In this document: positions 1 through 61,935 of the stretch, in pieces
How positions within the stretch are numbered: the first letter of the stretch is position 1
Layout: every line of letters starts with the position of its first letter
NCBI GenBank assembly: GCA_016841245.1
Contig: JAENZN010000015.1
Span: 1-61,935 of the forward strand
Length of the DNA: 61,935 bases
Direction: 5' to 3'
From: Syntrophomonas sp.
Lineage (GTDB): Bacteria; Bacillota; Syntrophomonadia; Syntrophomonadales; Syntrophomonadaceae
Notes under the pieces: generated by a model
What the model was told of the DNA's origin: nothing
The model's database searches: none
What the model saw: the letters and a program-made list of their open reading frames with translations, nothing else
Program-made: the position numbers and the translations under genes

Positions 1-248
1 TTGATGGCCACACTCCTAGAAGTATAGACAACATAAGCGGCCAATTTGCAACTTTTCAGGGTTCGAATTAAAGAGATTTTTTCAATTAATTTTAGAAAAG
101 TATCGTTGGTTAAATCCTCCGCCTGATTCGCATCGCGGGCAATATAGTAAACATTCTTCAGCACCAGGCCATAATAATCGTTATATAAATTCAGCATAAA
201 GGTCTTATCATCATCGTTTTCCATGGCGGCAATCGCCATCATAATCAT
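1..248 (-). CDS. ECF-type RNA polymerase sigma factor, N-terminal part (runs off left edge)
   Basis: An open frame read on the minus strand from ATG at 248 to the window edge encodes 82 residues typical of sigma region 2: LYNDYYGLVLKNVYYIARD followed by QAEDLTNDTFLKLIEKI, the helix that contacts core polymerase and the -10 element. There are further in-frame ATGs at 242 and 239. The ATG at 248 is preceded by AAGGATGTGA about 12 bases upstream, so the exact start is open. The C-terminal half (region 4, which recognises -35) lies outside the window. By family knowledge it directs transcription of a small stress or envelope regulon, often with an anti-sigma factor encoded next. Other sigma genes of this class occur at 20.0 and 38.5 kb. 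Confidence 0.8.
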   Translation of the reverse strand, partial: MIMMAIAAMENDDDKTFMLNLYNDYYGLVLKNVYYIARDANQAEDLTNDTFLKLIEKISLIRTLKSCKLAAYVVYTSRSVAI

Positions 249-728
249 GCAAAATCACATCCTTAGTTATGATTATACAAGCATTTCGGCAAGATTTGGT
301 AACAAAAAAGTAAATGTATTCCTAAAATTGTTAAAGTTGTGATTAATAAGGAATTTTTAGCAATAAAGTGTTGCATAAGGTTTTTTAGATTGTCTTTATA
401 TGGTGAAAAGAACTTAGGGGTAATTTGAAAATTTTGAGTGAAAAGTATCCTGAAGTTCTTAACATCACTACAGTTTAGTTACATGTTTCCAGTATCAAGA
501 CCTGCCCTTCAATGATATGATGACAGGCCTTTTAACTTCTAAAAGGGGGGATAAGAATGGCCCCCTATTTTCTCTTTATATAGTAGAGAGCGAAATAGGC
601 AAACCGAAAGAAGGTGGATCACGATAATTCCTGATGTAATGACAATAGGAAATCACTACTTTTTTAACTGGTCTTAATTATTCCTCAAATAAACAAGCCT
701 GGACCCTCGGGGCATAAGAATCACATTA
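249..728. other. intergenic region, no gene seen
   Basis: About 480 AT-rich bases between the sigma factor start and the hairpin behind the first stalk-domain gene. No frame with a plausible start and ribosome binding site was found. It must carry the promoter of the minus-strand sigma gene. An imperfect inverted repeat near 499-532 (AAGACCTGCC against GACAGGCCTT) followed by a few T's could be a weak terminator on the plus strand, but no plus-strand gene precedes it. Confidence 0.4.
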
Positions 729-763
729 GAGAGGGCTTGAGCAGTTACCTGCTCAGCTCTCTC
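729..763 (-). terminator. terminator-like hairpin overlapping the stop codon of the first stalk-domain gene
   Basis: GAGAGGGCTTGAGCAG (729-744) pairs with CTGCTCAGCTCTCTC (749-763) around a tiny loop. The TGA stop codon (755-753) lies inside the stem. No long T tract follows on the minus strand, so it may act as a 3'-end stabiliser rather than an intrinsic terminator. Confidence 0.5.
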
Positions 764-1619
764 CCCTGTACATATGACGAAATGATATTTTTTCAACTTT
801 AAATTGCGTATCTTTAAAAGAATAGTCAATTTCAATATACCCTATAGATTGCATAGGATTGGCTCTAGCTGGCACATTAGCTTTTAATGTATTTTCTTCT
901 ATATAATAATCTATGACATCATCATAGTAGATTTTCGAGATTGTATCAGGATAACCGCCTGAATACTCTCGGGGAATATTATCTAGGTTTATATTGGCTA
1001 CAACAGCATCATTTATTTTAACTGTGGCTTCTTTTTCAGATATGATCTGTACCTCAACATTGTTCGTAATTATATCCAATGGATTTTCTATTTTATATTC
1101 AACAAAATTTGAGGGATTTACTATATGAATTTCTGTGTAAATAAAACCAGTTCCGCTTCCTTTATCTAATCTAATCGCTAGTTCTTTTTTGTTATCGCCA
1201 GTTAAATCTACATATTGTAACTCAGGCCATTTCCCTAAAACACTACAATTTTCCCAATCAAAAAGCTTATTGACTCCATTAATACCTAATATCAAACCTT
1301 TAAAGGAGCCTTCATCTTCATTAAAAGAATATAAATAAATATTTTCTTCCGGGATGGAAGCAATTCGTTTGATGTTGCTATCAATATTAATCGTTTGTTT
1401 TTTTTCGTCCCAATTCACTTCTGCGCCTAGAGCTTCTGAAACAACTCTGACGGGCACATAGACACGGTCATTAATGATTGTAGGATCTGAGTCGCTGTGA
1501 ATGGATTCGTCATTTACATAAATTGTAATTTTCTGCATAGCGTTACTTTCAAAAGTTATAAAGCTAAGACAAATTATTAATGAAAGTGATACGGAAATTA
1601 TGAACTTTTTCTTATCCAA
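753..1619 (-). CDS. secreted stalk-domain (copper amine oxidase N-terminal-like) protein, copy 1
   Basis: A 288-residue exported protein. Residues 1-27 are a Lys-rich start, a hydrophobic stretch and an ESNA cleavage-like site, which is a signal peptide. Residues about 30-80 (YVNDESIH, NDRVYVPVRVVSEALGAEV, INIDSNIK) match the stalk/copper-amine-oxidase N-terminal domain of Gram-positive secreted proteins. The remainder is rich in beta strands and includes DLTGDNKKELAIRLDKGSGTG, which resembles an FG-GAP/VCBS-like calcium-binding repeat. No catalytic motif is visible. It is the downstream member of a tandem duplication with the gene at 1893-2768: the first 20 residues are almost identical and the upstream DNA is also copied. 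The ribosome binding site is a good AGGAGG just upstream. Cell-surface location is inferred; the ligand is unknown. Confidence 0.75.
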   Translation of the reverse strand: MDKKKFIISVSLSLIICLSFITFESNAMQKITIYVNDESIHSDSDPTIINDRVYVPVRVVSEALGAEVNWDEKKQTINIDSNIKRIASIPEENIYLYSFNEDEGSFKGLILGINGVNKLFDWENCSVLGKWPELQYVDLTGDNKKELAIRLDKGSGTGFIYTEIHIVNPSNFVEYKIENPLDIITNNVEVQIISEKEATVKINDAVVANINLDNIPREYSGGYPDTISKIYYDDVIDYYIEENTLKANVPARANPMQSIGYIEIDYSFKDTQFKVEKISFRHMYRGES

Positions 1620-1794
1620 GATTTTATACCTCCTTTATCTATATCCCTCTTATTTTAAAATATCCCCGATAGACTGAGTGTTCACCTCCTATTTCTACCT
1701 CATTGACAAGGGTTCAAGCAAGTATTTTTCTTCACATAAAATATTATAGGGAAGCACCGGTTCTATAACGAAGGCTAGCCCTCAACTCTGGTTT

Positions 1795-1826
1795 ACGGGG
1801 CTGTCTCAAAATAGAGACAGCCCCGT
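1795..1826. terminator. perfect 13-bp hairpin between the duplicated stalk genes
   Basis: ACGGGGCTGTCTC (1795-1807) pairs perfectly with GAGACAGCCCCGT (1814-1826) around AAAATA. It lies downstream of the minus-strand gene ending at 1893. The T-rich flank (TTTTGTTATT) is on the plus side, which is the wrong side for terminating that gene. GGGGCTGTCTCAAAA also resembles the terminal repeats of some insertion sequences, so a relic of such an element is an alternative. Confidence 0.5.
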
Positions 1827-1892
1827 TTTGTTATTAGTAAAAATAAGGCTCGTCGAGAAGTCTCTGTTATACATACCCGTTTCCTCTTTTCT

Positions 1893-2768
1893 TCAGAAAT
1901 CATTTGGGTATTCCCCAAATGATATTTTATTTGCTTTAAATTCCCCGTCTTGGAAAGCATAGTCAATAGTAATAAATCCAATATACTTTGTGGGACCCAC
2001 TTCAACTCCTATAATAGCTGCTAATCTATTAGTGTTAAAGGGAATATAGTAGTCTAGGGTATTCTCATAATAGATATTTGATATTGTTTTAGGAAATGCT
2101 TCTGCCAAAGGAAGATTGTCCAGGTTTACATCGGTAACAATACCATTTATTTTTACCTTCACTTCTCTACCGGATATGATTTGGGTTTCAACGTTATCTT
2201 TAATGATATCCAGTGGATTTTCCACTTTATATTCCGTAAAGTTTTCCGGGTTGATTATATGAATTGTTTGATGGACAATTCCAGTTCCTCTCCCCCTGCT
2301 TAAGATGATAGCTATTTCTTTCTTCTTATCCCCATTTAAATCCACATAGCTTAATTGAGGTAAATCTACAATCATGGCGATAGTCTCCCAGTCAAAAAGC
2401 TGCTTTTTCCCATTAACGCTCAGGATTAGACCTTGATACATTTCAGCCCGTAATATCTGGTCCTCTTCTTCATTTAAAGCGTACAAGTATATTTTTTCCT
2501 CCGGTATCGAAGCAATAAGCTTGATATCGCTGTCGATACGTACTGCTTGTTTTTCTTCATCCCACTCTGTCTTCGCACCTAACGCCTCGGCCATAAGCCT
2601 GACCGGCACATAGGCGCGATCATCAATGATAACCGGAGAGGCAGCGGTAAATTCTTCACCATTTATATACAACAGGATTTTCTGCATCGCGTTACTCTCA
2701 AACGCAAGAAAGCTGAGGCAAATTATTAATGAAAGTGATACGGAAATTATGAACTTTTTCTTATCCAA
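1893..2768 (-). CDS. secreted stalk-domain (copper amine oxidase N-terminal-like) protein, copy 2
   Basis: A 291-residue exported protein, paralogous to the product of 753-1619 over its whole length. Both share the signal peptide MDKKKFIISVSLSLIICLSF. The stalk domain is at about 30-80 (DDRAYVPVRLMAEALGAKTEW) and the DLNGDKKKEIAIILSRGRGTG segment lies in the middle. About 150 bases upstream of both start codons are also closely similar, with the shared text TTATACCTCC and GTGTTCACCTCC on the plus strand, so the duplication carried promoter and leader. Copy 2 is upstream in transcription order. An alternative, independent transcription of the two copies, is likely because the upstream regions are both kept. 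The function beyond surface exposure is not known. Confidence 0.75.
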   Translation of the reverse strand: MDKKKFIISVSLSLIICLSFLAFESNAMQKILLYINGEEFTAASPVIIDDRAYVPVRLMAEALGAKTEWDEEKQAVRIDSDIKLIASIPEEKIYLYALNEEEDQILRAEMYQGLILSVNGKKQLFDWETIAMIVDLPQLSYVDLNGDKKKEIAIILSRGRGTGIVHQTIHIINPENFTEYKVENPLDIIKDNVETQIISGREVKVKINGIVTDVNLDNLPLAEAFPKTISNIYYENTLDYYIPFNTNRLAAIIGVEVGPTKYIGFITIDYAFQDGEFKANKISFGEYPNDF

Positions 2769-2924
2769 GATTTTATACCTCCTTTATCTATATCCCTCTT
2801 ATTTTAAAATATACCCGATAGCCTAAGTGTTCACCTCCTATTTCTGCCGCATTTACAAGGGTGCAAAAAAAGTATTTTCCTTCACAATTGATATGATAGC
2901 AATCCAATTCAATATATTACCGTG

Positions 2925-3050
2925 TCAGAATATAACGATTACTCCTTGTGCCCCTGAGTTTTCTGTCCCATCAGCCGCGTAAGCATAAACGGTGGAGAAA
3001 CTGGCCATTAGGACAAGAAGACAAATGCAGATAAATATTTTCGTAAACAA
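2925..3050 (-). CDS. 41-residue secreted peptide, TTG start
   Basis: Read on the minus strand, a perfect AGGAGGT (3060-3054) precedes TTG at 3050, then 41 codons to TGA at 2925. The product is a hydrophobic leader (MFTKIFICICLLVLMASFST) ending in VYAYAA, a signal-peptidase-like site, followed by only about 16 residues: DGTENSGAQGVIVIF. That is the layout of a secreted small peptide, or of the relic of a longer exported protein truncated after its leader. It sits upstream of the two stalk genes in the same direction. No family was recognised. The signal peptide and ribosome binding site are seen directly; the role is unknown. Confidence 0.5.
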   Translation of the reverse strand: MFTKIFICICLLVLMASFSTVYAYAADGTENSGAQGVIVIF

Positions 3051-3138
3051 AATACCTCCTTAAAATATCTTTCAATAAGAAAGACAACCAAAGGCGGCTT
3101 TCTGCAACATATTTTCTGTTTTTTGGTATATTTTTTTA

Positions 3139-3318
3139 GCTAATCTTTTAACTCCAGATCAAGTAGCCGAATATCTTCAAGTTCACCCTGAAGTCGTTAG
3201 ACGGTGGCTGAGAGAAGGATTACCGGGGTTTAATGTTAGACGTGAGTGGAGAATAGACGAAAAGGACCTGAAAGCCTACATTGAAGCAGCAAAAAAAAAT
3301 GATAAACCTACACATTAA
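3139..3318 (+). pseudogene. excisionase/MerR-like helix-turn-helix fragment without a start codon
   Basis: An open plus-strand frame reads LLTPDQVAEYLQVHPEVVRRW then LREGLPGFNVRREWRIDEKDLKAYIEA and ends in TAA. This is the compact winged HTH_17 fold of excisionases and BldC-like proteins, where the usual beginning is MLTPEEVAEYL. Here the codons before LTPDQ are CTT/AAT/GCT, with no ATG, GTG or TTG back to the preceding in-frame TAA and no ribosome binding site. It is therefore probably a decayed gene or the tail of a lost longer one. An N-terminal head of the same type is fused to a Uma2 nuclease at 47369-48121. Confidence 0.55.
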
Positions 3319-3377
3319 AATCAATACCAGCAGTGGAAATTCAAGTATATTGACGTATAATAATCATCGTGTTACCA

Positions 3378-3470
3378 TATAATTACATAAAGGAGCTGCC
3401 GCTTTGGGAATGGCGGTAGGTCCGAGTTCGACCTTAGACCGCCTTGTATAAAAAGGCGGTCGTTGTTATT
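3378..3470 (+). ncRNA. candidate antisense/antitoxin RNA convergent with the holin-like toxin gene
   Basis: A consensus -10 box TATAAT (3378-3383) precedes a short segment beginning GGAGCTGCCGC and ending in a strong intrinsic terminator: GACCGCCTT (3437-3445), a 7-base loop, AAGGCGGTC (3453-3461), then a T-rich run. No protein is encoded. The RNA would converge on, and overlap the end of, the minus-strand toxin gene. The toxin transcript leader on the other strand begins with the related GGAGCTGTCGC behind its own TATAAT (minus strand, 3606-3601). This mirror layout is typical of type I toxin-antitoxin loci. Transcription itself is inferred. Confidence 0.5.
3437..3461. terminator. intrinsic terminator of the candidate antitoxin RNA
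   Basis: A perfect 9-bp stem, GACCGCCTT and AAGGCGGTC, with loop GTATAAA, is followed on the plus strand by GTTGTTATTTTC. On the minus strand it also lies directly behind the toxin stop codon and could end that transcript too. Confidence 0.75.
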
Positions 3471-3546
3471 TTCTGAGCATAATACACAGAGAAATAACCC
3501 CTATAATTACCAAACAGAATTGCAGTAACTCGCTATATGTAATCAT
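3466..3546 (-). CDS. putative holin-like toxin (Hol_Tox type), type I toxin
   Basis: A 26-codon minus-strand gene: MITYSELLQFCLVIIGVISL then CIMLRK. It is a single hydrophobic helix with a short polar N-terminus and basic tail, which is the pattern of the small holin-like membrane toxins (MxTYxELxQFCLxII) common in Firmicutes. The ribosome binding site AAGGGGGGTG lies about 8 bases upstream of the ATG at 3546. A second in-frame ATG at 3552 would add Met-Pro but is too close to that site. The stop is followed by the terminator at 3437-3461. Family knowledge indicates membrane damage on overexpression, held off by an RNA antitoxin; the candidate is the plus-strand RNA here. The gene is too short for ordinary gene calling. 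Confidence 0.7.
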   Translation of the reverse strand: MITYSELLQFCLVIIGVISLCIMLRK

Positions 3547-3791
3547 AGGCATCACCCCCCTTATGGAGAAGTGACCAACCGCCTAGCGACAGCTCCAAGT
3601 ATTATATTACCATATTTTACCTTATAAGTGGTTTTTAAGTGACTAAGTCATATCGAATAGTGAAGGTTTGGAATATATTGATTAGAGAGATGAAGGTAAT
3701 ATCAGCTGGCGCAATGTATAGCGGATAACATGAGAGCTGATTCAGTAATCAAAAGTTCAGGCGATAAGGCGCTGGAGATAAATTAACCTCC

Positions 3792-4058
3792 TTAACCGCC
3801 TAGAATAGCTGTAAACATAATTTTAATCCCGTCACCAAAACCTTTCTTGTACATTAAATCACCATGAACACCCTCTTCAGCATTAATCAGCTTCTCCAAG
3901 TCCAGGAACACTTTTCCCTGTTCAGCATCCAAGAACTCTTGAAAAGCTGCCTGTTTCTGCTGCCTTTGTCGTTTTATCTCTTGGTACTCTCCATCCTGGG
4001 GCTCCATAAATGTACGATCTGCTAAAAACTTATCAAACGCCCTGATAAAATCATTCAC
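3792..4058 (-). CDS. small hypothetical protein, 88 residues
   Basis: I do not recognise the family with certainty. The start was chosen at GTG 4058 because GAGGGGG lies 8 bases upstream; an earlier GTG (4076) would place that site inside the gene. The product is soluble and rich in Gln, Glu and Lys (EIKRQRQQKQAAFQEFL), with a likely long helix in the middle and a C-terminal YKKGFGDGIKIMFTAI segment. The small DUF6809-like proteins found around phage and mobile regions have this general look, but that is a weak resemblance. It is a single gene, convergent with nothing nearby, next to the toxin and Cro-type regulator of the accessory island. Confidence 0.5.
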   Translation of the reverse strand: MNDFIRAFDKFLADRTFMEPQDGEYQEIKRQRQQKQAAFQEFLDAEQGKVFLDLEKLINAEEGVHGDLMYKKGFGDGIKIMFTAILGG

Positions 4059-4193
4059 AGCAATTCCCCCTCTCACTCAATATCCCTATATAAACATAAT
4101 AAAGCGACTATAATTTCTCAGTAAGTAGGAAAATAATTTCCCTAATACTATAGATAATTGCTAATAAAACTGTCATTTTGTTATTATAATTAT

Positions 4194-4230
4194 CATAATG
4201 CTTGCCAATATTCTTGTCAATAGCATTATG
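4194..4230. promoter_or_regulatory. inverted repeat upstream of Cro-type regulator, candidate operator
   Basis: CATAATGCT (4194-4202) and AGCATTATG (4222-4230) are perfect inverted arms 19 bases apart in the AT-rich region just upstream of the HTH gene at 4335. A dyad of this spacing is typical of an autoregulatory operator bound by a small XRE repressor. Confidence 0.4.
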
Positions 4231-4334
4231 ATATTTGTATTTGCAATATGATAATTAAATGTATAAAATGCTAATAAAGGCGGTAAGCAATCTAGATTAC
4301 GTCTAAAAAGCCACAAGTGACAGGAGGTTTAAAA

Positions 4335-4550
4335 GTGATTGTATGTAGGCTGGCACAAATTATGGCTGCGAAAAAAGATAGGAACATTTCGGACGTAGCA
4401 AGGAGGACAGGGTTAAATAGAGCTACAATTAAAAGTCTGTTTGATGATGATTTCAGGAAAATAGATAGAAATGCTTTAGATGCTTTATGCAAGGAATATT
4501 CTATTACACCCGGAGATCTGCTGGAATATGTATCGGAAGACGAAAAATAA
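4335..4550 (+). CDS. small Cro/C1 (XRE)-type helix-turn-helix regulator
   Basis: A 71-residue single-domain DNA-binding protein. The HTH spans about residues 17-50 (NISDVARRTGLNRATIKSL), followed by DALCKEYSITPGDLLEYV, which is the YozG/YdcN-like form of the XRE fold. The start is GTG at 4335, 7 bases behind AGGAGG; an upstream GTG at 4317 would put the binding site inside the reading frame. It stands alone, with a dyad (4194-4230) upstream, so it probably represses itself. Such stand-alone regulators are common markers of mobile or defence regions. Confidence 0.8.
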   Translation: MIVCRLAQIMAAKKDRNISDVARRTGLNRATIKSLFDDDFRKIDRNALDALCKEYSITPGDLLEYVSEDEK

Positions 4551-4594
4551 GAAGTCTAGATTTCTTAGCGATATAAATTAATGGCAGCGAATAT

Positions 4595-4915
4595 CTATTC
4601 AACAACTTCTACCAGGACCATTCTATCATCAAATCCCCCGCGCTCTTCCCTTTTCTTAAACCGCAGGGCCTCAAAATCATCTATCGATAACCCCCTGGCC
4701 TGAACCAGGGCTAAAATAACCTCCTGTATATCTGCCAGTTCCTCCACATCCCCGCTTTGAAGATATTCATCAAGCTCTTCCCCCAGCTTTTTATTAAGAT
4801 AAGCGATATATTCTGCATCATCAACAGCTTTTCTTGTTATCGCTTTCTTGTTTGATTCTTCTATTACCTGGGGTATTAAATCACGGATGAGTTTATTGTA
4901 TTTTATTGATGGCAT
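4595..4915 (-). CDS. MazG-like/PRA-PH-type nucleoside triphosphate pyrophosphohydrolase
   Basis: A 106-residue all-alpha protein of the phosphoribosyl-ATP-pyrophosphohydrolase/MazG superfamily (COG4997-like). The metal-binding signature is visible as EELDE (46-50) followed by EELAD (58-62), the EExxE...ExxD arrangement that holds Mg2+. It begins MPSIKYNKLIRDLIPQVIE, which is characteristic of this subfamily. By family knowledge these enzymes hydrolyse (d)NTPs, often non-canonical ones, to the monophosphate and pyrophosphate, and are frequent in defence and mobile regions. GGGGGG lies just upstream of the ATG. The true substrate cannot be read from sequence. Confidence 0.8.
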   Translation of the reverse strand: MPSIKYNKLIRDLIPQVIEESNKKAITRKAVDDAEYIAYLNKKLGEELDEYLQSGDVEELADIQEVILALVQARGLSIDDFEALRFKKREERGGFDDRMVLVEVVE

Positions 4916-4998
4916 ATTATCCCCCCGGTATGTTTAGTTAAATTATCTATATTGGTTGATCTCTTTTTATTAAAACAGCCTTTTTATCTTAACTAATA

Positions 4999-5673
4999 TC
5001 AAATATCATCCATGTACAGCCTTAAAATACTCTTGAAATAATCTATCCTCTCTGAAGAGCTCATGTTCTCCAGAATTAATTCATTGGGAATGCCGTTATA
5101 CTTCTCAAGAAATACTGCCCATTCGTGTATATTGAACTTATTAACATTACCTGATTTATCCCTCATATATTCGTAGGCAGGCCGGTTAAACCAGAGGATT
5201 TCATCCTTATTTGAAAACCCATACAAACAGCCTTCAGCATCTTCATAAAGTGCACCAAATACATTTGTCTTGCATTTAGACTTTGCTTCAACAATCACTC
5301 CATACTGAATACGAGCAGGAACTTCGCTGAAATTATAAACCTGGTACAAACTGTTTTTAACTACACACTCATTTATGACTCTTTCAATCTCTGCAATTTT
5401 ATTACTCTGCTTGGTCTGCTTTAATTTGTGTTTCCAAACTAATCCCCAATATGCGAATGAAAAAGATTCAAAAATATCCTGGTAAGACAACCGCAGCTCA
5501 TTATCTACGCGGTTGAGGTTTTTTAGAAGTGAATAAACCAGTGCAAATTTGTAGGTGGTATCTTTGCGGGACCCAGAAGAAAAGATATTATCAAAATAAC
5601 TTTGAACATCTTCCCGGGATATCTCCCGGTCTCTTATCTCTCCCTCAGTTAAACAATAACCTGCCACATACAC
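4999..5673 (-). CDS. uncharacterised 224-residue protein, possibly HNH-endonuclease N-terminal region
   Basis: Family not firmly recognised. The N-terminal half (YKFALVYSLLKNLNRVD, SYQDIFESFSFAYWGLVWKH) and the later stretch FGALYEDAEGCLYGFSNKDE with HEWAVFLEKYNG recall the region that precedes the HNH domain in a group of restriction-like HNH proteins. Here the protein ends (FKSILRLYMDDI) about where that nuclease domain would begin, and no CxxC or HNH motif is present. It may be a truncated nuclease or a stand-alone recognition domain. The start is ATG 5673 behind AAGGGGATG. It sits in the accessory island next to the MazG-like gene. Confidence 0.5.
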   Translation of the reverse strand: MYVAGYCLTEGEIRDREISREDVQSYFDNIFSSGSRKDTTYKFALVYSLLKNLNRVDNELRLSYQDIFESFSFAYWGLVWKHKLKQTKQSNKIAEIERVINECVVKNSLYQVYNFSEVPARIQYGVIVEAKSKCKTNVFGALYEDAEGCLYGFSNKDEILWFNRPAYEYMRDKSGNVNKFNIHEWAVFLEKYNGIPNELILENMSSSERIDYFKSILRLYMDDI

Positions 5674-6040
5674 ATCCCCTTATAAACGGAATAAATATTT
5701 CTATTGTAATCCATTTATTCGAGAAAAAATGACGTGTTTCCTGCAGAAGATGCCCTCATTTTATAACTAACCTTACAGTGAAGTATTAACTGTAGAGAGG
5801 ATTACCTGGATTTATTACAAATACATTATTCATTCAGCCCTGGGCTATCTGAACCCCGGCTGAATATTATAAGGATAGTATTACACAATCTGCTGCCAAA
5901 TCGTGTTGACAAAACGGGATGTAGTACATGACGAGTCCTCAAGTTTCATTTAAGTTAACAGAACGGAATAAATAGTTAGGATTAAAAAGATGTAGGGTTA
6001 ATAGTTTCTCCCTTATTTAATAACAAATAGCAACATCACC
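5674..6040. other. intergenic region, no gene seen
   Basis: About 370 bases without a supported frame. An inverted repeat near 5837-5866 (ATTCAGCC against GGCTGAAT) can form a hairpin, but it lacks a T tract and lies upstream of the minus-strand gene ending at 4999. The region probably holds the promoter for that gene. Confidence 0.35.
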
Positions 6041-6322
6041 AGACAGATCAATCATCGGGATAGGCAAGTTAAGGATATTATTGAAGATGATTTAACTTCG
6101 CTCTGGAACCGATGCTCATCTGGAGCTGGAATTGATAAAGAAACCTTTATGGTATATTTCGAGGGGTTAAATAGAGGAAACGCTTTAATATTTGAAAAAA
6201 TAATTCCATTTGCTAAACCGATAACTCCTAAAGACATATTTGTTCACTTTGCTCCACCGCAGAGTTACTATTTAAATAGTTTAAGGGGAAGTGTTTTAGG
6301 GGATTTTCTTCTGAATTCGTAG
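6041..6322 (+). pseudogene. C-terminal fragment of an unknown protein, no start
   Basis: An open plus-strand frame from a TAG at 6002 to TAG at 6320 has no good start or ribosome binding site but a protein-like sequence: RDRQVKDIIEDDLTSLWNRC, then ETFMVYFEGLNRGNALIFEK, IPFAKPITPKDIF and APPQSYYLNSL. The pattern of a beta-rich domain ending in PPQS looks like the end of a PUA/ASCH-like fold protein, but I cannot name it. It converges on the damaged GNAT gene at 6400-7278 and is best read as a relic of a formerly larger locus. Confidence 0.4.
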
Positions 6323-6399
6323 ACTTTTTCTCCCTGAATTATTTTTTGGCATACTGGGGTTTAATAGATATTAATGCAAAGTTCTCTTATATTACCTCG

Positions 6400-7278
6400 C
6401 TATGCTTCCAGTTGATTAAAGGCTTCATCAGATAAGTTTTGAATTTGTTGTGGTGCACCTTTTAATCCTAGCTGTTTCCAAGTTTTAAAATGCTTTAAAT
6501 GTTCAATTTCTCTAAAAAGAATTACTAATCCTCCGGCTTTATAAAGTTTATTTATTTCTGCTGCTGAATAGATAGTTCTTTTACCGACTAAGGAAATAAT
6601 TTGCTCCGGGTTTCTTGCTCCTTGTGAACGATAGAAAACTAGTAATTCCCCACGTTTTAGTGTTTTAATATTTGCACGACTTATATATGCTTGTTTTATT
6701 GCATTACCAGCTGGAGTTCTGAAAGACCACAGTGATGGATTTTGTTTTTCCTCAATATCGGGGAATAACAATTTGTGGTATTTGGGCCTGATTGGCAGAA
6801 TATATTTGGAGACTATTCCTTCATAGTTTGGATAATAATCTACGTTAAATTGAAAAGGATCTAGCACCCCATCACCGATAGGTTTAAAATCCTTATACAA
6901 AATAATTTCTTTGTGGGTACCAACAAGTTCAATTTCTGGGCCCCTTATTTTGGATCCAAAATCACTGCAGAAGTCTACCAAAAATTCTTTTTGGGGAATA
7001 GTAGTTAAATATGTTCCATAAAAATCATTATTATAACAATAATGAAAAGCAGTTTTTAATAATAACTCACCAATACGGACTCCCCGACTGTTATCCTCTA
7101 CTTTAAATGTGCATAGCTTCAATACCTTACCGTCACAAAGTTTTTCTTCTAATCCGGATTCCTCTTTGTATATACATAAACCTTGAATGTTGTTATGGTT
7201 TCTTACAATCCATGCTTTGCGGCCTTCCTTAGATTTTGTTTTGAACCAAATATCAAATCCGGGATAATCTATCCTCAA
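6400..7278 (-). CDS. GNAT acetyltransferase fused to a C-terminal PUA/EVE-like domain, probably 5'-truncated
   Basis: The annotated 292 residues start at a TTG (7278) without a ribosome binding site. The frame stays open further upstream to TGA 7353-7351, adding KDLPVIVENLPLYNINLTDP and IFDSL before MRIDYPGFDIWFK. Beyond that stop the same frame again looks coding (PLFQRPKLKAYARRFIAGSS). Residues 15-135 are a GNAT fold with the acetyl-CoA loop as SRGVRIGELLLKTAF. Residues about 185-290 (NAIKQAYISRANIKTLKRGE, LVFYRSQG, ISLVGKRTI) look like a PUA/EVE-type RNA- or modified-base-binding domain. The layout matches the back part of PIN-GNAT-EVE toxin-like proteins, so this may be a broken member that lost its PIN nuclease. 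Activity is uncertain. Confidence 0.5.
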   Translation of the reverse strand: MRIDYPGFDIWFKTKSKEGRKAWIVRNHNNIQGLCIYKEESGLEEKLCDGKVLKLCTFKVEDNSRGVRIGELLLKTAFHYCYNNDFYGTYLTTIPQKEFLVDFCSDFGSKIRGPEIELVGTHKEIILYKDFKPIGDGVLDPFQFNVDYYPNYEGIVSKYILPIRPKYHKLLFPDIEEKQNPSLWSFRTPAGNAIKQAYISRANIKTLKRGELLVFYRSQGARNPEQIISLVGKRTIYSAAEINKLYKAGGLVILFREIEHLKHFKTWKQLGLKGAPQQIQNLSDEAFNQLEA

Positions 7279-7643
7279 AGAATCGAAAATAGGATCAGTA
7301 AGATTAATATTATATAATGGTAAGTTTTCTACAATTACAGGTAAGTCCTTTCAAGACGAGCCAGCTATAAACCTTCTGGCATATGCTTTTAGTTTTGGCC
7401 TTTGAAATAATGGAGAAATATGGAGGACAACTAATTGTATAAATAGAATAACTAAGAAAGTTAAATTCCTTTGGTGGATGGATCATAAATTCATAGAAGG
7501 AATCTGTAGAAAATTTATTAGCTGGATACCAATTAGTAAGCTATTTATTATAAATGGTCCAACCTTTAAATTTAAATAATGCTATTACTATAACATTAGA
7601 TGTAAAGACCTAATTCAATGATTAGAAACGGAAGTAATCAATT

Positions 7644-10376
7644 ATGACGTTATCTGAAGCCCAAACCCGTCAACAATATATTGATCGCCAGCTCGCAGAA
7701 GCAGACTGGGGGAAAGATGATTTCGTGATTATTGAAGAATATAAACTGGTTTCCAATAGTGACGAAAAAGTTGACTGTGCCAAAAAAAAGGGGTTTGTTG
7801 ATTATGTTCTTCTTGGAAAGGATAAAAAACCCCTAGCCATAGTTGAAGCTAAGCGTACAAGTCGAGATCCGTTAGCAGGTAAACGACAGGCTGCAGATTA
7901 TGCTGATCAGCTACGAAAAAGATATGACATCGATCCATTTATCTTTTTAGCGAATGGAAATGAGATTATATTCTGGGATCGTGTTCGCTATCCTTTGCAC
8001 AACGTTAGCGGTTTCTTTAAACGTGAAGACCTGGAACGAATGCTGCATCAAAGACGATATTCTACACCATTAGCACAGGTTAATTTAAACCATGATATCG
8101 TAGGGCGTCCCTATCAAATCGAGTCAATTCGGCGCGTTACTGAAGCAATTGAGGCGGCTAAACGTCGTTTTTTATTAGTTATGGCAACCGGTACCGGCAA
8201 GACCCGTACGGTTATTAGCTTGATGGATGTATTATTGCGTGCTCGACGTGCTCAGCGCATCTTATTTCTAGCAGACCGGCGGGAACTTGTTCGTCAGGCG
8301 ATGGGTGACATAAAAAAATTCTTGCCTAACGAAAGCTTGGGACGTATTGAAGGGGGCGAAATTCCTTATGGAGCTCGCATTCATGTAGCCACGTATCCAA
8401 GCATGATGCGCAGCTTTACAACACTTTCACCGGGATATTATGATCTTATTGTTGCCGATGAAAGCCATCGTTCCATCTATAATCGCTATAAGGCGATTTT
8501 TGATCATTTTGATGCCCTGCAATTGGGATTAACGGCTACCCCGACAGATTTTATCGATCACAACACTTTTGAACTGTTTGGCTGTGACGATGGAATACCA
8601 ACCTTTAGTTATCCTTATGAGGATGCCATCAGGGAAGAATACCTGGTGCCTTATCGGGTTTACCAGGCTCAAACCAGTTTTCAAATTGGCGGTATTCACG
8701 GAGAAACTCTATCTCTTGAACTCCAGCAACAACTTATTGAGCAAGGAATTGACTTGGAAGAGTTGGATTTTGAAGGAACTGATATTGAGAAGAAAGTTAC
8801 CAATATAGGAACAACTGACGCCTTGGTGCGAGAGTTTATGAATAAATGTCGCAAGGATGTTTTGGGTCTTCCGGCAAAAAGCATTATTTTTGCGACCAGT
8901 CATGATCACGCCACGCGTATCTTTCAGAGCTTTAATAAACTGTTTCCGGATTATCAACGCCGTGGACTGGTTGATATCATTGACAGTCATATGGAGCGTG
9001 CCGAGGAAACCTTGGATGATTTTAAATTCAAGGATATGCCTCGCGTTGCAATATCAGTGGACATGATGGATACCGGTATCGACGTGCCTGCGATTCAAAC
9101 GCTAATGTTTGCCAAACCGATTTTTAGTCGTGTTAAATTCTGGCAAATGATAGGGCGTGGCACACGCCGATATACAGATTCTAAAACCGGAGAGCAAAAA
9201 CAGAGTTTTCTTATCATAGACTGCTGGAATAACTTTGAATACTTCCAGCTGAACCCGGAGGGTGAAACGGATCATCCTACCGAGCCGTTATTAGTGCGCC
9301 TATTTCGTCTGCGACTTGAGAAACAGGCCTTGTTAAGATGTGATCAAAACGCTGATGGTATTCGGGTTACCGGGAGATTACAGACGATGCTAAGCCATTT
9401 GCCGCTGGACAATATCAATATTCGTCCCCATCGAGAGAAAATCATTGAATTAGTTAATTCGTGGCCAGATGCTTCTCCTGATACATTGCGCTATCTTGAT
9501 CAAACCATAGCACCGTTGTTGCGTTTTGCCGGGATCGCTTCGTTGCCTGAACTGCAGTTTCGTGTTATCGTAGAGCGTATTGCTGTGGCCTGGTTAACTG
9601 ATAACGCTCAGGAAGTAAGCAGACTGGCTGAGTTGGTGCGTGAAGCGCTAGAAAATCTGGCCGAAAACATTGAAGAGGTGAAAGCTGTCGCTGAACAACG
9701 GGCCTGGGTTTTAAGTGATGGTTTCTGGGATTACCTTGATCTGGAACGTATCGACTTATTGCAAGATACATTTGCGCCTTTGATGCGTTTCCGTCAACGC
9801 CAACATGGTCAGCTTGTCGCTTTAAATCTCCCTGATCGCATTGCCAGCCGGTGCTGGATCATCTATGGCCCTACCGGAGAGGGTGCTTATACCGAAAGCT
9901 ACCGGGAACAGGTGGAAGCCTGGGTGCGGAGTCTGATCGGCAAACTTCCTGCTTTAAACCGCCTTAAACAGGGCGAGATATTGAATGATAACGATATTGA
10001 AGAAATTGCCAAAGCCTTAAACCAGGCGGATCTATTCATTACGGAGGAGGTTCTGCGTCAGGTTTACCAACAGCCAGCTGCGAGTTTGCCTGATTTTTTA
10101 CGTCATATTCTCGATATTGCCAAGCTTCCCAGCCAGGAAGAAAGAATCAGAGCTACTTTTGATGGCTTTATTGCAAAACATGGTTTTATGAGTGCCAGTC
10201 AAATAAATTTCTTACGTGCGGTTTGCTCAGCCGTGCTTCGCCGCAACAAGATTACTCTGGAAAAACTTCATCAACCGCCTTTATCACAGATAGGTATGGT
10301 AGAAACCCTGTTTGCACCTGAAGATATAGATTTGATTATTGAATTTGCTAACAATCTGATAGACGAAGTAGCATAA
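7644..10376 (+). CDS. hsdR: type I restriction endonuclease subunit R
   Basis: A 910-residue motor/nuclease subunit of an EcoEI-like type I restriction-modification complex. The N-terminal PD-(D/E)xK nuclease shows Asp53 and Glu68-x-Lys70 in FVDYVLL...AIVEAKR. The SF2 translocase has ATGTGKT (181-187), DESH (272-275), LTATPTDF, and the arginine-finger motif QMIGRGTRR. The C-terminal 250 residues fit the EcoEI_R C-terminal domain that docks on the methylase. By family knowledge it translocates unmethylated DNA bound by HsdMS and cleaves at a distance. The ATG follows GGAAG by 8 bases. It is first in a five-gene operon with hsdM starting 21 bases after its stop. All key motifs are intact. Confidence 0.95.
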   Translation: MTLSEAQTRQQYIDRQLAEADWGKDDFVIIEEYKLVSNSDEKVDCAKKKGFVDYVLLGKDKKPLAIVEAKRTSRDPLAGKRQAADYADQLRKRYDIDPFIFLANGNEIIFWDRVRYPLHNVSGFFKREDLERMLHQRRYSTPLAQVNLNHDIVGRPYQIESIRRVTEAIEAAKRRFLLVMATGTGKTRTVISLMDVLLRARRAQRILFLADRRELVRQAMGDIKKFLPNESLGRIEGGEIPYGARIHVATYPSMMRSFTTLSPGYYDLIVADESHRSIYNRYKAIFDHFDALQLGLTATPTDFIDHNTFELFGCDDGIPTFSYPYEDAIREEYLVPYRVYQAQTSFQIGGIHGETLSLELQQQLIEQGIDLEELDFEGTDIEKKVTNIGTTDALVREFMNKCRKDVLGLPAKSIIFATSHDHATRIFQSFNKLFPDYQRRGLVDIIDSHMERAEETLDDFKFKDMPRVAISVDMMDTGIDVPAIQTLMFAKPIFSRVKFWQMIGRGTRRYTDSKTGEQKQSFLIIDCWNNFEYFQLNPEGETDHPTEPLLVRLFRLRLEKQALLRCDQNADGIRVTGRLQTMLSHLPLDNINIRPHREKIIELVNSWPDASPDTLRYLDQTIAPLLRFAGIASLPELQFRVIVERIAVAWLTDNAQEVSRLAELVREALENLAENIEEVKAVAEQRAWVLSDGFWDYLDLERIDLLQDTFAPLMRFRQRQHGQLVALNLPDRIASRCWIIYGPTGEGAYTESYREQVEAWVRSLIGKLPALNRLKQGEILNDNDIEEIAKALNQADLFITEEVLRQVYQQPAASLPDFLRHILDIAKLPSQEERIRATFDGFIAKHGFMSASQINFLRAVCSAVLRRNKITLEKLHQPPLSQIGMVETLFAPEDIDLIIEFANNLIDEVA

Positions 10377-10397
10377 ATACGAAAGGATAGGATTTTA

Positions 10398-12830
10398 ATG
10401 CTAGCACCACATATAAAAAGAAATGTAGATAGCCTATGGAACTTGTTCTGGAGCGCCGGCATTACCAATCCCTTGGTGGCTGTGGAACAAATAACCTATT
10501 TGCTGTTTTTAAAACGCCTGGAAGGTATTGATAATATACGGATTAATCGATATGGCTGTACCTCCATTTATCAAAAGGTAAAATTGAGTGAGGATAAAAT
10601 AATTGATTACAATCAATGCCGTTGGAGCTACATTGAACAGGATAAAACCCCACAACACCTTATCGAAGTAGTCTTTCCCTGGCTACGAGGATTGGAAACC
10701 CATTTAGCAGCTGCCAGGAAAGCAGATAATGGTGGGACTGTTGATGATATGTATGATATTGGCAATCGCATGAGCGATGCCTATTTTCAGTTAGATCCGA
10801 ATAAGGGAACTATTCTCCAGCAAGCGATTGAACTCATTAACAAACTATTCGATCGTGTAGACACCCAAGGGGCTGCCACTGATATTATGGGAGATACCTT
10901 TGAATATCTTCTTTCGGAGATTGCGACGGCTGGTAAGAATGGACAGTTTCGCACCCCGCGTCACATCATTCGCTGCATGGTGGAAATGCTCGATCCTCAG
11001 CCAGGTGAGTATATTATTGATCCTGCAGCGGGAACCGGCGGATTTCTTTTCTCAAGTATAAATCATATTATGACCAAATGTACTACTCCTGCGTCGTTGC
11101 GTATTGAGTGGGATGGTACCCCTCATCGAAATTATGCAGATATGTTTGATAATGATCAATATTATGAGTATCATCGCGGAGATTACTATGTAGGACTGGA
11201 TAACGACCGCACCATGGTTCGTATTGGGTGGATGAACATGATTCTGCACGGAATCGAAAACCCGCAGATACACCAGTGCGACAGCCTTAGCAAACGTCAT
11301 GACGACGACATGTTAAAACAAGTGCTGGCCTCGGAACGTTATCAAGTAGTATTGGCCAATCCGCCGTTTACCGGGACTGTAGATAGCATGGATCTTGATG
11401 GCGAAGTTTTCCCCAAGGCAGGTAAATCCGGTAAAAAAGCCAAACAAATCGTTACCAACAAAAGTGAATTGCTGTTTATATGGCGCATGCTGGACCTGTT
11501 ATGTGTAGGCGGAAGGTGTGCTGTTATTGTTCCTGAAGGTGTACTATTTGGAAATACCGATGCTCATGTTCGCCTGCGTCGTGAATTGCTTACCGAGCAC
11601 CGGGTAGAAGCGGTGATCTCTCTACCTTCTGGTGTTTTTCAACCTTATACGGGTGTCAAGACCTCCATAATGGTCTTCCAGAAGGAAACTCGCAAGGAGG
11701 ACCGTTACCAATGGCAGCCGGTTGACCCTCCCCGTACTCAACAGGTATGGTTTTATGAAGTTGAACAGGAAGCTTTTACCCTTGATGCCAAACGTAATGA
11801 ACGTAGCGGCCAGGACAATGATTTGTGGGATATGATGGAGAAATATCGCATGCGATATGAGCCCGATACAAGTAAACTTGACTATTACCAGCCTGAGTAT
11901 ACAACTGAACGCTGGCGACTAGTCGACGATCATACGCTCAAAGTTTTTGCCGGCGAAGACGAGGTGATTCGCTGGAAAGACAAAGTGGCGGCTATCAACG
12001 AACTATTTGCCGAATTGCCCACTGATCCGGAACAGGCTCTTGAACAGATCTCCATAAACCAGCAGCCTTGCTTGGAAGAGCTTGCTGAATGCATTATTTA
12101 CAGCAAACTTTCCAGTAAACTTAGTAAGAATGGAAATACAGATACAGCTGACAAGCGGGATTCGCAGCTTGAATCCTTACTAAAAAAGGCCACGGCTGAA
12201 TTCAACAGCCTTTGCGAAAAAAATAAAGAGGTATTTGATCTGGAAGAAAGGGTTGCCTATCCTCTTTTCCAAAAGGCTTACAGAGAAGCCGCGGAAAGGG
12301 CTGGTGAGTCAATTAAAAGACGGATATTATCCGATCAATCCATCATAATTGATGTGTTTGAGGATGGCAATTATACAGAAGCATTGTCTGACATTGCCTG
12401 CCAGTATGCCCGACTGGATGGATATAAAGTCATTCTGCGCAGTTTAGCCTCGTTACGTAAAGAGGGGATATTAACAGAGCCAAAACATTGGACAGCCCCA
12501 GTTCGTATTTACAGAGAAAACGTGGAATGGCAGAGTGAGGACGGAACACTCAAGGGAAGCCATGATGAAAATGGTTTACCGCGACCTGAATACTTAGCCA
12601 TCATAAAGCTTTATAATGGGCACGGCGACCTGAACGAAGAATTGCTTGACCCCGATTGTATCGAGAGCCGCGGCTGGAATCTCTCCGCCAGCCAGTATAA
12701 GCCCTTTCATTACAAGGAAGCTACTAGCGGCCAGAGCGTTGTAGACATGATTCATGAGATCAAGAGGAAGGAAACCGAGATCATGCAAGGTCTGGATCGC
12801 TTGCTGGCAATGATGGAGGGAGAGGAATGA
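10398..12830 (+). CDS. hsdM: type I restriction-modification DNA methyltransferase subunit M, enlarged
   Basis: A gamma-class N6-adenine methyltransferase. Residues 1-150 are the HsdM N-terminal helical domain. The SAM-binding motif is DPAAGTGG (208-215) and the catalytic motif is NPPF (321-324). The closing segment WNLSASQYKPFHYKEA with a coiled-coil tail (EIKRKETEIMQGLDRLLAMM) contacts HsdS. The protein is 810 residues, against the usual roughly 500. The excess lies between the end of the methylase core (about residue 550) and the C-terminal tail (about 770), and includes a helical, Lys/Glu-rich part and a possible winged-helix segment (ALSDIACQYARLDGYKVILR). It methylates host sites together with HsdS. 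The stop overlaps the hsdS start by ATGA, so translation is coupled. Confidence 0.95.
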   Translation: MLAPHIKRNVDSLWNLFWSAGITNPLVAVEQITYLLFLKRLEGIDNIRINRYGCTSIYQKVKLSEDKIIDYNQCRWSYIEQDKTPQHLIEVVFPWLRGLETHLAAARKADNGGTVDDMYDIGNRMSDAYFQLDPNKGTILQQAIELINKLFDRVDTQGAATDIMGDTFEYLLSEIATAGKNGQFRTPRHIIRCMVEMLDPQPGEYIIDPAAGTGGFLFSSINHIMTKCTTPASLRIEWDGTPHRNYADMFDNDQYYEYHRGDYYVGLDNDRTMVRIGWMNMILHGIENPQIHQCDSLSKRHDDDMLKQVLASERYQVVLANPPFTGTVDSMDLDGEVFPKAGKSGKKAKQIVTNKSELLFIWRMLDLLCVGGRCAVIVPEGVLFGNTDAHVRLRRELLTEHRVEAVISLPSGVFQPYTGVKTSIMVFQKETRKEDRYQWQPVDPPRTQQVWFYEVEQEAFTLDAKRNERSGQDNDLWDMMEKYRMRYEPDTSKLDYYQPEYTTERWRLVDDHTLKVFAGEDEVIRWKDKVAAINELFAELPTDPEQALEQISINQQPCLEELAECIIYSKLSSKLSKNGNTDTADKRDSQLESLLKKATAEFNSLCEKNKEVFDLEERVAYPLFQKAYREAAERAGESIKRRILSDQSIIIDVFEDGNYTEALSDIACQYARLDGYKVILRSLASLRKEGILTEPKHWTAPVRIYRENVEWQSEDGTLKGSHDENGLPRPEYLAIIKLYNGHGDLNEELLDPDCIESRGWNLSASQYKPFHYKEATSGQSVVDMIHEIKRKETEIMQGLDRLLAMMEGEE

Positions 12831-14464
12831 TATTTTCTGGTAACTGGTCTTCAGTGAGACTGTGCGATATTATTTTAGATATGCAGCCAGGCTTTGCTCA
12901 AAAGCCTAGTGAAGATGAGGTCGGAATTGGACAAATACGCACGCACAATGTTACACCTGATGGTGAATTGAGCCTTGCAGGACTTAAATATGTTTTGCCA
13001 TCTGATAAAGAATTAGAAAAATACCTCCTACAAAAAGGTGACGTCATATTCAATAATACTAATAGTCAAGAATGGGTTGGAAAAACCGCGCTTTTTAACA
13101 TAGATGAACCGCTACTTTTTTCGAATCATATGACACGTATTCGTGTTAATGAACAGTTTGTATTTGCGGAATTTTTAGCTCGCTACCTTCATTTTCTCTG
13201 GAAGACTGGTTTTTCAAAAACGCGTGCAAAGCGCTGGGTTAGTCAGGCGGCTATTGATCAGAAAGAGTTAGCTTCTTTTATATTGAGGTTACCAACAATC
13301 CCTGAACAACAACGCATCGTTGAAAGTCTCAAGCAAGCTGATGAAATTCGTCGCCAACGTCAAGAATTATTTGAAGAAGCTAAAAGGCTTCCCGCTAAAC
13401 TTTTTAATGAAATGTTTGGCGATTCAGATCCTAGGTTAAATCAGCAATGGAAAATAGTAGAGCTTGGAAAAATAACACAAATAGAAACTGGAGGCACACC
13501 AAGTAGAGCAAGTGCGGAGTTTTATGATGGGAGTATTCCGTGGGTCAAATCCACTGAATTGGTAGATGGAAGAATTTACGGGACAGAAGAAATGATTTCC
13601 GAAACTGCCTTACAACAAAGTAATGCAAAAATATTTCCTGTTGGAACAGTGCTTTTAGCAATGTATGGGCAAGGTCAGACGAGAGGTAGAACCGGTTTTT
13701 TGGAAATTGCTGCAACTTGTAACCAGGCTTGTGCAGCCATCCTGCCTAATAAGGAGGTATTGCCTTTATATTTATTAATTTGGCTGCAGTGTTCTTATGA
13801 TCGTATACGGGCATTAGGTAGAGGCGGGCAACAAGAAAACCTGAATCTTAGCATTATAAGATCACTTAAAGTACCTAAGCCTCCCATAGATATTCAAAGA
13901 AAATTCTATGAAAAGTTATTAATCATTGAAGAACTGATCAGCGGGTTAAGTGATGTGGTAAAGCAGTATGACACATTATTGAATCGTATTATTATAGATT
14001 CCTTTAATGGAGAGCTGACAAAAGACTGGCGTGAAATTCATCGTCAAAAGTTGGATAACTGGCTCAGCGAGAACGCTGATATTTTCCCCAGAAGCTCCAT
14101 TACGGTTACAAGCACTGAATTTGTTCCGCCGGAACGTCCAGTACCTACACGTCCAGCCCGGCGTTGGCTAATGGATCAGCTTAGCGAGGTGCAGGTTCAT
14201 GTTTACAGGGCCCTGCAGGAGTGGAAAGGAACCCTGGTGCCCTCAGAAGACTTGGATCGATTTATAGAGGAATGGCCAATTGAACATCTGGAGGATGCGC
14301 ATGACCATGTACTGCGTGCCCTTAATCAAATGGCGGGAATGGGTTTTATTTACCGGATGGGTATACCCAATCAATCCGGAGAATATATCACGGCCTATCG
14401 TTTGATCCGTGAGGACGAGCTTACCAAGGATTCCGATCTTAATCGTCTGGAGGTCTTGAGTTAA
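12827..14464 (+). CDS. hsdS: type I restriction-modification specificity subunit S with extra C-terminal domain
   Basis: A 545-residue specificity subunit. Target-recognition domain 1 is at about 1-155 and domain 2 at about 205-360 (QTGGTPSR-like start seen as IETGGTPSRASAEFYDG). Each is followed by a conserved helical spacer (IPEQQRIVESLKQADEIRRQ and the helix around 365-390). Residues 395-545 form an additional tail (RRWLMDQLSEVQVHVYRALQ, EDAHDHVLRALNQMAGMGFI) that looks like a winged-helix module and is absent from classic HsdS. It selects the bipartite DNA site for methylation and cleavage. It starts within the hsdM stop codon and ends two bases before the next gene, so it belongs firmly to the operon. 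The site sequence cannot be deduced. Confidence 0.93.
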   Translation: MIFSGNWSSVRLCDIILDMQPGFAQKPSEDEVGIGQIRTHNVTPDGELSLAGLKYVLPSDKELEKYLLQKGDVIFNNTNSQEWVGKTALFNIDEPLLFSNHMTRIRVNEQFVFAEFLARYLHFLWKTGFSKTRAKRWVSQAAIDQKELASFILRLPTIPEQQRIVESLKQADEIRRQRQELFEEAKRLPAKLFNEMFGDSDPRLNQQWKIVELGKITQIETGGTPSRASAEFYDGSIPWVKSTELVDGRIYGTEEMISETALQQSNAKIFPVGTVLLAMYGQGQTRGRTGFLEIAATCNQACAAILPNKEVLPLYLLIWLQCSYDRIRALGRGGQQENLNLSIIRSLKVPKPPIDIQRKFYEKLLIIEELISGLSDVVKQYDTLLNRIIIDSFNGELTKDWREIHRQKLDNWLSENADIFPRSSITVTSTEFVPPERPVPTRPARRWLMDQLSEVQVHVYRALQEWKGTLVPSEDLDRFIEEWPIEHLEDAHDHVLRALNQMAGMGFIYRMGIPNQSGEYITAYRLIREDELTKDSDLNRLEVLS

Positions 14465-14465
14465 T

Positions 14466-16256
14466 ATGCGCTTACGTTACCTGCACATACGCAATTATCC
14501 GCCTCTGGAAGACGTTGAACTCTGTTTTAATAAACCGTTTTTTGATAAATGGAAGTGCGCCATCCGTTTTGTGGTGGGCGTAAATGGGAGCGGTAAAACC
14601 CATCTGCTGCAAGCCGTGACGGAGACGTTTATAGCTTTGGCCCGGCAAGATTTGCCTAACTTTCCGGTGACTCTAGCCTGGGAACTGGGTGACGGTGACA
14701 ATCTTCGCACCTTGTTATTTGATAGCCCAAGCCATGGTGCAAAACCGGCTTGGTGGCAATGGCAGGGGAATATCCCTTATGAGTATGGGACTGACAAATG
14801 GAACACTCTTATAAGAGAGTTATATGACGATCCCGAAAACTGGGAAGTGCTTAGCCGCGACGGCCAATGGCCAGGAAAAGGAGTAGGTCTGCCCAAGTCG
14901 GTGCTGGTATATACGACTGGTTGTATTGATCCCTGGCAGTGGTTGTTTCGACGTGAACCATCTGCCGACAACATTGACCAAGTTTCTCAAGCGGAAGAGT
15001 ATGACAGTGCAATAGAACGACCGGCTGGCTGGACTCGGGAGCAGGAGATCGATTATTTAGTTACGCAAGGCGAGAGAGAGAATAATCAACTTCGGCGCTT
15101 ACAGCAGCTGAGCGATGATGGGCAGGGAAAAGAATATGATCAGGATGTTTGTTTGCTCATCGATTCGGTTCTGTTAAAGTTTGCTCTGCTGGCGGTTTAT
15201 CTTAGCCAAACAATGCAAGAATATCGGCAATACGAAACAGAAGAAGAAATCCAGGATTTTATTAAAGAAATCCGTAACAACCCGGATACCAAACCGGCTG
15301 AAGGGAAGGTTTTACGCTACGTGCTCTCCCAGGTCGGATGGGTATGGGCCGTAAGTATAGGCTTTAAGATCGATTTTCACCCGGAAACCTTGGGCGAAAG
15401 TGAACGAAGACAGAAAGGTAGTTTGTTAAAGGCGTTATTCATATTAGCCAGTGAGGTAGTACGTGAACCGGAACCCAGTACCCAGCGGTGGCTGTACTTT
15501 GATTTAAAAGCAAAGCCCAATCTTGATCTGATACCAAAAGAAAATAGAAGAGTAATAGAAGAATATTTTAATGGAATTGATACCTTCGAATATATCGGCG
15601 ATGCGCTGTTGCAATTCCTTGGCGGAGCGAATAATTCGCCATTTGATTACTTTAAGCAATTACTTGATCTGCGTCGCAAAGGGTTGCTCATCGATATTCA
15701 AATTGCAGTACGTAAGGCTGATTTAGACGATATTTTACTATTTGACGAGCTTTCTGATGGTGAACAAGTTTATCTAGGCCGTATGGCCCTATTTCATTTG
15801 CTGGAAGGCGAAGATGATGCCTTACTGCTTCTCGATGAACCTGAAGTGCATTTTAATGATAAATGGAAACGGGAAATCGTGGACATTATAGACCGTGTTC
15901 TAAAGGAACGTAACAATGATGTGCTTATTTCCACTCATTCCAGCATTGCTTTAACCGACGTTTTTAATGATGAGATAATCCTGTTTGAGAAGCGGGAGGG
16001 GAATTCGGTGCCCATTGAGATTCGCTCAACCACTTTCGGTGCTGACCCCAGCGAGGTCATGATCCGCCTCTTTGATGTACCCGATAGTATTGGAGAGCGT
16101 GCATTAAGATGGCTTGATAAACAACTAGACCGCGAATGGGGAAATCATGAAATTGAGGAACTCGAAAGACTCCTGAAGCTCATAGGGCCTGGTTTCCACC
16201 GCTCCGAGCTGCGCGGAATTCTAAGGAGATTAAAAGAAAATGTTATATCAGATTAA
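14466..16256 (+). CDS. restriction-system-associated AAA/ABC-type ATPase (Septu PtuA-like role)
   Basis: A 596-residue SMC/ABC-like ATPase. It has Walker A GVNGSGKT at 38-45, an ABC signature-like LSDGEQ near 427, Walker B LLLLDEPEVHF near 452-460 and the switch histidine in STHSS near 490. The long insert between the motifs (about 90-400) is helical. It corresponds in my recollection to the family named restriction system-associated AAA ATPase (TIGR04435). It starts two bases after hsdS and overlaps the following HNH gene by 17 bases, so it is co-translated with both. ATPase plus HNH nuclease is the composition of Septu (PtuA/PtuB) defence. A sensor/gate for the HNH partner is inferred, not shown. 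Confidence 0.88.
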   Translation: MRLRYLHIRNYPPLEDVELCFNKPFFDKWKCAIRFVVGVNGSGKTHLLQAVTETFIALARQDLPNFPVTLAWELGDGDNLRTLLFDSPSHGAKPAWWQWQGNIPYEYGTDKWNTLIRELYDDPENWEVLSRDGQWPGKGVGLPKSVLVYTTGCIDPWQWLFRREPSADNIDQVSQAEEYDSAIERPAGWTREQEIDYLVTQGERENNQLRRLQQLSDDGQGKEYDQDVCLLIDSVLLKFALLAVYLSQTMQEYRQYETEEEIQDFIKEIRNNPDTKPAEGKVLRYVLSQVGWVWAVSIGFKIDFHPETLGESERRQKGSLLKALFILASEVVREPEPSTQRWLYFDLKAKPNLDLIPKENRRVIEEYFNGIDTFEYIGDALLQFLGGANNSPFDYFKQLLDLRRKGLLIDIQIAVRKADLDDILLFDELSDGEQVYLGRMALFHLLEGEDDALLLLDEPEVHFNDKWKREIVDIIDRVLKERNNDVLISTHSSIALTDVFNDEIILFEKREGNSVPIEIRSTTFGADPSEVMIRLFDVPDSIGERALRWLDKQLDREWGNHEIEELERLLKLIGPGFHRSELRGILRRLKENVISD

Positions 16257-17340
16257 TCTACCAAACAGTACACAATACTTGGAATGGATAGTACAGTTTC
16301 AAAGCGATCTACTGCATGCCCTATGTAATCCTACTGTTAATGCTCCTACCGTAACGGTGGATTGGGTAAAACAACAACGCCAAGATATTGATGATGGTTG
16401 GATGAACCGGTTTTGTCGCTGGAAAAAGGACGGTAAATCCATGCTAGAACGTATGAAAGCTATAGCGCGACTTTCTCAGGCTAATAAACTAGCCATAATT
16501 ATACATTATAAAAATAATTTACGCTATATAGAGGCTTTTATTGATGGACAGACACCTCCTCCAAAAACAACACCGTTGCCGCATGATTGGGTAAATGATA
16601 CTGCTTCCATTTACCGTAATTTCTTTGAGATGTTTTATAATCCGATTTTTTATAACAAAAAAGGTTACCCTATACAAGCTGATGACTTGGACGGACAACT
16701 ATTCACGAAGGATAACTATCTGAAAGCATATCGAAATACTAATTCAAATATAGATGTCTGTCTGTTATGTGATGGAGGAATGGATGGGTGTGAATTGGAC
16801 CACTGGTTACCAAAAACTAACTATTTCCCAGAACTTAACTGTCATCCACAAAATTTGATAGAGATATGTAAAAATTGCAATAGTGTAACCACTAAAGGAG
16901 AACATTTGGCCATGGACGAAGATGAAGACCAACCGTTTGCCAAATGGTTGCACCCCCACCTACGATCCGCTGAAGGTAATTTTAGATTAGAAAAGCAAGA
17001 CTTTACGGTAAGGTTGGTATCTGATGATGAAATTATTCAACAGAAGCTTGATAATTTCGGTAAGCTTATAAAGCTTGGTTCACGTTGGTTTCGAGAATGG
17101 AAAACCCAGGAGAAGATTGTAAAAAAACATATACGCAGGTACGTTAATCAAGAACATTTGGATGATGTTCATATAAGAACTAAGATTGAAGACTTAAAAA
17201 GAAATATAGAAACCGAAATCGGCCTGGAACCTCATTCATTGGTTAAGATATGTTTTTTGGATTCAGTGCTTGATGAAAATTCCAGTGAGTTTGAGGAACT
17301 TAGCACGTATGCCCAAGATTGTAGGGCAGAAGTTCGGTAA
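16240..17340 (+). CDS. HNH endonuclease, effector partner of the upstream ATPase (PtuB-like)
   Basis: A 366-residue protein with a zinc-bound treble-clef HNH nuclease in the middle: CLLC (about 173-176), ELDHWLPK with the catalytic His near 188, NLIEICKNCN with the second CxxC pair near 209-212. The flanking N-terminal 160 residues (helical) and C-terminal 120 residues (Lys-rich helices) are not recognised and probably bind the ATPase. The start overlaps the end of the ATPase gene by 17 bases. It is last in the hsdR-hsdM-hsdS-ATPase-HNH operon. Expected activity is metal-dependent DNA (or tRNA) nicking when released by the ATPase; the target is unknown. Confidence 0.88.
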   Translation: MLYQINLPNSTQYLEWIVQFQSDLLHALCNPTVNAPTVTVDWVKQQRQDIDDGWMNRFCRWKKDGKSMLERMKAIARLSQANKLAIIIHYKNNLRYIEAFIDGQTPPPKTTPLPHDWVNDTASIYRNFFEMFYNPIFYNKKGYPIQADDLDGQLFTKDNYLKAYRNTNSNIDVCLLCDGGMDGCELDHWLPKTNYFPELNCHPQNLIEICKNCNSVTTKGEHLAMDEDEDQPFAKWLHPHLRSAEGNFRLEKQDFTVRLVSDDEIIQQKLDNFGKLIKLGSRWFREWKTQEKIVKKHIRRYVNQEHLDDVHIRTKIEDLKRNIETEIGLEPHSLVKICFLDSVLDENSSEFEELSTYAQDCRAEVR

Positions 17341-17690
17341 GCGTCTTCTGCATGTGATAAAAATCATTAGTAAGCTTTGATTTAGAGAGGATAGGGCAAT
17401 GCTGGAGAGCAGTTTGAGCCCTTAATAGGGTTGGTTTTTGTTCTCTAATTTATTGTAATATTTTTAAAAACAGCGTTTATCAGAAAAATGGTAGGTACCG
17501 TCAATAATTGTATTTTTCAAAGTTTATTTGACACAGATTTTTACAGTTTTTTTATTATTAGATATAATTTGCGTTGATATTCTTTCTTTAATAAATTTCT
17601 TACCGTCTTTTCAGAAGCCTTTACTTTATTAGAAGTCTCCGGATAAGGTCAGGAAACAAACTTAGCCTGGACTATTTAAATTTCACCCTA
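17341..17690. other. intergenic region behind the defence operon
   Basis: 350 AT-rich bases between two convergent transcription units. A short stem AGCCCT-TAAT-AGGGTT near 17418-17433 followed by GGTTTTTGTTCT is a weak candidate terminator for the defence operon. No gene was found. The stretch AAGGTCAGG near 17647 resembles the edge of the dispersed GGGGACACACC repeat. Confidence 0.35.
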
Positions 17691-18407
17691 TCATCCGCTT
17701 GAGGGTCTGGCCAGCGACTGTATGGAAGCCGCATTTATGTTGATATACTTCACGGTGGATAGGGGCATGAATTTGCCGGTCTGCAGTACTCCTTTTACTA
17801 TCCCGATGACTCTTTTGACCTGCCTGCTCTGGAATTTTAATTCCCGGATTTCTTTTTTGTACTGCAGGTATTCTTGGAATTTTTCTATGGTGTAGCTGGT
17901 CTCATAGTTTTTCTCCTCGGGTATATATTCTTTTTTTTCCACACAGACCAGGTCTTCTGTTTCCGGACTCCCCCCTTTCTTCAACAGGTACATGTTCATG
18001 CTTTCTTTATTACCGGTGGCGATAGCGAAGTCGGCTTCTTTTGCGGCTACTTCCGGAAAGGGCAGGAGCCGCTGTCCTCTGAGATCCATGCCGTTCAATC
18101 CTTCGAAGCTGAGCCGGGGGATGGTGGGCAGGTACCTGGCATCAGCCAGTAAGCCGGCCAGGGAGGCCAGGTGGTTTTCAATTACGGCTGCAGCAGGTAT
18201 CTGCCCCAGGTGCGGGTACAGATTGCATTTCAAGGCCTGCTCCAATGCCTGCAGGTGATGCAGGGGAATGCGTTTCCTCCCGATCTCATAGTTGGCCAGG
18301 GTGGCCCGGGGTATGTTTATCATTTCACCCAGTTTCTTCTGGGTCAGCTTCCTTTGCTTTCGTACTTTTTTTATCCGCAAAGCGATATCGCTATATATTT
18401 TTTCCAT
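17691..18407 (-). CDS. XRE-family regulator with C-terminal LexA/S24-like region
   Basis: A 238-residue repressor-like protein. Residues 5-58 are a clear Cro/C1 HTH (LTQKKLGEMINIPRATLANY). The middle and C-terminal parts (LPFPEVAAKEADFAIATGNK, ESMN, DLVCVEKKE and KRVIGIVKGVL) keep the order of the S24 peptidase/LexA fold, including a serine in the GNKESM position, but are divergent. Self-cleavage is therefore uncertain. A GGAGG lies 7 bases before the ATG. It is convergent with the defence operon and may be a prophage- or island-type repressor. No operon partner is evident. Confidence 0.8.
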   Translation of the reverse strand: MEKIYSDIALRIKKVRKQRKLTQKKLGEMINIPRATLANYEIGRKRIPLHHLQALEQALKCNLYPHLGQIPAAAVIENHLASLAGLLADARYLPTIPRLSFEGLNGMDLRGQRLLPFPEVAAKEADFAIATGNKESMNMYLLKKGGSPETEDLVCVEKKEYIPEEKNYETSYTIEKFQEYLQYKKEIRELKFQSRQVKRVIGIVKGVLQTGKFMPLSTVKYININAASIQSLARPSSG

Positions 18408-18919
18408 TTTAAATCCTCCTCAAATTTTTCCTGCAGCTTCAGTCTTAAACTTCGCTAAGCAGTTTTATCCTGCTGTGCGATTCTCATTATAAGGTCAGGG
18501 GATACACCAACTGACGCAGGAATGTGCCCACAGTCAACCAACTTCCCCAAGTCTCTGTCTCAAAAAAGTTTTTTCCTGCTTCATTTTTTAAAACTGCTCT
18601 CCTTTTAATTTTATGAAAGATTATGGTTTTGTGTGCCCGGGGAACGAATATCTCCTATATGCGTTCTGGGGGCACACGATTTGCTAAATGAATTTATAAA
18701 TCATTAGGGGCGGAAAAAAAATTTTGACTGGTCTTATCCTTGGTTGAGTAAATAATTTTTTTCGATTTATTTTTGCTTTAAGAGCTGGGAAATTTAATCA
18801 GAGGTAAAATTATTTTTGGTGAAAGGAGTTTATAAGGAATGCGATAATAACTTAACCTGGTAAGTAAATTGAAAGAATTGAAGTTTTTTTATCGTCAGGA
18901 TATCAGCAGGTCAGATGAA
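18408..18919. other. intergenic region with one degenerate dispersed repeat
   Basis: About 500 bases. Positions 18491-18530 carry a worn copy of the repeat family (AAGGTCAGGGGATACACC ... GGAATGTGCCC). The rest is AT-rich. A ribosome-binding-site-like AAAGGAG near 18822 is followed by ATG CGA TAA and so leads nowhere. No gene is supported. Confidence 0.4.
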
Positions 18920-19421
18920 CTAAGGAACCAACCAGCCGTAATCCTGCCTGCAGTCAATAATATAATCAACGTACACTGTCTGATCCTTGATCTGATATAA
19001 AATCAGATACCATTTTCCCACAAACATTTTATGATATTTATTGGCTGGAATAAATTCTGCCTTTAAAAAAGGAAAACTCTCCGGCATCTGATGCATGATT
19101 GCCCCTGAGTATTTTATATTAGTTTGGCTGACGCCAAACGGGAAACAGAGGCTACAGTCCCCCGGTTTCCCCGGCCAAGGTCGGGGGCCACACCGGGCAG
19201 TGAGCGCGGAGTTATCTGGATATATCTCAAGATTGGTGGGCAGTGAGATGAGAGTCTCGGGCTAAGGTCAGGGGACACACCAACCCTTGGAGAACTTGGT
19301 GGCAGGAATGTCCCCATTACATACGGGCAGCGGAGGGACTGTTTTGCGATAAAAACCGGACATGATTGCCCAGCATCCTGCGTGAACGGTCGGAAACTAT
19401 TACTTTATAATGCTTTTCCAT
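18920..19421 (-). pseudogene. relE: RelE/ParE-type toxin gene split by a repeat element
   Basis: The minus strand starts at ATG 19421 (overlapping the antitoxin gene end by 17 bases) with MEKHYKVIVSDRSRRMLGNH to ...SAARM (34 codons), then meets TAA. After 196 bases of repeat DNA, the frame resumes at 19123 as TNIKYSGAIMHQMPESFPFL to DCRQDYGWLVP and TAG at 18920. Removing 19124-19319 restores one 101-codon RelE-family mRNA interferase frame homologous to the intact toxin at 33287-33607; the last residues, DCRQDYGWLV, are identical. So the toxin was whole before insertion and is now presumably inactive, while its antitoxin gene remains intact. Confidence 0.8.
19124..19319. mobile_element. 196-bp REP/MITE-like repeat element inserted in relE
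   Basis: The segment begins with the small palindrome GTTTGGC-TGAC-GCCAAAC (19122-19139) and GGGAAACAGAGG, passes through a module GGAGTTATCTGGATATATCT found at four other places in this window, and ends with GGGGACACACC ... GGAATGTCCCCATTA. No coding capacity is present, so it would be moved in trans. Short TAAT text occurs at both junctions. Other full or partial copies lie at 22543-23236, 34052-34330, 35645-36040 and 43859-43931. The transposase is not in this window; REP-associated Y1 transposases mobilise elements of similar build. Confidence 0.7.
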
Positions 19422-19689
19422 TTCCCACCTCGTCAATTATACTGTCCAGATATCTGTCCAGTTCATCTAGCGTAACTCCGGTACGACCAGCCAGACGATC
19501 TTCCTCAACAGCCAGCAGTTCTTCCCGCAGCTTTAACATTTTCTCGCGGCGGTTAAATGACTCAATATCCATGACCACCAGATCTCCCTCACCGTTTTTG
19601 GTAAGATACACTGGTTCTCCGGTAGATTTGCACAGCGCCGCAATTTCATTGTAGTTCTGCCGGATACTTGCGGATGGTTTAATCTGCAT
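19405..19689 (-). CDS. Phd/YefM-family antitoxin
   Basis: A 94-residue antitoxin: IKPSASIRQNYNEIAALCKS then GEPVYLTKNGEGDLVVMDIE is the Phd/YefM DNA-binding domain, and the acidic C-terminal part (LDELDRYLDSIIDEVGNG) would wrap the toxin. The gene end overlaps the start of the interrupted relE at 19421, the usual antitoxin-first layout with translational coupling. ATG 19689 follows AGGGAG. A close paralogue, with nearly the same central text, is at 33591-33878 beside an intact toxin. It probably represses its own promoter; cross-neutralisation between the two loci is possible. Confidence 0.85.
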   Translation of the reverse strand: MQIKPSASIRQNYNEIAALCKSTGEPVYLTKNGEGDLVVMDIESFNRREKMLKLREELLAVEEDRLAGRTGVTLDELDRYLDSIIDEVGNGKAL

Positions 19690-20024
19690 GGTGTCAACTC
19701 CCTATAGCAGTATTCTAGTTATATTATGTCTTTTTAATGCTATCGCAACAACCAACAATGTCTTCAAGTTTCGAACCAGACAGCTTCTCCCTGAAAAATT
19801 TATTTGGGAGTGATGTCAATAAATATGTGCAAAAAAACCTCCAGGCCCTGAAAAAAGCAGATTACCACATTGGAAGTTTCTTTAAATTGGAGCTATTTTA
19901 TGATGTTGTTTTGATTAAAATTCAAATATATTTTTATATTATATTTTTGTAATGCTTTTTGCCTGTTATCGTATTAACATGTGAAAACTCCTGGCCGGGA
20001 ATTAAGTTTTTTGGGAGATGAAAA
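19690..20024. other. intergenic region, no gene supported
   Basis: 335 bases. A frame at 19737-19952 could encode 71 residues but has no ribosome binding site and a low-complexity C-terminus, so it is not called. It should hold the divergent promoters of the antitoxin (minus) and the sigma factor (plus). The stretch 19915-19965 is very AT-rich. Confidence 0.35.
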
Positions 20025-20603
20025 ATGGAAAAAACTCTTGAGGTCTATCTACAAGCAGAATATTTTTCAGAAGAACAAAGCCGAGCAAAACCGGAAGTTT
20101 TTGCCGATGTCTTTGACCGTTTTTATAAACGTATTTATAACTATATGTGCTATCGTTTGAACAGCCGGGATGAGGCAGAAGACCTCACCAGTCAGGTTTT
20201 TGAGCAGGTACTGCGCAAGTATCAAACGTTTCGCCCGGAACGGGCACCCTTTGAGGTTTGGCTTTTTGGTATCGCCCATCATACAGTGATCGATTATTAC
20301 CGGAAGCGAAAATACCGGTTATGGTTTTCCATTGAGAGCATCCGGGATCAGGTATCACAAGAACCTACTCCAGAGGAGGCAGCCCTTCGGAGCGAAGACC
20401 ATAATTTGCTCATTGCTGCTCTTGCCACCCTTAAAGAAAGAGAACGCAATATAATCGCTCTCAGATTTGCGGGAGGTTTAAAAAACTGTGAAATAGCGAA
20501 ATTAACCGGACTTTCCGAGAGCAACGTGGGCGTGATTCTCTATCGCTCCCTGCAGCATTTGAAAAATATTCTTAAAAAGGAGTGGGATAATGAACGAGCA
20601 TAA
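20025..20603 (+). CDS. ECF-type RNA polymerase sigma factor
   Basis: A 192-residue sigma-70 family factor with only regions 2 and 4. Region 2 is at about 25-95 (VFDRFYKRIYNYMCYRLNSR, DEAEDLTSQVFEQVL, APFEVWLFGIAHHTVIDYYR). Region 4 is at about 125-185 (LATLKERERNIIALRFAGGL, NCEIAKLTGLSESNVGVILY). It directs polymerase to a small regulon. A GGGAG ribosome binding site precedes the ATG. The end overlaps the next gene, which encodes a membrane-anchored DUF4367 protein, by 14 bases. This is the standard sigma/anti-sigma pairing, so it is expected to be held inactive until an envelope signal arrives. Confidence 0.9.
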   Translation: MEKTLEVYLQAEYFSEEQSRAKPEVFADVFDRFYKRIYNYMCYRLNSRDEAEDLTSQVFEQVLRKYQTFRPERAPFEVWLFGIAHHTVIDYYRKRKYRLWFSIESIRDQVSQEPTPEEAALRSEDHNLLIAALATLKERERNIIALRFAGGLKNCEIAKLTGLSESNVGVILYRSLQHLKNILKKEWDNERA

Positions 20604-21504
20604 AAAAGCTGAACTATTCAACCATGACCTGGATAAGATTATGGAGGGTAACCCGCCGTCAAGCACCGAAGATCTTGATTCGCAGCAGTTGTTTGAATTA
20701 GCATCTGTTTTGAAAGAAACGGATTATAGCGGAGAAAAGAACACACAGGAAAGATTGCGCAGGCAATTTATTAAAACTTGCCTGGAAAACCATATCACCA
20801 GAAATAATAAGGAGGGTATTATGAAAAAATTATGGGGACAACACAGGACAGCGGCGGCTTTGTCAAGCCTGGCTATAATCTTTATGCTGGCTGTAACCTT
20901 GATTTTTCCGGGAACTGTTACCGCAGTAGCTGATAATATTAGTGCCAACATCTCCAAGATAATCAATCTGGGGAAATATAGTACGGTAATTCAGGTTGAC
21001 GACCCCGCACCCCGGGAAAGTATGGAATTGACCGAGGAGCAAAAGGAACAGCTGAGAGAGGAAGGATCACTTACAGTAAACACCCCTGATGGCGATGTTA
21101 TAATAAGTAGTAAAGACTATGCCAAGAAAGATGAGAATACAGTTAAGTATGCCAGCATCAAGGAAGCTCAAGAAATGGCCAGCTTCAACATACTGGTCCC
21201 GGCTTACCTGCCGACCGGTTACGAATTCAAAGAAGCTGAAAGTTACAGCGGTTCCGGCGATTACATCAATCTTTATTACAAGGGAAGCGGAAAGGACATA
21301 GGGCTGATGGAAAGGGCTATGAATGAACATACTCAGTTTGTAGCAAGTACCAATGGAGAAGTCCAGGAAGTTGAAATCAATGGTGCAACCGGGGCACTGG
21401 AAAGGAACTCTCTGACCTGGGAAAAGGACGGAGTAAGCTGCATGCTCTTCTATCACGGATTCAGTCAAGAGGAAGCACTGAAAATAGCCCGGTCGATAAA
21501 ATAA
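20590..21504 (+). CDS. membrane-anchored anti-sigma factor, DUF4367 type
   Basis: 304 residues. The N-terminal 90 are cytoplasmic and presumably bind the sigma factor encoded just upstream (14-base overlap). One transmembrane helix lies at about 95-117 (ALSSLAIIFMLAVTLIFPGT). The outer part ends in a DUF4367 sensor-like domain (ASFNILVPAYLPTGYEFKEA, NGATGALER, CMLFYHGFSQEEALKIARS). An acidic stretch TEEQKEQLREEGSLTV joins them. A decayed second copy of this middle region exists at 22334-22540. A strong terminator follows at 21521-21553. Role as anti-sigma is inferred from position and topology; the signal is unknown. Confidence 0.8.
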   Translation: MNEHKKAELFNHDLDKIMEGNPPSSTEDLDSQQLFELASVLKETDYSGEKNTQERLRRQFIKTCLENHITRNNKEGIMKKLWGQHRTAAALSSLAIIFMLAVTLIFPGTVTAVADNISANISKIINLGKYSTVIQVDDPAPRESMELTEEQKEQLREEGSLTVNTPDGDVIISSKDYAKKDENTVKYASIKEAQEMASFNILVPAYLPTGYEFKEAESYSGSGDYINLYYKGSGKDIGLMERAMNEHTQFVASTNGEVQEVEINGATGALERNSLTWEKDGVSCMLFYHGFSQEEALKIARSIK

Positions 21505-21520
21505 TCATCTTTAAGCAGTG

Positions 21521-21553
21521 GGGGTGTCAGGGGTATCTTTCTCTTGACACCCC
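21521..21553 (+). terminator. intrinsic terminator of the sigma/anti-sigma operon
   Basis: GGGGTGTCA (21521-21529) pairs with TGACACCCC (21545-21553), followed by TTTTATT. It lies 17 bases after the anti-sigma stop codon. Confidence 0.85.
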
Positions 21554-21684
21554 TTTTATTGGCTATCTTTATGCCAAAAATAGAATACCATATTAAAAAG
21601 GGGACGATAAGGAAGACAGAAAGAGTGCATCCGCTCGTGACTGTTATTCGGAGGGATATTTCGTCAGTCTTTTTTATTGATAGA

Positions 21685-22020
21685 TTATTTGGCTGCATTG
21701 TCAGAGTTTTTTCTTAGCCCCCAACCCATGGCATTTAGTACAATATATACTATTAAACCAATAATCATTATCATCGTGTCATGACCTGCCAATATAAAAA
21801 CAATTATCACCCCGAATACCACCAGTTCAATCAATGCCATTTGCAAAAACAAGTCCCAACGAATACTCCATGGGCCTTGATTTTTTCTTTCATCGATGTA
21901 ATTTCTAATTGCATAGTATCCCGGCAGACAAATAATAACACATACTAATATCATCAAATTAAATTGTGCAATAAAAATTCCCAGTGCAATACCGAGCAAA
22001 ATAGCTAAAGGTAACGGCAT
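21685..22020 (-). CDS. small membrane protein, 111 residues
   Basis: An unrecognised integral membrane protein with four likely transmembrane helices: PLPLAILLGIALGIFIAQF, LMILVCVIICLPGYYA, FLQMALIELVVFGVIIVFIL, and IMIIGLIVYIVLNAMGW. A charged loop (RNYIDERKNQGPWSIRWD) lies between helices 2 and 3. The start was set at ATG 22020, 7 bases behind AAGGAA; an earlier start at 22056 would place the binding site inside the frame. A long hairpin at 22042-22081 lies in the leader. No operon partner is present, and function is unknown. Confidence 0.6.
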   Translation of the reverse strand: MPLPLAILLGIALGIFIAQFNLMILVCVIICLPGYYAIRNYIDERKNQGPWSIRWDLFLQMALIELVVFGVIIVFILAGHDTMIMIIGLIVYIVLNAMGWGLRKNSDNAAK

Positions 22021-22041
22021 CTCTATTCCTTCCCTGATTCG

Positions 22042-22081
22042 CCTATACCGAACCAAGTAGATATACTTGATCCGGTATAGG
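22042..22081 (-). promoter_or_regulatory. 17-bp leader hairpin upstream of the small membrane protein gene
   Basis: CCTATACCGAACCAAGT (22042-22058) and ACTTGATCCGGTATAGG (22065-22081) are inverted arms with two mismatches around a 6-base loop. They lie about 20-60 bases upstream of the start codon of the minus-strand gene. It could be an operator, an RNA control element, or the terminator of an upstream transcript. Confidence 0.45.
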
Positions 22082-22092
22082 ATGTACTATAA

Positions 22093-22260
22093 TTACCAAG
22101 TTAAATTTACGCTATTATAGTCAAGTCCCTGACCGTCAGGTCCACCGCTGTGAAAATCACTGAGTCCCCAAATACTGGCTGTATACCATCTGGTCTGAGC
22201 ACTAATATATAATACTAATCGCAATAAATACGTGTGATCAGCATGAAGCCATATTTTCAC
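22093..22260 (-). other. possible short or frameshifted peptide gene
   Basis: A perfect GAAAGGAGGTG on the minus strand leads to ATG GCT TCA TGC TGA, a four-codon dead end. The neighbouring frame, from GTG 22260, stays open for 55 codons and looks protein-like: HADHTYLLRLVLYISAQTRW and GLSDFHSGGPDGQGLDYNSV to NLTW. The most economical reading is a small gene broken by a frameshift right after its start. I do not recognise the product. Confidence 0.3.
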
Positions 22261-22333
22261 CTCCTTTCTCCGAAACCATAGTTTATATTTATTGATATTA
22301 TATCATGACTTACAATATTTACCTTTAATCCCA

Positions 22334-22540
22334 TGCTCTTGGACAATCCGCCGGATGAACTGAGCGAGGAGCAGAAGGAACCGCTGCGGGATGAAGGATC
22401 ATATACAGCAAAAACCCTTGATGGCGATGTTACGTTACGTGTTGATAGCTTTGAAAGGGACCAATATAATCAAGTATGACAGCATCCATAATGCTCAAAA
22501 AATCGCCAGTTTCACCATATTGACCCCGGCTTTACATTAA
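22334..22540 (+). pseudogene. decayed fragment of the DUF4367 anti-sigma gene
   Basis: The frame reads LDNPPDELSEEQKEPLRDEG then SYTAKTLDGDVT, matching the linker of the intact protein at 20590-21504 (PRESMELTEEQKEQLREEG, SLTVNTPDGDV). After frameshifts it continues with DNA similar to the VKYASIKEAQEMASFNILVP part and stops at GACCCCGGCTTTACA, exactly where the repeat cluster begins with TTAAAGAAGGTAAGG. So a second copy of the gene was truncated by the repeat DNA. Confidence 0.7.
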
Positions 22541-22542
22541 AG

Positions 22543-23236
22543 AAGGTAAGGCATTATTGTGAGATTCTCAGGTCGAGGAATACAGGGGACACACCGGGGC
22601 AAGGTGTATGTACATTAGTTTGGCTGATGCCAAACGGGAAACAGAGGGTACAGTCCCCCGGTCCCACTACCGTAGGACAGATGGGACAGTCCCCCGGTTT
22701 CCCCCAGCTAAGTAAAGGGGACACACCAGGCGGAGAGCGCGGAGTTATCTGGATATATCTCAAGATTGGTGGGCAATGAGGTGAGAGTCTCGGGCTAAGG
22801 TCAGGGGACACACCAGGCGGAGAGCGCGGAGTTATCTGGATATATCTCAAGATTGGTGGGCAATGAGGTGAGAGTCTCGGGCTAAGGTCAGGGGACACAC
22901 CAGCTAGCGCAGGAATGTCCCCATTATTACTGGTGCTAAAATGAAGTTCTCGGGTCAAGGAACAGGGGACACACCAGCCCTTGGAGAACTTGGTGGCAGG
23001 AATGTCCCCTTTATGGGTCCCGGCCAAGGTCGGGGGACACACCGGGCGGTGAGCGCGGAGTTATCTGGATATATCTCAAGATTGGCAGGAAGTGAGTATG
23101 AGAGTCTCGGGCTAAGGAAAGGGGACACACCAGCTAGCGCAGGAATGTCCCCATTATTACTGGTGCTAAAATGAAGTTCTCGGGTCAAGGAACAGGGACA
23201 CACCAGCCCTTGGAGAACTTGGTGGCAGGAATGTCC
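22543..23236. repeat. cluster of GGGGACACACC/GGAATGTCCCC repeat modules
   Basis: Nearly 700 bases made only of modules seen elsewhere in the window. They include AAGAAGGTAAGGCATTATTG, the palindrome GTTTGGC-TGAT-GCCAAAC (22617-22634) with CAGTCCCCCGGT, three copies of GGAGTTATCTGGATATATCT (from 22741, 22828 and 23058), and paired ends GGGGACACACC ... GGAATGTCCCC. An 87-bp unit is tandem at 22724-22810 and 22811-22897. A longer block with ATTACTGGTGCTAAAATGAA recurs with a period near 230 bp. No gene is present; open frames here are artefacts of the repeat. Confidence 0.8.
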
Positions 23237-23239
23237 CAG

Positions 23240-24292
23240 TTATAGTGGCAGTATGAGGTAAAATATTATGAGGGCCAGGAATCCCAGGGGGAGTCCGATT
23301 ACGGCCCATTCTTTGCTGGTGATTTTTAGTTTGGAGGCGGATATGATATTGGGTATGTTGCCGGGTATCAGCATCCCCCCACTTACCAGCAGACCCATAA
23401 GGATCGCTTCTACGGTGAGTTCATTCATGGCCGGGCTTACTTCTGCCGCACATAGAGTGGCATTGTCCAGTACTGCGGATACCATGTTTACCCAGTATAG
23501 TAATTTGGGGCTGAGTCCTAGTATATAGGCCTCAATCAAGGGTTCGAATCCTTCCCCCAGAAATACCAGGGCCATGACGAAGATGTAGACTTTTAAGGCT
23601 CTGATTATTATCCCTTTCCAGGTATCTTCTTCCAGCTGTTCTTCGCTGTTTTCATCATCTTCTGCTGCTGCTGTTTCTGCCAGGCTGCCGTTGGTTTTTA
23701 TCACCTGGCTGGTATATAGACCTGCAAGTATGGAAAATACTACGACCGCAGGTATGATATATTTCCCCAGCAGGTCGACCAGGTAGAAAAATTCCTGGTC
23801 CAGTTTGGAGATGGCAATGGTGGCCAGCGGTTCCCCCAGTGGTGTCAGTGAAGCTCCCAGGCCGATGGAAAAACAGGCCAGTACACAGACCATGATTTTC
23901 TGCTTTCTCTGCAGAGGCAGTATGAAAATCACTTCTACCAGTATAATGGAGGCTACTATGGCGGTTATGACACTGGACAGCAAGCCCAGCAGCAGTACCA
24001 CGCAGAATACTACGATTCCTACCGGTATTCTTTCAAACAGCCTGGTCATCAGGCCGGCAAAATGGTCTTTGAACAGGAAGAATATTGCTCCTGCGATGAG
24101 CACCGCCATAGCTATCATGATCGGTTCCCGCAGTGCTTCCAGTACCAGTTCGGTGTTTATTTTACCGGATATGATTGCGGCGGCCAGGCCCATGACAAAT
24201 AAAAAAGGTTCCAGGTTTTCTTCGATTTGTTTTATCAGAAAGGGAAGAACCAGGACCAATAACAAGATTACGATGAGTCCATTTATTACCAT
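23240..24292 (-). CDS. DUF1646-family integral membrane protein, probable ion/organic anion transporter
   Basis: 350 residues, about ten transmembrane helices, matching the DUF1646 family (ion-transporter superfamily-like). Conserved-looking half-helix loops are visible: CFSIGLGASLTPLGEPLATI, MVSAVLDNATLCAAEVSP and LLVSGGMLIPGNIPNIISAS, the two-fold repeated motifs expected in a transporter of the NhaD/CitM type. A cytoplasmic acidic loop lies in the middle (AAAEDDENSEEQLEED). It is the last gene of the minus-strand run that begins with dctP, 107 bases after the acyl-CoA synthetase gene. Na+/H+ handling or product export for the pathway is an inference. Confidence 0.8.
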   Translation of the reverse strand: MVINGLIVILLLVLVLPFLIKQIEENLEPFLFVMGLAAAIISGKINTELVLEALREPIMIAMAVLIAGAIFFLFKDHFAGLMTRLFERIPVGIVVFCVVLLLGLLSSVITAIVASIILVEVIFILPLQRKQKIMVCVLACFSIGLGASLTPLGEPLATIAISKLDQEFFYLVDLLGKYIIPAVVVFSILAGLYTSQVIKTNGSLAETAAAEDDENSEEQLEEDTWKGIIIRALKVYIFVMALVFLGEGFEPLIEAYILGLSPKLLYWVNMVSAVLDNATLCAAEVSPAMNELTVEAILMGLLVSGGMLIPGNIPNIISASKLKITSKEWAVIGLPLGFLALIIFYLILPL

Positions 24293-24399
24293 TAGTACCC
24301 CTCCTCTGCCAGGTATTAATAATAATTGCAGGTCAAATAGAATATTTGGCCTGCAATTGTTTTCGTGTAGATCACTTTATCATCTTTCCTATAAGAGAC

Positions 24400-26535
24400 T
24401 TAACGAAGGGTGACCAGTCCATCGGCAGCTTTTACTCCGGAACCTTTTTCAAAGACCAGGAGAGGATTGATGTCCAGTTCGGCGATCCTGTCCTGCAGGG
24501 CCATCCCCATTTTAGATACATTCAGCAGTACATCTACCAGGGCTTCGATGTGCCGTTCTTTTTGTCCCCGTGCCCCTTTGAGCAGGGCATAGCTTTTCAG
24601 CTCTTCCAGCATCTCATAGGCGTCCTGCCGGTTGATAGGCAGGATGCGGGTGGAAGCATCTTTGAGGATTTCTACATAGATACCGCCCATACCCACGACT
24701 ATGACCGGTCCAAAAGTGTCGTCGTGTTTCAGCCCTACCAGCATTTCGATTCCGGGCGGAAGCATTTCCGAGATCATTATCCCGTCTATGTGAGCCTCTG
24801 GTTTTTGTTCTTTCACGTTCTGCATTATCTGCTGGAATGCCTGAATGACTTCCCGTTCTGAATTGATGCCCAGGATAACTCCCCCAACATCTGATTTATG
24901 CGCGATGTCAGGAGATACTATTTTCATCACTATCGGGAAGCCGATCTGTTTCGCTGCAGCTGCAGCCTCGGCCTGGTTTTTGGCCAGAATATCTGAGGTC
25001 ACCGGTATGTTATAGGCATGCAGGAGTTTTTTGGAGTTTATTTCATCCAGGATTTTGCCTTCTATGTTCAGCTGGTCCAGCATGGCTGCAGTCTCTGCTG
25101 ATTTACCTGTATCCGGTGTTTCCCGGGCGGCGGCCTTTTTGTAGGCAGCCGTATATCTGCGGAATTTATTCAGCTGTCCGAGGGCGTATATGGCCTGGGT
25201 AGGCTCTTCAAAAAAGGGAATGGTGGTGGCCTGGAATTCTTTTCGTATTTCATCATTGCCTGCCATCCATATGATAATGATGGGTTTGGAAGTGGATTCT
25301 TCCAGTTTTTTTATGGCCGGTATCAGCTGATCTTTCAGGTGTTCCAGGAGACCTATGAATATTACTGCCGCATCTGTTCCCGGATCATCAACTACGCACC
25401 TGGCACTGTCATAGAATTTGTCTACTTCAGTAAGTACCTGGGCGGTGATATCGACCGGATTTCTGGGTGATCCGAAGGGGGGCAGCAGAGAACGCAGTTT
25501 TTCTTCAGTGTCGTCCTGCAGCTTGGCCAGCTGCAATCCGTACTTTTCACAGGCATCAGCCATGATAACACCGGCTCCGCCGGAAATCGAGAGTATTCCT
25601 ACCCGGTCTCCCTGCATCCGTTTGGGATTGCTGAATATTTTCAGGCAGTGGAACATTTCGTCAGCGTTGTCAACTCTGATTATACCCATCTGCCGGAAGA
25701 AGGCATCGACCAGTTTGTCTTCCCCGGCTATGGAACCGGTATGAGATGCTGCCGCTTTGCTGCCTGCTGCCGAACGTCCTACTTTCATGGCTACGATGGG
25801 TTTTTCTTTTTCCATAGAGAGCCGGGCACATTCTTTCAGGCGGGATACATCTTTGAGCCCCTCCATGTAAGTGGCCACAACCCTGGTTTTTTCATCATTT
25901 AATACATAGTGCAGATAGTCGCCGGTAGAAACTACCGCTTCGTTACCGCCTACTATCATATAGCTCATACCGATGCCGGTCTCCTGGGCTATTGCGTACA
26001 GCATGCCCCCTACCGCACCGCTCTGGGCTATCAGGGCAGCCGGTCCTTTCTTAAAATTACCCCGCACCAGAGCACCGGTGAAGCTGGCGGTAATGTTGCC
26101 CCAGTGATTGATATATCCCTGGCAGTTGGGACCACAGACCGGCATGTTATTATCAGCTGCCAGCTGTACCAGCTGTTTTTGCATTTCCTGGCCGTCCCCT
26201 CCTATTTCACCGAAACCGGAGCTGAATACCAGGGCTGATTTTATCCCTTTATCTTGTGCTTCCTGCAGCGCTCCCAGTACCAGGTCGGCCCTGACCGCTA
26301 CTATAAGCAGGTCAACCGCCCCGGGCAGTTCTTTTATGCCCCGGTAGCAGGTGATTCCCTGCACTATATCGTACCGGGGGTTGATGGGATATATTTTCCC
26401 CTGGTAGCCATAGTCTTTTAAGAATTTTATCGGCCTGCCGCCAATGCTTTTTTCATTGTTCGAAGCCCCTACAATGGCTATACTTTCAGGATCCAGCAGG
26501 GCGCCTAATACCTCGTGTTCATTTACAGCATTCAT
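24400..26535 (-). CDS. ADP-forming acetate/acyl-CoA synthetase, fused alpha-beta subunits
   Basis: 711 residues. The alpha half (about 1-460) has the CoA-binding Rossmann domain (IAIVGASNNEKSIGGRPIKF), the ligase-CoA domains, and the SHTGSIAGEDK segment characteristic of these enzymes. The beta half (about 480-711) is an ATP-grasp domain with IVSPDIAHKSDVGGVILGI, which carries the phosphorylated-histidine loop HKSDVGGV. By family knowledge it catalyses acyl-CoA + ADP + Pi = acid + CoA + ATP, giving substrate-level ATP or activating an acid. Its place behind TRAP transporter and VOC genes in one sigma-54-controlled run suggests it handles the imported carboxylate. AGGAGG precedes the ATG. Substrate unknown. 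Confidence 0.92.
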   Translation of the reverse strand: MNAVNEHEVLGALLDPESIAIVGASNNEKSIGGRPIKFLKDYGYQGKIYPINPRYDIVQGITCYRGIKELPGAVDLLIVAVRADLVLGALQEAQDKGIKSALVFSSGFGEIGGDGQEMQKQLVQLAADNNMPVCGPNCQGYINHWGNITASFTGALVRGNFKKGPAALIAQSGAVGGMLYAIAQETGIGMSYMIVGGNEAVVSTGDYLHYVLNDEKTRVVATYMEGLKDVSRLKECARLSMEKEKPIVAMKVGRSAAGSKAAASHTGSIAGEDKLVDAFFRQMGIIRVDNADEMFHCLKIFSNPKRMQGDRVGILSISGGAGVIMADACEKYGLQLAKLQDDTEEKLRSLLPPFGSPRNPVDITAQVLTEVDKFYDSARCVVDDPGTDAAVIFIGLLEHLKDQLIPAIKKLEESTSKPIIIIWMAGNDEIRKEFQATTIPFFEEPTQAIYALGQLNKFRRYTAAYKKAAARETPDTGKSAETAAMLDQLNIEGKILDEINSKKLLHAYNIPVTSDILAKNQAEAAAAAKQIGFPIVMKIVSPDIAHKSDVGGVILGINSEREVIQAFQQIMQNVKEQKPEAHIDGIMISEMLPPGIEMLVGLKHDDTFGPVIVVGMGGIYVEILKDASTRILPINRQDAYEMLEELKSYALLKGARGQKERHIEALVDVLLNVSKMGMALQDRIAELDINPLLVFEKGSGVKAADGLVTLR

Positions 26536-26687
26536 AGAGCTGAACCTCCTTTATATTGAGTAAGCGCAATTTTAAAGGGAGATACTTCTCCAGGAGCAGT
26601 ATCTCCGCTTTATCATTTTTTGTCACCAGAAGCTGTTCCTGGTGTGCCTGGGGCCGGAACCGAATCTGATTCCTGGTCTGCACCAGA

Positions 26688-27143
26688 TTATGATTGGTCC
26701 CAGGCCTTTAACATGCGTTCACCCGAGGTGTAGTCTTTGTATTCGCCCAGCCATTCCTGCAGCTGCAGTACCGCTCCAAATGCATTGTGAGCACCTATCA
26801 GAATCTCTTTTTTAACTCCCTGCATTTCTTTGTAACCGGAGTAGCGTATCCCGTTTTTCTGCAGCCGTTCGATGGCTTCTTCCAGGTTTTCGATGTCAAC
26901 TCCTATATGCTGGAGACTCTCTCCGTATTTTTCGATATGCCTGGCTACAAATCCATCCGGAGCGGTGGTCTGCAGCAGGCCGATTATGACCCCATCGGCT
27001 ATGATGTATGCATCACAGCTGTACTGCCATTCTTCATTTTCCACATGCATCAAAAATTGTGCTCCATATATATCTCTTAGCCTTTTTCCTGTTTCCTCCA
27101 GGCTTTTTACAGCAAAACTTATGTGATCTATTTTTTTTATCAT
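26688..27143 (-). CDS. VOC-fold protein, methylmalonyl-CoA epimerase-like
   Basis: 151 residues in the vicinal-oxygen-chelate fold. It begins MIKKIDHISFAVKSLEETGK, with the metal-ligand His7, and has SLQHIGVDIENLEEAIERLQ in the second half, the paired beta-alpha-beta modules of methylmalonyl-CoA epimerase and glyoxalase. The start is ATG 27143, right behind AAAGGAG; the longer frame upstream lacks such a site. It lies between dctM and the acyl-CoA synthetase gene on the same strand, so a step on the CoA thioester of the imported acid (epimerisation, for example) is a reasonable guess. Isomerase, dioxygenase or lyase are the alternatives in this superfamily. Confidence 0.75.
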   Translation of the reverse strand: MIKKIDHISFAVKSLEETGKRLRDIYGAQFLMHVENEEWQYSCDAYIIADGVIIGLLQTTAPDGFVARHIEKYGESLQHIGVDIENLEEAIERLQKNGIRYSGYKEMQGVKKEILIGAHNAFGAVLQLQEWLGEYKDYTSGERMLKAWDQS

Positions 27144-27365
27144 TATTATGACTCCTTTCGCTTTTCCAACCGGTAGTACCACCTGCTGCTGCAGCAGGTT
27201 TCGGTGCAGCAGTAAGAAAACCCGAATATCTTCTTTGTTATATACGTTTGACTTGATTACTATCATCTTTGTATAATAAGGTTGTATAATTTTTTATCTG
27301 GCGGTTTAAACCGCTTTTTTTTTGTATTTATGTCTTTACTGCTGAATAAATTGCGGTCACCTCCG

Positions 27366-28652
27366 TCACATCAGGGATGGAATCAATAAGGCGATCTGCG
27401 GGCATAATATGAGCAGACCCAGCCCCACGAAAGCCCAGGCCAGCATGGGCAAGACTCCTTTGAAGACCTTCTCCAGGGGCACTCCGCAAACGCCGCTGGT
27501 AACGAAACAGTTTATCCCTACCGGTGGTGTACAGAGGCCGATTTCCAGCAGTATTACCAGGAATACGCCAAACCAGATGGGATCATATCCCAGGCCGAAT
27601 AGAATCGGTGCTACCAGGGGCAGGGTAAGCAGCATGGTGCCCATGGAGGGTAAAAACATTCCCAGGATCACATAGACCACTACCAGCATAAGCAGTATGA
27701 AGATTCTCGGTACTGCCAGACCGCCGATACTCTGAATGACAGCCTGTGATGCTCCGGTGAAGGTGAGGAAATAGGTAAATATCTGGGCTCCGATGATAAT
27801 GGCAAAAATCCAGGCCGAAGTTACACAGGTGTTTTTAAGTCCTTCTATTATCTGTTTCATACCCAGCGTGCTGGTGATGATCCCCAGGATCAGGGTTCCT
27901 ATCGCACCCACGGCTGCCGCTTCTGAAGCAGTGGTGATGCCGCTGTACAAGCATCCTAAAACCAGCCCGGCAATAACGATCAGCGGCCAGATGCTTTTTA
28001 TTGCAGTCCAGCGTTCCTTCCAGCTGAACGGATCCATCGGGGGGGCTATCTCCGGATGTCGTTTGATTTTCAGCCATATCCCAAAAGAATACAGCGCGGT
28101 CAGCATAATGCCTGGGATCAGCCCGGCCATCAGGAGCTTGCCGATGGAGGCTTCCACTTCCACCCCATATACTACCAGGAGAATACTGGGTGGTATGACT
28201 GCCGCCAGGGTACCTGACAGGGCCACAGTTGAACTGCTCAATTCATCCTGGTACTTGTATTTCCTCATCTCAGGTACGGCTATGGACCCGAAGGTTGCAC
28301 AGGATGCTGTACTGGATCCTGAACAGGCTCCGAAAGCTGCTCCGCCCAGGATCGTGGCTACGGCCAGTCCTCCCCGGGTATGTCCGATGCATTTGTATGC
28401 TGCCACATAGGCCTGCTTGGCCAGACCGCTCTGGTTGAGCAGTTCTGCCATCAGTACGAACAACGGTATGGTAACCAGGGTATAACTGGCCACACAGCGA
28501 AAGGTAGTGGTCATGAGGATGCTCAGAGTACTGGTTATACCCTGTTCTACCGCCAGTCCGAACATCCCGGCCGCGCCCAGGGCAAAAGCTATGGGCATCC
28601 CTGCGAAGAGAAAGACAAATAGAAGTATGACACCGACAGCCACTTTATTCAC
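27366..28652 (-). CDS. dctM: TRAP transporter large permease subunit
   Basis: 428 residues, about 12 transmembrane segments, a typical DctM (ion-transporter fold). Motifs visible are GGAAFGACSGSSTASCATFG in the first half and the conserved LPSMGTMLLTLPLVAPILFG and CTPPVGINCFVTSGVCGVPL near the end. With DctP and DctQ it carries out sodium- or proton-driven uptake of carboxylates. The start overlaps the end of dctQ by 8 bases, so translation is coupled. It belongs to the minus-strand run dctP-dctQ-dctM-VOC-acyl-CoA synthetase-DUF1646. A perfect GCGGTTTAAACCGC palindrome with a T tract on the plus side lies downstream at 27312-27325. Confidence 0.93.
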   Translation of the reverse strand: MNKVAVGVILLFVFLFAGMPIAFALGAAGMFGLAVEQGITSTLSILMTTTFRCVASYTLVTIPLFVLMAELLNQSGLAKQAYVAAYKCIGHTRGGLAVATILGGAAFGACSGSSTASCATFGSIAVPEMRKYKYQDELSSSTVALSGTLAAVIPPSILLVVYGVEVEASIGKLLMAGLIPGIMLTALYSFGIWLKIKRHPEIAPPMDPFSWKERWTAIKSIWPLIVIAGLVLGCLYSGITTASEAAAVGAIGTLILGIITSTLGMKQIIEGLKNTCVTSAWIFAIIIGAQIFTYFLTFTGASQAVIQSIGGLAVPRIFILLMLVVVYVILGMFLPSMGTMLLTLPLVAPILFGLGYDPIWFGVFLVILLEIGLCTPPVGINCFVTSGVCGVPLEKVFKGVLPMLAWAFVGLGLLILCPQIALLIPSLM

Positions 28653-29175
28653 CTCCTTCTATCGTATCTTGTAAATCATTTGCATCCGGTAAATTTTCCT
28701 TGCCTTTGATTACCTCGAAAATCAGTCTGATAAAGAATACTGCCATCCCAAAAGCTACCAGCATATATATGGGAGCCAGGGGATAAGCCAGCACCCCTCT
28801 GGATGTGCTGTGCAGCAGTACAGCAGTATTGAACTGCTGTATCGCGGTATAAACCACCATCAGCACATAGAAAGCTACTACTAATTCCATCACCCGGTCC
28901 AGTATGTGCAGGATCTTTTCTGGGATATACTGGCGGAAAAGCTCCACTTTTACATGGCCGTCTACTTTCTGGCAGTAGCTCATAGAGAAGAATACCAGCA
29001 GGATCATAAGGATTTCCTCACATATTTCCAGGGTCCCCGGAATAGGATGGTTGAACAGATAACGTCCCATGGCATCTGAAAACACCCATACCCCCAGGAT
29101 GGCCAGGATAGCAGTACCGATATTCAGCATTAACTTTTCCAGCGTAGTGAAGGAATTATATATTTTATTTATCAC
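28645..29175 (-). CDS. dctQ: TRAP transporter small permease subunit
   Basis: 176 residues with four transmembrane helices (MLNIGTAILAILGVWVFSDA, EILMILLVFFSMSYCQKVDG, VVAFYVLMVVYTAIQQF, PIYMLVAFGMAVFFIRLIFE), the DctQ architecture. GTG 29175 was chosen as start because AAGGAGG lies 7 bases before it; the longer frame to 29229 would include that site. DctQ bridges DctM and the periplasmic/surface binding protein. It follows dctP after a 211-base gap containing a stable hairpin and overlaps dctM by 8 bases. Confidence 0.9.
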   Translation of the reverse strand: MINKIYNSFTTLEKLMLNIGTAILAILGVWVFSDAMGRYLFNHPIPGTLEICEEILMILLVFFSMSYCQKVDGHVKVELFRQYIPEKILHILDRVMELVVAFYVLMVVYTAIQQFNTAVLLHSTSRGVLAYPLAPIYMLVAFGMAVFFIRLIFEVIKGKENLPDANDLQDTIEGGE

Positions 29176-29265
29176 GGCAATTCCTCCTTGCGTTATGCCC
29201 GTCTGTATGAAGGGCGGTTGCATAGACAATAAATCATTATTTCAGCATGTGATCTTATTTTTAGG

Positions 29266-29305
29266 TGAAGTACCTGTACCAACAGCGGTCAGGACAGGTA
29301 CTTCA
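29266..29305 (-). promoter_or_regulatory. 12-bp hairpin between dctP and dctQ
   Basis: TGAAGTACCTGT (29266-29277) pairs perfectly with ACAGGTACTTCA (29294-29305). There is no T run on the minus-strand side. In binding-protein transporter operons such a structure commonly stabilises the upstream mRNA segment and gives more binding protein than permease; that role is inferred here. Confidence 0.55.
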
Positions 29306-29386
29306 TATGGTGTTATAATCTGCTTCGATGTTTACGGCCCATACTGCTGTGTTTCCTGCAGCGTTTGATTTCACCAGCGATGTTAC

Positions 29387-30466
29387 TTATTTGATACCGG
29401 CATATAGTGCATCCAGCACATCCTGTCCGGGCAGTCCCTGGGCTTTCATCTCCTGTATCCATTTGTCTTTGACCGGGGCCTGGACATCCAGCCATTCCTG
29501 CTGATCATCCGGGCTGAGTTCATTTATATCCATGCCTTGATCTATGAAATCCTGTTTTTGCTTGGCTTCATCGGCATCCATTCTTTCCCCCAAGTCCTGC
29601 AGTGCTTCTTGAGACGCCTGCAGCATAGCCTGCTGGACATCTTCCGGCAGTGACTGCCATACTTCTTCGTTAATGGCATAACCAAAGATTCCACCGGATA
29701 CATCGACTCCCCAGGTGCAGTAATTAACGACTTCATCCAGTTTATGTGAATGCAGGGAGACTGCGGATATCAAGCTGCCATCTACGGTACCGCGGGACAG
29801 CGCTTCGTAAAGCTCCCCGACCGGGATCTGTACCGGTATAGCTCCGAAACTGGTTATTATATCATCCATAACTCCTCCACTGCTGCGGATCTTCATACCT
29901 TTGATATCGGCAAGACTCTGGACCGGTTTATCTACCGTAAAGAGCTGAAAGACCTGGTTGGCAAAGGGCAGTACCGGACGAATATTATTTTTTACAAAAT
30001 CCTGGTTCAGTACCGGATCACTGGTGCAGGTATCCCATACCGCCGGGTTGCCTTCGACACAGTTGGACCATATTCCGGAAATAGCACCTGCTCCTGTAAT
30101 CAAGGGCATTCTGCCGTTGAAATAGGGAAATGGCACATACCCTACGTCAGCAACTCCGGTGCTGACTACATCCAGCATATCGGCTGCCTTGCCCAGCTGC
30201 TGGGATGGATATAATTCAAATTCAACCCTGCCATCAGTAAGTTCAGTGGTCCTTTCCATCCAGAGCTGTATCCCCTGGCTGACGTAATGAGTCTTGGGAT
30301 ATATGTCTGCTACTTTTAGTTTAATGACCTCTGCTGCATTATCACCGGAATCAGCAGCTGATTCCTGGTTGGAGCCGCAGCCCACTGCGGTAACAGCCAG
30401 TATTAATAGAACTACCAGTAAAATACTTGATTTTTTTGCTCTGCCCGCCATTATTTTGGATATCAT
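29387..30466 (-). CDS. dctP: TRAP transporter substrate-binding lipoprotein
   Basis: 359 residues. The signal peptide with lipobox ends in TAVGC (Cys30), so in a Gram-positive cell it is a lipid-anchored DctP. Family features are LKVADIYPKTHYVSQGIQLW, the FELYPSQQLGKAADMLDVVS segment and the carboxylate-binding arginine in DIKGMKIRSSGG (about Arg190). It captures a carboxylate and passes it to DctQM. It is first in the minus-strand unit, directly behind a sigma-54 promoter and the gene for its probable activator. The ligand cannot be assigned; the CoA-ligase and epimerase-like partners point to a short-chain or branched organic acid. Confidence 0.93.
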   Translation of the reverse strand: MISKIMAGRAKKSSILLVVLLILAVTAVGCGSNQESAADSGDNAAEVIKLKVADIYPKTHYVSQGIQLWMERTTELTDGRVEFELYPSQQLGKAADMLDVVSTGVADVGYVPFPYFNGRMPLITGAGAISGIWSNCVEGNPAVWDTCTSDPVLNQDFVKNNIRPVLPFANQVFQLFTVDKPVQSLADIKGMKIRSSGGVMDDIITSFGAIPVQIPVGELYEALSRGTVDGSLISAVSLHSHKLDEVVNYCTWGVDVSGGIFGYAINEEVWQSLPEDVQQAMLQASQEALQDLGERMDADEAKQKQDFIDQGMDINELSPDDQQEWLDVQAPVKDKWIQEMKAQGLPGQDVLDALYAGIK

Positions 30467-30701
30467 TGATTTTCGCCTCCTCTTAAATCTTCAGTTTCCC
30501 GCCGGATCAAGCAGGTAATCGGTCACTGCAACTGTACAAGCATAATCAATCTCCTATTGCTTTATCTCCCCCCTGTATTATTATCATTCATCTGATCTGA
30601 TAAGCTTCTGTTCCAAATATTCCTGATGCCGTTGATATCTGCATATCTGTTAGTCATTCTGCTTCTCTGCCCCGGGGTAAAATATTGTCGATCTATACTT
30701 T

Positions 30702-30717
30702 TGCAAAGTTTGTGCCA
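30702..30717 (-). promoter_or_regulatory. sigma-54 promoter (-24/-12) of the TRAP/acyl-CoA synthetase operon
   Basis: On the minus strand TGGCACAAACTTTGCA fits the consensus TGGCAC-N5-TTGC with no mismatch in either box. It lies about 236 bases upstream of dctP and reads toward it. An activator with the sigma-54-contacting GAFTGA loop is encoded right upstream. Confidence 0.88.
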
Positions 30718-30752
30718 TTACAGTAAATATGCCGTAAATTCGGGGATCGGTG

Positions 30753-30768
30753 TTTTGAGCATTCAAAA
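30753..30768. promoter_or_regulatory. palindrome upstream of the sigma-54 promoter, candidate activator site
   Basis: TTTTGAGCATTCAAAA is a dyad (6-bp arms, 4-base centre) 36 bases upstream of the -24 box, an enhancer-like position for a Fis-type HTH dimer. The partial match TTTGAGCAT lies (minus strand) near 33182-33190, upstream of the activator gene. Confidence 0.5.
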
Positions 30769-30801
30769 TGCGGCTACGATAAGTCCAGATTTATAGAAAA
30801 A

Positions 30802-30844
30802 AGCTCCTGTCACCGCTTCGAGAAGCAGATACGACAGGAGCTTA
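30802..30844 (-). terminator. intrinsic terminator of the activator gene
   Basis: AAGCTCCTGTC (30802-30812) and GACAGGAGCTT (30834-30844) form an 11-bp stem with an inner GCTT-CGAG-AAGC arm. On the minus strand it is followed by TTTTTTCTATAAAT. It separates the activator gene from the dctP promoter. Confidence 0.85.
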
Positions 30845-30900
30845 AGTACTCAAAAACCCTGGTTTCTATAAATTTAGACATTTCCAAGATTTTAGATTTT

Positions 30901-32958
30901 TCACTGAATATTATATTTATCAATTTTCTGATATATGCTGGCCCGGCTGATCCCCAACATTTCTGATGCCTTTATTTTGCTGCCTTGACACTGCCGCAGT
31001 GCTTTTTCTATTGCTGTGCGTTCTGCTTCTTCCAAAATCTCTCGCAATTGACCGGGCATCACTATTTCTCCTGCTGGTTGATGTCTGATATAATTGGGCA
31101 GGTGTACCGTTTGGATTAAATCTCCCTCAACAAAATTCAAACAATGTTCCAGTACATTTTCCATCTCCCGGATATTTCCCGGCCAGGAGTATTCGATAAG
31201 ATAGTTCATAGTATCTTCATGCACCCTGGGAACCAGAAAACCCATGGAATTACAAAGTTTTCTCAATAAAAAGTTAACCAGTTCCGGAATATCTTCTTTC
31301 CGATATCTCAAGGGTGGGATCTTGAGCTCAACCACATTCAGACGATAATACAGATCAGTCCGAAAGAGCTTTTTTTCCATTAATTCTTCCAGAGGCCGGT
31401 TGGTAGCGGCCAGCACCCGGACATCTATCGAAACAGGTGTTCTCCCGCCTATTCTCTCTATTTCCTTCTCCTGCAGTACCCGCAGCAGTTTTACCTGCAT
31501 GGTCAGCGGCATATCCCCTATTTCATCCAGGAAAATAGTTCCTTTATGGGCAAGTTCGAACTTCCCTATCTTTCCGCCCTTCTTGGCTCCGGTGAAAGCC
31601 CCCTCTTCATAGCCAAACAGCTCTGATTCCAGGAGGTTCTCGGGAATAGCCGCACAGTTCACTTTAATGAACGGTTCCCGGCTGCGGCTGCTTTCATAAT
31701 ATATAGCATTGGCAAAAAGTTCTTTGCCGGTACCGCTTTCTCCTCTGATCAATATGGTGGAATTGGAATGGGCCACCTTCATGGCCATCTGTTTGACTTC
31801 ACTCATTATGGCCGATCTGCCTATGATATTATTGACGGTGAATGATGTGCCCTGGTATTTTTTCATAACATTTTTATAGTACTCGACTTCACTGGATAAT
31901 TTGCTGATCTTATTGGCCAGAGTAGTCATCTGGGTTATATCCTTGAACATTATTTTACCCAGGGCTCCGGTGATTTTTCCATCTTTTTCGATCGGCAGCC
32001 GCATAACTACGATCTCTTTTCCCTTGATATTTTGAATGTCTCCGATTTCAGCTTTTCCAGTCTGAACTACGATATGCAGGCGGGTATTTTCTACTACTTC
32101 ACTCACATGATTGCCGATCGCAGCCTCTGTCGGAATGTCCAGAAATTCGGAAATATGTTTATTGAACATGGTAATTATACCCTTGCTGTCCACCACCATA
32201 TAAGCTTCATAGGGATTATCCAGAATATTTTGTACGTTCCGGTTATATTCTTTAACTTGATCCAGCTCTTCGCTCAGACTCTTCAGTCTGGTAACATCCT
32301 GGAAAATAGTCACCGCACCTACCAGCTTTCCGTCCCGGATGATAGGATTTCGATTAGTAATATAATAAAGTCCATTATATTCAAATTTCGCGCCCAACTG
32401 GGGTTTCCGAGTTTTCAGTATATCCGGCAGAGGCGTTCGAGGTGATATTTCCCGGATATGCCGTCCGATAGCTTCCCGGGCAGGTATTTTCAGGATTTGT
32501 TCCGCCATTTTGTTGAATAGAAACACTCTGCTGTCCAGGTCAATAGCAATTATAGCACTGCTGTTATCATTGATAATCACATTCAATTCATCGATAGTAT
32601 TTTCACGCTGTAGTATGGTCGTGAATAATTGTCCCGGAGAAATGACCCCCAGCAGTTTGTCCTTTTCATCCACCACAACTACCCGCTCCAGGGGAAGATC
32701 AAGCAGCCGGCAGATTTCTTTCTGCTGTTTCTTGATAGCTTCTTCCCGGAAATTTGCCACCGGAGTACGCAGCCTGGCACCTGCGAGTATAGCCTGGGCC
32801 AGACTCTTCTGAGTAATTATGCCTAAAACTTTATCATGATCGTCAACAATAGGCACGCTGTCAACTTTATCGTTCTGGAACAATAAAGCTGCTTTTTCCA
32901 GAGTATCTTCCTCATGACATCTGGGTGGATTATAAACAAGCAAATTGAGATCATCCAT
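30901..32958 (-). CDS. sigma-54-dependent activator, CBS-CBS-PAS-PAS-AAA-Fis HTH
   Basis: 685 residues. Two CBS motifs (about 1-115) suggest sensing of an adenosyl ligand such as ATP, AMP or a CoA-related molecule. Two PAS domains follow (about 125-225 and 245-345). The AAA+ domain has Walker A GESGTGKE (about 406), the sigma-54 contact loop GAFTGA (about 452), Walker B FLDEIGD and [11 protein letters not shown]-type sensor (seen as [11 protein letters not shown]). The C-terminal Fis-like HTH is [19 protein letters not shown]. The start is ATG 32958 behind GGGAG; a TTG at 32976 has no site of its own. It sits upstream of, and in the same direction as, the dctP operon with its sigma-54 promoter, and is the obvious activator. 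Confidence 0.93.
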
Positions 32959-33286
32959 GTGGATCGCTCCCTTCAAATCCCGGACAAATTATGCAGAACT
33001 GCGACATCTCAATTTCTATCTAATTTATAATTAAATGTTTACTGGTAAGTTCCTGAATTTTTATATTATTATCCTGCTCATGCAGGTTAAAGATGAACTG
33101 CTGAGAAAAGACCTGATCAGATCAAGAAAATATTATTTTTCTATAATATTATTTTCTCTGATTATATCAGACGAGCAGTTTATGCTCAAATTTTATCGAA
33201 TTATAATGAATATTAGAGAAAATTGTCCCTATGCCCGATTGGATGAGCAGCAGAGATCATGTCTGCCAATTTACCAGATTCAAAAT

Positions 33287-33607
33287 CTAACGAACCAACC
33301 AGCCGTAATCCTGCCTGCAGTCCACCACAGCATCTACGTATACGGTGCTGTTCTTCACCTGATAAACCAGCAGGTACCTCTTTGCTATCAAGAGCTTGCG
33401 GTATTTGCCCGATGGTACCAACAGATCGGAAAGCCATGGATTCCGCTCGGGAAATTTCTGAAGGGATTTTGCTTTTTCATTAAACTCCTCAACAAATCGC
33501 AGCGCTGCCGTTTCACTAACCTGGGCAAGAAAACGGGCATGATATACCAACATCTGAGTGGCATCATTGGAGATAATCACTTCACACAACTTATCTTCGT
33601 TGTCCAT
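33287..33607 (-). CDS. relE: RelE/ParE-type toxin (intact)
   Basis: 106 residues: MDNEDKLCEVIISNDATQML, HARFLAQVSETAALRFVEEF, FPERNPWL, and KRYLLVYQVKNSTVYVDAVV with the end DCRQDYGWLVR. This is the RelE/ParE fold. By family knowledge it is a ribosome-dependent mRNA interferase or gyrase poison, neutralised by the antitoxin encoded just upstream. The start codon overlaps the antitoxin gene by 17 bases. The last 30 bases of coding sequence are nearly identical to those of the interrupted paralogue at 18920-19421, so one locus was copied from the other or from a common donor. Confidence 0.85.
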   Translation of the reverse strand: MDNEDKLCEVIISNDATQMLVYHARFLAQVSETAALRFVEEFNEKAKSLQKFPERNPWLSDLLVPSGKYRKLLIAKRYLLVYQVKNSTVYVDAVVDCRQDYGWLVR

Positions 33608-33878
33608 CTAATACCTCCCTGACAGCATCCTTCATCATATTGGATACCTGGTCAATGGAATATCCTTTTTGGCCGTTCAGCCGAGCTTCCTCCGCAGCAA
33701 CTAGATTTTCCCGAAGACGCAGCATGCTTTCGCGTCTGGCAAAGGCTTCAATATCCATGACCACCAGATCTCCCTCACCGTTTTTTGTAAGATACACTGG
33801 TTCTCCGGTAGATTTGCACAGCTCGGAAATCTCATTATAGTTTTTTCGTATTACCGCAGAGGGCTTTATATTTATCAT
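33591..33878 (-). CDS. Phd/YefM-family antitoxin
   Basis: 95 residues: MINIKPSAVIRKNYNEISEL with GEPVYLTKNGEGDLVVMDIE, the same DNA-binding domain as the antitoxin at 19405-19689, and a more divergent C-terminal toxin-binding part (KGYSIDQVSNMMKDAVREVL). ATG 33878 was preferred over GTG 33887 because GAGGTG lies about 8 bases before it. It is upstream of, and overlaps, the intact toxin gene. It probably autorepresses with the toxin as co-repressor. Confidence 0.87.
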   Translation of the reverse strand: MINIKPSAVIRKNYNEISELCKSTGEPVYLTKNGEGDLVVMDIEAFARRESMLRLRENLVAAEEARLNGQKGYSIDQVSNMMKDAVREVLDGQRR

Positions 33879-34051
33879 CCCAATCACCTCGTTTCATGGC
33901 ATTATTATATTCTTATTATACTCTTATTATATACTTATAGTATTACAATAGGAGTAATTTGCAAATCTGGAGGCACCCCCTACCGCTTATATTATCAGTT
34001 TTACAGTCGAAGGATATACCGGGTCCAGGACTAATGAGGCAGCTAAGTGAA

Positions 34052-34330
34052 TTAAAGAAGGTAAGGCATTATTGTGAGATTCTCGGGTCGAGGAATACAG
34101 GGACACACCTTCCTGGGAGTACCTTGTTTGAAGGAATGTCCCTGGGTATATCAAGGATGGTAGGAAGTGAGTATGAGATTCTCAGGCTAAGGAAAGGCGC
34201 CACACCGGGCGGTGAGCGCTGAGTTATCTGGATATATCTCAAGATTGGTGGGCAGTGAGATGAGAGTCTCGGGCTAAGGTCAGGGGACACACCTACTTGG
34301 AGATCCTGGTTGTAGGAATGTCCCCATTAC
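34052..34330. repeat. composite copy of the GGGGACACACC/GGAATGTCCCC repeat
   Basis: Starts TTAAAGAAGGTAAGGCATTA, runs through GGGACACACC ... GGAATGTCCC, the GAGTTATCTGGATATATCTC module (34221-34240), and a second GGGGACACACC ... GGAATGTCCCCATTA. It is the same module order as the cluster at 22543-23236. It lies between the antitoxin gene and the HIT gene; no gene is visible to be disrupted. Confidence 0.75.
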
Positions 34331-34363
34331 ATGTTTAACCGTGGATAGGGGCATGAATTTACC

Positions 34364-34744
34364 CTAATATGCCCGCTTGTAAGGTATTACTCCCCGTACC
34401 CCACCGAGGGGATTTTCTACGTCACCGGTGTAGCGGGGAATAAGATGAATGTGCAGGTGCATAACGCTTTGACCCGCTGCCACTCCGCAATTGATGCCGA
34501 TATTATAGCCATCAGGTTGATATTCACGGTCCAGTATTGTTTTTGCCAGATCCAGCATTTCCTGCAAAGCCACTCGTTCTTCGGGGGTAGTATCAAAAAA
34601 GTCGGATACATGCCGGCGGGTTATAATCAGCACGTGCCCGGGTGAAACCGGGAATTTATCATACCGCGCCAGAGCCAGGTCATTTTCCAGAAATACATTG
34701 TCGGGACAGCAAAAGGGGCAGCTTTCTTTGTCGGTTTCCTTCAC
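34364..34744 (-). CDS. HIT-family nucleotide hydrolase
   Basis: 126 residues with the histidine-triad motif HLHIHLIPR near the end and the usual HIT core (KFPVSPGHVLIITRRHVSDF, GYNIGINCGVAAGQSVMHLH). An N-terminal CPFC pair probably binds zinc. By family knowledge it hydrolyses AMP-linked substrates or dinucleoside polyphosphates. The start was placed at GTG 34744, 10 bases after AAGGAG; a TTG at 34765 would put that site inside the frame. It is a single gene between repeat-rich stretches. Confidence 0.88.
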   Translation of the reverse strand: MKETDKESCPFCCPDNVFLENDLALARYDKFPVSPGHVLIITRRHVSDFFDTTPEERVALQEMLDLAKTILDREYQPDGYNIGINCGVAAGQSVMHLHIHLIPRYTGDVENPLGGVRGVIPYKRAY

Positions 34745-34765
34745 GAAAACATGACTCCTTCCCAA

Positions 34766-35186
34766 ATATTTACCTGAGTTTATTATATCTGTTTCTATAT
34801 CAAATTTGGTAACGCAAAACAGCAGTGACAGTCCCTGATGTTTCCCGGTCCCCGTTGGGGACTGACCCTGGGGATAATATTGTCCCCATTAGGCGTGTCA
34901 CACTTTCGAGTCCTATAATTCCCTAATCAGCCTGATAATGACATTTATTTAGTGGCTGTCGATATATTTGTTATTTTATGGCAGGATTAGGTGGACATTT
35001 AGTCCCCTTTTTATCGGCAACCATAGCAGGACTATGCTCTGGGCCACCCGTGACATTATTCACACATTTCGACGTAAAATTCCCTGGATGTTTTGGTATA
35101 ATATGGTTAAATAGTTAATGCCATGGATGATGAGACAAGGTGAATTTGGCGAGTGAGTTACAGATTCTTTATCTGGAGGTGGCTTT
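34766..35186. other. intergenic region with a GTCCCC-rich relic
   Basis: 420 bases. Positions 34825-34900 contain GTCCCC-GTT-GGGGAC (34848-34862) and TTGTCCCCATTA, remnants of the dispersed repeat family in another arrangement. The rest holds the promoter and AGGTGGC-like ribosome binding site of the gene at 35187. No further gene was found. Confidence 0.4.
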
Positions 35187-35555
35187 ATGTTGGATACCAG
35201 TGAATCCGTTTACCGGGCCAATGGCGGGATGCATTATGCGGATGCTGTTTACCGCAAACATGCACCAACTGCTAATTATGTAAGGTATATCGTAAAACTG
35301 ATAAACCAGAACCTGTTTGATGGTGAAGTATCTCTTATAACTTATCCCATAAAAAACAAGCTTCGTATTAACTATAAAGGAGAATACTTTTTACTGCTCA
35401 GCCTGGGCTGGGTAGAAAACTTTCGAATAATGAGGGCTACTGCCCTGGAAGGATATATTATACAGCAGCTGCAACGTAAGGGTATCAGGTTTGATAGCAG
35501 TTCTTTCTACTATCGCACCTGGATTCTGGAGGAAAACAAGCAGCTGATCAGGTAG
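35187..35555 (+). CDS. hypothetical protein, 122 residues
   Basis: Not recognised. GGAGGTGGC precedes the ATG by a few bases. The product is soluble and basic, with an alpha-helical beginning (YADAVYRKHAPTANYVRYIV, KLINQNLFDGEVSLITYPIK) and a region alternating Leu/Val with aromatic residues (YFLLLSLGWVENFRIMRATA), ending QLQRKGIRFDSSSFYYRTWI. No catalytic or DNA-binding motif is visible. It stands alone between repeat-rich intergenic regions. Confidence 0.55.
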   Translation: MLDTSESVYRANGGMHYADAVYRKHAPTANYVRYIVKLINQNLFDGEVSLITYPIKNKLRINYKGEYFLLLSLGWVENFRIMRATALEGYIIQQLQRKGIRFDSSSFYYRTWILEENKQLIR

Positions 35556-35644
35556 ATCAGACTGAAACAAGAGGGATAAACCGGAAGTCAAAACACCAAC
35601 AGGTGTTCTTTAGGAGACCTGTCCTTTAGTGAAAGTCTCAAAAT

Positions 35645-36040
35645 AAGATCAGGGGAGACATTAGGTTAAGGTCTAAGGTGTTAGCTGAGTGAACTAAAGA
35701 ATAGGGGGAAGTAAGAACGAGGGTCTCAGGTTAAGGAACGGGGACACACCTCAGCTAAGGTCTAAGGTGATAGCTTAGTGAATTAAAAGAAGGTGGGGCA
35801 TTATTGTGAGATTCTCAGGCTAAGCAGGCTAAGGAACAGGGACACACCAGGTCAAGAAGTATGAGAAAGCTCCGTGCTGCCATGGATTGTTGGTACTAAA
35901 ATGAGGTTCTCGGGCTAAGGAACGGGGACACACCTACTTGGAGATCCCGGTTGTAGGAATGTCCCCATGCCAGGGAATGTCCCGGTTAAGGTCAGGGGAC
36001 ACACCTACCCTTGGGGAACTTGGTGGCAGGAATGTCCCGA
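35645..36040. repeat. composite copy of the GGGGACACACC/GGAATGTCCCC repeat
   Basis: About 400 bases with five GGG(G)ACACACC ends, two GGAATGTCCC ends, TTAAAAGAAGGTGGGGCATT and GTACTAAAATGAGGTTCTCG modules, and paired text CTAAGGTCTAAGGTG. It is more diverged than the cluster at 22.5 kb and lacks the GGAGTTATCTGGATATATCT module. It fills the gap between two hypothetical genes. Confidence 0.7.
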
Positions 36041-36113
36041 TTTTGTGTAGAATGTTTTGAATAATGATTGAAATTTAACGGTTTGTGAGAAGCCGTTTTT
36101 TGTTGGATGGTGA

Positions 36114-36530
36114 ATGATGGATAAAGATAAGCTGCAATTGGTTGAGACATATGCCCAGGTGGTTAAGAATATTGTTCGTTTTAACTCGGGTTTACCTGCC
36201 AGTGAGGAAATGCAGAAAAGACTGCCGGCTTTCATAGAATGGTATTATTCGCCAGAAGTGAATGCGCTGGCACCGGCCAGGTTCATAGCTTACCAGGACA
36301 TGGACAGCGGCCTTTACCTGGCTATGAAGGATTCCGGCAAAGACAGCCGGGAGGCTGTAAAATGGCTTTCTCACTGGTTCAAGCCGGTGGAAGAGCTTGA
36401 ACTGGATATTTTGAAAAAACACCTGATCATTATGACAGCAAATTTTGATAAAAAGCCGCACAAAATTGTTCGTATTCATGAACCGATAAACTCTATCCGC
36501 CTTACCAAGGAACCTGTATTCCTGCATTAA
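36114..36530 (+). CDS. hypothetical protein, 138 residues
   Basis: Not recognised. The product is soluble with a helical N-terminal half (LVETYAQVVKNIVRFNSGLP) and a mixed C-terminal half (ALAPARFIAYQDMDSGLYLA, EAVKWLSHWFKPVEELELDI). The first ATG of a pair was used; no strong ribosome binding site is visible (GGATGGTGA). Codon use and length look like a true gene. It converges with the queuosine-precursor transporter gene, 26 bases away. Confidence 0.55.
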   Translation: MMDKDKLQLVETYAQVVKNIVRFNSGLPASEEMQKRLPAFIEWYYSPEVNALAPARFIAYQDMDSGLYLAMKDSGKDSREAVKWLSHWFKPVEELELDILKKHLIIMTANFDKKPHKIVRIHEPINSIRLTKEPVFLH

Positions 36531-36556
36531 GCTTCTATCCTGGAGCCGGATAGTTA

Positions 36557-37240
36557 TCAGGATATTCCAAAGGGGTTATATTTAACATCCCGGTCAAAGG
36601 TATCTATACCTTCTTTCCTTTTAAGCCAACCTACAAAAGCATAAGTCAGTGGAGTAGCCAGTATCTCGTAACCTACTTTCCAGAGGTACTGTCCCATAAC
36701 CATAGCCATAAATACTGGCAGGGCATAAGTTCCTCCGAAGGCTATGGACATAAAGACCAGGGTGTCTACCCCCTCACCTACCAGGGTCGAACCGATAGTA
36801 CGGGTCCAAAGCCAGCGTCCTTCAGTCCATACTTTCATGCGGGAGAGAATCATAGAATTGGAGAACTCTCCTACAAAATATGCTGCCAATGAGGCAATGA
36901 CAATCCTGGGGGTAAAGCCCAGTACTGTGTTGTAGGCATCGTTAAATTCCCAGAAATCAGGATAAGGCAGGTTGATAATAAATATAAAAAACAGGGCCAT
37001 CAGCAGATTGGCTCCAAATCCTATCCAGATAGTTAAGCGGGCTCTTTTAAAGCCATATACTTCTGTAAGCACATCCCCGAAAATATAAGTGATGGGAAAC
37101 AGAAACAGATCTGCCGTTAAAGGGATTCCCATGAATTCTATCAGCCTTCCGGCTGAGATGTTGGTGATCAATAGACAGGTTACAAAAAGACTGGTGATAA
37201 TAAGAAATAATACTGATAACTGTGGTTTTTCAGACTGCAT
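36557..37240 (-). CDS. yhhQ: queuosine precursor transporter (VUT/YhhQ family)
   Basis: 227 residues, about six transmembrane helices. Family signatures are TNISAGRLIEFMGIPLTADL, FPITYIFGDVLTEVYGFKRA and FVGEFSNSMILSRMK with GEGVDTLVFMSIAF near the end. By family knowledge it imports queuine, preQ0 or preQ1 for tRNA queuosine modification. AGGAGG lies 9 bases before the ATG. No queuosine biosynthesis gene is next to it. Members are sometimes under preQ1 riboswitch control, but I see no convincing riboswitch in the 150 bases upstream. Confidence 0.9.
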   Translation of the reverse strand: MQSEKPQLSVLFLIITSLFVTCLLITNISAGRLIEFMGIPLTADLFLFPITYIFGDVLTEVYGFKRARLTIWIGFGANLLMALFFIFIINLPYPDFWEFNDAYNTVLGFTPRIVIASLAAYFVGEFSNSMILSRMKVWTEGRWLWTRTIGSTLVGEGVDTLVFMSIAFGGTYALPVFMAMVMGQYLWKVGYEILATPLTYAFVGWLKRKEGIDTFDRDVKYNPFGIS

Positions 37241-37418
37241 TTAGCATTCCTCCTTGTTTTTTTGAGGCGGGTAGGCTGCGACCGCCATTCTTTTTAATTC
37301 AAAAGCTATTATACCATCTATCTTCGATTTATTACAGGTTATTTGGTCAATTATCTATTTATTCGAGGGTGCAACTCTTCCAATATGCATTAATTTATTT
37401 TGAACATGCTTAATTATA

Positions 37419-38459
37419 TTATTTAATCTTTATTTTTATAGGTTCGCCTGGTATTATGCTATCGTATATTAGGCCATCATTTTCTTGTGAACGGGTTATA
37501 CAGGGGGTTATAACTAAGGCGGTAACGTCTTCGTTTATTGGCTGAAACCTTTTTTGCGTCTCGCTGCTGGACCCTAAATCGCTGTTTTTTTCAAGTTTTA
37601 CCCCGTTATGGTCAGTTATGGTGAATTTTATCTGGCTAACATCATCATTACAGCTCAAACATCTATAATTAAGAGTAGTTGATACCGGAGAGATTACCAG
37701 ATTATCAATCACTCCCTTAAATTCTTCTTGCCCATTGTCCAGCTTGATTTCTCTATTAATAGAAATAACCCTGGTTTGGTTTAAAAGTGTTTCTGTACTG
37801 GCCTGAAAATCAAAACACCAGTTTCCCTTTATTGATTGCTGCCTGGATAATCGGTTTATTATTTCACTATATTTTAATTCAATATGAAGATTGTTACTTG
37901 AAGTCAGCTCCTTGAATTTTACTGCTGAAAGAAAGTTGACACAGTCGGAACTGATAACTTTCTTCTGCCCTCTTATAATAACAATACCGCTCAATGGGGT
38001 TCCATTTACTGATACTTTTAATTTGGGGATCGTTAAATTATCCCAATTTACAGAGTCTGAAGTAAACGTAGTACTGATAAATATTTGATCCCCTTCGATT
38101 AAAACCTCATTTAATGTTGCAGTGATGCCCTGATCGGTCACACTAGTATTAAGCACTTGTTTATAATCAGCAAGTGAATTATCCTGCCTTTGCAAATATT
38201 CTTCCAGCAGGTTTCCGACAATGGGAATATCAGCAAGGACTATTTTATCAGTCTGCTGCCCGATAGATATTAAAAGCAGTATTAAAGCAGCAATAACAAC
38301 CCTTTTTACAGTAATTTTTTTATTATTTCGGTTAATGGTATGGTGCGCTCTTTTTAAATACTTGTGCTTTTCATTTTCGCTTAATGGGGTTTCTTCGTAG
38401 CCAGTTAAATCTATACCTCGTACATCCAATATTTTATAAAGATCTTTCAGAATAAACAC
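37419..38459 (-). CDS. DUF4179-type membrane protein, probable anti-sigma factor
   Basis: 346 residues. A cytoplasmic N-terminus (about 1-48), a single transmembrane helix (VVIAALILLLISIGQQ, about 50-66) and a DUF4179-like extracellular part (SLADYKQVLNTSVTDQGITA, TLNEVLIEGDQIFISTTFTS, WDNLTIPKLKVSVNG). It starts 10 bases after the stop of the sigma factor gene at 38469, the usual sigma/anti-sigma order. AGGAGG precedes the start. It is expected to sequester that sigma factor until a surface signal is sensed; the signal is unknown. Confidence 0.8.
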   Translation of the reverse strand: MFILKDLYKILDVRGIDLTGYEETPLSENEKHKYLKRAHHTINRNNKKITVKRVVIAALILLLISIGQQTDKIVLADIPIVGNLLEEYLQRQDNSLADYKQVLNTSVTDQGITATLNEVLIEGDQIFISTTFTSDSVNWDNLTIPKLKVSVNGTPLSGIVIIRGQKKVISSDCVNFLSAVKFKELTSSNNLHIELKYSEIINRLSRQQSIKGNWCFDFQASTETLLNQTRVISINREIKLDNGQEEFKGVIDNLVISPVSTTLNYRCLSCNDDVSQIKFTITDHNGVKLEKNSDLGSSSETQKRFQPINEDVTALVITPCITRSQENDGLIYDSIIPGEPIKIKIK

Positions 38460-38468
38460 CTCCTTAAT

Positions 38469-39002
38469 TTATGCTTTGTGTTCTGACCACAAGGCTCGAA
38501 TTTTTTTCCTTCCTCGTGATAAACGGTTATAAATCACCGAGCTTTTAATCCCTGCTTCCTTTTCTAAAGTACGCATGTCTTCATTTTCCAGATAGTATTT
38601 TTTAAATAACTCTCTATCTTCCGGAGTCAAGTAAGCAAGCAGATCTTCTATTTCTTCACTTAGTTCGTTTTTTAATAAGGTTCTTTCGTTATCAAAATGT
38701 TCCCCCGGGTGATTTAACACTTCACGTTCTACCACTTTTAAATATTGCCTTTTACAGTCTATGGCCTTATATCTAGTTATTGCCGCCAACCAGTTTTTGA
38801 AATTGTTGGGCCCGGAATATTTTTCAATGTTGTACCATACAGCCAACAAAGTCTCGTTAATACACTCATCATGCAAATGCTGACAATTAGCCAGATGTTT
38901 TCGAATTATGCTTTTCATCAGGCCTCCGTAATTATCGAGCACCAACCTGAGTGCATCTTCATTACGATTGCGCAAGTATTTAACAATAGTTTCCTCGTCG
39001 AT
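38469..39002 (-). CDS. ECF-like RNA polymerase sigma factor, start possibly AUC
   Basis: A sigma-70 family protein with region 2 (ALRLVLDNYGGLMKSIIRKH, CINETLLAVWYNIEKY, NFKNWLAAITRYKAIDCKRQ) and region 4 (YLTPEDRELFKKYYLENEDM, SSVIYNRLSRGRKKIRALW). The first standard start is TTG 38975, but it lacks a ribosome binding site and cuts off conserved residues. The frame continues upstream as DEETIVKYLRNRNEDA, matching the usual MDEExIVxYLR beginning, with ATC (39002-39000) exactly where Met belongs and AAAGGTGGT eight bases before it. So the gene may start at AUC; a shorter TTG start is the alternative. It is followed by the DUF4179 anti-sigma gene. Confidence 0.8.
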   Translation of the reverse strand: MDEETIVKYLRNRNEDALRLVLDNYGGLMKSIIRKHLANCQHLHDECINETLLAVWYNIEKYSGPNNFKNWLAAITRYKAIDCKRQYLKVVEREVLNHPGEHFDNERTLLKNELSEEIEDLLAYLTPEDRELFKKYYLENEDMRTLEKEAGIKSSVIYNRLSRGRKKIRALWSEHKA

Positions 39003-39323
39003 AACCGGGCACCACCTTTCAAAGTTAAAAACTATATGGTGATTAATGTTTAGCCGCTTCTGTTAATTAAGTCGTTAGAATACACTAATATCTATCAATG
39101 ATATAAATTTTTTATTGATTAATTGGTGTGAGTTAGAAGGAGTTTTTTTTTTGGGGGGGGGGAGAAAATGAATATAAATATGGTCCAGGGTCCCTGGTAT
39201 CTAAGTAGGAACGCAGGCAGGAAATGAGCTGCTAATTATGGTCATGACAAATTGTTTTGTTTATAACAGCTGTTTGGCCGAGGATCAATGTTTAGCAATA
39301 TTTGAATGCCCTGGGGTTTCCTA
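39003..39323. other. intergenic region with a T10G10 homopolymer
   Basis: 320 bases upstream of the sigma factor and downstream of the PLP enzyme gene. A run of ten T's (39143-39152) followed by ten G's (39153-39162) lies about 140-160 bases before the sigma gene start. Otherwise it is AT-rich with no supported gene. Confidence 0.5.
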
Positions 39324-40289
39324 TTAGGACAAAAAATGGTTAAATCCAAAAATCTCCGGGCATCCGCCGGTAGCCAGGAAAAGTATTTTTTCTCCCTTTT
39401 TAAAGTATCCTTTTTCAATTAGATCCAAAAGCCCCACCATAGCCTTGGCACTGTATACCGGGTCCAGGAGCACACCTTCGCTGGAGGCCAGCAGTTTAAT
39501 AGCATCTCTCACTTTATCGTCAGGAATGGCGTAGCCGCTTCCCATATATTCATCAAAAACTATGATTTGATCGACACTGGAAGGGGCTGTACCTAAAAAG
39601 TCTTCCGCCAGGTTAGAGAGACGAGTAATCTCGTCCTGACACCATTCCCGGTCGCCCAGGCCGACTCCGATCCCGACGATTTTGGTTTTGTGCCCCGCCA
39701 TTCGGGCCCCCACATTTAATCCGGCACAGGTAGAACCGGTTCCAACGGCCATCACTATGGCATCAAATTCCAGCGGATACTGCTCTTTTATTTCCTGGTA
39801 AGCATCTACATAGGAAATAATACCGGGCAGACAGCTCCCGCCTACTGGAATCACATAGGTGTTCTGACCTTTACCGGTGTTTTCGGCTGCCAGCACATCG
39901 ATCTGCCTATCTGCTTCCTCTGGTTTCACACAGTAGGTTTCCGCTCCCATCAGATAATCCAGCAGGAAGTTGCCCTGCCGGGTTTTGGGTTCATCGCCGG
40001 ATAAAACCAGCTGGCATTTTAATCCCAGGGCAGCGGCTGCGCCGGCGGTTTGCCGGGCATGATTGGAGGTAACAGCTCCGGTGGTTATGATAACTTCAGC
40101 ACCCTTGTCAAGGGCATCAGCCATTATATACTCTAATTTCCTGACCTTATTGCCGCCCAGGGCCAGGCCGGTGTAATCATCTCGTTTTATATATATCTCT
40201 GGTCCGTTCATTATCCGGGTAAGGTTTTTCAGTTCATGCAAAGGGGTAGGAAAAAACCCCAGAGAAACTCGTTCCAGACTTGGTTTCAT
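39324..40289 (-). CDS. D-cysteine desulfhydrase / ACC deaminase-family PLP enzyme
   Basis: 321 residues, fold-type II PLP enzyme. The Schiff-base lysine lies in GLALGGNKVRKLEYIMADAL (the GGNK motif). TTGAVTSNHARQTAGAAAAL is the substrate-binding stretch, and a PLP-phosphate loop is seen as VGTGSTCAGL. By family knowledge it degrades D-cysteine to pyruvate, H2S and ammonia, or related beta-substituted D-amino acids. The start is ATG 40289, behind AAAAGGAGTGG; the longer frame from 40328 includes that site. The trkH gene lies 49 bases upstream on the same strand, a common arrangement only by adjacency. Confidence 0.88.
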   Translation of the reverse strand: MKPSLERVSLGFFPTPLHELKNLTRIMNGPEIYIKRDDYTGLALGGNKVRKLEYIMADALDKGAEVIITTGAVTSNHARQTAGAAAALGLKCQLVLSGDEPKTRQGNFLLDYLMGAETYCVKPEEADRQIDVLAAENTGKGQNTYVIPVGGSCLPGIISYVDAYQEIKEQYPLEFDAIVMAVGTGSTCAGLNVGARMAGHKTKIVGIGVGLGDREWCQDEITRLSNLAEDFLGTAPSSVDQIIVFDEYMGSGYAIPDDKVRDAIKLLASSEGVLLDPVYSAKAMVGLLDLIEKGYFKKGEKILFLATGGCPEIFGFNHFLS

Positions 40290-40338
40290 AAAATGCCACT
40301 CCTTTTCTAAACGGTCTAATCGGCCCAATATAATATCT

Positions 40339-41784
40339 TTATCTTTTCCAGAACAGCGGATAGAACAATACTAAAAGCGGGAATATCTCCAGCCTGCCCA
40401 GCAGCATCAGTATGGATAAGATGAATTTACCTGCACCGGGTATAAAAGCAAAGTTTAAGACCGGTCCTATCGCCCCATATCCCGGTCCAATATTACCCAT
40501 ACAGGTGGCCGCGGCGGTAAAACTGGTCAGAATATCTATGCCCATGGCTGCAAGCAGCAGCATCCCCAGCAGCACTATAAGCATATACAGGAAAAAGTAC
40601 AGCAGTACATTTATGACCAGTGAATCACTTATAACATTTTGATCCAAACGCTGGGATATGATGGCCCGGGGATGGATTATTTTTTGTAATTCTATTTTTA
40701 CTCTCTCCAGCATAACCAGGTGTCGGCCTGCCTTTATTCCTCCTGCGGTAGATCCGGCACTGGCACCTATAAAAAACAAGATCAGCAGTATACCCTGGGA
40801 AAGCATGCTCCATTCCAGGTAATCTGCGGTAGCAAAGCCGGTAGTAGTCAATATTGAGATAACCTGAAACAGGCTGGTTCTGAGCCGGTACTCTCCTATC
40901 GGGAGATTACCCAGACCTGCAAAGACCAGGGCAGAAGCAAAAATAATCAGCAGCAGATAGAATTTCCACTCCCGATTACGCAGGTAAACTCCTAAATCTT
41001 TTTTTATAAAGGATAGATAATGCAGGGAATAATTAGTTCCGGCCAGGAACATAAATACGATTATAGTCCACTGTATAGCCGGACTGGCGTAGTAGGCAAT
41101 GCTGGCATTGCGAGTAGAAAAACCGCCGGTAGCCATGGTAGTGCAGGCATGACAGAAGGCATCAAACAGGCTCATTCCTTCCCCCCACAGCAGGAGCAGC
41201 AGTATTATGCTCAGGCCCACATAAGCTCGCCAGAAGTTTTTAGCAGTGTCCCGGGCTTTAGGATTAACTTTTCCGGCTACTGACCCGCCGGCAATTTCTG
41301 CCCGGTATATCTGGTTGGCACGTACCCCGATAACCTGGATAAGGGCGATAAATAAAACCATTATCCCCATGCCGCCCAGCCACTGAGTAAGACTCCTCCA
41401 GAACAACAGTCCCCGAGGCAGCACTTCGATATCGGTTAATATGGTGGATCCGGTGGTAGTAATTCCGGAAACCGTTTCAAAAAAGGCATCTATATAGGAA
41501 GGAAAGCAGCCGCTTAGAGCAAAGGGCAGGGAACCATAGATACAGGCAGTTAACCAGCCCAGAGCTACGATGGCAAATCCCTCTTTATAATTAAGCTCAC
41601 TGGAATCTCCAATGCGGAACCAGAGAATTAAACCGCTAATCAGAGTTATAAGGGTAGCAAGCAATAATTGCTTGTAAACCGGTTCATGATAATATATGGA
41701 ACATAATACGCTGGTAGCCATAGCCAGGCCGATGATAACCAGAATCTTCCCCATGATACCGAGTATAACGTTTATTCTAATCAA
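40339..41784 (-). CDS. trkH: TrkH/KtrB-type potassium uptake channel subunit
   Basis: 481 residues, a four-fold repeated membrane-pore-membrane channel. The four selectivity-filter loops can be read: TVSGITTTGSTILTDIE, HACTTMATGGFSTRNAS, SILTTTGFATADYLEW and ATCMGNIGPGYGAI. It passes K+ under control of a cytoplasmic TrkA/KtrA subunit, which is not in this window. The start is TTG 41784 behind AAGGA. The gene is followed by the D-cysteine desulfhydrase-like gene on the same strand. A 16-bp hairpin upstream (41928-41979) insulates it from the preceding gene. Confidence 0.92.
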   Translation of the reverse strand: MIRINVILGIMGKILVIIGLAMATSVLCSIYYHEPVYKQLLLATLITLISGLILWFRIGDSSELNYKEGFAIVALGWLTACIYGSLPFALSGCFPSYIDAFFETVSGITTTGSTILTDIEVLPRGLLFWRSLTQWLGGMGIMVLFIALIQVIGVRANQIYRAEIAGGSVAGKVNPKARDTAKNFWRAYVGLSIILLLLLWGEGMSLFDAFCHACTTMATGGFSTRNASIAYYASPAIQWTIIVFMFLAGTNYSLHYLSFIKKDLGVYLRNREWKFYLLLIIFASALVFAGLGNLPIGEYRLRTSLFQVISILTTTGFATADYLEWSMLSQGILLILFFIGASAGSTAGGIKAGRHLVMLERVKIELQKIIHPRAIISQRLDQNVISDSLVINVLLYFFLYMLIVLLGMLLLAAMGIDILTSFTAAATCMGNIGPGYGAIGPVLNFAFIPGAGKFILSILMLLGRLEIFPLLVLFYPLFWKR

Positions 41785-41927
41785 TTATCCTTCACTCCTG
41801 CGTGTTTAAAGAATGTATCGATAGCTGGAATTAACTGCTGCAATACCAGTAATTCGAATGACTACATTCTATCATTTTTTAATCCAAAGTATTAGCTTTT
41901 TCATTAATTAAAAATTATCACCCTGAA

Positions 41928-41979
41928 AACACTGGGCGGTTCCAGTGTTGCTCAATAGAACCCGGAACCGCCCAGTGTT
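41928..41979 (-). terminator. perfect 16-bp hairpin between the MBL gene and trkH
   Basis: AACACTGGGCGGTTCC (41928-41943) and GGAACCGCCCAGTGTT (41964-41979) are perfect inverted arms around a 20-base loop. On the minus strand it lies downstream of the metallo-beta-lactamase-fold gene; TTTTC follows, a short T run. It probably ends that transcript. Confidence 0.65.
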
Positions 41980-42119
41980 ATTGTACTGTTTCCAGCAGAA
42001 TTAATTTAATATATTAAATTAATCATTTTTAACAGGAATGCTTCGACAGGAATGTCGAGTGCAGATATATTCTATCTTCTATCAGTTCTGCAGCTGCTCA
42101 CAGGTCAGGCACCAGGTGG

Positions 42120-43037
42120 CTAGGTCCTCTGGAAGATACCCGGCTGTATCTCTGCTGCTGCTCCTAATTCCATTAAATGCTGCAGATGATGATGCATGTA
42201 AATCCTTTCCCAGAAGTCTTCCAAATAAAATATCCGCTTTTTAAAAGCCAGTTGATACCCTGCCAGCTGCTCTATGGTGTGAGGTTCCTTCAACAAATCA
42301 TATATCTGCTCTTCCCGGTCCAGCATAACCTGCAGGTAGCTATCCAAACTCTGACCGATGTTCTCAGTCAAGGGCCGGCGATGAGACGACGCCAGGACGT
42401 GGGGATTTATTTCTTTAATAAGCTTAACTGAGTTAATGAACTGCCCCACATTCGAACAACCGTCTCCATACCATGGACCGCCCCGGGTAGTATCAATATC
42501 ACCGGAAAACAGTATCCCGTCTTTTTCGAAGTAGAATCCATAGTGACCACTGGAATGTCCAGGCAGATGCAAGGCCGTAAACTGATTTCCCCGCCCTAAA
42601 TCGAACTGCTGCCGATCAGTAAATGTCCCAGCCAGATCTAATTTTATGAAGCCAGGCCGTCCGGGAATATCAGGAGAGATTGGCAATACATTTTTTATTT
42701 CCGGCAGCGCCTTATCTCCCATAATTTTCTTCCATAGACTAAATCCTCTTAGATTTAAATAATTTTCCTCACTCCAATATGATTGTTCCTCTTCCTTCCC
42801 GGTATATAACCGGGTATTGGCAAAAAGCACCCCACAATGGGTATGATCAGGATGGTTATGAGTAAGCAGGCCAATATCTACCGAGTTCTTATCGATTTCT
42901 TCAAAGGCTTTAATCCCCGCTCCAAAATCTATAACCGCCCTTTGCTCTCCCTCTATGTACATACATATACAATAGGGGTAAAAATTTGGCGCATCTGGCA
43001 TTAATACAGAAATTCCTTGTGCCAAAGGCATCAGCAT
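42120..43037 (-). CDS. metallo-beta-lactamase-fold hydrolase
   Basis: 305 residues. The zinc-binding motif HNHPDHTH (HxHxDH) is at about 79-86, with the third metal histidine in LHLPGHSSGH and the bridging Asp in FSGDIDTTRGGPWYG. The C-terminal 100 residues (SSHRRPLTENIGQSLDSYLQ, EEQIYDLLKEPHTIEQLA) form the LACTB2-like winged helix that follows the hydrolase core in nuclease- or thioesterase-type members. The start is ATG 43037 behind GAGGGGG. A hydrolase of unknown substrate; glyoxalase II-like thioesterase or RNase are options. It is a single gene with its own terminator. Confidence 0.85.
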   Translation of the reverse strand: MLMPLAQGISVLMPDAPNFYPYCICMYIEGEQRAVIDFGAGIKAFEEIDKNSVDIGLLTHNHPDHTHCGVLFANTRLYTGKEEEQSYWSEENYLNLRGFSLWKKIMGDKALPEIKNVLPISPDIPGRPGFIKLDLAGTFTDRQQFDLGRGNQFTALHLPGHSSGHYGFYFEKDGILFSGDIDTTRGGPWYGDGCSNVGQFINSVKLIKEINPHVLASSHRRPLTENIGQSLDSYLQVMLDREEQIYDLLKEPHTIEQLAGYQLAFKKRIFYLEDFWERIYMHHHLQHLMELGAAAEIQPGIFQRT

Positions 43038-43231
43038 CTTTATTCCCCCTCACAAAACTTGTTATTAATATATTCAGGAATTAGTTTTTAGAATAATATT
43101 AATATTCTATCATTTATGAACATTGAAGCGGGGTTTAGTACAATTTTTCCCAAACATTATCCCTCATCAAAAACAGCTTGAGCATATCCCCTATCACTTG
43201 CAGGGATAAGCAGGCGGTGTTATCTTGCATT

Positions 43232-43663
43232 TCATGATTGGTCTTCACCATTGTCTAATAAGTTCAGCCGATATTCAGAGCCGGGTCGGCGCCGATTATT
43301 TCTCAGTGCTTCCCCCAACTGGCATTCAATGCTGTGGACCTTTCTAACGGTCCTGGCTATTTCGATGGTCCGGATATCAATACTGCTGATCTGCCTGCTG
43401 TTATCCAGCAGCCATTCCAGGTCAGAACCAAGTTCAAGCAATTTCATTTCGAGCAGCTTATGGACTTTTTCGACTGCGGCCGTATTGCTTTGAACCTGCG
43501 CTATAAGTTCTCTATTTATGGTTTGGACTTCAGTCTTGGATAGTCTGCGCGCCTTATGGTACTGCCTGGTGGCCCAGGTATCAACCAGTACAATAATTAT
43601 TATACACCAGCCTATCAGGGCCAGGACAGCAAGGGCTAATTCCTGCCAGCAAATTTCAGTCAT
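43232..43663 (-). CDS. small membrane-anchored coiled-coil protein
   Basis: 143 residues, unrecognised. One N-terminal transmembrane helix (LALAVLALIGWCIIIIVLVD) is followed by a long charged, helical cytoplasmic part (KTEVQTINRELIAQVQSNTA to LLEMKLLELGSDLEWLLDNS) with heptad-like Leu spacing, and a basic tail. The start was set at ATG 43663, about 8 bases after AAGAGGAG. It resembles small membrane scaffolds of unknown role. It is not in an evident operon. Confidence 0.6.
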   Translation of the reverse strand: MTEICWQELALAVLALIGWCIIIIVLVDTWATRQYHKARRLSKTEVQTINRELIAQVQSNTAAVEKVHKLLEMKLLELGSDLEWLLDNSRQISSIDIRTIEIARTVRKVHSIECQLGEALRNNRRRPGSEYRLNLLDNGEDQS

Positions 43664-43696
43664 GTCTTCCACAGCTCCTCTTCCATTATTTAACAC

Positions 43697-44076
43697 AACA
43701 CATTATATTCTTGCAGCAGCCTGGTTGGTACTGGAAAAAGAAAAGACCGGATGTCCATTCCGGTTCCATTAAGAATAATTTCCTATTTTTTTCCACATTA
43801 TCAACAATTTATCCACAACCATGACTATGTTCACGCTTATGTTTAATGCTAAAGTCATGGTGTGTCCCCTGATCTTAACCGAGGAAACCGGGGGACTGTC
43901 CCCTCTGTTTCCCGTTTGCCCTCAGCCAAACTTAAATACCCAGGGATATTCCTTGAAGGAAAAAGCAAGTTGGAGTTGAATATTAATAAGCAAAATAATA
44001 ATCTTCATTCTATATAAATTTGGTCAAAAGAATACCCCTCAGGATATAAACAAAAAAGTTCAAGAGGTACAATGAT
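43697..44076. other. intergenic region with a repeat copy at 43859-43931
   Basis: 380 bases. Two DnaA-box-like words (TTTTCCACA at 43789 and TTATCCACA at 43809) lie close together. Then comes a reverse-orientation copy of one end of the dispersed repeat: GGTGTGTCCCCTGATC to CCGTTTGCCCTCAGCCAAAC. The remainder carries the promoter of the nitrilase-like gene. No other gene was found. Confidence 0.45.
43859..43931. repeat. single end-module of the dispersed repeat (reverse orientation)
   Basis: It matches, as reverse complement, the left part of the element that splits relE: GGTGTGTCCCC, GAAACCGGGGGACTGTC, CTCTGTTTCCCGTTTG and a worn GCCAAAC palindrome. This suggests the end-module can exist alone. 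Confidence 0.7.
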
Positions 44077-45966
44077 ATGCTGACAGTTCAAAAACATATG
44101 CTATCTTATCGAGCTAAAAGAATAAGTTCTGATAATATTATTAAAGTTTCACTTATTCAAGAGCAATACCCTGAACAGCTTATCGGCAGGCGGGCGGGAG
44201 AGGGACTCTATGTGGGAAGAATAAACATTGGGGATAACCCTCAAGAATCCCGGGAATTTGTTAGTAAGATGCTAAATGATATTCCTGTAAACACAGATAT
44301 CGCGGTTATATCTGAACACCCTGGCAATTCGGCTTCTCTGGACCTTTTGCAAGAACAGTCCGATGAACACCAACAATTGATTATTGCTCGTTTGGGCTAT
44401 CATTTACATGAAGCCAGCCATCAGATATACAATTCCATAGCCGTAGTAATTCCTGATTACCAACCCGTCCTGGTTGACCAGATTTCCTTTTCTGCTGAGG
44501 ACCTTAAATTTCAAGCCGAGGGCACCCTGCATCGCGGTACAGATATACACGTCTTTTCAACCCCTTTGGGAAACCTTGGTATAATAAGCTGTCATGACTA
44601 TACTCATGCAGATATCCTGAAGAAAATTTTTGAACACCAGATTGAAATATTGATCGTATCTTCTTTTAATCCGGCTACTCGATTATTTATGCAGTATGCT
44701 CTGGCAGATATCCACCGATTTTCCTGTTTTGTCATTCTGTCTAATATTGCCAACTATGGTGGAAGCGGTGTTTTTGCCCCATTCCGATACAATGGACCAA
44801 GACGTGCTTCTATGACCCTGGGCGGAGCCCTGGCCTATACCCAGGGTCAAACCCGAGCTTACCTGGAAGTAGATCTTCCTATTACCGATCTGCGGAAACT
44901 TCGGAATGGGGAAAGCAGCGGGACTGATGTCTTTGAAGATGCTATTACCTGGACTCCAATCTACCCCAGCGAAGAATATCTGCCTCAGGGGGAACCCGAT
45001 TTCAAACAGAAGCTGGAAGCGGACCACTGCCTGGAGACTATTGATCTGGAAAAGGCTGGTTATGTCACTGCCGCTCAAGATGAGCTGCAGATTGGTGTCG
45101 CCCATCTGCAATCAATGGATAAGGAAGACTATATTAACAATTATTATTGCATTTCCTGTTCCAGCAATGCTCCTGATTTTATTAATAAAATACAAGCCCA
45201 TCTGCAATTTCTGGCTGAACAATTGGAGTATACCGGTCAAAGACTTGATTTTCTGGTATTCCCGGAGCTTTTTCTGCCTTTGACGGCAGAGACTGACTTG
45301 ATGGCTTTTGCCAGGAGGTTTAATACCATTATCATAGGTGGAGTGGAATTTGACCCTCAACCCGATGATCTGGCAAGCCCGGAAATGGCCCAGGGGGTTA
45401 ATCGCTGTTTTATCTACGTCCCCACCCAAACGGGAGAGGTCAAACGCTTTCAATATGATAAACTGACCCGCTCCCAGTATGATGCGCGCACCCCTGCAGT
45501 GGGAGACAGCGGATGGGGATATTTTAAAATGTCCCGGGGCAGCAAGCTCATTCACTTTACCTGCGGTGATCACTGGTCTTTTGGCGTCTTAATATGTTAT
45601 GATTACAGTCATTTTGATATTATCCATCGAATAAACCGGGATGCTGCCTGCCCAATGCCTCTGGAAATGTTGTTTATCGTGGCCAGCAATCCAGACAGCC
45701 AGCTTTATGAGCGCTGCTGTATTGCTGACAGCCATCGTTATTATCAGTATATTATTATGTCTAATGTCAGCCAGTTTGGCGGCAGTGGTATTTTTGCCCC
45801 AATAAAAACTCAGGGCCACAGGCAGACTTTGTTCAGCGCAGGCATAGGAACGGAAGGTATATCTATCACAACTCTGGCCTTAAAAGATTTACGGGAGGCT
45901 AGAAAGGCCCAACAGATTTTACCCGGCAGCAACTTCCAACACAAGCCGGGCATTTTTCAAGTGTGA
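44077..45966 (+). CDS. two-domain carbon-nitrogen hydrolase (tandem nitrilase-fold) protein
   Basis: 629 residues made of two nitrilase-superfamily domains of about 300 each. Domain 1 has SEHPG (Glu candidate) and the Cys motif GIISCHDYTHAD with NIANYGGSGVFAPF after it. Domain 2 has FPELFLP, YDKLTRSQYD (Lys candidate) and GVLICYDYSHFDI with NVSQFGGSGIFAPI. Domain 2 therefore keeps a plausible Glu-Lys-Cys triad; in domain 1 the lysine is unclear. The substrate is unknown: nitrile, amide or carbamoyl bonds are the family range. It is a lone gene behind AAGAGGTAC. Nitrilase domains of similar text are fused to some antiviral reverse transcriptases, but no RT is present here. Confidence 0.75.
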   Translation: MLTVQKHMLSYRAKRISSDNIIKVSLIQEQYPEQLIGRRAGEGLYVGRINIGDNPQESREFVSKMLNDIPVNTDIAVISEHPGNSASLDLLQEQSDEHQQLIIARLGYHLHEASHQIYNSIAVVIPDYQPVLVDQISFSAEDLKFQAEGTLHRGTDIHVFSTPLGNLGIISCHDYTHADILKKIFEHQIEILIVSSFNPATRLFMQYALADIHRFSCFVILSNIANYGGSGVFAPFRYNGPRRASMTLGGALAYTQGQTRAYLEVDLPITDLRKLRNGESSGTDVFEDAITWTPIYPSEEYLPQGEPDFKQKLEADHCLETIDLEKAGYVTAAQDELQIGVAHLQSMDKEDYINNYYCISCSSNAPDFINKIQAHLQFLAEQLEYTGQRLDFLVFPELFLPLTAETDLMAFARRFNTIIIGGVEFDPQPDDLASPEMAQGVNRCFIYVPTQTGEVKRFQYDKLTRSQYDARTPAVGDSGWGYFKMSRGSKLIHFTCGDHWSFGVLICYDYSHFDIIHRINRDAACPMPLEMLFIVASNPDSQLYERCCIADSHRYYQYIIMSNVSQFGGSGIFAPIKTQGHRQTLFSAGIGTEGISITTLALKDLREARKAQQILPGSNFQHKPGIFQV

Positions 45967-45973
45967 GGGTAGA

Positions 45974-46105
45974 CTATTCCCGCTCGGCAGTATTCTCCAG
46001 CCATCTGGCAGCGGCTGTCAGCGGATATTCTCTTTGATTTGCTTCCGGGTTACGCAGGACTATGTCCAGCAGCATATTGAGAGCCGCACCAAGCTCTTTT
46101 CCCGG
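45974..46105 (-). pseudogene. cca: C-terminal relic of a tRNA nucleotidyltransferase/poly(A) polymerase-type gene
   Basis: On the minus strand 44 codons before TAG 45974 read QPGKELGAALNMLLDIVLRN then PEANQREYPLTAAARWLENT, the hallmark end of CCA-adding enzymes (GkeIGxxLNxLLexVlxxPexN). Upstream the frame is broken by TAA (46111), with RRIEEK before it. The rest of the gene is absent, so this is a deletion relic. An intact gene must exist elsewhere if the enzyme is needed. Confidence 0.6.
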
Positions 46106-46316
46106 CTGTTATTTTTCTTCTATTCGTCTCCCTGATGCTAATTAGTGTTTAGGCAGCTTTACTTTTGTTTATTGAAAAATGGCCGAAAACGAAAGCCAAT
46201 TTGCTTTAATCGGAAGAGTCCAGGCAGGAATCTTTACAAAAAAATAGGAAAACTAAAAACTAATAAGCTATAGGACTGATATAAGATTATTATTTACCTG
46301 GATTTCAAATATCAGT

Positions 46317-46565
46317 CTAGGTCACTTTCTGCTGCATATCTGCAAAACAACTTTCACATATAAATTTACCCTTATAGTTCTGTACCCCATCTATATTGCC
46401 ACAAAAAATACACCCGGGTAAATACTTCTGCAGTACAATTTTCTCCCCGTCAGTAAGTATCTCCAGAGCATCTCTATCATCTATCCCCATCGTTCTGCGC
46501 AGTTCTACCGGAATCACTATCCGTCCCAGTTCATCGATCTTTCTTACCACACCAGTCGATTTCAT
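46317..46565 (-). CDS. AbrB-type transition-state regulator with C-terminal zinc motif
   Basis: 82 residues. Residues 1-47 are the swapped-hairpin AbrB/MazE DNA-binding domain (STGVVRKIDELGRIVIPVEL, RRTMGIDDRDALEILTDG). The C-terminal part carries CIFCGN and CESC, a zinc-ribbon-like pair not present in the classic Bacillus AbrB. In Clostridia such AbrB forms are growth-phase regulators. AAGGAGG lies 9 bases before the ATG. It is transcribed alone. Confidence 0.88.
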   Translation of the reverse strand: MKSTGVVRKIDELGRIVIPVELRRTMGIDDRDALEILTDGEKIVLQKYLPGCIFCGNIDGVQNYKGKFICESCFADMQQKVT

Positions 46566-46747
46566 GCTTCAAGCCTCCTTTTCACCCCGGATATTCCAAA
46601 GAATATCAGCCTTACAAGCAAGTTTCCTTAGTATATTCCATATAATGGCTGCATATATAAAATATACCAAAATTTTTTAGGATTAGCAATATAATGACAA
46701 ACAGAAGTACAATATGATTAAATAGAGGTTTTGTACAGGAGAATGTT

Positions 46748-47350
46748 ATGAATAAACTGCAAGGATTTTACGAACTTAAAAAAATCGGAATTCCATCAGT
46801 TCCGTGGCAAGCTTTCACAGCCAACATCACGCATTTAGATCCGGACCTGCTTTGGACTATAAGAGTTGCGGCAGCAGAAGGGAACGATTTCAACCTGCCC
46901 CGAGCAGTAGGAGTTTCTGCCCGGGAGGCTGTGAATAAAGGCCAGGAACTTATTAAGACTTTCCAGGAGCCAGATCTGGTAATATATTATCCTTATTTCA
47001 TTGCACTCAAAAGCGGCACCATAAGCATACAGGAACACCGGACTATCATCGAAGCGGTTAATCAAGACCTGTGGAATCTGACCACCGCAGGCCGCCGTGA
47101 TCTTACCATAATCATCGACCATGATTCAGGTAAGATATCTAAATATGGCAATACTGCGTTTTTGGATGAAAGCGAACTTGCAGAACTATATAAGTATCAA
47201 AGAATAATCCGGGCCTATAATAAGCAGCACCTGATCGGCAGCAGCACAGTTATGGTCGAATGGAGCTATGCCATGCACTCCAATGTGGAGCGGCAGCCCC
47301 AGGGAGATAAATACCTGGTGTTTTATGAATACCGGGTCATGCCCTACTAG
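46748..47350 (+). CDS. hypothetical protein, 200 residues
   Basis: Not recognised with confidence. The beginning LQGFYELKKIGIPSVPWQAF resembles the opening of ATP-grasp or PEP-synthase-like proteins (LxxLGIPxPPW), but no nucleotide-binding motif follows. There is a beta-rich second half (DLTIIIDHDSGKISKYGNTA, GSSTVMVEWSYAMHSNV, KYLVFYEYRVMPY). CAGGAGAATGTT precedes the ATG. It converges with the Uma2 gene, 18 bases away. Confidence 0.55.
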   Translation: MNKLQGFYELKKIGIPSVPWQAFTANITHLDPDLLWTIRVAAAEGNDFNLPRAVGVSAREAVNKGQELIKTFQEPDLVIYYPYFIALKSGTISIQEHRTIIEAVNQDLWNLTTAGRRDLTIIIDHDSGKISKYGNTAFLDESELAELYKYQRIIRAYNKQHLIGSSTVMVEWSYAMHSNVERQPQGDKYLVFYEYRVMPY

Positions 47351-47368
47351 GAGTGCAAGCGGGGTATT

Positions 47369-48121
47369 CTACTGCCACAAGGCTTTTAACTCAATGGATA
47401 ACCCTGCAAAATCCGGATGTACCACGATATCTTCGTCCATTCCGGCTCCTACCAGGGCGTATACCCCATCTCGCAGAGAAAAGCATTCCAGAGTTTTTTC
47501 CTCGGGATTGACCAGCCAGTAGTGCTGCACCTGGACCCCCTGGTAAATCCGCAGTTTTTGCAGGCGGTCCCTGCGACGGCTGGAAGGAGATATTACTTCA
47601 ACCACCAGAGTAGGCGGGCCGTCGATCCGGGTATCTTTTACAATCACTTTTTGCTCACCAGACACATAGAACAGATCCGGCTGGACTACGGTAATGTCAT
47701 GGAAGGTCACATCTAAGGGCGCGTCAAAGATTTCACCTTCGGGATCAACCTGCCAGAAATAGTCTTCCAGTATCCTATGCAGCCGGTGTGAAACTCTTTG
47801 GTGCATAACATTGGGTGACGGTTCTTTAATCAACATACCTTCCAGGATCTCGTAATGGTAACCGGGTTCCTCCGGCAGCAGCATATAGTCTTGATAAGTA
47901 AATTTTTTGGTTGGTTGGGCTTCGTACCCAGCTGCCTTTTCCTGAACAGTTGAAGCTGTAAGCGCACTGATTACATCGGCAAGTTTATAGCGGTACTGCT
48001 TGCTGCCCAATTCAATATAGGGTATCTTTTTCTCCCGGGTATATCTCCAGATGGTTTCCACCGAAAGATCCAATGCTTCGGCCAGGACCTGGGCGGTTAT
48101 CAGTTCCTTATCTTCGGCCAT
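47369..48121 (-). CDS. Uma2-family nuclease with N-terminal excisionase-like HTH
   Basis: 250 residues. Residues 1-55 are an HTH_17/excisionase-like DNA-binding head (ITAQVLAEALDLSVETIWRY, LGSKQYRYKLADVISAL). Residues 70-250 are a Uma2 (DUF820) domain with the PD-(D/E)xK core: YHYEILEGMLIKEPSP, VVQPDLFYV, PPTLVVEVISPSSRRRDRLQ with Glu-Val-x-Ser. GGAGGTGATATT precedes the ATG. The usual Uma2 proteins lack the DNA-binding head; the fusion suggests site-directed nuclease or regulatory use. Role unknown. A second Uma2 with another head is at 48581-49309. Confidence 0.85.
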   Translation of the reverse strand: MAEDKELITAQVLAEALDLSVETIWRYTREKKIPYIELGSKQYRYKLADVISALTASTVQEKAAGYEAQPTKKFTYQDYMLLPEEPGYHYEILEGMLIKEPSPNVMHQRVSHRLHRILEDYFWQVDPEGEIFDAPLDVTFHDITVVQPDLFYVSGEQKVIVKDTRIDGPPTLVVEVISPSSRRRDRLQKLRIYQGVQVQHYWLVNPEEKTLECFSLRDGVYALVGAGMDEDIVVHPDFAGLSIELKALWQ

Positions 48122-48252
48122 AATATCACCTCCAATTTTACCCTAATTATAATTAATCTTTAAATTAAAATCAACTTAAAGCAACTATAATCAACCGAGG
48201 TATAAATTGGGCGGGTGAAAACTAGAGTTAGAATTCTTCTAATGGTTGAACT

Positions 48253-48546
48253 TCATGCTTTATAACCTTCAAGAATAATAGATCTCGTATTGGTTGATTT
48301 CTCCCTGAGTTCTTTTATTTTCAGGTATTCTTTGGAATTAAAGCACCTTTCTATGTCTTCATGGGAAGAAAATTCAATCAGTATTATCCTTTCAGGATTC
48401 CAGTCACCGAAAAGCGGGGTTATCTGTCCTCCCCTGATCAAGTAATTACCACCATACCTCTCAACTATTGGCCGGGCTTTCTCAATATATTGATAGTATG
48501 TGTCTCTATCATGAATTTCTATTTCAATCAGTACATAAACTGGCAT
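48253..48546 (-). CDS. DUF1330-family small protein
   Basis: 97 residues, ferredoxin-like dimeric alpha/beta barrel. MPVYVLIEIEIHDRDTYYQY, EKARPIVERYGGNYLIRGGQ and IILIEFSSHEDIERCFNSKE are the DUF1330 hallmarks. Members are of unknown function, sometimes monooxygenase-like. It lies between the two Uma2 genes on the same strand but with spaces of 131 and 34 bases. Confidence 0.85.
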   Translation of the reverse strand: MPVYVLIEIEIHDRDTYYQYIEKARPIVERYGGNYLIRGGQITPLFGDWNPERIILIEFSSHEDIERCFNSKEYLKIKELREKSTNTRSIILEGYKA

Positions 48547-48580
48547 CGTTAGTACTCCCTTTCGTTAAAGTAAGGATATT

Positions 48581-49309
48581 TTATTTAAATATTCTATCAA
48601 GCTCTACAGATAATCCTTTAAAAACGTAGGATTGCACGATTTCGGATTTTCGAAAGGTTATACTGTTATCGATGTTCTTGTCTGCAAAAAGGTAAACACT
48701 TACTTCCCTGCTCAGCGGGTTTACGATCCAGTATTCCTGTACATCGCATGACATGTATAGATCAAGCTTTTGTATTAAATCCTTGCTCCGGGTGCCTTCT
48801 GATAGTATTTCCACCACCAGGTCCGGGACACCCTGATAATAGTCGTTCTCATCCAGCTTTTCCTCCAGGTCGCAGATGACCATGATATCGGGCTGAACAA
48901 CATTTATATTCTCCTGGTTTCTCTTGAGGGTGATGTCATAAGGTGCCACCAGGGGAGTACATTTCTTCCCTTGAAACCAGTTATAAAAGATAACCAAGAG
49001 TTCGGTTAAAGCTTTCTGGTGTGCAGTTTTAGGCGAGGCCAGCAGATATATTTCACCATCGATGTATTCGTATCTTTCCGCTTCATTTCTGCTTAGTTCC
49101 AAAAACTCATCGTAAGAGGCCCTTCTGCCACCACTGCTATATTCTTCTGCCTTTTCCCTTACTGCACCCGATACGGTTCCGCACGCCGTATCTACAGCTG
49201 ATAATATTGCTATCTCCATACCGTTTCTGGTAATGATAATATCTTCCTTAGCCGCCAGCATCAGGTATTTTCCGAAGTTGTTTTGGAGTTCCGTTGAATT
49301 GACTTTCAT
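48581..49309 (-). CDS. Uma2-family nuclease with N-terminal Phd/YefM antitoxin domain
   Basis: 242 residues. Residues 1-40 (MKVNSTELQNNFGKYLMLAA, DIIITRNGMEIAILS) are a Phd/YefM-type DNA-binding domain. Residues 60-242 are a Uma2 domain (YEYIDGEIYLLASPKTAHQK, VVQPDIMVICDLEEKL, VPDLVVEILSEGTRSKDLIQ). The coupling of an antitoxin-like DNA binder to a PD-(D/E)xK-fold domain is unusual and parallels the HTH fusion at 47369-48121. GGAGG lies 8 bases before the ATG. Whether the nuclease is active is unknown, although the Asp, Glu and following residues of the core seem kept. Confidence 0.85.
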   Translation of the reverse strand: MKVNSTELQNNFGKYLMLAAKEDIIITRNGMEIAILSAVDTACGTVSGAVREKAEEYSSGGRRASYDEFLELSRNEAERYEYIDGEIYLLASPKTAHQKALTELLVIFYNWFQGKKCTPLVAPYDITLKRNQENINVVQPDIMVICDLEEKLDENDYYQGVPDLVVEILSEGTRSKDLIQKLDLYMSCDVQEYWIVNPLSREVSVYLFADKNIDNSITFRKSEIVQSYVFKGLSVELDRIFK

Positions 49310-49375
49310 GGCGCCGCCTCCTCAGATAGCTATTTCAGCTATATTAGTTAATATAATTTTAATGCCACAGTGCAA

Positions 49376-49766
49376 GCCAGGTCAAGAGCGAATATCTGCC
49401 AACGGCAAAGCAAAACTTTCGGTCTGGGGCAGCAACTACCCTTTCGTCAGTGGTATGGATTTAAAAGAGTATTATGAATATAATCTGGATAATATTGACG
49501 GGGCAGTGAGTTATAAGACCGTGGGTGACAATTACCTGGGAACCGGCCAGGGCTACAGTGTACTCGAAGTCATACAAACCTTCGAAAAAGCCACCGGGCA
49601 AAAGATTAACTATAAAGTGGCTCCTCGCCGGGCCGGCGATATTGCCGAATGCTACGCTGATCCGACCAAAGCAAAAAAAGAACTCCACTGGGCAGCTAAC
49701 CAGGATTTATATGAAATGTGTGCTGATTCGTGGAAGTTTACTATTCAAATTCATTCTATTACATGA
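49376..49766 (+). pseudogene. galE: C-terminal relic of UDP-glucose 4-epimerase-like gene
   Basis: The frame reads RISANGKAKLSVWGSNYPF, YKTVGDNYLGTGQGYSVLEV, QTFEKATGQKINYKVAPRRA and GDIAECYADPTKAKKELHWA, the last third of GalE (LGTGxGYSVLEV, RRxGDIAxCYADPxKA). No start or N-terminal Rossmann part exists, internal spacing is altered, and the end deviates after DSWKF. It is a decayed remnant next to the Uma2 genes. Confidence 0.75.
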
Positions 49767-50075
49767 TGTTTTAATATTGGAATGAACTGTTTATCTCTCT
49801 ACTCTTAACCTATGAACCGTAGTCATATAATATCTGAACTCTCTTGTCTTATGGCTACAAAGCCATAGAACTAAATTAGGCACAGAAAGACAGGCTATAA
49901 TTTTATAATAAAATTTATGTGGTTTTCATATTGCTTGCTGCCTTATCACAATATTTGCGATCTCTTTTGATAAATTCAAAAGTATCCAAAACACACACGG
50001 CTGAAGCAGATTGCTGCGGTTTTACCCGAGGTTCTGAATACTACGGGGTAAATAAATATGATCAACGAATACAGC
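49767..50075. other. intergenic region, no gene seen
   Basis: 310 AT-rich bases between a galE relic and a convergent membrane-protein gene. A small stem TATGGCT-ACAA-AGCCATA (49853-49870) is the only structure noticed. Confidence 0.35.
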
Positions 50076-50690
50076 TTATAATACCTTTCCGTTTTCGCCG
50101 GTTTTTAAATTATATTTTTTGGCCCAGTATATTCCTACCTGCCTCAACACACCATCTGGATCTCCCAGGTTCCACATCAATGTTTTGGCTTTGATAAGCA
50201 AAATTTCAGTAAGAAGATAAATAACCGGAACAAAATCATTTAAAAACCACCATATGAATGGCAGTGCCGTCAGCCATATATCTGCTCCTGTCATATACAG
50301 AAAAATTGACCCCAGCGAATTAATCAGCAGTTTAGGGATAATATTACTGGCTGGTTTTACCAGGTAATTATTAATATTATAGTTGTAAGAAAACTGATTA
50401 AATAAGGACATAGATATCATTAAGCCCAGACTCGACATAAGAGTATACCATGGGTTTCCAGTAATACATAAAAGAATTGGAAATGAGTAGATAGCTGCCA
50501 GACTCGGTATAAGAACCCAGAACGAGGTTTCTCCCACCATATATTCAAGTGGTCTTTTTTCTAATAACTTGCCAAAGAAGTCATTAAGCTCCTTTTGGCT
50601 AAAACTGATACGCAATCCACGCTTCGTAACCAGTGCATCTTTTTGAGGAGTTTCATATAAATCTTCCCAGAATCCATTCAAAGATATCAC
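50076..50690 (-). CDS. hypothetical membrane protein, 204 residues
   Basis: Not recognised. The N-terminal 50 residues are cytoplasmic (NDFFGKLLEKRPLEYMVGET), followed by about four transmembrane stretches (SFWVLIPSLAAIYSFPILLC, YTLMSSLGLMISMSLF, IPKLLINSLGSIFLYMTGAD, LPFIWWFLNDFVPVIYLLTE) and a polar C-terminal tail with WNLGDPDGVLRQVGIYWAKK. It is divergent from the activator gene at 50901, with 210 bases between. No motif gives a function. Confidence 0.6.
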   Translation of the reverse strand: MISLNGFWEDLYETPQKDALVTKRGLRISFSQKELNDFFGKLLEKRPLEYMVGETSFWVLIPSLAAIYSFPILLCITGNPWYTLMSSLGLMISMSLFNQFSYNYNINNYLVKPASNIIPKLLINSLGSIFLYMTGADIWLTALPFIWWFLNDFVPVIYLLTEILLIKAKTLMWNLGDPDGVLRQVGIYWAKKYNLKTGENGKVL

Positions 50691-50830
50691 TCCTTCCCCT
50701 TTTAATTTTTCTATACTTGCAAAATTTATACCATATAATCAGCTCTAGCTAAAGCTTATTGGTTATTTTTTACATAAATACGCTTCCTTAACATTGTATT
50801 ATTGTCGTACATTGTCTATTATTACGATAT

Positions 50831-50846
50831 GATACGTTTTTGTATC
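50831..50846. promoter_or_regulatory. 16-bp palindromic activator site in front of the activator gene
   Basis: GATACGTTTTTGTATC, extended to ATGATAC...GTATCAT at 50829-50848. The exact reverse complement occurs at 53053-53068 before abfD. It lies 55 bases upstream of the activator start, so autoregulation is likely. Confidence 0.7.
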
Positions 50847-50900
50847 ATCTGTTGTTAGTAATATTGCATAGGTTTAAATGGTTAAAGGGGAGGGAGCACT

Positions 50901-52946
50901 ATCAAAGTACAAGATATAATGACCATCAACCCTTCAGTGCTTAACCCAGAAGCAACGCTGCAGGATGCTGCCAGGATCTTTATAGAAAAAGAAGTGACCA
51001 GCGCTCCGGTAGTAGATAAGGATTACAATCTGCTTGGTATGTTCGATAAGACCCAGCTTTTTCATGCAGCAGCATACGGGGATGACTTAAAAAACCAGAT
51101 AAAAGATTATATGATTAAAACCCCACCAACCGTAACGCCGCAGGACGATATCAAGATAATGCAGAAAGCTGGTGGCTTCAGCCAAATACCTGTTGTCGAT
51201 GGTCAAAAATTAATCGGTACAATCTTTCGGAAACATCTTGTTGGTTTGTATTACGATGAGCTTATGACTGTTATCGACTCAACGTACAATGCCATTATAA
51301 GTATAGATTCAGATGAAAATGTTAATATATTTAATCCGGCTGCCGAAAAGCTGTTGGGGAAAAAGCGTTCAGAGGTAGTAGGGGCTCCTTTTTCCAGTCT
51401 TTTTCCCAGCGGTCGGCTTCAGAAAATCATACAGAGCGGAAAGGTAGAACCCACTCAGAAATTTGTATTCAATGACAGACATTTTATCTCTAACCGAACT
51501 CCAATACTGGTTGACGGGAAAGTAGTAGGAGCAGTAGCAATATTGCAGGATGTTTCAGACTTTGACGCTATCATCGAAGAATTACAGACCACCTTGGAAA
51601 TAAAAGAAGAACTGGATGCTATAATTGAGTCTTCTTTTGATGGAATATTCGTAACTGATGACACAGGTAAAGTTATTCATGCCAATGAAGCTTACAAACG
51701 TATTACAGGAATTAATATGGAAGATGTCCTGGGCAAAAAGATGGACGAGCTGGTTGAAGCCGGTGTATACGATAAATCTGTAAGCATGCTGGTACGGGAT
51801 CGTCTGGAACCAATCACTCTTACTCAGGAAATCAGCACAGGAAAGACCGTTCTTGTTACCGGTAATCCTATTTTCGATAAACAAGGTAATTTATTCCGGG
51901 TCGTTACCAATGTACGTGACATTACCGAATTAAATACATTGAAAAAAGAAGTGCAGCACCTTCATTTCCAGGAAAAATTAAAAAAAGCTCAGCTGTGCGA
52001 AAACTATATCGTTAGATCCTCTAAATCAAGAGAACTTCTGGATCTTATTATACGTCTTGGTCAGGTGGATTCAACCGTCTTGATTTATGGTGAATCAGGT
52101 GTGGGGAAAGAAATGGTAGCAAATATCCTGCACAACAATAGTATTCGCAAAGACAAGCCTATAGTTCACATAAATTGTGGAGCTATACCTGCCGCCCTCC
52201 TGGAATCCGAGCTTTTTGGTTATGAAGCGGGCGCATTTACCGGAGCCCAGAAACATGGAAAAGCAGGATTATTTCAGATTGCAGATAAGGGAGCACTCTT
52301 TCTGGATGAAATAGGCGAACTACCTTTCAGCCTGCAGGTTAAGCTGCTGCGTGCTATCCAGGAATCTGAAATCACCCGGGTAGGTGGGGTTAAGCCGATT
52401 AAGATAGATGTACGCATCATAGCTGCAACAAATCGGAATTTGCAGGACATGGTAGCGAATGGCACTTTCAGGAAAGACCTTTTCTACCGGTTGAATGTCG
52501 TACCGGTTAATGTACCTCCTCTCAGAGAACGCCGGGAAGAAATTCCTGCTCTGGTTTATCACGTTATAAAAAAACTAAACGACAGGTACGGTCTCAATAA
52601 GACAGTGTATGAAAAAGTTGTAGATCAGCTTATAAATTATGATTGGCCCGGAAATATACGGGAACTGGAAAACATCATTGAGCGAGCTTATGTTACCGTC
52701 CCAGGTAACATTATAAAAGATGTCAATTTAGAGTCATCAGATACTCAGCAGAAGGAATTCCCCTTAAAATTACCCGATGAGCTTAAGTTGAAAAAAGCAG
52801 TTGAAGAGTTTGAGAAAATGCTGATCCTAAATTCTTTGAAACGATATGGCAGTACCCGGAAAGCAGCCGTGGTGCTCGGGGTCAGTCAACCAACCGTATG
52901 CCGCAAAGCAGCACGTTACGGTATTCGCCTGGCAGACTATGAATAA
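50901..52946 (+). CDS. sigma-54-dependent activator, CBS-CBS-PAS-PAS-AAA-Fis HTH, start possibly AUC
   Basis: About 681 residues, co-linear with the activator at 30901-32958. It has two CBS motifs (1-115), PAS domains (about 125-220 and 235-340), AAA+ with GESGVGKE (about 397) and GAFTGA (about 443), then a C-terminal HTH (STRKAAVVLGVSQPTVCRKA). The first standard start is ATG 50919, 24 bases from the ribosome binding site GGAGGG. Six codons earlier, ATC (50901) is 6 bases behind it and begins xKVQDIMTINPSVL, the standard CBS opening MKVxDIM. So translation probably begins at AUC. It precedes the 4-hydroxybutyrate genes and a sigma-54 promoter and is their expected activator. Confidence 0.92.
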   Translation: MKVQDIMTINPSVLNPEATLQDAARIFIEKEVTSAPVVDKDYNLLGMFDKTQLFHAAAYGDDLKNQIKDYMIKTPPTVTPQDDIKIMQKAGGFSQIPVVDGQKLIGTIFRKHLVGLYYDELMTVIDSTYNAIISIDSDENVNIFNPAAEKLLGKKRSEVVGAPFSSLFPSGRLQKIIQSGKVEPTQKFVFNDRHFISNRTPILVDGKVVGAVAILQDVSDFDAIIEELQTTLEIKEELDAIIESSFDGIFVTDDTGKVIHANEAYKRITGINMEDVLGKKMDELVEAGVYDKSVSMLVRDRLEPITLTQEISTGKTVLVTGNPIFDKQGNLFRVVTNVRDITELNTLKKEVQHLHFQEKLKKAQLCENYIVRSSKSRELLDLIIRLGQVDSTVLIYGESGVGKEMVANILHNNSIRKDKPIVHINCGAIPAALLESELFGYEAGAFTGAQKHGKAGLFQIADKGALFLDEIGELPFSLQVKLLRAIQESEITRVGGVKPIKIDVRIIAATNRNLQDMVANGTFRKDLFYRLNVVPVNVPPLRERREEIPALVYHVIKKLNDRYGLNKTVYEKVVDQLINYDWPGNIRELENIIERAYVTVPGNIIKDVNLESSDTQQKEFPLKLPDELKLKKAVEEFEKMLILNSLKRYGSTRKAAVVLGVSQPTVCRKAARYGIRLADYE

Positions 52947-52970
52947 GGGTGATTCACATTTGTGTCACCC

Positions 52971-52986
52971 GATACCTTTTTGTATA
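52971..52986. promoter_or_regulatory. weaker copy of the activator palindrome
   Basis: GATACCTTTTTGTATA differs from GATACGTTTTTGTATC at two positions. It lies 25 bases after the activator stop codon and about 80 bases before the exact copy at 53053. Two spaced sites are common for enhancer-binding proteins. Confidence 0.45.
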
Positions 52987-53052
52987 TCTATCATTTTCAC
53001 TTGATGCTTACTTGATCAAATAAGAGAGAACAGCATTCAAAATGACACAATA

Positions 53053-53068
53053 GATACAAAAACGTATC
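53053..53068. promoter_or_regulatory. 16-bp palindromic activator site in front of abfD
   Basis: GATACAAAAACGTATC is the exact reverse complement of the site at 50831-50846. It is 130 bases upstream of the -24 box, the usual enhancer distance for sigma-54 promoters. Confidence 0.72.
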
Positions 53069-53197
53069 GCCATCAATACTTTTACAAACCACAGATAATA
53101 ACTCCACAAATTATCAATTTTCATTTTCATATCTTCTTAACACCGTTCTTTTCAATTACATAAAAATTTTTTAATAAAATATATTCTTTTTTTAACA

Positions 53198-53213
53198 TGG
53201 TACAAAGTTTGCA
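53198..53213 (+). promoter_or_regulatory. sigma-54 promoter (-24/-12) of the 4-hydroxybutyrate operon
   Basis: TGGTACAAAGTTTGCA fits TGGCAC-N5-TTGC with one mismatch (T for C in the -24 box) and correct spacing. It lies 118 bases before the abfD start codon. Confidence 0.82.
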
Positions 53214-53330
53214 ATAACAAATAACGTACAGTAAAAGAACAGTTGTTCTTACATTTAATGCATTAAATACGTTTCGGAACAGTAACTCCAAGCTGTAATT
53301 ATCATTGTAAATGTGAAAGGAGTGTACGTA

Positions 53331-54809
53331 ATGACCTTAAAAAAACCGCAGGAGTATATCGATGACCTCAGGGCTATGGCCGGAGATATCGATGTCTACA
53401 TGTTCGGTGAAAAAGTTGAAAATTACGTGGACAACCCAATTATTCGGCCATCTATAAATGCTATGGCCATGACCTACAAATTGGCTCAGGAGCCTGAATA
53501 TGAAGATTTGATGACAGAAGTATCACCTCTAACTGGCGAAAGAGTTAATCGTTTCGCCTACCTGCATCAAAGTAAAGAAGACTTAATTAAGAAGGTAAAG
53601 ATGCTTCGTCTTCTGGGACAAAAAACTGGCTGCTGTTTCCAGAGGTGCGTAGGAATGGATGCGATTAATGCTTTATACAATACCACCTTCGAAATGGATG
53701 CCAAACATCAAACAAATTATCATGAGCGCTTCAAAAAGTGGCTGATTGACATCCAGAACAAGGATCTCACTATCGATGGGTGCATGACTGATGCCCGCGG
53801 TGACAGATCCAAATCACCCGGACAGCAACCTGATCCAGATGCTTATCTGCATGTAGTTGAGAAAAGAGAAGATGGTATTGTAGTGCGCGGATGCAAGCTT
53901 CATCAGACCGGTATGATCAATTCCCATGAAATTTTGGTTATGCCTAATAACAGTCTCAAAGCAGGAGAAGAAGAGTGGGCTGTTTGTTTTGCAATTCCCT
54001 TGAATACACCCGGTATGATCTATGTATATGGACGTCAATCCTGTGATACCAGAAAACTTGAGGGTGGCGACATCGATACTGGAAACAAATATTTCGGTGG
54101 ACAAGAAGTAATGACGATTTTTGAAGATGTTTTCGTACCCTGGGACAGAGTTTTTATGTGCGGAGAAACTGACTTTACAACTATGATAGTTGAACGCTTT
54201 GCGGGCTATCACCGTCAGAGCTATGGCGGATGCAAAGTTGGTGTAGGTGACAATCTGATAGGTTGTGCCAAGGCACTGGCTGATTATCAGGGAGTAAGCA
54301 AAGCTTCTGGAATAAAAGACAAAATTGTGGAAATGTGTCACCTCAATGAAACTTTATATGCCTGCGGTATTGCCTGTTCAGCCGAAGGCCGGGAAACAGC
54401 AGCCGGCAATTATCTGATCGATATCTTGCTCGCCAATATCTGCAAGCAGAATGTTACCCGTTTCCCTTATGAAATTGCCAGATTAGGCCAGGATATTGCC
54501 GGTGGTTATTTCGTGACCATGCCTTCAGAAAAAGACTTTGATATTCCTGAAGTGGGTGAACTGGTGAAAAAATATTCAGCCACCTCTACTGAAGTTCCCG
54601 TTGAAAACCGTCAGCGCATGCTGCGATTGATGGAAAATCTTACTCTGGGATGCGCCGCAGTCGGTTACCTGACCGAGTCAATGCACGGTGCGGGTTCACC
54701 ACAGGCACAGAGAATCATGATTACGAGGTTGATCGACCTAGAACATCGTAAGGAACTGGCTGAAAAGCTATGCGGAGTTAAAGAAAATAACGACGTAGAC
54801 TGGGAATAA
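53331..54809 (+). CDS. abfD: 4-hydroxybutyryl-CoA dehydratase / vinylacetyl-CoA delta-isomerase
   Basis: 492 residues, flavin- and [4Fe-4S]-containing enzyme that converts 4-hydroxybutyryl-CoA to crotonyl-CoA. The cluster ligands known from the Clostridium enzyme are kept here as Cys102, Cys106, His294 and Cys301 (CCFQRCVGMD and AGYHRQSYGGCKVG). The FAD part is acyl-CoA dehydrogenase-like (HQTGMINSHEILVMPNN, YGRQSCDTRKLEGGDID). Start ATG 53331 is 6 bases behind GGAGTG; an upstream GTG-type frame at 53313 contains that site. It heads the plus-strand operon with the cysteine-rich protein, CoA-transferase and permease, behind a sigma-54 promoter. Crotonyl-CoA can enter beta-oxidation or butyrate formation. 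Confidence 0.95.
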   Translation: MTLKKPQEYIDDLRAMAGDIDVYMFGEKVENYVDNPIIRPSINAMAMTYKLAQEPEYEDLMTEVSPLTGERVNRFAYLHQSKEDLIKKVKMLRLLGQKTGCCFQRCVGMDAINALYNTTFEMDAKHQTNYHERFKKWLIDIQNKDLTIDGCMTDARGDRSKSPGQQPDPDAYLHVVEKREDGIVVRGCKLHQTGMINSHEILVMPNNSLKAGEEEWAVCFAIPLNTPGMIYVYGRQSCDTRKLEGGDIDTGNKYFGGQEVMTIFEDVFVPWDRVFMCGETDFTTMIVERFAGYHRQSYGGCKVGVGDNLIGCAKALADYQGVSKASGIKDKIVEMCHLNETLYACGIACSAEGRETAAGNYLIDILLANICKQNVTRFPYEIARLGQDIAGGYFVTMPSEKDFDIPEVGELVKKYSATSTEVPVENRQRMLRLMENLTLGCAAVGYLTESMHGAGSPQAQRIMITRLIDLEHRKELAEKLCGVKENNDVDWE

Positions 54810-54841
54810 GCTCAATTAATGCGAAAAAGGATCTAAAACCA

Positions 54842-55141
54842 ATTAAGCTCAGGATAAAATATTGCGGCGGATGCAACCCGGTAATAAACCGGAAGCAGCT
54901 GGTTGATGAGGTACTAAACTGCCTTAAAGTTTCAACCCGGGTTGAACTGACACAGAACTATGCAGATATAGCACTGGTAGTCTGCGGATGTCCAGCTGCC
55001 TGCGTTGATTTGGATAAAATTAGAAATCAAGCTGAATATGTAATACTGGTCGCTGGTAACTATATTAATCACTATCAAGTTCCCAGCGACCAAATGGCAA
55101 TAATAATTTGCCAATTAATAAGCGATAGAGAGGAGGTTTAG
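54842..55141 (+). CDS. 99-codon cysteine-rich protein inside the 4-hydroxybutyrate operon, non-canonical start
   Basis: A well-formed frame fills the gap between abfD and the CoA-transferase gene: IKLRIKYCGGCNPVINRKQL, VDEVLNCLKVSTRV, YADIALVVCGCPAACVDLDK, then NHYQVPSDQMAIIICQLISD. It has a CGGCNP motif near the start and CGCPAAC in the middle, so it may bind metal or a cluster or carry redox thiols. The expected Met position is ATT 54842, 10 bases after AAGGA; there is no ATG, GTG or TTG nearby in frame. The family looks like small CGGCNP proteins of anaerobes, whose function I cannot name. Its end supplies the AGGAGG of the next gene. A remnant gene is the alternative. Confidence 0.65.
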   Translation: MKLRIKYCGGCNPVINRKQLVDEVLNCLKVSTRVELTQNYADIALVVCGCPAACVDLDKIRNQAEYVILVAGNYINHYQVPSDQMAIIICQLISDREEV

Positions 55142-55146
55142 TTAAA

Positions 55147-56451
55147 TTGTTGAACTGGCGCGATCACTATATCAATCGTCTATTTCCGGCAAACGAAGCT
55201 GTAAAATGTATCAAGTCAGGTGACAGGGTGGTATTAGGTCACGCTTGCGGCGAACCTCAGCTGCTGCCAGAAGCAATGGTAGCCAGAGCTGACGAACTGG
55301 AGAATGTTGAAATAGTCCATATGGTAGCGATGGGAAAAGGACTATACGCCCAGCCAGAAATGTCTGGACATTTCCGTCATAATGGTCTCTTTATCGGAGG
55401 CCCCACCAGGAAGGCCGTAAAAGAACAAAGGGCTGATTACACTCCCTGCTTTTTTTCAGAAATACCAGCTTTATTCCGGGAGAATAGATTACCGGTAGAT
55501 GTAGCAATGGTTACCATAACACCCCCCGATCAGTTTGGCTTTTGCAGCCTGGGAGTCTCAGTTGATTACACCCTGCAGGCTATCAAATCTGCCAAAACTG
55601 TAATAGCAGAAGTCAATCCCAATATGCCAAGAACACAGGGCAATTCATATATACGAGTGGAGGATATAGACTATTTCGTGGCATGTGATTTACCCATAAT
55701 AGAGCTGGGTCAGCCGCAGATAGGAAATGTCGAAAAGGAAATTGGACGAAATATAGCATCCCTCATTGAAGACGGCTCTACACTTCAGCTGGGAATAGGA
55801 GCTATTCCTGATGCGGTTCTCAAATTCCTGAATGACAAAAACGACTTAGGGATTCATTCGGAAATGTTCTCCGATGGTGTAGTTGAACTGGCCGAAGCAG
55901 GGGTCATAACCTGTAAACACAAGACTCTTCACCCAGGCAAAATGATTGTTACTTTTCTTATGGGAAGCAAAAAGCTGTATCAATGGGTTAATGAAAATCC
56001 CATGGTAGAAATGTACCCGGTAGATTATGTAAATGACCCATATGTTGTTATGCGTAATGACAAAATGGTTTCCATCAACTCAGCCCTTCAAGTAGATGTT
56101 CTAGGACAGGTAGCAGCAGATACACTCGGCCCGGTACAGTTCAGCGGAGTCGGTGGGCAGGTCGATTTTGTAAGGGGAGCAAGCAGATCAAAGGGAGGAA
56201 AATCCTTTATTGCCCTACCCTCTACCGCTGCTAAAGGTACTGTTTCCCGAATTGTTCCTTTACTGGATTTAGCATCCAGTGTTACCACCTCCAGAAATGA
56301 CGTAGACTATGTAGTTACAGAATATGGAATAGCCGCTTTGCGGGGCAAGACCATCCGACAGAGAATGGATGCATTAACAAATGTTGCACATCCCGATTTT
56401 CGTAATTACATCAAACAAAAAACCCAGGAGATTTATTTTTCGGACAGGTAA
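55147..56451 (+). CDS. abfT: 4-hydroxybutyrate CoA-transferase / acetyl-CoA hydrolase family
   Basis: 434 residues of the Cat2/AbfT class I CoA-transferase family. The nucleophilic glutamate is Glu239 in GIHSEMFSDGV, with the LQLGIGAIPDAVL stretch before it and EYGIAALRGKTIRQRMDALT near the end. It transfers CoA from acetyl- or butyryl-CoA to 4-hydroxybutyrate to form the AbfD substrate; butyrate:acetate CoA-transfer is a possible alternative. The TTG start (55147) follows AGGAGG at 10 bases; a second TTG directly after it is equally possible. It lies 5 bases after the cysteine-rich gene. Confidence 0.9.
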   Translation: MLNWRDHYINRLFPANEAVKCIKSGDRVVLGHACGEPQLLPEAMVARADELENVEIVHMVAMGKGLYAQPEMSGHFRHNGLFIGGPTRKAVKEQRADYTPCFFSEIPALFRENRLPVDVAMVTITPPDQFGFCSLGVSVDYTLQAIKSAKTVIAEVNPNMPRTQGNSYIRVEDIDYFVACDLPIIELGQPQIGNVEKEIGRNIASLIEDGSTLQLGIGAIPDAVLKFLNDKNDLGIHSEMFSDGVVELAEAGVITCKHKTLHPGKMIVTFLMGSKKLYQWVNENPMVEMYPVDYVNDPYVVMRNDKMVSINSALQVDVLGQVAADTLGPVQFSGVGGQVDFVRGASRSKGGKSFIALPSTAAKGTVSRIVPLLDLASSVTTSRNDVDYVVTEYGIAALRGKTIRQRMDALTNVAHPDFRNYIKQKTQEIYFSDR

Positions 56452-56481
56452 ATTGAAAACGTAAGAGGAAGGGGATTAATC

Positions 56482-57912
56482 ATGCGTGAATTTCGTGAAT
56501 ACGGCCAAGAAAACCGTTTTATTCCAGCCGGACCCTTTAAGGTAAGATTACCCGGTGTCCATTACCGATGGGAATGGGCAGATTATATCCAGGGTCTTAT
56601 AATGTGCGCTGTCTGCTTGGGTGCTATTCCTATATTACAGGAAACTCTGGGAATGCCATTTGAAGTTGCTATAGCAATAGTGGTGTTAAATGGATTTCTC
56701 TATACCTGGCATACGTTACTGGGTGACCCGGTTGTTCCAGGTTGGATCACACCGGCCATACCGCTGTTAATCGCATATTGTCTGCTTTTCCCGGAAGGAG
56801 CACCTAGAATGCAAGCCCTGATAGCATTTGAGATGGGACTGGGTATATTTGCGATTTTTCTAGGAACTACGGGATTAGCCGGTAAACTTATCAGCCTAAT
56901 ACCACATTGTATTAAATCCGGTGTTATTATGGGAGCAGGTTTTTCCGCTATTTATATGATATTTACAACTGGCGGAAAGTTTGATTCATTTCCTATAACC
57001 TGTAGCTTATGTCTGATAGTTGCGTTCTATCTTTTGTTTTCAAACCACTTCAAGAGCCTCATGGCTAAGGGAGGCATCTGGACAACTATCGGCAACCTGG
57101 GGATACTCCCCTGTATCATAGTCGCTATCGTCGCTGCCCCGTTATTTGGCGAAACTCCCTGGCCGGTAATCGAATGGAGCATAACCAAGCCGGCTTTTGG
57201 AGTATTATGGACCGAATGGGTTCCCTGGGGTGCGCTGGGATGGCCTACCCTCTCTATGTATGCCGCTTCAATCCCAACCATTCTGGCAGTATACATCGTT
57301 CTCTTCGGTGATGTAGTCCAGAGTCAGGCCCTGGTAAAAGACGCTGATGTCACCAGACCTGATGAGCTTATCGAATACAGTCCTGACCGTGCTCATCTGA
57401 TATTTGGTATCAGAAACCTGATAATGTCAGTCATGGGTCCCGACGTAACCATGTGCGGTCCCCTGTGGGCAGCCATGCAGGTTGTTACCTGTGAACGCTA
57501 CAAAAAAGGACGCGAAAGTATGGATTCATTATTTGGCGGAGCCGCCAGCTTCCGCTGGGGAACATTTACCGGTTACTGGTTAATGCCTATAGTTACTCTG
57601 ACCAAGCCCATACTTCCAGTGGCTCTGGCTCTTACCATGATAGTTCAGGGCTTTGTAAGTGTACGTATCGGAGTCATGGAATCCAAGAGCTTCAGAGACC
57701 TCGGTATCGCAGGAGTTATCGGGGGAGTACTGTTAGCCAAAGGTGCTGCCTATGCTTTCGCAGTTGGTATTTTAGCCACATTCCTTGCCTACGGCAATGA
57801 TTTCTTTAAAGGTGATGTTGAATTTGGACACCTGTGGTCTGAGCAAATAGAAAAATGGCTGGAAAAAGAAGAAGAACTAATCAAAAAAGCAGATACAGCC
57901 AGCATCGCATAA
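56482..57912 (+). CDS. multipass permease of the 4-hydroxybutyrate operon
   Basis: 476 residues with about 11-12 transmembrane segments. The architecture suggests a transporter of the UraA/SulP type fold, for example GAIPILQETLGMPFEVAIAI, LGDPVVPGWITPAIPLLIA, CIKSGVIMGAGFSAIYMIFT, AASIPTILAVYIVLFGDVVQ and MSVMGPDVTMCGPLWAAMQV. I do not recognise a characterised member. It follows the CoA-transferase by 30 bases with GAGGAAGGGG before ATG, so it belongs to the operon. Uptake of 4-hydroxybutyrate or a related C4 acid is inferred from position. A 14-bp hairpin ends the unit at 57948-57988. Confidence 0.8.
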   Translation: MREFREYGQENRFIPAGPFKVRLPGVHYRWEWADYIQGLIMCAVCLGAIPILQETLGMPFEVAIAIVVLNGFLYTWHTLLGDPVVPGWITPAIPLLIAYCLLFPEGAPRMQALIAFEMGLGIFAIFLGTTGLAGKLISLIPHCIKSGVIMGAGFSAIYMIFTTGGKFDSFPITCSLCLIVAFYLLFSNHFKSLMAKGGIWTTIGNLGILPCIIVAIVAAPLFGETPWPVIEWSITKPAFGVLWTEWVPWGALGWPTLSMYAASIPTILAVYIVLFGDVVQSQALVKDADVTRPDELIEYSPDRAHLIFGIRNLIMSVMGPDVTMCGPLWAAMQVVTCERYKKGRESMDSLFGGAASFRWGTFTGYWLMPIVTLTKPILPVALALTMIVQGFVSVRIGVMESKSFRDLGIAGVIGGVLLAKGAAYAFAVGILATFLAYGNDFFKGDVEFGHLWSEQIEKWLEKEEELIKKADTASIA

Positions 57913-57947
57913 CTCATTTACTCCTCCTATAGAAAACCTGATGCTGC

Positions 57948-57988
57948 TATAGCGAAAAGTGGGGCTATATGCCTCACTTTTCGCTATA
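57948..57988 (+). terminator. 14-bp hairpin behind the permease gene
   Basis: TATAGCGAAAAGTG (57948-57961) and CACTTTTCGCTATA (57975-57988) are perfect inverted arms. No T tract follows on the plus strand (CATCCCCCC), so it may be a 3'-end structure or rho-assisted terminator of the operon. Confidence 0.6.
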
Positions 57989-58120
57989 CATCCCCCCAAA
58001 AAAAACATGATTTTGATAACTTTTCGATATAAAATATAACAAATGGCAATATTATATTTAATCAATTTATTCTTTTGGCGTTCCTGCTTGATCATCAATA
58101 TGGATGGAGTGAAAACGATT

Positions 58121-58765
58121 ATGACACTGACAATTATAGAAATAGTCTTTTTTGTTTCTTTTATTGCTGCAATCCTCTATTTTAAAATACTTTCGCACCC
58201 TCAGCTGGGAGAAAAAGAAATTGGTCCCTATACTATAGTATACGTACGCAATATAGGTTCAACCTGGTCTACTATCGGTAAGATTAAGGAATTAAAAAAA
58301 TATTTGGGCAGCAAGGGCATTAAATCGAGACTGTACATAAGTATATACCTGACTGACCCTACCATAATTGATACCAATACAATTCCCGGATTAGTTGGGG
58401 CGGTAATCGATGATGCTGATTTACCCTTGGTTGAAGAGCCCTATGCTATTACAACTGTCGCCCCCAGATACGTAGCAACTGCCGCCAACGCCAATCGTCT
58501 GATAGCACTCAATAAAAACGCACTTTATCCCCTTCTTAGAGCTTATATGAATACTAATGGCTATACTAACGCTGAAGAAGAATACATAGAACTATATCAC
58601 CTGGATGAACGGAACGGATTCGGTAATGGATTCTATACTGAAGTATGTACTAAAATAAGAAAGCAGACTGAAGAAGAACTGAAGGAAACGGAAGCATACG
58701 AAAATAGGGGTATAGATGCGGCTTCGAAGCTCTTTGGTGGAAATGGACGCTTTGGGAAAGGTTAA
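58121..58765 (+). CDS. membrane-anchored GyrI-like domain protein
   Basis: 214 residues. One N-terminal transmembrane helix (IIEIVFFVSFIAAILYFKIL) and a GyrI/AraC-effector-binding-like domain: GPYTIVYVRNIGSTWSTIGK, ELKKYLGSKGIKSRLYISIY, LTDPTIIDTNTIPGLVGAVI, EEPYAITTVAPRYVA and EEEYIELYHLDER. The acidic C-terminal tail contains EEELKETEAYENRG. GyrI-like domains bind small hydrophobic molecules. The start was placed at ATG 58121; an ATG at 58100 is possible. It lies outside the terminator of the previous operon. Role unknown. Confidence 0.7.
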   Translation: MTLTIIEIVFFVSFIAAILYFKILSHPQLGEKEIGPYTIVYVRNIGSTWSTIGKIKELKKYLGSKGIKSRLYISIYLTDPTIIDTNTIPGLVGAVIDDADLPLVEEPYAITTVAPRYVATAANANRLIALNKNALYPLLRAYMNTNGYTNAEEEYIELYHLDERNGFGNGFYTEVCTKIRKQTEEELKETEAYENRGIDAASKLFGGNGRFGKG

Positions 58766-59104
58766 AATGTTATTACTCCCCCATTAATAATTCGCTATTC
58801 ATTTCCCAGGATAGACTGGGTTGAGCTATATTATGGCCAAGGAAGGCGAACTCACCTGCATATAGTACCTGAAGAAAGATCCTCCGGGTACCCTCATTGA
58901 GTAATGCGCTCCATTAAGCAAGACATTAATAGTTGACCGGAATGCTGCCCAAATCAATAATTATATTTATGCTGAATTTTTACCGTAGTATGGAATACTT
59001 TGGAGTAATGGGTTAGAATAATGTCCAAACTCATCAATGGGGGATAACTTAGACCAATTAACATTCAGCAGTACATCATAGAATATACACTGGAGGAATG
59101 CAGA
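58766..59104. other. intergenic region, no gene seen
   Basis: 340 AT-rich bases before the small zincin gene. No frame with a ribosome binding site and protein-like sequence was found, and no clear hairpin. Confidence 0.35.
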
Positions 59105-59464
59105 ATGGCTAAACCTTCTTTGGAGGAATTCACGGACATGCTGGATAGAGCAGTAAATCGCATCCCACCCCGATTTTGCAGAGAATTGACCGGTGGCTTC
59201 AATGTGCAGAAGAAGAAACAACGAGACGGTGACTATTATATACTCGGCGAATATATTGAGGAAGACCATCTAGGTAGTTTCATCTTGTTTTATTATGGTT
59301 CCTTTGTGGAAGTGCTGGAGTCCGAGCCCCGGGAAGCCTGGGAAGCCGAGATTATGGATACCGTGCTGCACGAAATGCAGCATCACCTTGAAGCTCAAGC
59401 AGGATTAGACGATTTAGCCCGCCAGGAAATAGAGGAATTAACAAAAGCCCTGCATCAGAAATAA
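59105..59464 (+). CDS. minimal zincin-like metallopeptidase
   Basis: 119 residues with HEMQHHLE (HExxH motif) at about 95-102 preceded by a typical helix (WEAEIMDTVLHEMQHHLEAQ). The body YYILGEYIEEDHLGSFILFY matches the small zincin family of possible metallopeptidases (Zincin_1/DUF1025 type). A TGGAGGAATGCAGA precedes the ATG. The protein substrate is unknown. Transcribed alone, with a terminator at 59577-59603. Confidence 0.85.
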   Translation: MAKPSLEEFTDMLDRAVNRIPPRFCRELTGGFNVQKKKQRDGDYYILGEYIEEDHLGSFILFYYGSFVEVLESEPREAWEAEIMDTVLHEMQHHLEAQAGLDDLARQEIEELTKALHQK

Positions 59465-59576
59465 TTCATTTTAAAATTGCCCTGATAGCTAAAACTACAG
59501 CCAGTAAGGTCTAAGCACAATCGTGCTCTCAACCAGCATTTATTATAAGCCAAAGAAAGCAAAAAACAGGGGGTAC

Positions 59577-59603
59577 AGAGCCTCCTGTTGTTCAGGAGGC
59601 TCT
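59577..59603 (+). terminator. hairpin terminator behind the zincin gene
   Basis: AGAGCCTCCTG and CAGGAGGCTCT form an 11-bp stem with loop TTGTT. The run after it is ATAAAT rather than pure T. It lies 113 bases after the zincin stop. Confidence 0.65.
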
Positions 59604-59642
59604 ATAAATCCGCCACATTAATTATTCTTTGAATATTATATT

Positions 59643-59680
59643 AAAAACCGCCTAAAACTTTTAATTTTTAAGCGGTTTTT
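59643..59680. terminator. bidirectional terminator, SLH protein gene end
   Basis: AAAAACCGCCT (59643-59653) and AAGCGGTTTTT (59670-59680) form a stem with T tracts on both strands. It ends the minus-strand SLH gene and could also stop plus-strand transcripts. Confidence 0.8.
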
Positions 59681-59740
59681 CCAAGCTTTGTTTTCCCACG
59701 GCACCTATGCTTTTGAATCTAATTTTTTATGATTATAATC

Positions 59741-61935
59741 TTAGATCAAGCTGGATTTCTGCAGCAACCTTCTAACTATCACTGCAACCTCGGCCCTGGT
59801 GATGCTATCCTGGGGAACTATCCGTTCCTCATTTTTCCCCGAAACAATCCCTGCCTCCACGCAGGCAGCTATACTTTCTTTTGCGTATTCTGAAGAATTG
59901 TCTCCATCTTTAAAACCGGAAAGAAGCTCATCGGTTTGTCCAGGGGGGAATTCCGTTGTTAAGCCTGTAATATCCATAGCTCTGGCTATCATGGTCATTG
60001 CCTGCTCACGGGTTATTTTGTCCATTGGTCCGAATTGCCCGTTTCCATATCCGGATATAATTTTATACTCTGAGGCAGTTTTGACAAAATCGCCATACCA
60101 GGCATCATCCTTGACATCAGTAAAGGGATTATTACCGGTTTCGGGTTTTAACCCTAATGCTCTCACTACAACTGCTGCAAATTCAGCACGTGTAATGTCC
60201 CGGTCAGGTTCAAACATATCGTTGCCTATACCACTGATGACCATTCTGGAGCCCATGTCATTGATTTCTTCTTTTGCCCAATGACCGACCGCATCTTTGA
60301 ATTCCAGAGGATGCCACACTACTGAATAGGTGCTATTGGTCAGACTGTTTATTTTTGCATAGTATTTACCATCGATAGCAACAATTATGGTCGGTACATG
60401 TCGTACTGTCCCATCCGGATCAATCACAACTGCCGTAGTAATTTTATCCGGATCGGCTCCATCGGGAATAGCCACCGTCCTTTCAACGTAAGCGTTGAAA
60501 TTGCTGATCTCAATTGTTCGGTTATTACTGGTGCAGGTTAGAGTAAATGTTATGGGAGGAACTACGATGGTGAATCCGCCTGCTTCAGCGGCTTTTGCTG
60601 CTATTTTCGCTGTCTCGTCGGTAGGACCTGCTATTTGAATCTGTACAGTAATATCTTTTAGTTCTACACTTTGTCCAAACTGTTTTGATATCGTGTCAAT
60701 ATTGATATCTTGGGCAGAGAGCATGTAGCTGACATTATCGGTCTTCACTTCTAGCACATCCTGCTTATTGGCCATGTTCTTAAGCATCTGTCCGTTGAGT
60801 TTACCAATTATCACATCGGCTTTGCTATTTATAGGAATGGTGACTACGGCATTGTTACCTACCTCTGCCAGTTTTTGTTCTAGTTTCTTTTCGTCTACGG
60901 TTACTGTGCATATAGTTTTACTGCCTTCAGTTATGTTGGTAATGGTTCCTGCATTAAATATTTTACCATTTACCTGAATATCCACTTCGTTAGCTACGGC
61001 TGACGTGCTATTTCTGCCATTATCTGCCACGGCCTTTGTGGTAAATGATATGCTTGTTACCGCCGAGGTATTGGAAACCGCATCCTCAACAATGACATAG
61101 GCCTTGTAAGAGCTTGATGCACTCAGGCCGGTTACCTTCGCGGTGTTGGCGGCCGCTGCCGCTGCTGCGGTACCTTTGGCTATGGCTGCACCCTGCGCTT
61201 TGATCGTCGCTGCGTCCGGTGCTGCATCTGCTGCGGCATAAACCAGGTAGTAATAGGTTCCTGCTTCATCCGAAGTGAAGTTCAAAGTTGCTGTTGTTGC
61301 TGATATCCCACTGGCACTGCTGGCACTTATAGTTGGGGCCGTGGTGGCGCTTACTGTGATCGGTACGGTCACATCCACAGTCCATGTCCCGTCACTTACT
61401 TCTACTACTACTGTTGTCGTCCCATATACTACACCTGTTACCGTGACTGTTTCGCTGCTTAAAACTGCTGTCGCTATTGCGGCATTCGGGTCAGTTATGA
61501 TTGATGTAATGGTCAATGTGTCCCCGGCATCTTCATCCTCGGCTACATCGGCAGCGATAAAACTGGCTGTACCGGTGCCGGTTATGGTCTGTGTCGGTAC
61601 TGGGCTTTTGGCTGTTGGGGCATGATTTGTCGGTGCTGCCGCTGAAACTGTGATTGGCACGGTCACATCCGCGGTCAATGTCCCGTCACTTACTTCTACC
61701 ACTACTGTCGTTGTCCCATATACTACACCTGTTACCGTAACTGTTTCGCTGCTTAAAACTGCTGTCGCTATTGCGGTATTCGGCTCAGTTACGATTGAGG
61801 TAATGGTCAATGTGTCCCCGGCATCTTCATCCTGAGCTACATCGGCAGCGATAAAACTGGCTGTACCGGTGCCGGTTATGGCCTGTGTCGGTACTGGGCT
61901 TTTGGCTGTTGGGGCATGATTTGTCGGTGCTGCCG
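59741..61935 (-). CDS. SLH-anchored surface protein with repeated adhesion-like domains, C-terminal part (runs off right edge)
   Basis: The frame is open to the window edge, so the N-terminus is missing; the TTG at 61810 is internal (preceded by DVAQDEDAGDTL in frame). From the left end of the protein in view come two Ig/cadherin-like repeats of 98 residues (294 bp; PSPVPTQ...TVTVTGVVYGTT...), then a different Fn3-like unit (ASSASGISATTATLNFTSDE), a segment with NGKIFNAGTITNITEG and a beta-rich stretch. Three SLH domains finish it (FKDAVGHWAKEEINDMGSRM, FTDVKDDAWYGDFVKTASEY, FKDGDNSSEYAKESIAACVE). SLH domains bind pyruvylated cell-wall polymer. It is a cell-surface protein, adhesin or S-layer-associated. 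Confidence 0.88.
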   Translation of the reverse strand, partial: AAPTNHAPTAKSPVPTQAITGTGTASFIAADVAQDEDAGDTLTITSIVTEPNTAIATAVLSSETVTVTGVVYGTTTVVVEVSDGTLTADVTVPITVSAAAPTNHAPTAKSPVPTQTITGTGTASFIAADVAEDEDAGDTLTITSIITDPNAAIATAVLSSETVTVTGVVYGTTTVVVEVSDGTWTVDVTVPITVSATTAPTISASSASGISATTATLNFTSDEAGTYYYLVYAAADAAPDAATIKAQGAAIAKGTAAAAAAANTAKVTGLSASSSYKAYVIVEDAVSNTSAVTSISFTTKAVADNGRNSTSAVANEVDIQVNGKIFNAGTITNITEGSKTICTVTVDEKKLEQKLAEVGNNAVVTIPINSKADVIIGKLNGQMLKNMANKQDVLEVKTDNVSYMLSAQDINIDTISKQFGQSVELKDITVQIQIAGPTDETAKIAAKAAEAGGFTIVVPPITFTLTCTSNNRTIEISNFNAYVERTVAIPDGADPDKITTAVVIDPDGTVRHVPTIIVAIDGKYYAKINSLTNSTYSVVWHPLEFKDAVGHWAKEEINDMGSRMVISGIGNDMFEPDRDITRAEFAAVVVRALGLKPETGNNPFTDVKDDAWYGDFVKTASEYKIISGYGNGQFGPMDKITREQAMTMIARAMDITGLTTEFPPGQTDELLSGFKDGDNSSEYAKESIAACVEAGIVSGKNEERIVPQDSITRAEVAVIVRRLLQKSSLI
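61348..61935 (-). repeat. tandem 294-bp repeats in the SLH protein gene
   Basis: The word ATGGTCAATGTGTCCCCGGC recurs exactly 294 bases apart (61509 and 61803), and the surrounding DNA is nearly identical, with a few changes such as EDEDAG against QDEDAG. The near-identity at DNA level suggests recent duplication or continuing gene conversion. More copies may exist beyond the edge. Confidence 0.8.

Follow-up and report, generated by a model that had tools for sequence, protein, structure and literature searches.

The window analysed here, a stretch of 61,935 nucleotides from Syntrophomonas sp. (contig JAENZN010000015.1, assembly GCA_016841245.1), contains a gene for a 4-hydroxybutyryl-CoA dehydratase (AbfD) followed on the same strand by one for a CoA-transferase. 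It raises the question of whether the space between them encodes a further protein, and what such a protein might do. AbfD, a radical Fe-S flavoenzyme, has a central place in the fermentation of 4-aminobutyrate and succinate and in a carbon-fixation cycle. The first-pass annotation, made from the DNA letters alone, described the space as a 330-base protein-like frame with CGGCNP and CGCPAAC motifs, having no standard start and ending in the next ribosome binding site, and suggested a small protein that assists AbfD.

Translation of positions 54842-55141 gives IKLRIKYCGGCNPVINRKQLVDEVLNCLKVSTRVELTQNYADIALVVCGCPAACVDLDKIRNQAEYVILVAGNYINHYQVPSDQMAIIICQLISDREEV followed by a stop codon, a complete frame of 99 residues in which both motifs are present as described. 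The stop codon of AbfD (54809) and the TTG start of the CoA-transferase gene (55147) are separated by 337 bases rather than 330, and the new gene, here called the CGGCN gene, fills most of this gap, with the AGGAGG of the CoA-transferase gene lying inside its 3' end. The frame is open from 54791, for 116 codons in all, and on the 5' side of C8, the first cysteine codon, it contains no ATG, GTG or TTG, so that the absence of a standard start is borne out.

Homologues with the same core exist. The gene is encoded in 23 of 61 related genomes (E<0.1; two of the matches are marginal), and scanning the GTDB species genomes yielded relatives in 392 candidate stretches, from which 80 loci were retained for neighbourhood counts. 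Across a 76-row alignment of diverse homologues the residues K6, C8, G9, G10, C11, N12, R17, C50 and C54 are invariant; the family signature is an invariant CGGCN, R17 and GC-x3-C, all present in the protein studied here. In two congeneric species the protein is 86% identical and the frame is kept, with no frameshift inside the gene. The nucleotide differences from these two sisters gather at third codon positions, dN/dS is 0.18 and 0.33 (NG86) or 0.25 and 0.47 (YN00), and the gene is under purifying selection in this comparison. Given the homologues in related and GTDB species genomes, and the kept frame and low dN/dS in the two congeners, the frame is not a chance one, and we therefore conclude that it is a real, conserved and uncatalogued small protein gene, which was missed in this stretch because of its start. 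The single protein and the 76-row alignment were both searched against Pfam, NCBIfam and PDB sequences, and neither produced a match above cut-off; a tblastn search of plasmids gave no match. The family is unnamed and is represented by no Pfam or NCBIfam model.

The missing start codon is private to this genome: in 79 of 80 homologues an NTG start lies 6-15 codons before the first cysteine. Eight codons further upstream, the two sister Syntrophomonas genomes carry an ATG in frame, which is lost here together with part of the leader (Table 1), and the ATG left over at 54819 is out of frame. AUU is a rare yet genuine bacterial start codon, as in Escherichia coli infC. The ATT at 54842 occupies the position at which many homologues have their ATG start, and the Shine-Dalgarno duplex before it equals the family median and is stronger than that at the matching position of the sisters (-4.1 and -3.6); the pairing is weaker than that ahead of the AbfD, CoA-transferase and permease genes. 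Since the codon stands where many homologues start and is preceded by a family-typical Shine-Dalgarno sequence, initiation at AUU is plausible, and translation in this genome probably begins there; the alternative is a sequence or assembly error in the leader. The possibility that the gene is a relic, decaying or unexpressed, as the loss of a start present in nearly all homologues and the eight-base leader deletion could indicate, seems very unlikely to us, because the frame is intact, every family-invariant residue is retained, the Shine-Dalgarno sequence is of median strength, and dN to the sisters (0.063 and 0.066) is about that between the sisters themselves (0.059). On the same values, faster decay in the lineage of this genome is unsupported.

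The association with AbfD is close. The AbfD of this locus has the four ligands Cys102, Cys106, His294 and Cys301, in agreement with the CCHC arrangement known for the [4Fe-4S] cluster; as far as the ligands go, its assignment to AbfD holds. All four are kept in 63 of 63 full-length AbfD homologues from the CGGCN loci. In 50 of the 80 loci the gene immediately upstream, in the same orientation, is AbfD; a further 17 loci have AbfD at another place within the retrieved DNA, and of the remaining 13, six end early at a contig edge. Among 299 genomes of the phylum, the CGGCN family occurs in 18 and AbfD (E<1e-60) in 52, and all 18 have both (Fisher 1.3e-15), with 20 of the 22 CGGCN copies adjoining an AbfD gene. 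One genome (G003) has two CGGCN copies, each behind a different AbfD paralogue, and the pair therefore behaves as a unit. Mapped onto a tree of AbfD, presence of the partner requires 8 changes, compared to 23.9 with shuffled labels, which fits an old association with losses, although near-copies also cluster a label. The first-pass suggestion that a cysteine-rich gene lies hidden here and is tied to AbfD is strongly supported.

The association is not obligatory in the other direction: 34 of the 52 AbfD-bearing genomes have no CGGCN homologue, and AbfD genes lacking the partner also keep all of the cluster ligands. AbfD can therefore mature without the CGGCN protein, which is dispensable for AbfD taken as a group. 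We also considered the partner as a marker of cluster-carrying AbfD, and rejected this because partnerless AbfD has the same ligands. We note separately that six loci of Syntrophaceae type (L048, L052, L060, L062, L070 and L071) contain a second AbfD paralogue, only about 35% identical, within a conserved TetR - AbfD-like - SDR block.

The features of the locus are collected in Table 1. The operon runs from a sigma-54 site through AbfD, the CGGCN gene and the CoA-transferase to a permease-like gene, and is likely to be regulated by the activator encoded upstream. At a threshold of 1e-3, nothing in Pfam or NCBIfam matches the permease-like protein. Its gene is kept beside AbfD and CoA-transferase genes in about ten loci, and we regard it as a candidate 4-hydroxybutyrate transporter of an uncatalogued family. 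The whole arrangement fits uptake, activation and dehydration to crotonyl-CoA of a substrate that is presumably 4-hydroxybutyrate. Downstream of the permease gene, 58043-58765 encodes a hypothetical protein of 240 residues with no Pfam match, found in the same place in both sisters. Elsewhere in the window there is a second perfect sigma-54 -24/-12 site (TGGCACAAACTTTGCA, 30702-30717, minus strand), and 59741-61933, also on the minus strand, encodes a large surface protein with tandem near-identical repeats, which runs off the end of the stretch and has a C-terminal part resembling S-layer homology domains.

Table 1. Coordinates of the features at the AbfD locus.
Feature	Position	Strand	Basis or remark
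Sigma-54-dependent activator, CBS and PAS domains, PrdR-like	50919..52946	+	
Sigma-54 -24/-12 site TGGTACAAAGTTTGCA, upstream of abfD	53198..53213	+	0.08 matches expected in whole window
AbfD-type 4-hydroxybutyryl-CoA dehydratase / vinylacetyl-CoA isomerase	53331..54809	+	C102, C106, H294, C301 present
Leader, 8 bases shorter than in congener L003; in-frame ATG lost	54810..54841	+	Comparison with L003
AAAGGA Shine-Dalgarno-like sequence, 10 nt before ATT54842	54826..54831	+	Duplex energy -6.0
CGGCN small protein gene (99 residues and stop)	54842..55141	+	Translation, homologues, alignment, selection
CoA-transferase, acetyl-CoA hydrolase/transferase family; probable 4-hydroxybutyrate CoA-transferase	55147..56451	+	
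Multi-pass permease-like protein, 476 residues	56482..57912	+	Conserved in same operon elsewhere

Other neighbours bear on function. A NifU-domain gene lies directly upstream of the CGGCN gene, touching it or within 26 bases, in 14 clostridial-type loci, some of which have a divergent AbfD or none found nearby; for two of these 14 neighbours the identification is by a Pfam NifU match. No NifU-domain gene was seen near 19 AbfD genes that have no CGGCN partner, and there is none beside the CGGCN gene in our window. Thioredoxin-like genes are found in about ten other loci. Natural fusions also occur, in which the CGGCN domain stands at the N-terminus and is followed by a MaoC-type hydratase (L080, L081 and L104), an enoyl-CoA hydratase (L089 and L097) or a CoA-transferase (L101, 5980-7356). 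These fusions could indicate a structural subunit or channelling adaptor that links AbfD to the next CoA enzyme, whether CoA-transferase, MaoC or enoyl-CoA hydratase, and whose cysteines bind zinc. We consider this improbable, since the fusions may merely join whichever operon gene came next, and an adaptor leaves the NifU neighbour unexplained.

The structure of the protein was predicted using AlphaFold2, with a pLDDT of 92.9. The confident prediction is of a small globular α/β fold, in the order strand, helix, strand, short helix, strand, helix. The C8-x2-C11 pair is placed between the first strand (residues 2-7) and the first helix (residues 17-31), and C50-x3-C54 follows the central strand. 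Because both pairs come after strands, one edge of the sheet could bring them together, and the two loops would then be expected to form a single four-cysteine site. With Foldseek, nothing in the PDB matched at E<0.001; the highest-ranked hits were N-terminal parts of NAD kinases, which we read as a generic α/β arrangement. No profile match to an Fe-S family was significant. In hhalign comparisons with the profiles of thioredoxin-like ferredoxin, Rdx, DGC, IspG and sulfite reductase, taking decoy families as the yardstick, the similarity was only local.

The main rival to a function in cluster handling is that of a thiol-disulfide redox protein, in which CGGC would act as the CxxC of Rdx/SelW or thioredoxin and keep the cysteines of AbfD or CoA thiols reduced, with Cx3C as the resolving pair. 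The strand, CxxC and helix at the N-terminus are common to the CGGCN protein and Rdx/SelW (PF10262), with an hhalign score of 28.7 and a probability of 68% over only 28 columns, and the thioredoxin-like genes nearby point in the same direction. No member matches PF10262 above the curated cut-off: 10 of the 76 members give weak hits, the best with an E of 0.0024, and the protein of our window is not one of them. The likeness stops past the first helix, and the Rdx proteins compared have no second invariant cysteine pair. The leading structural matches include no thioredoxin fold, although this does not prove its absence, and a NifU neighbour is unexpected for a pure thiol protein. On balance we judge a thiol function to be unlikely.

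A small protein that carries electrons, and so maintains the FAD of AbfD or its cluster in the active redox state, would suit a compact fold with four cysteines and a partner that is both a flavin and a cluster enzyme. Catalysis by AbfD is redox-neutral, however, with the flavin radical generated internally, as described in a passage of PMC13101534 that cites Zhang et al. 2015. A pure electron-donor role is therefore less likely, and the neighbour families that were counted include no recurring reductase gene; we assign this explanation a low probability.

The four cysteines are invariant, the constant neighbour is a cluster enzyme and a cluster scaffold is often encoded alongside, a combination that speaks for cluster handling. 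As the best explanation we propose that the CGGCN protein is a four-cysteine, probably [4Fe-4S]-binding accessory that delivers a cluster to AbfD or repairs it, a reading that we hold to fall just short of an even call. The four-cysteine site would hold a labile Fe-S cluster, or hand one on; in the clostridial relatives the cluster would come from the NifU-domain scaffold encoded immediately upstream; and the protein would then give the cluster to the neighbouring AbfD, or rebuild the one there. The [4Fe-4S] site of AbfD, with its single histidine ligand, is oxygen-sensitive in the Clostridium aminobutyricum enzyme. Cluster binding, contact with AbfD and delivery or repair are all inferred here, beyond the linkage, conservation, selection and fold prediction described above. 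The fuller proposal, of a widespread and previously unrecognised family dedicated to Fe-S insertion or repair for 4-hydroxybutyryl-CoA dehydratases, with a NifU-type donor in clostridia and an AUU start in our genome, is more doubtful, and we offer it as a possibility. Among the roles that the first-pass annotation had listed, cluster assembly or maintenance is thus the best supported, by the 14 NifU loci, the AbfD ligands and the four cysteines; electron supply has become less likely, and CoA-related chemistry draws its support from the fusions with CoA enzymes.

No dedicated maturation or protection factor for AbfD was found in searches of open-access papers, which also yielded no paper on the CGGCNP motif and nothing relevant on AbfD together with maturation, NifU, operon or CD2340/CD2341. 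A conserved partner would provide a direct genetic and biochemical handle on the building or repair of the unusual AbfD cluster, and might be of use when the enzyme is expressed in a foreign host.

Several known systems resemble the CGGCN protein in part. The best match by VIA-align was the [4Fe-4S] domain of IspG (PF04551; Z 8.0 over 84 residues, 2.9 Å), where the start of the matched range sets C8 and C11 on C265 and C268, cluster ligands of IspG in a numbering consistent with the PDB sequence. The match was absent with the model of a second, distant family member, and a Z near 8 can be reached without true relationship; we therefore treat it as a lead only. The two share CxxC and a similar length, whereas the CGGCN protein has no TIM-barrel part, the similarity is below significance, and the GPGE motif that provides the Glu ligand of IspG after its third cysteine is absent from the CGGCN family, which has the invariant C54 at +4 instead.

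The second half of the protein resembles the [4Fe-4S] domain of sulfite and nitrite reductases (PF01077), which is of similar length, its GCPxxC recalling their GCPNxC (hhalign score 25.6, compared to 21.3 for the best decoy; probability 23.5%). The GC-x3-C is conserved, but the first cysteine pair of the CGGCN protein has the form CxxC, and the two align weakly. PF01077 was not among the matches listed by hmmscan, and the CGGCN protein stands alone at 99 residues and has no siroheme part, with similarity below significance. In profile comparison the CxxC end resembles Rdx and the GCPxxC end the reductases, in both cases locally and slightly above decoys. The thioredoxin-like [2Fe-2S] ferredoxin (PF01257) scored 16.1, with a probability of 1%. 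The DGC domain (PF08859) is likewise cysteine-rich, with GCxxxC in about 100 residues, and has no CGGCN core; 7 of the 76 members matched it weakly, with a best E of 0.017.

A parallel in genetic setting is offered by the NifU C-terminal domain and Nfu-type Fe-S carriers (PF01106), which are likewise small stand-alone cysteine proteins encoded with an Fe-S client enzyme. NifU was not among the matches listed for the 76 members, and its hhalign score of 20.0 is at decoy level. It is often the direct neighbour of the CGGCN gene, and has a single CxxC where the CGGCN protein combines CxxC with Cx3C.
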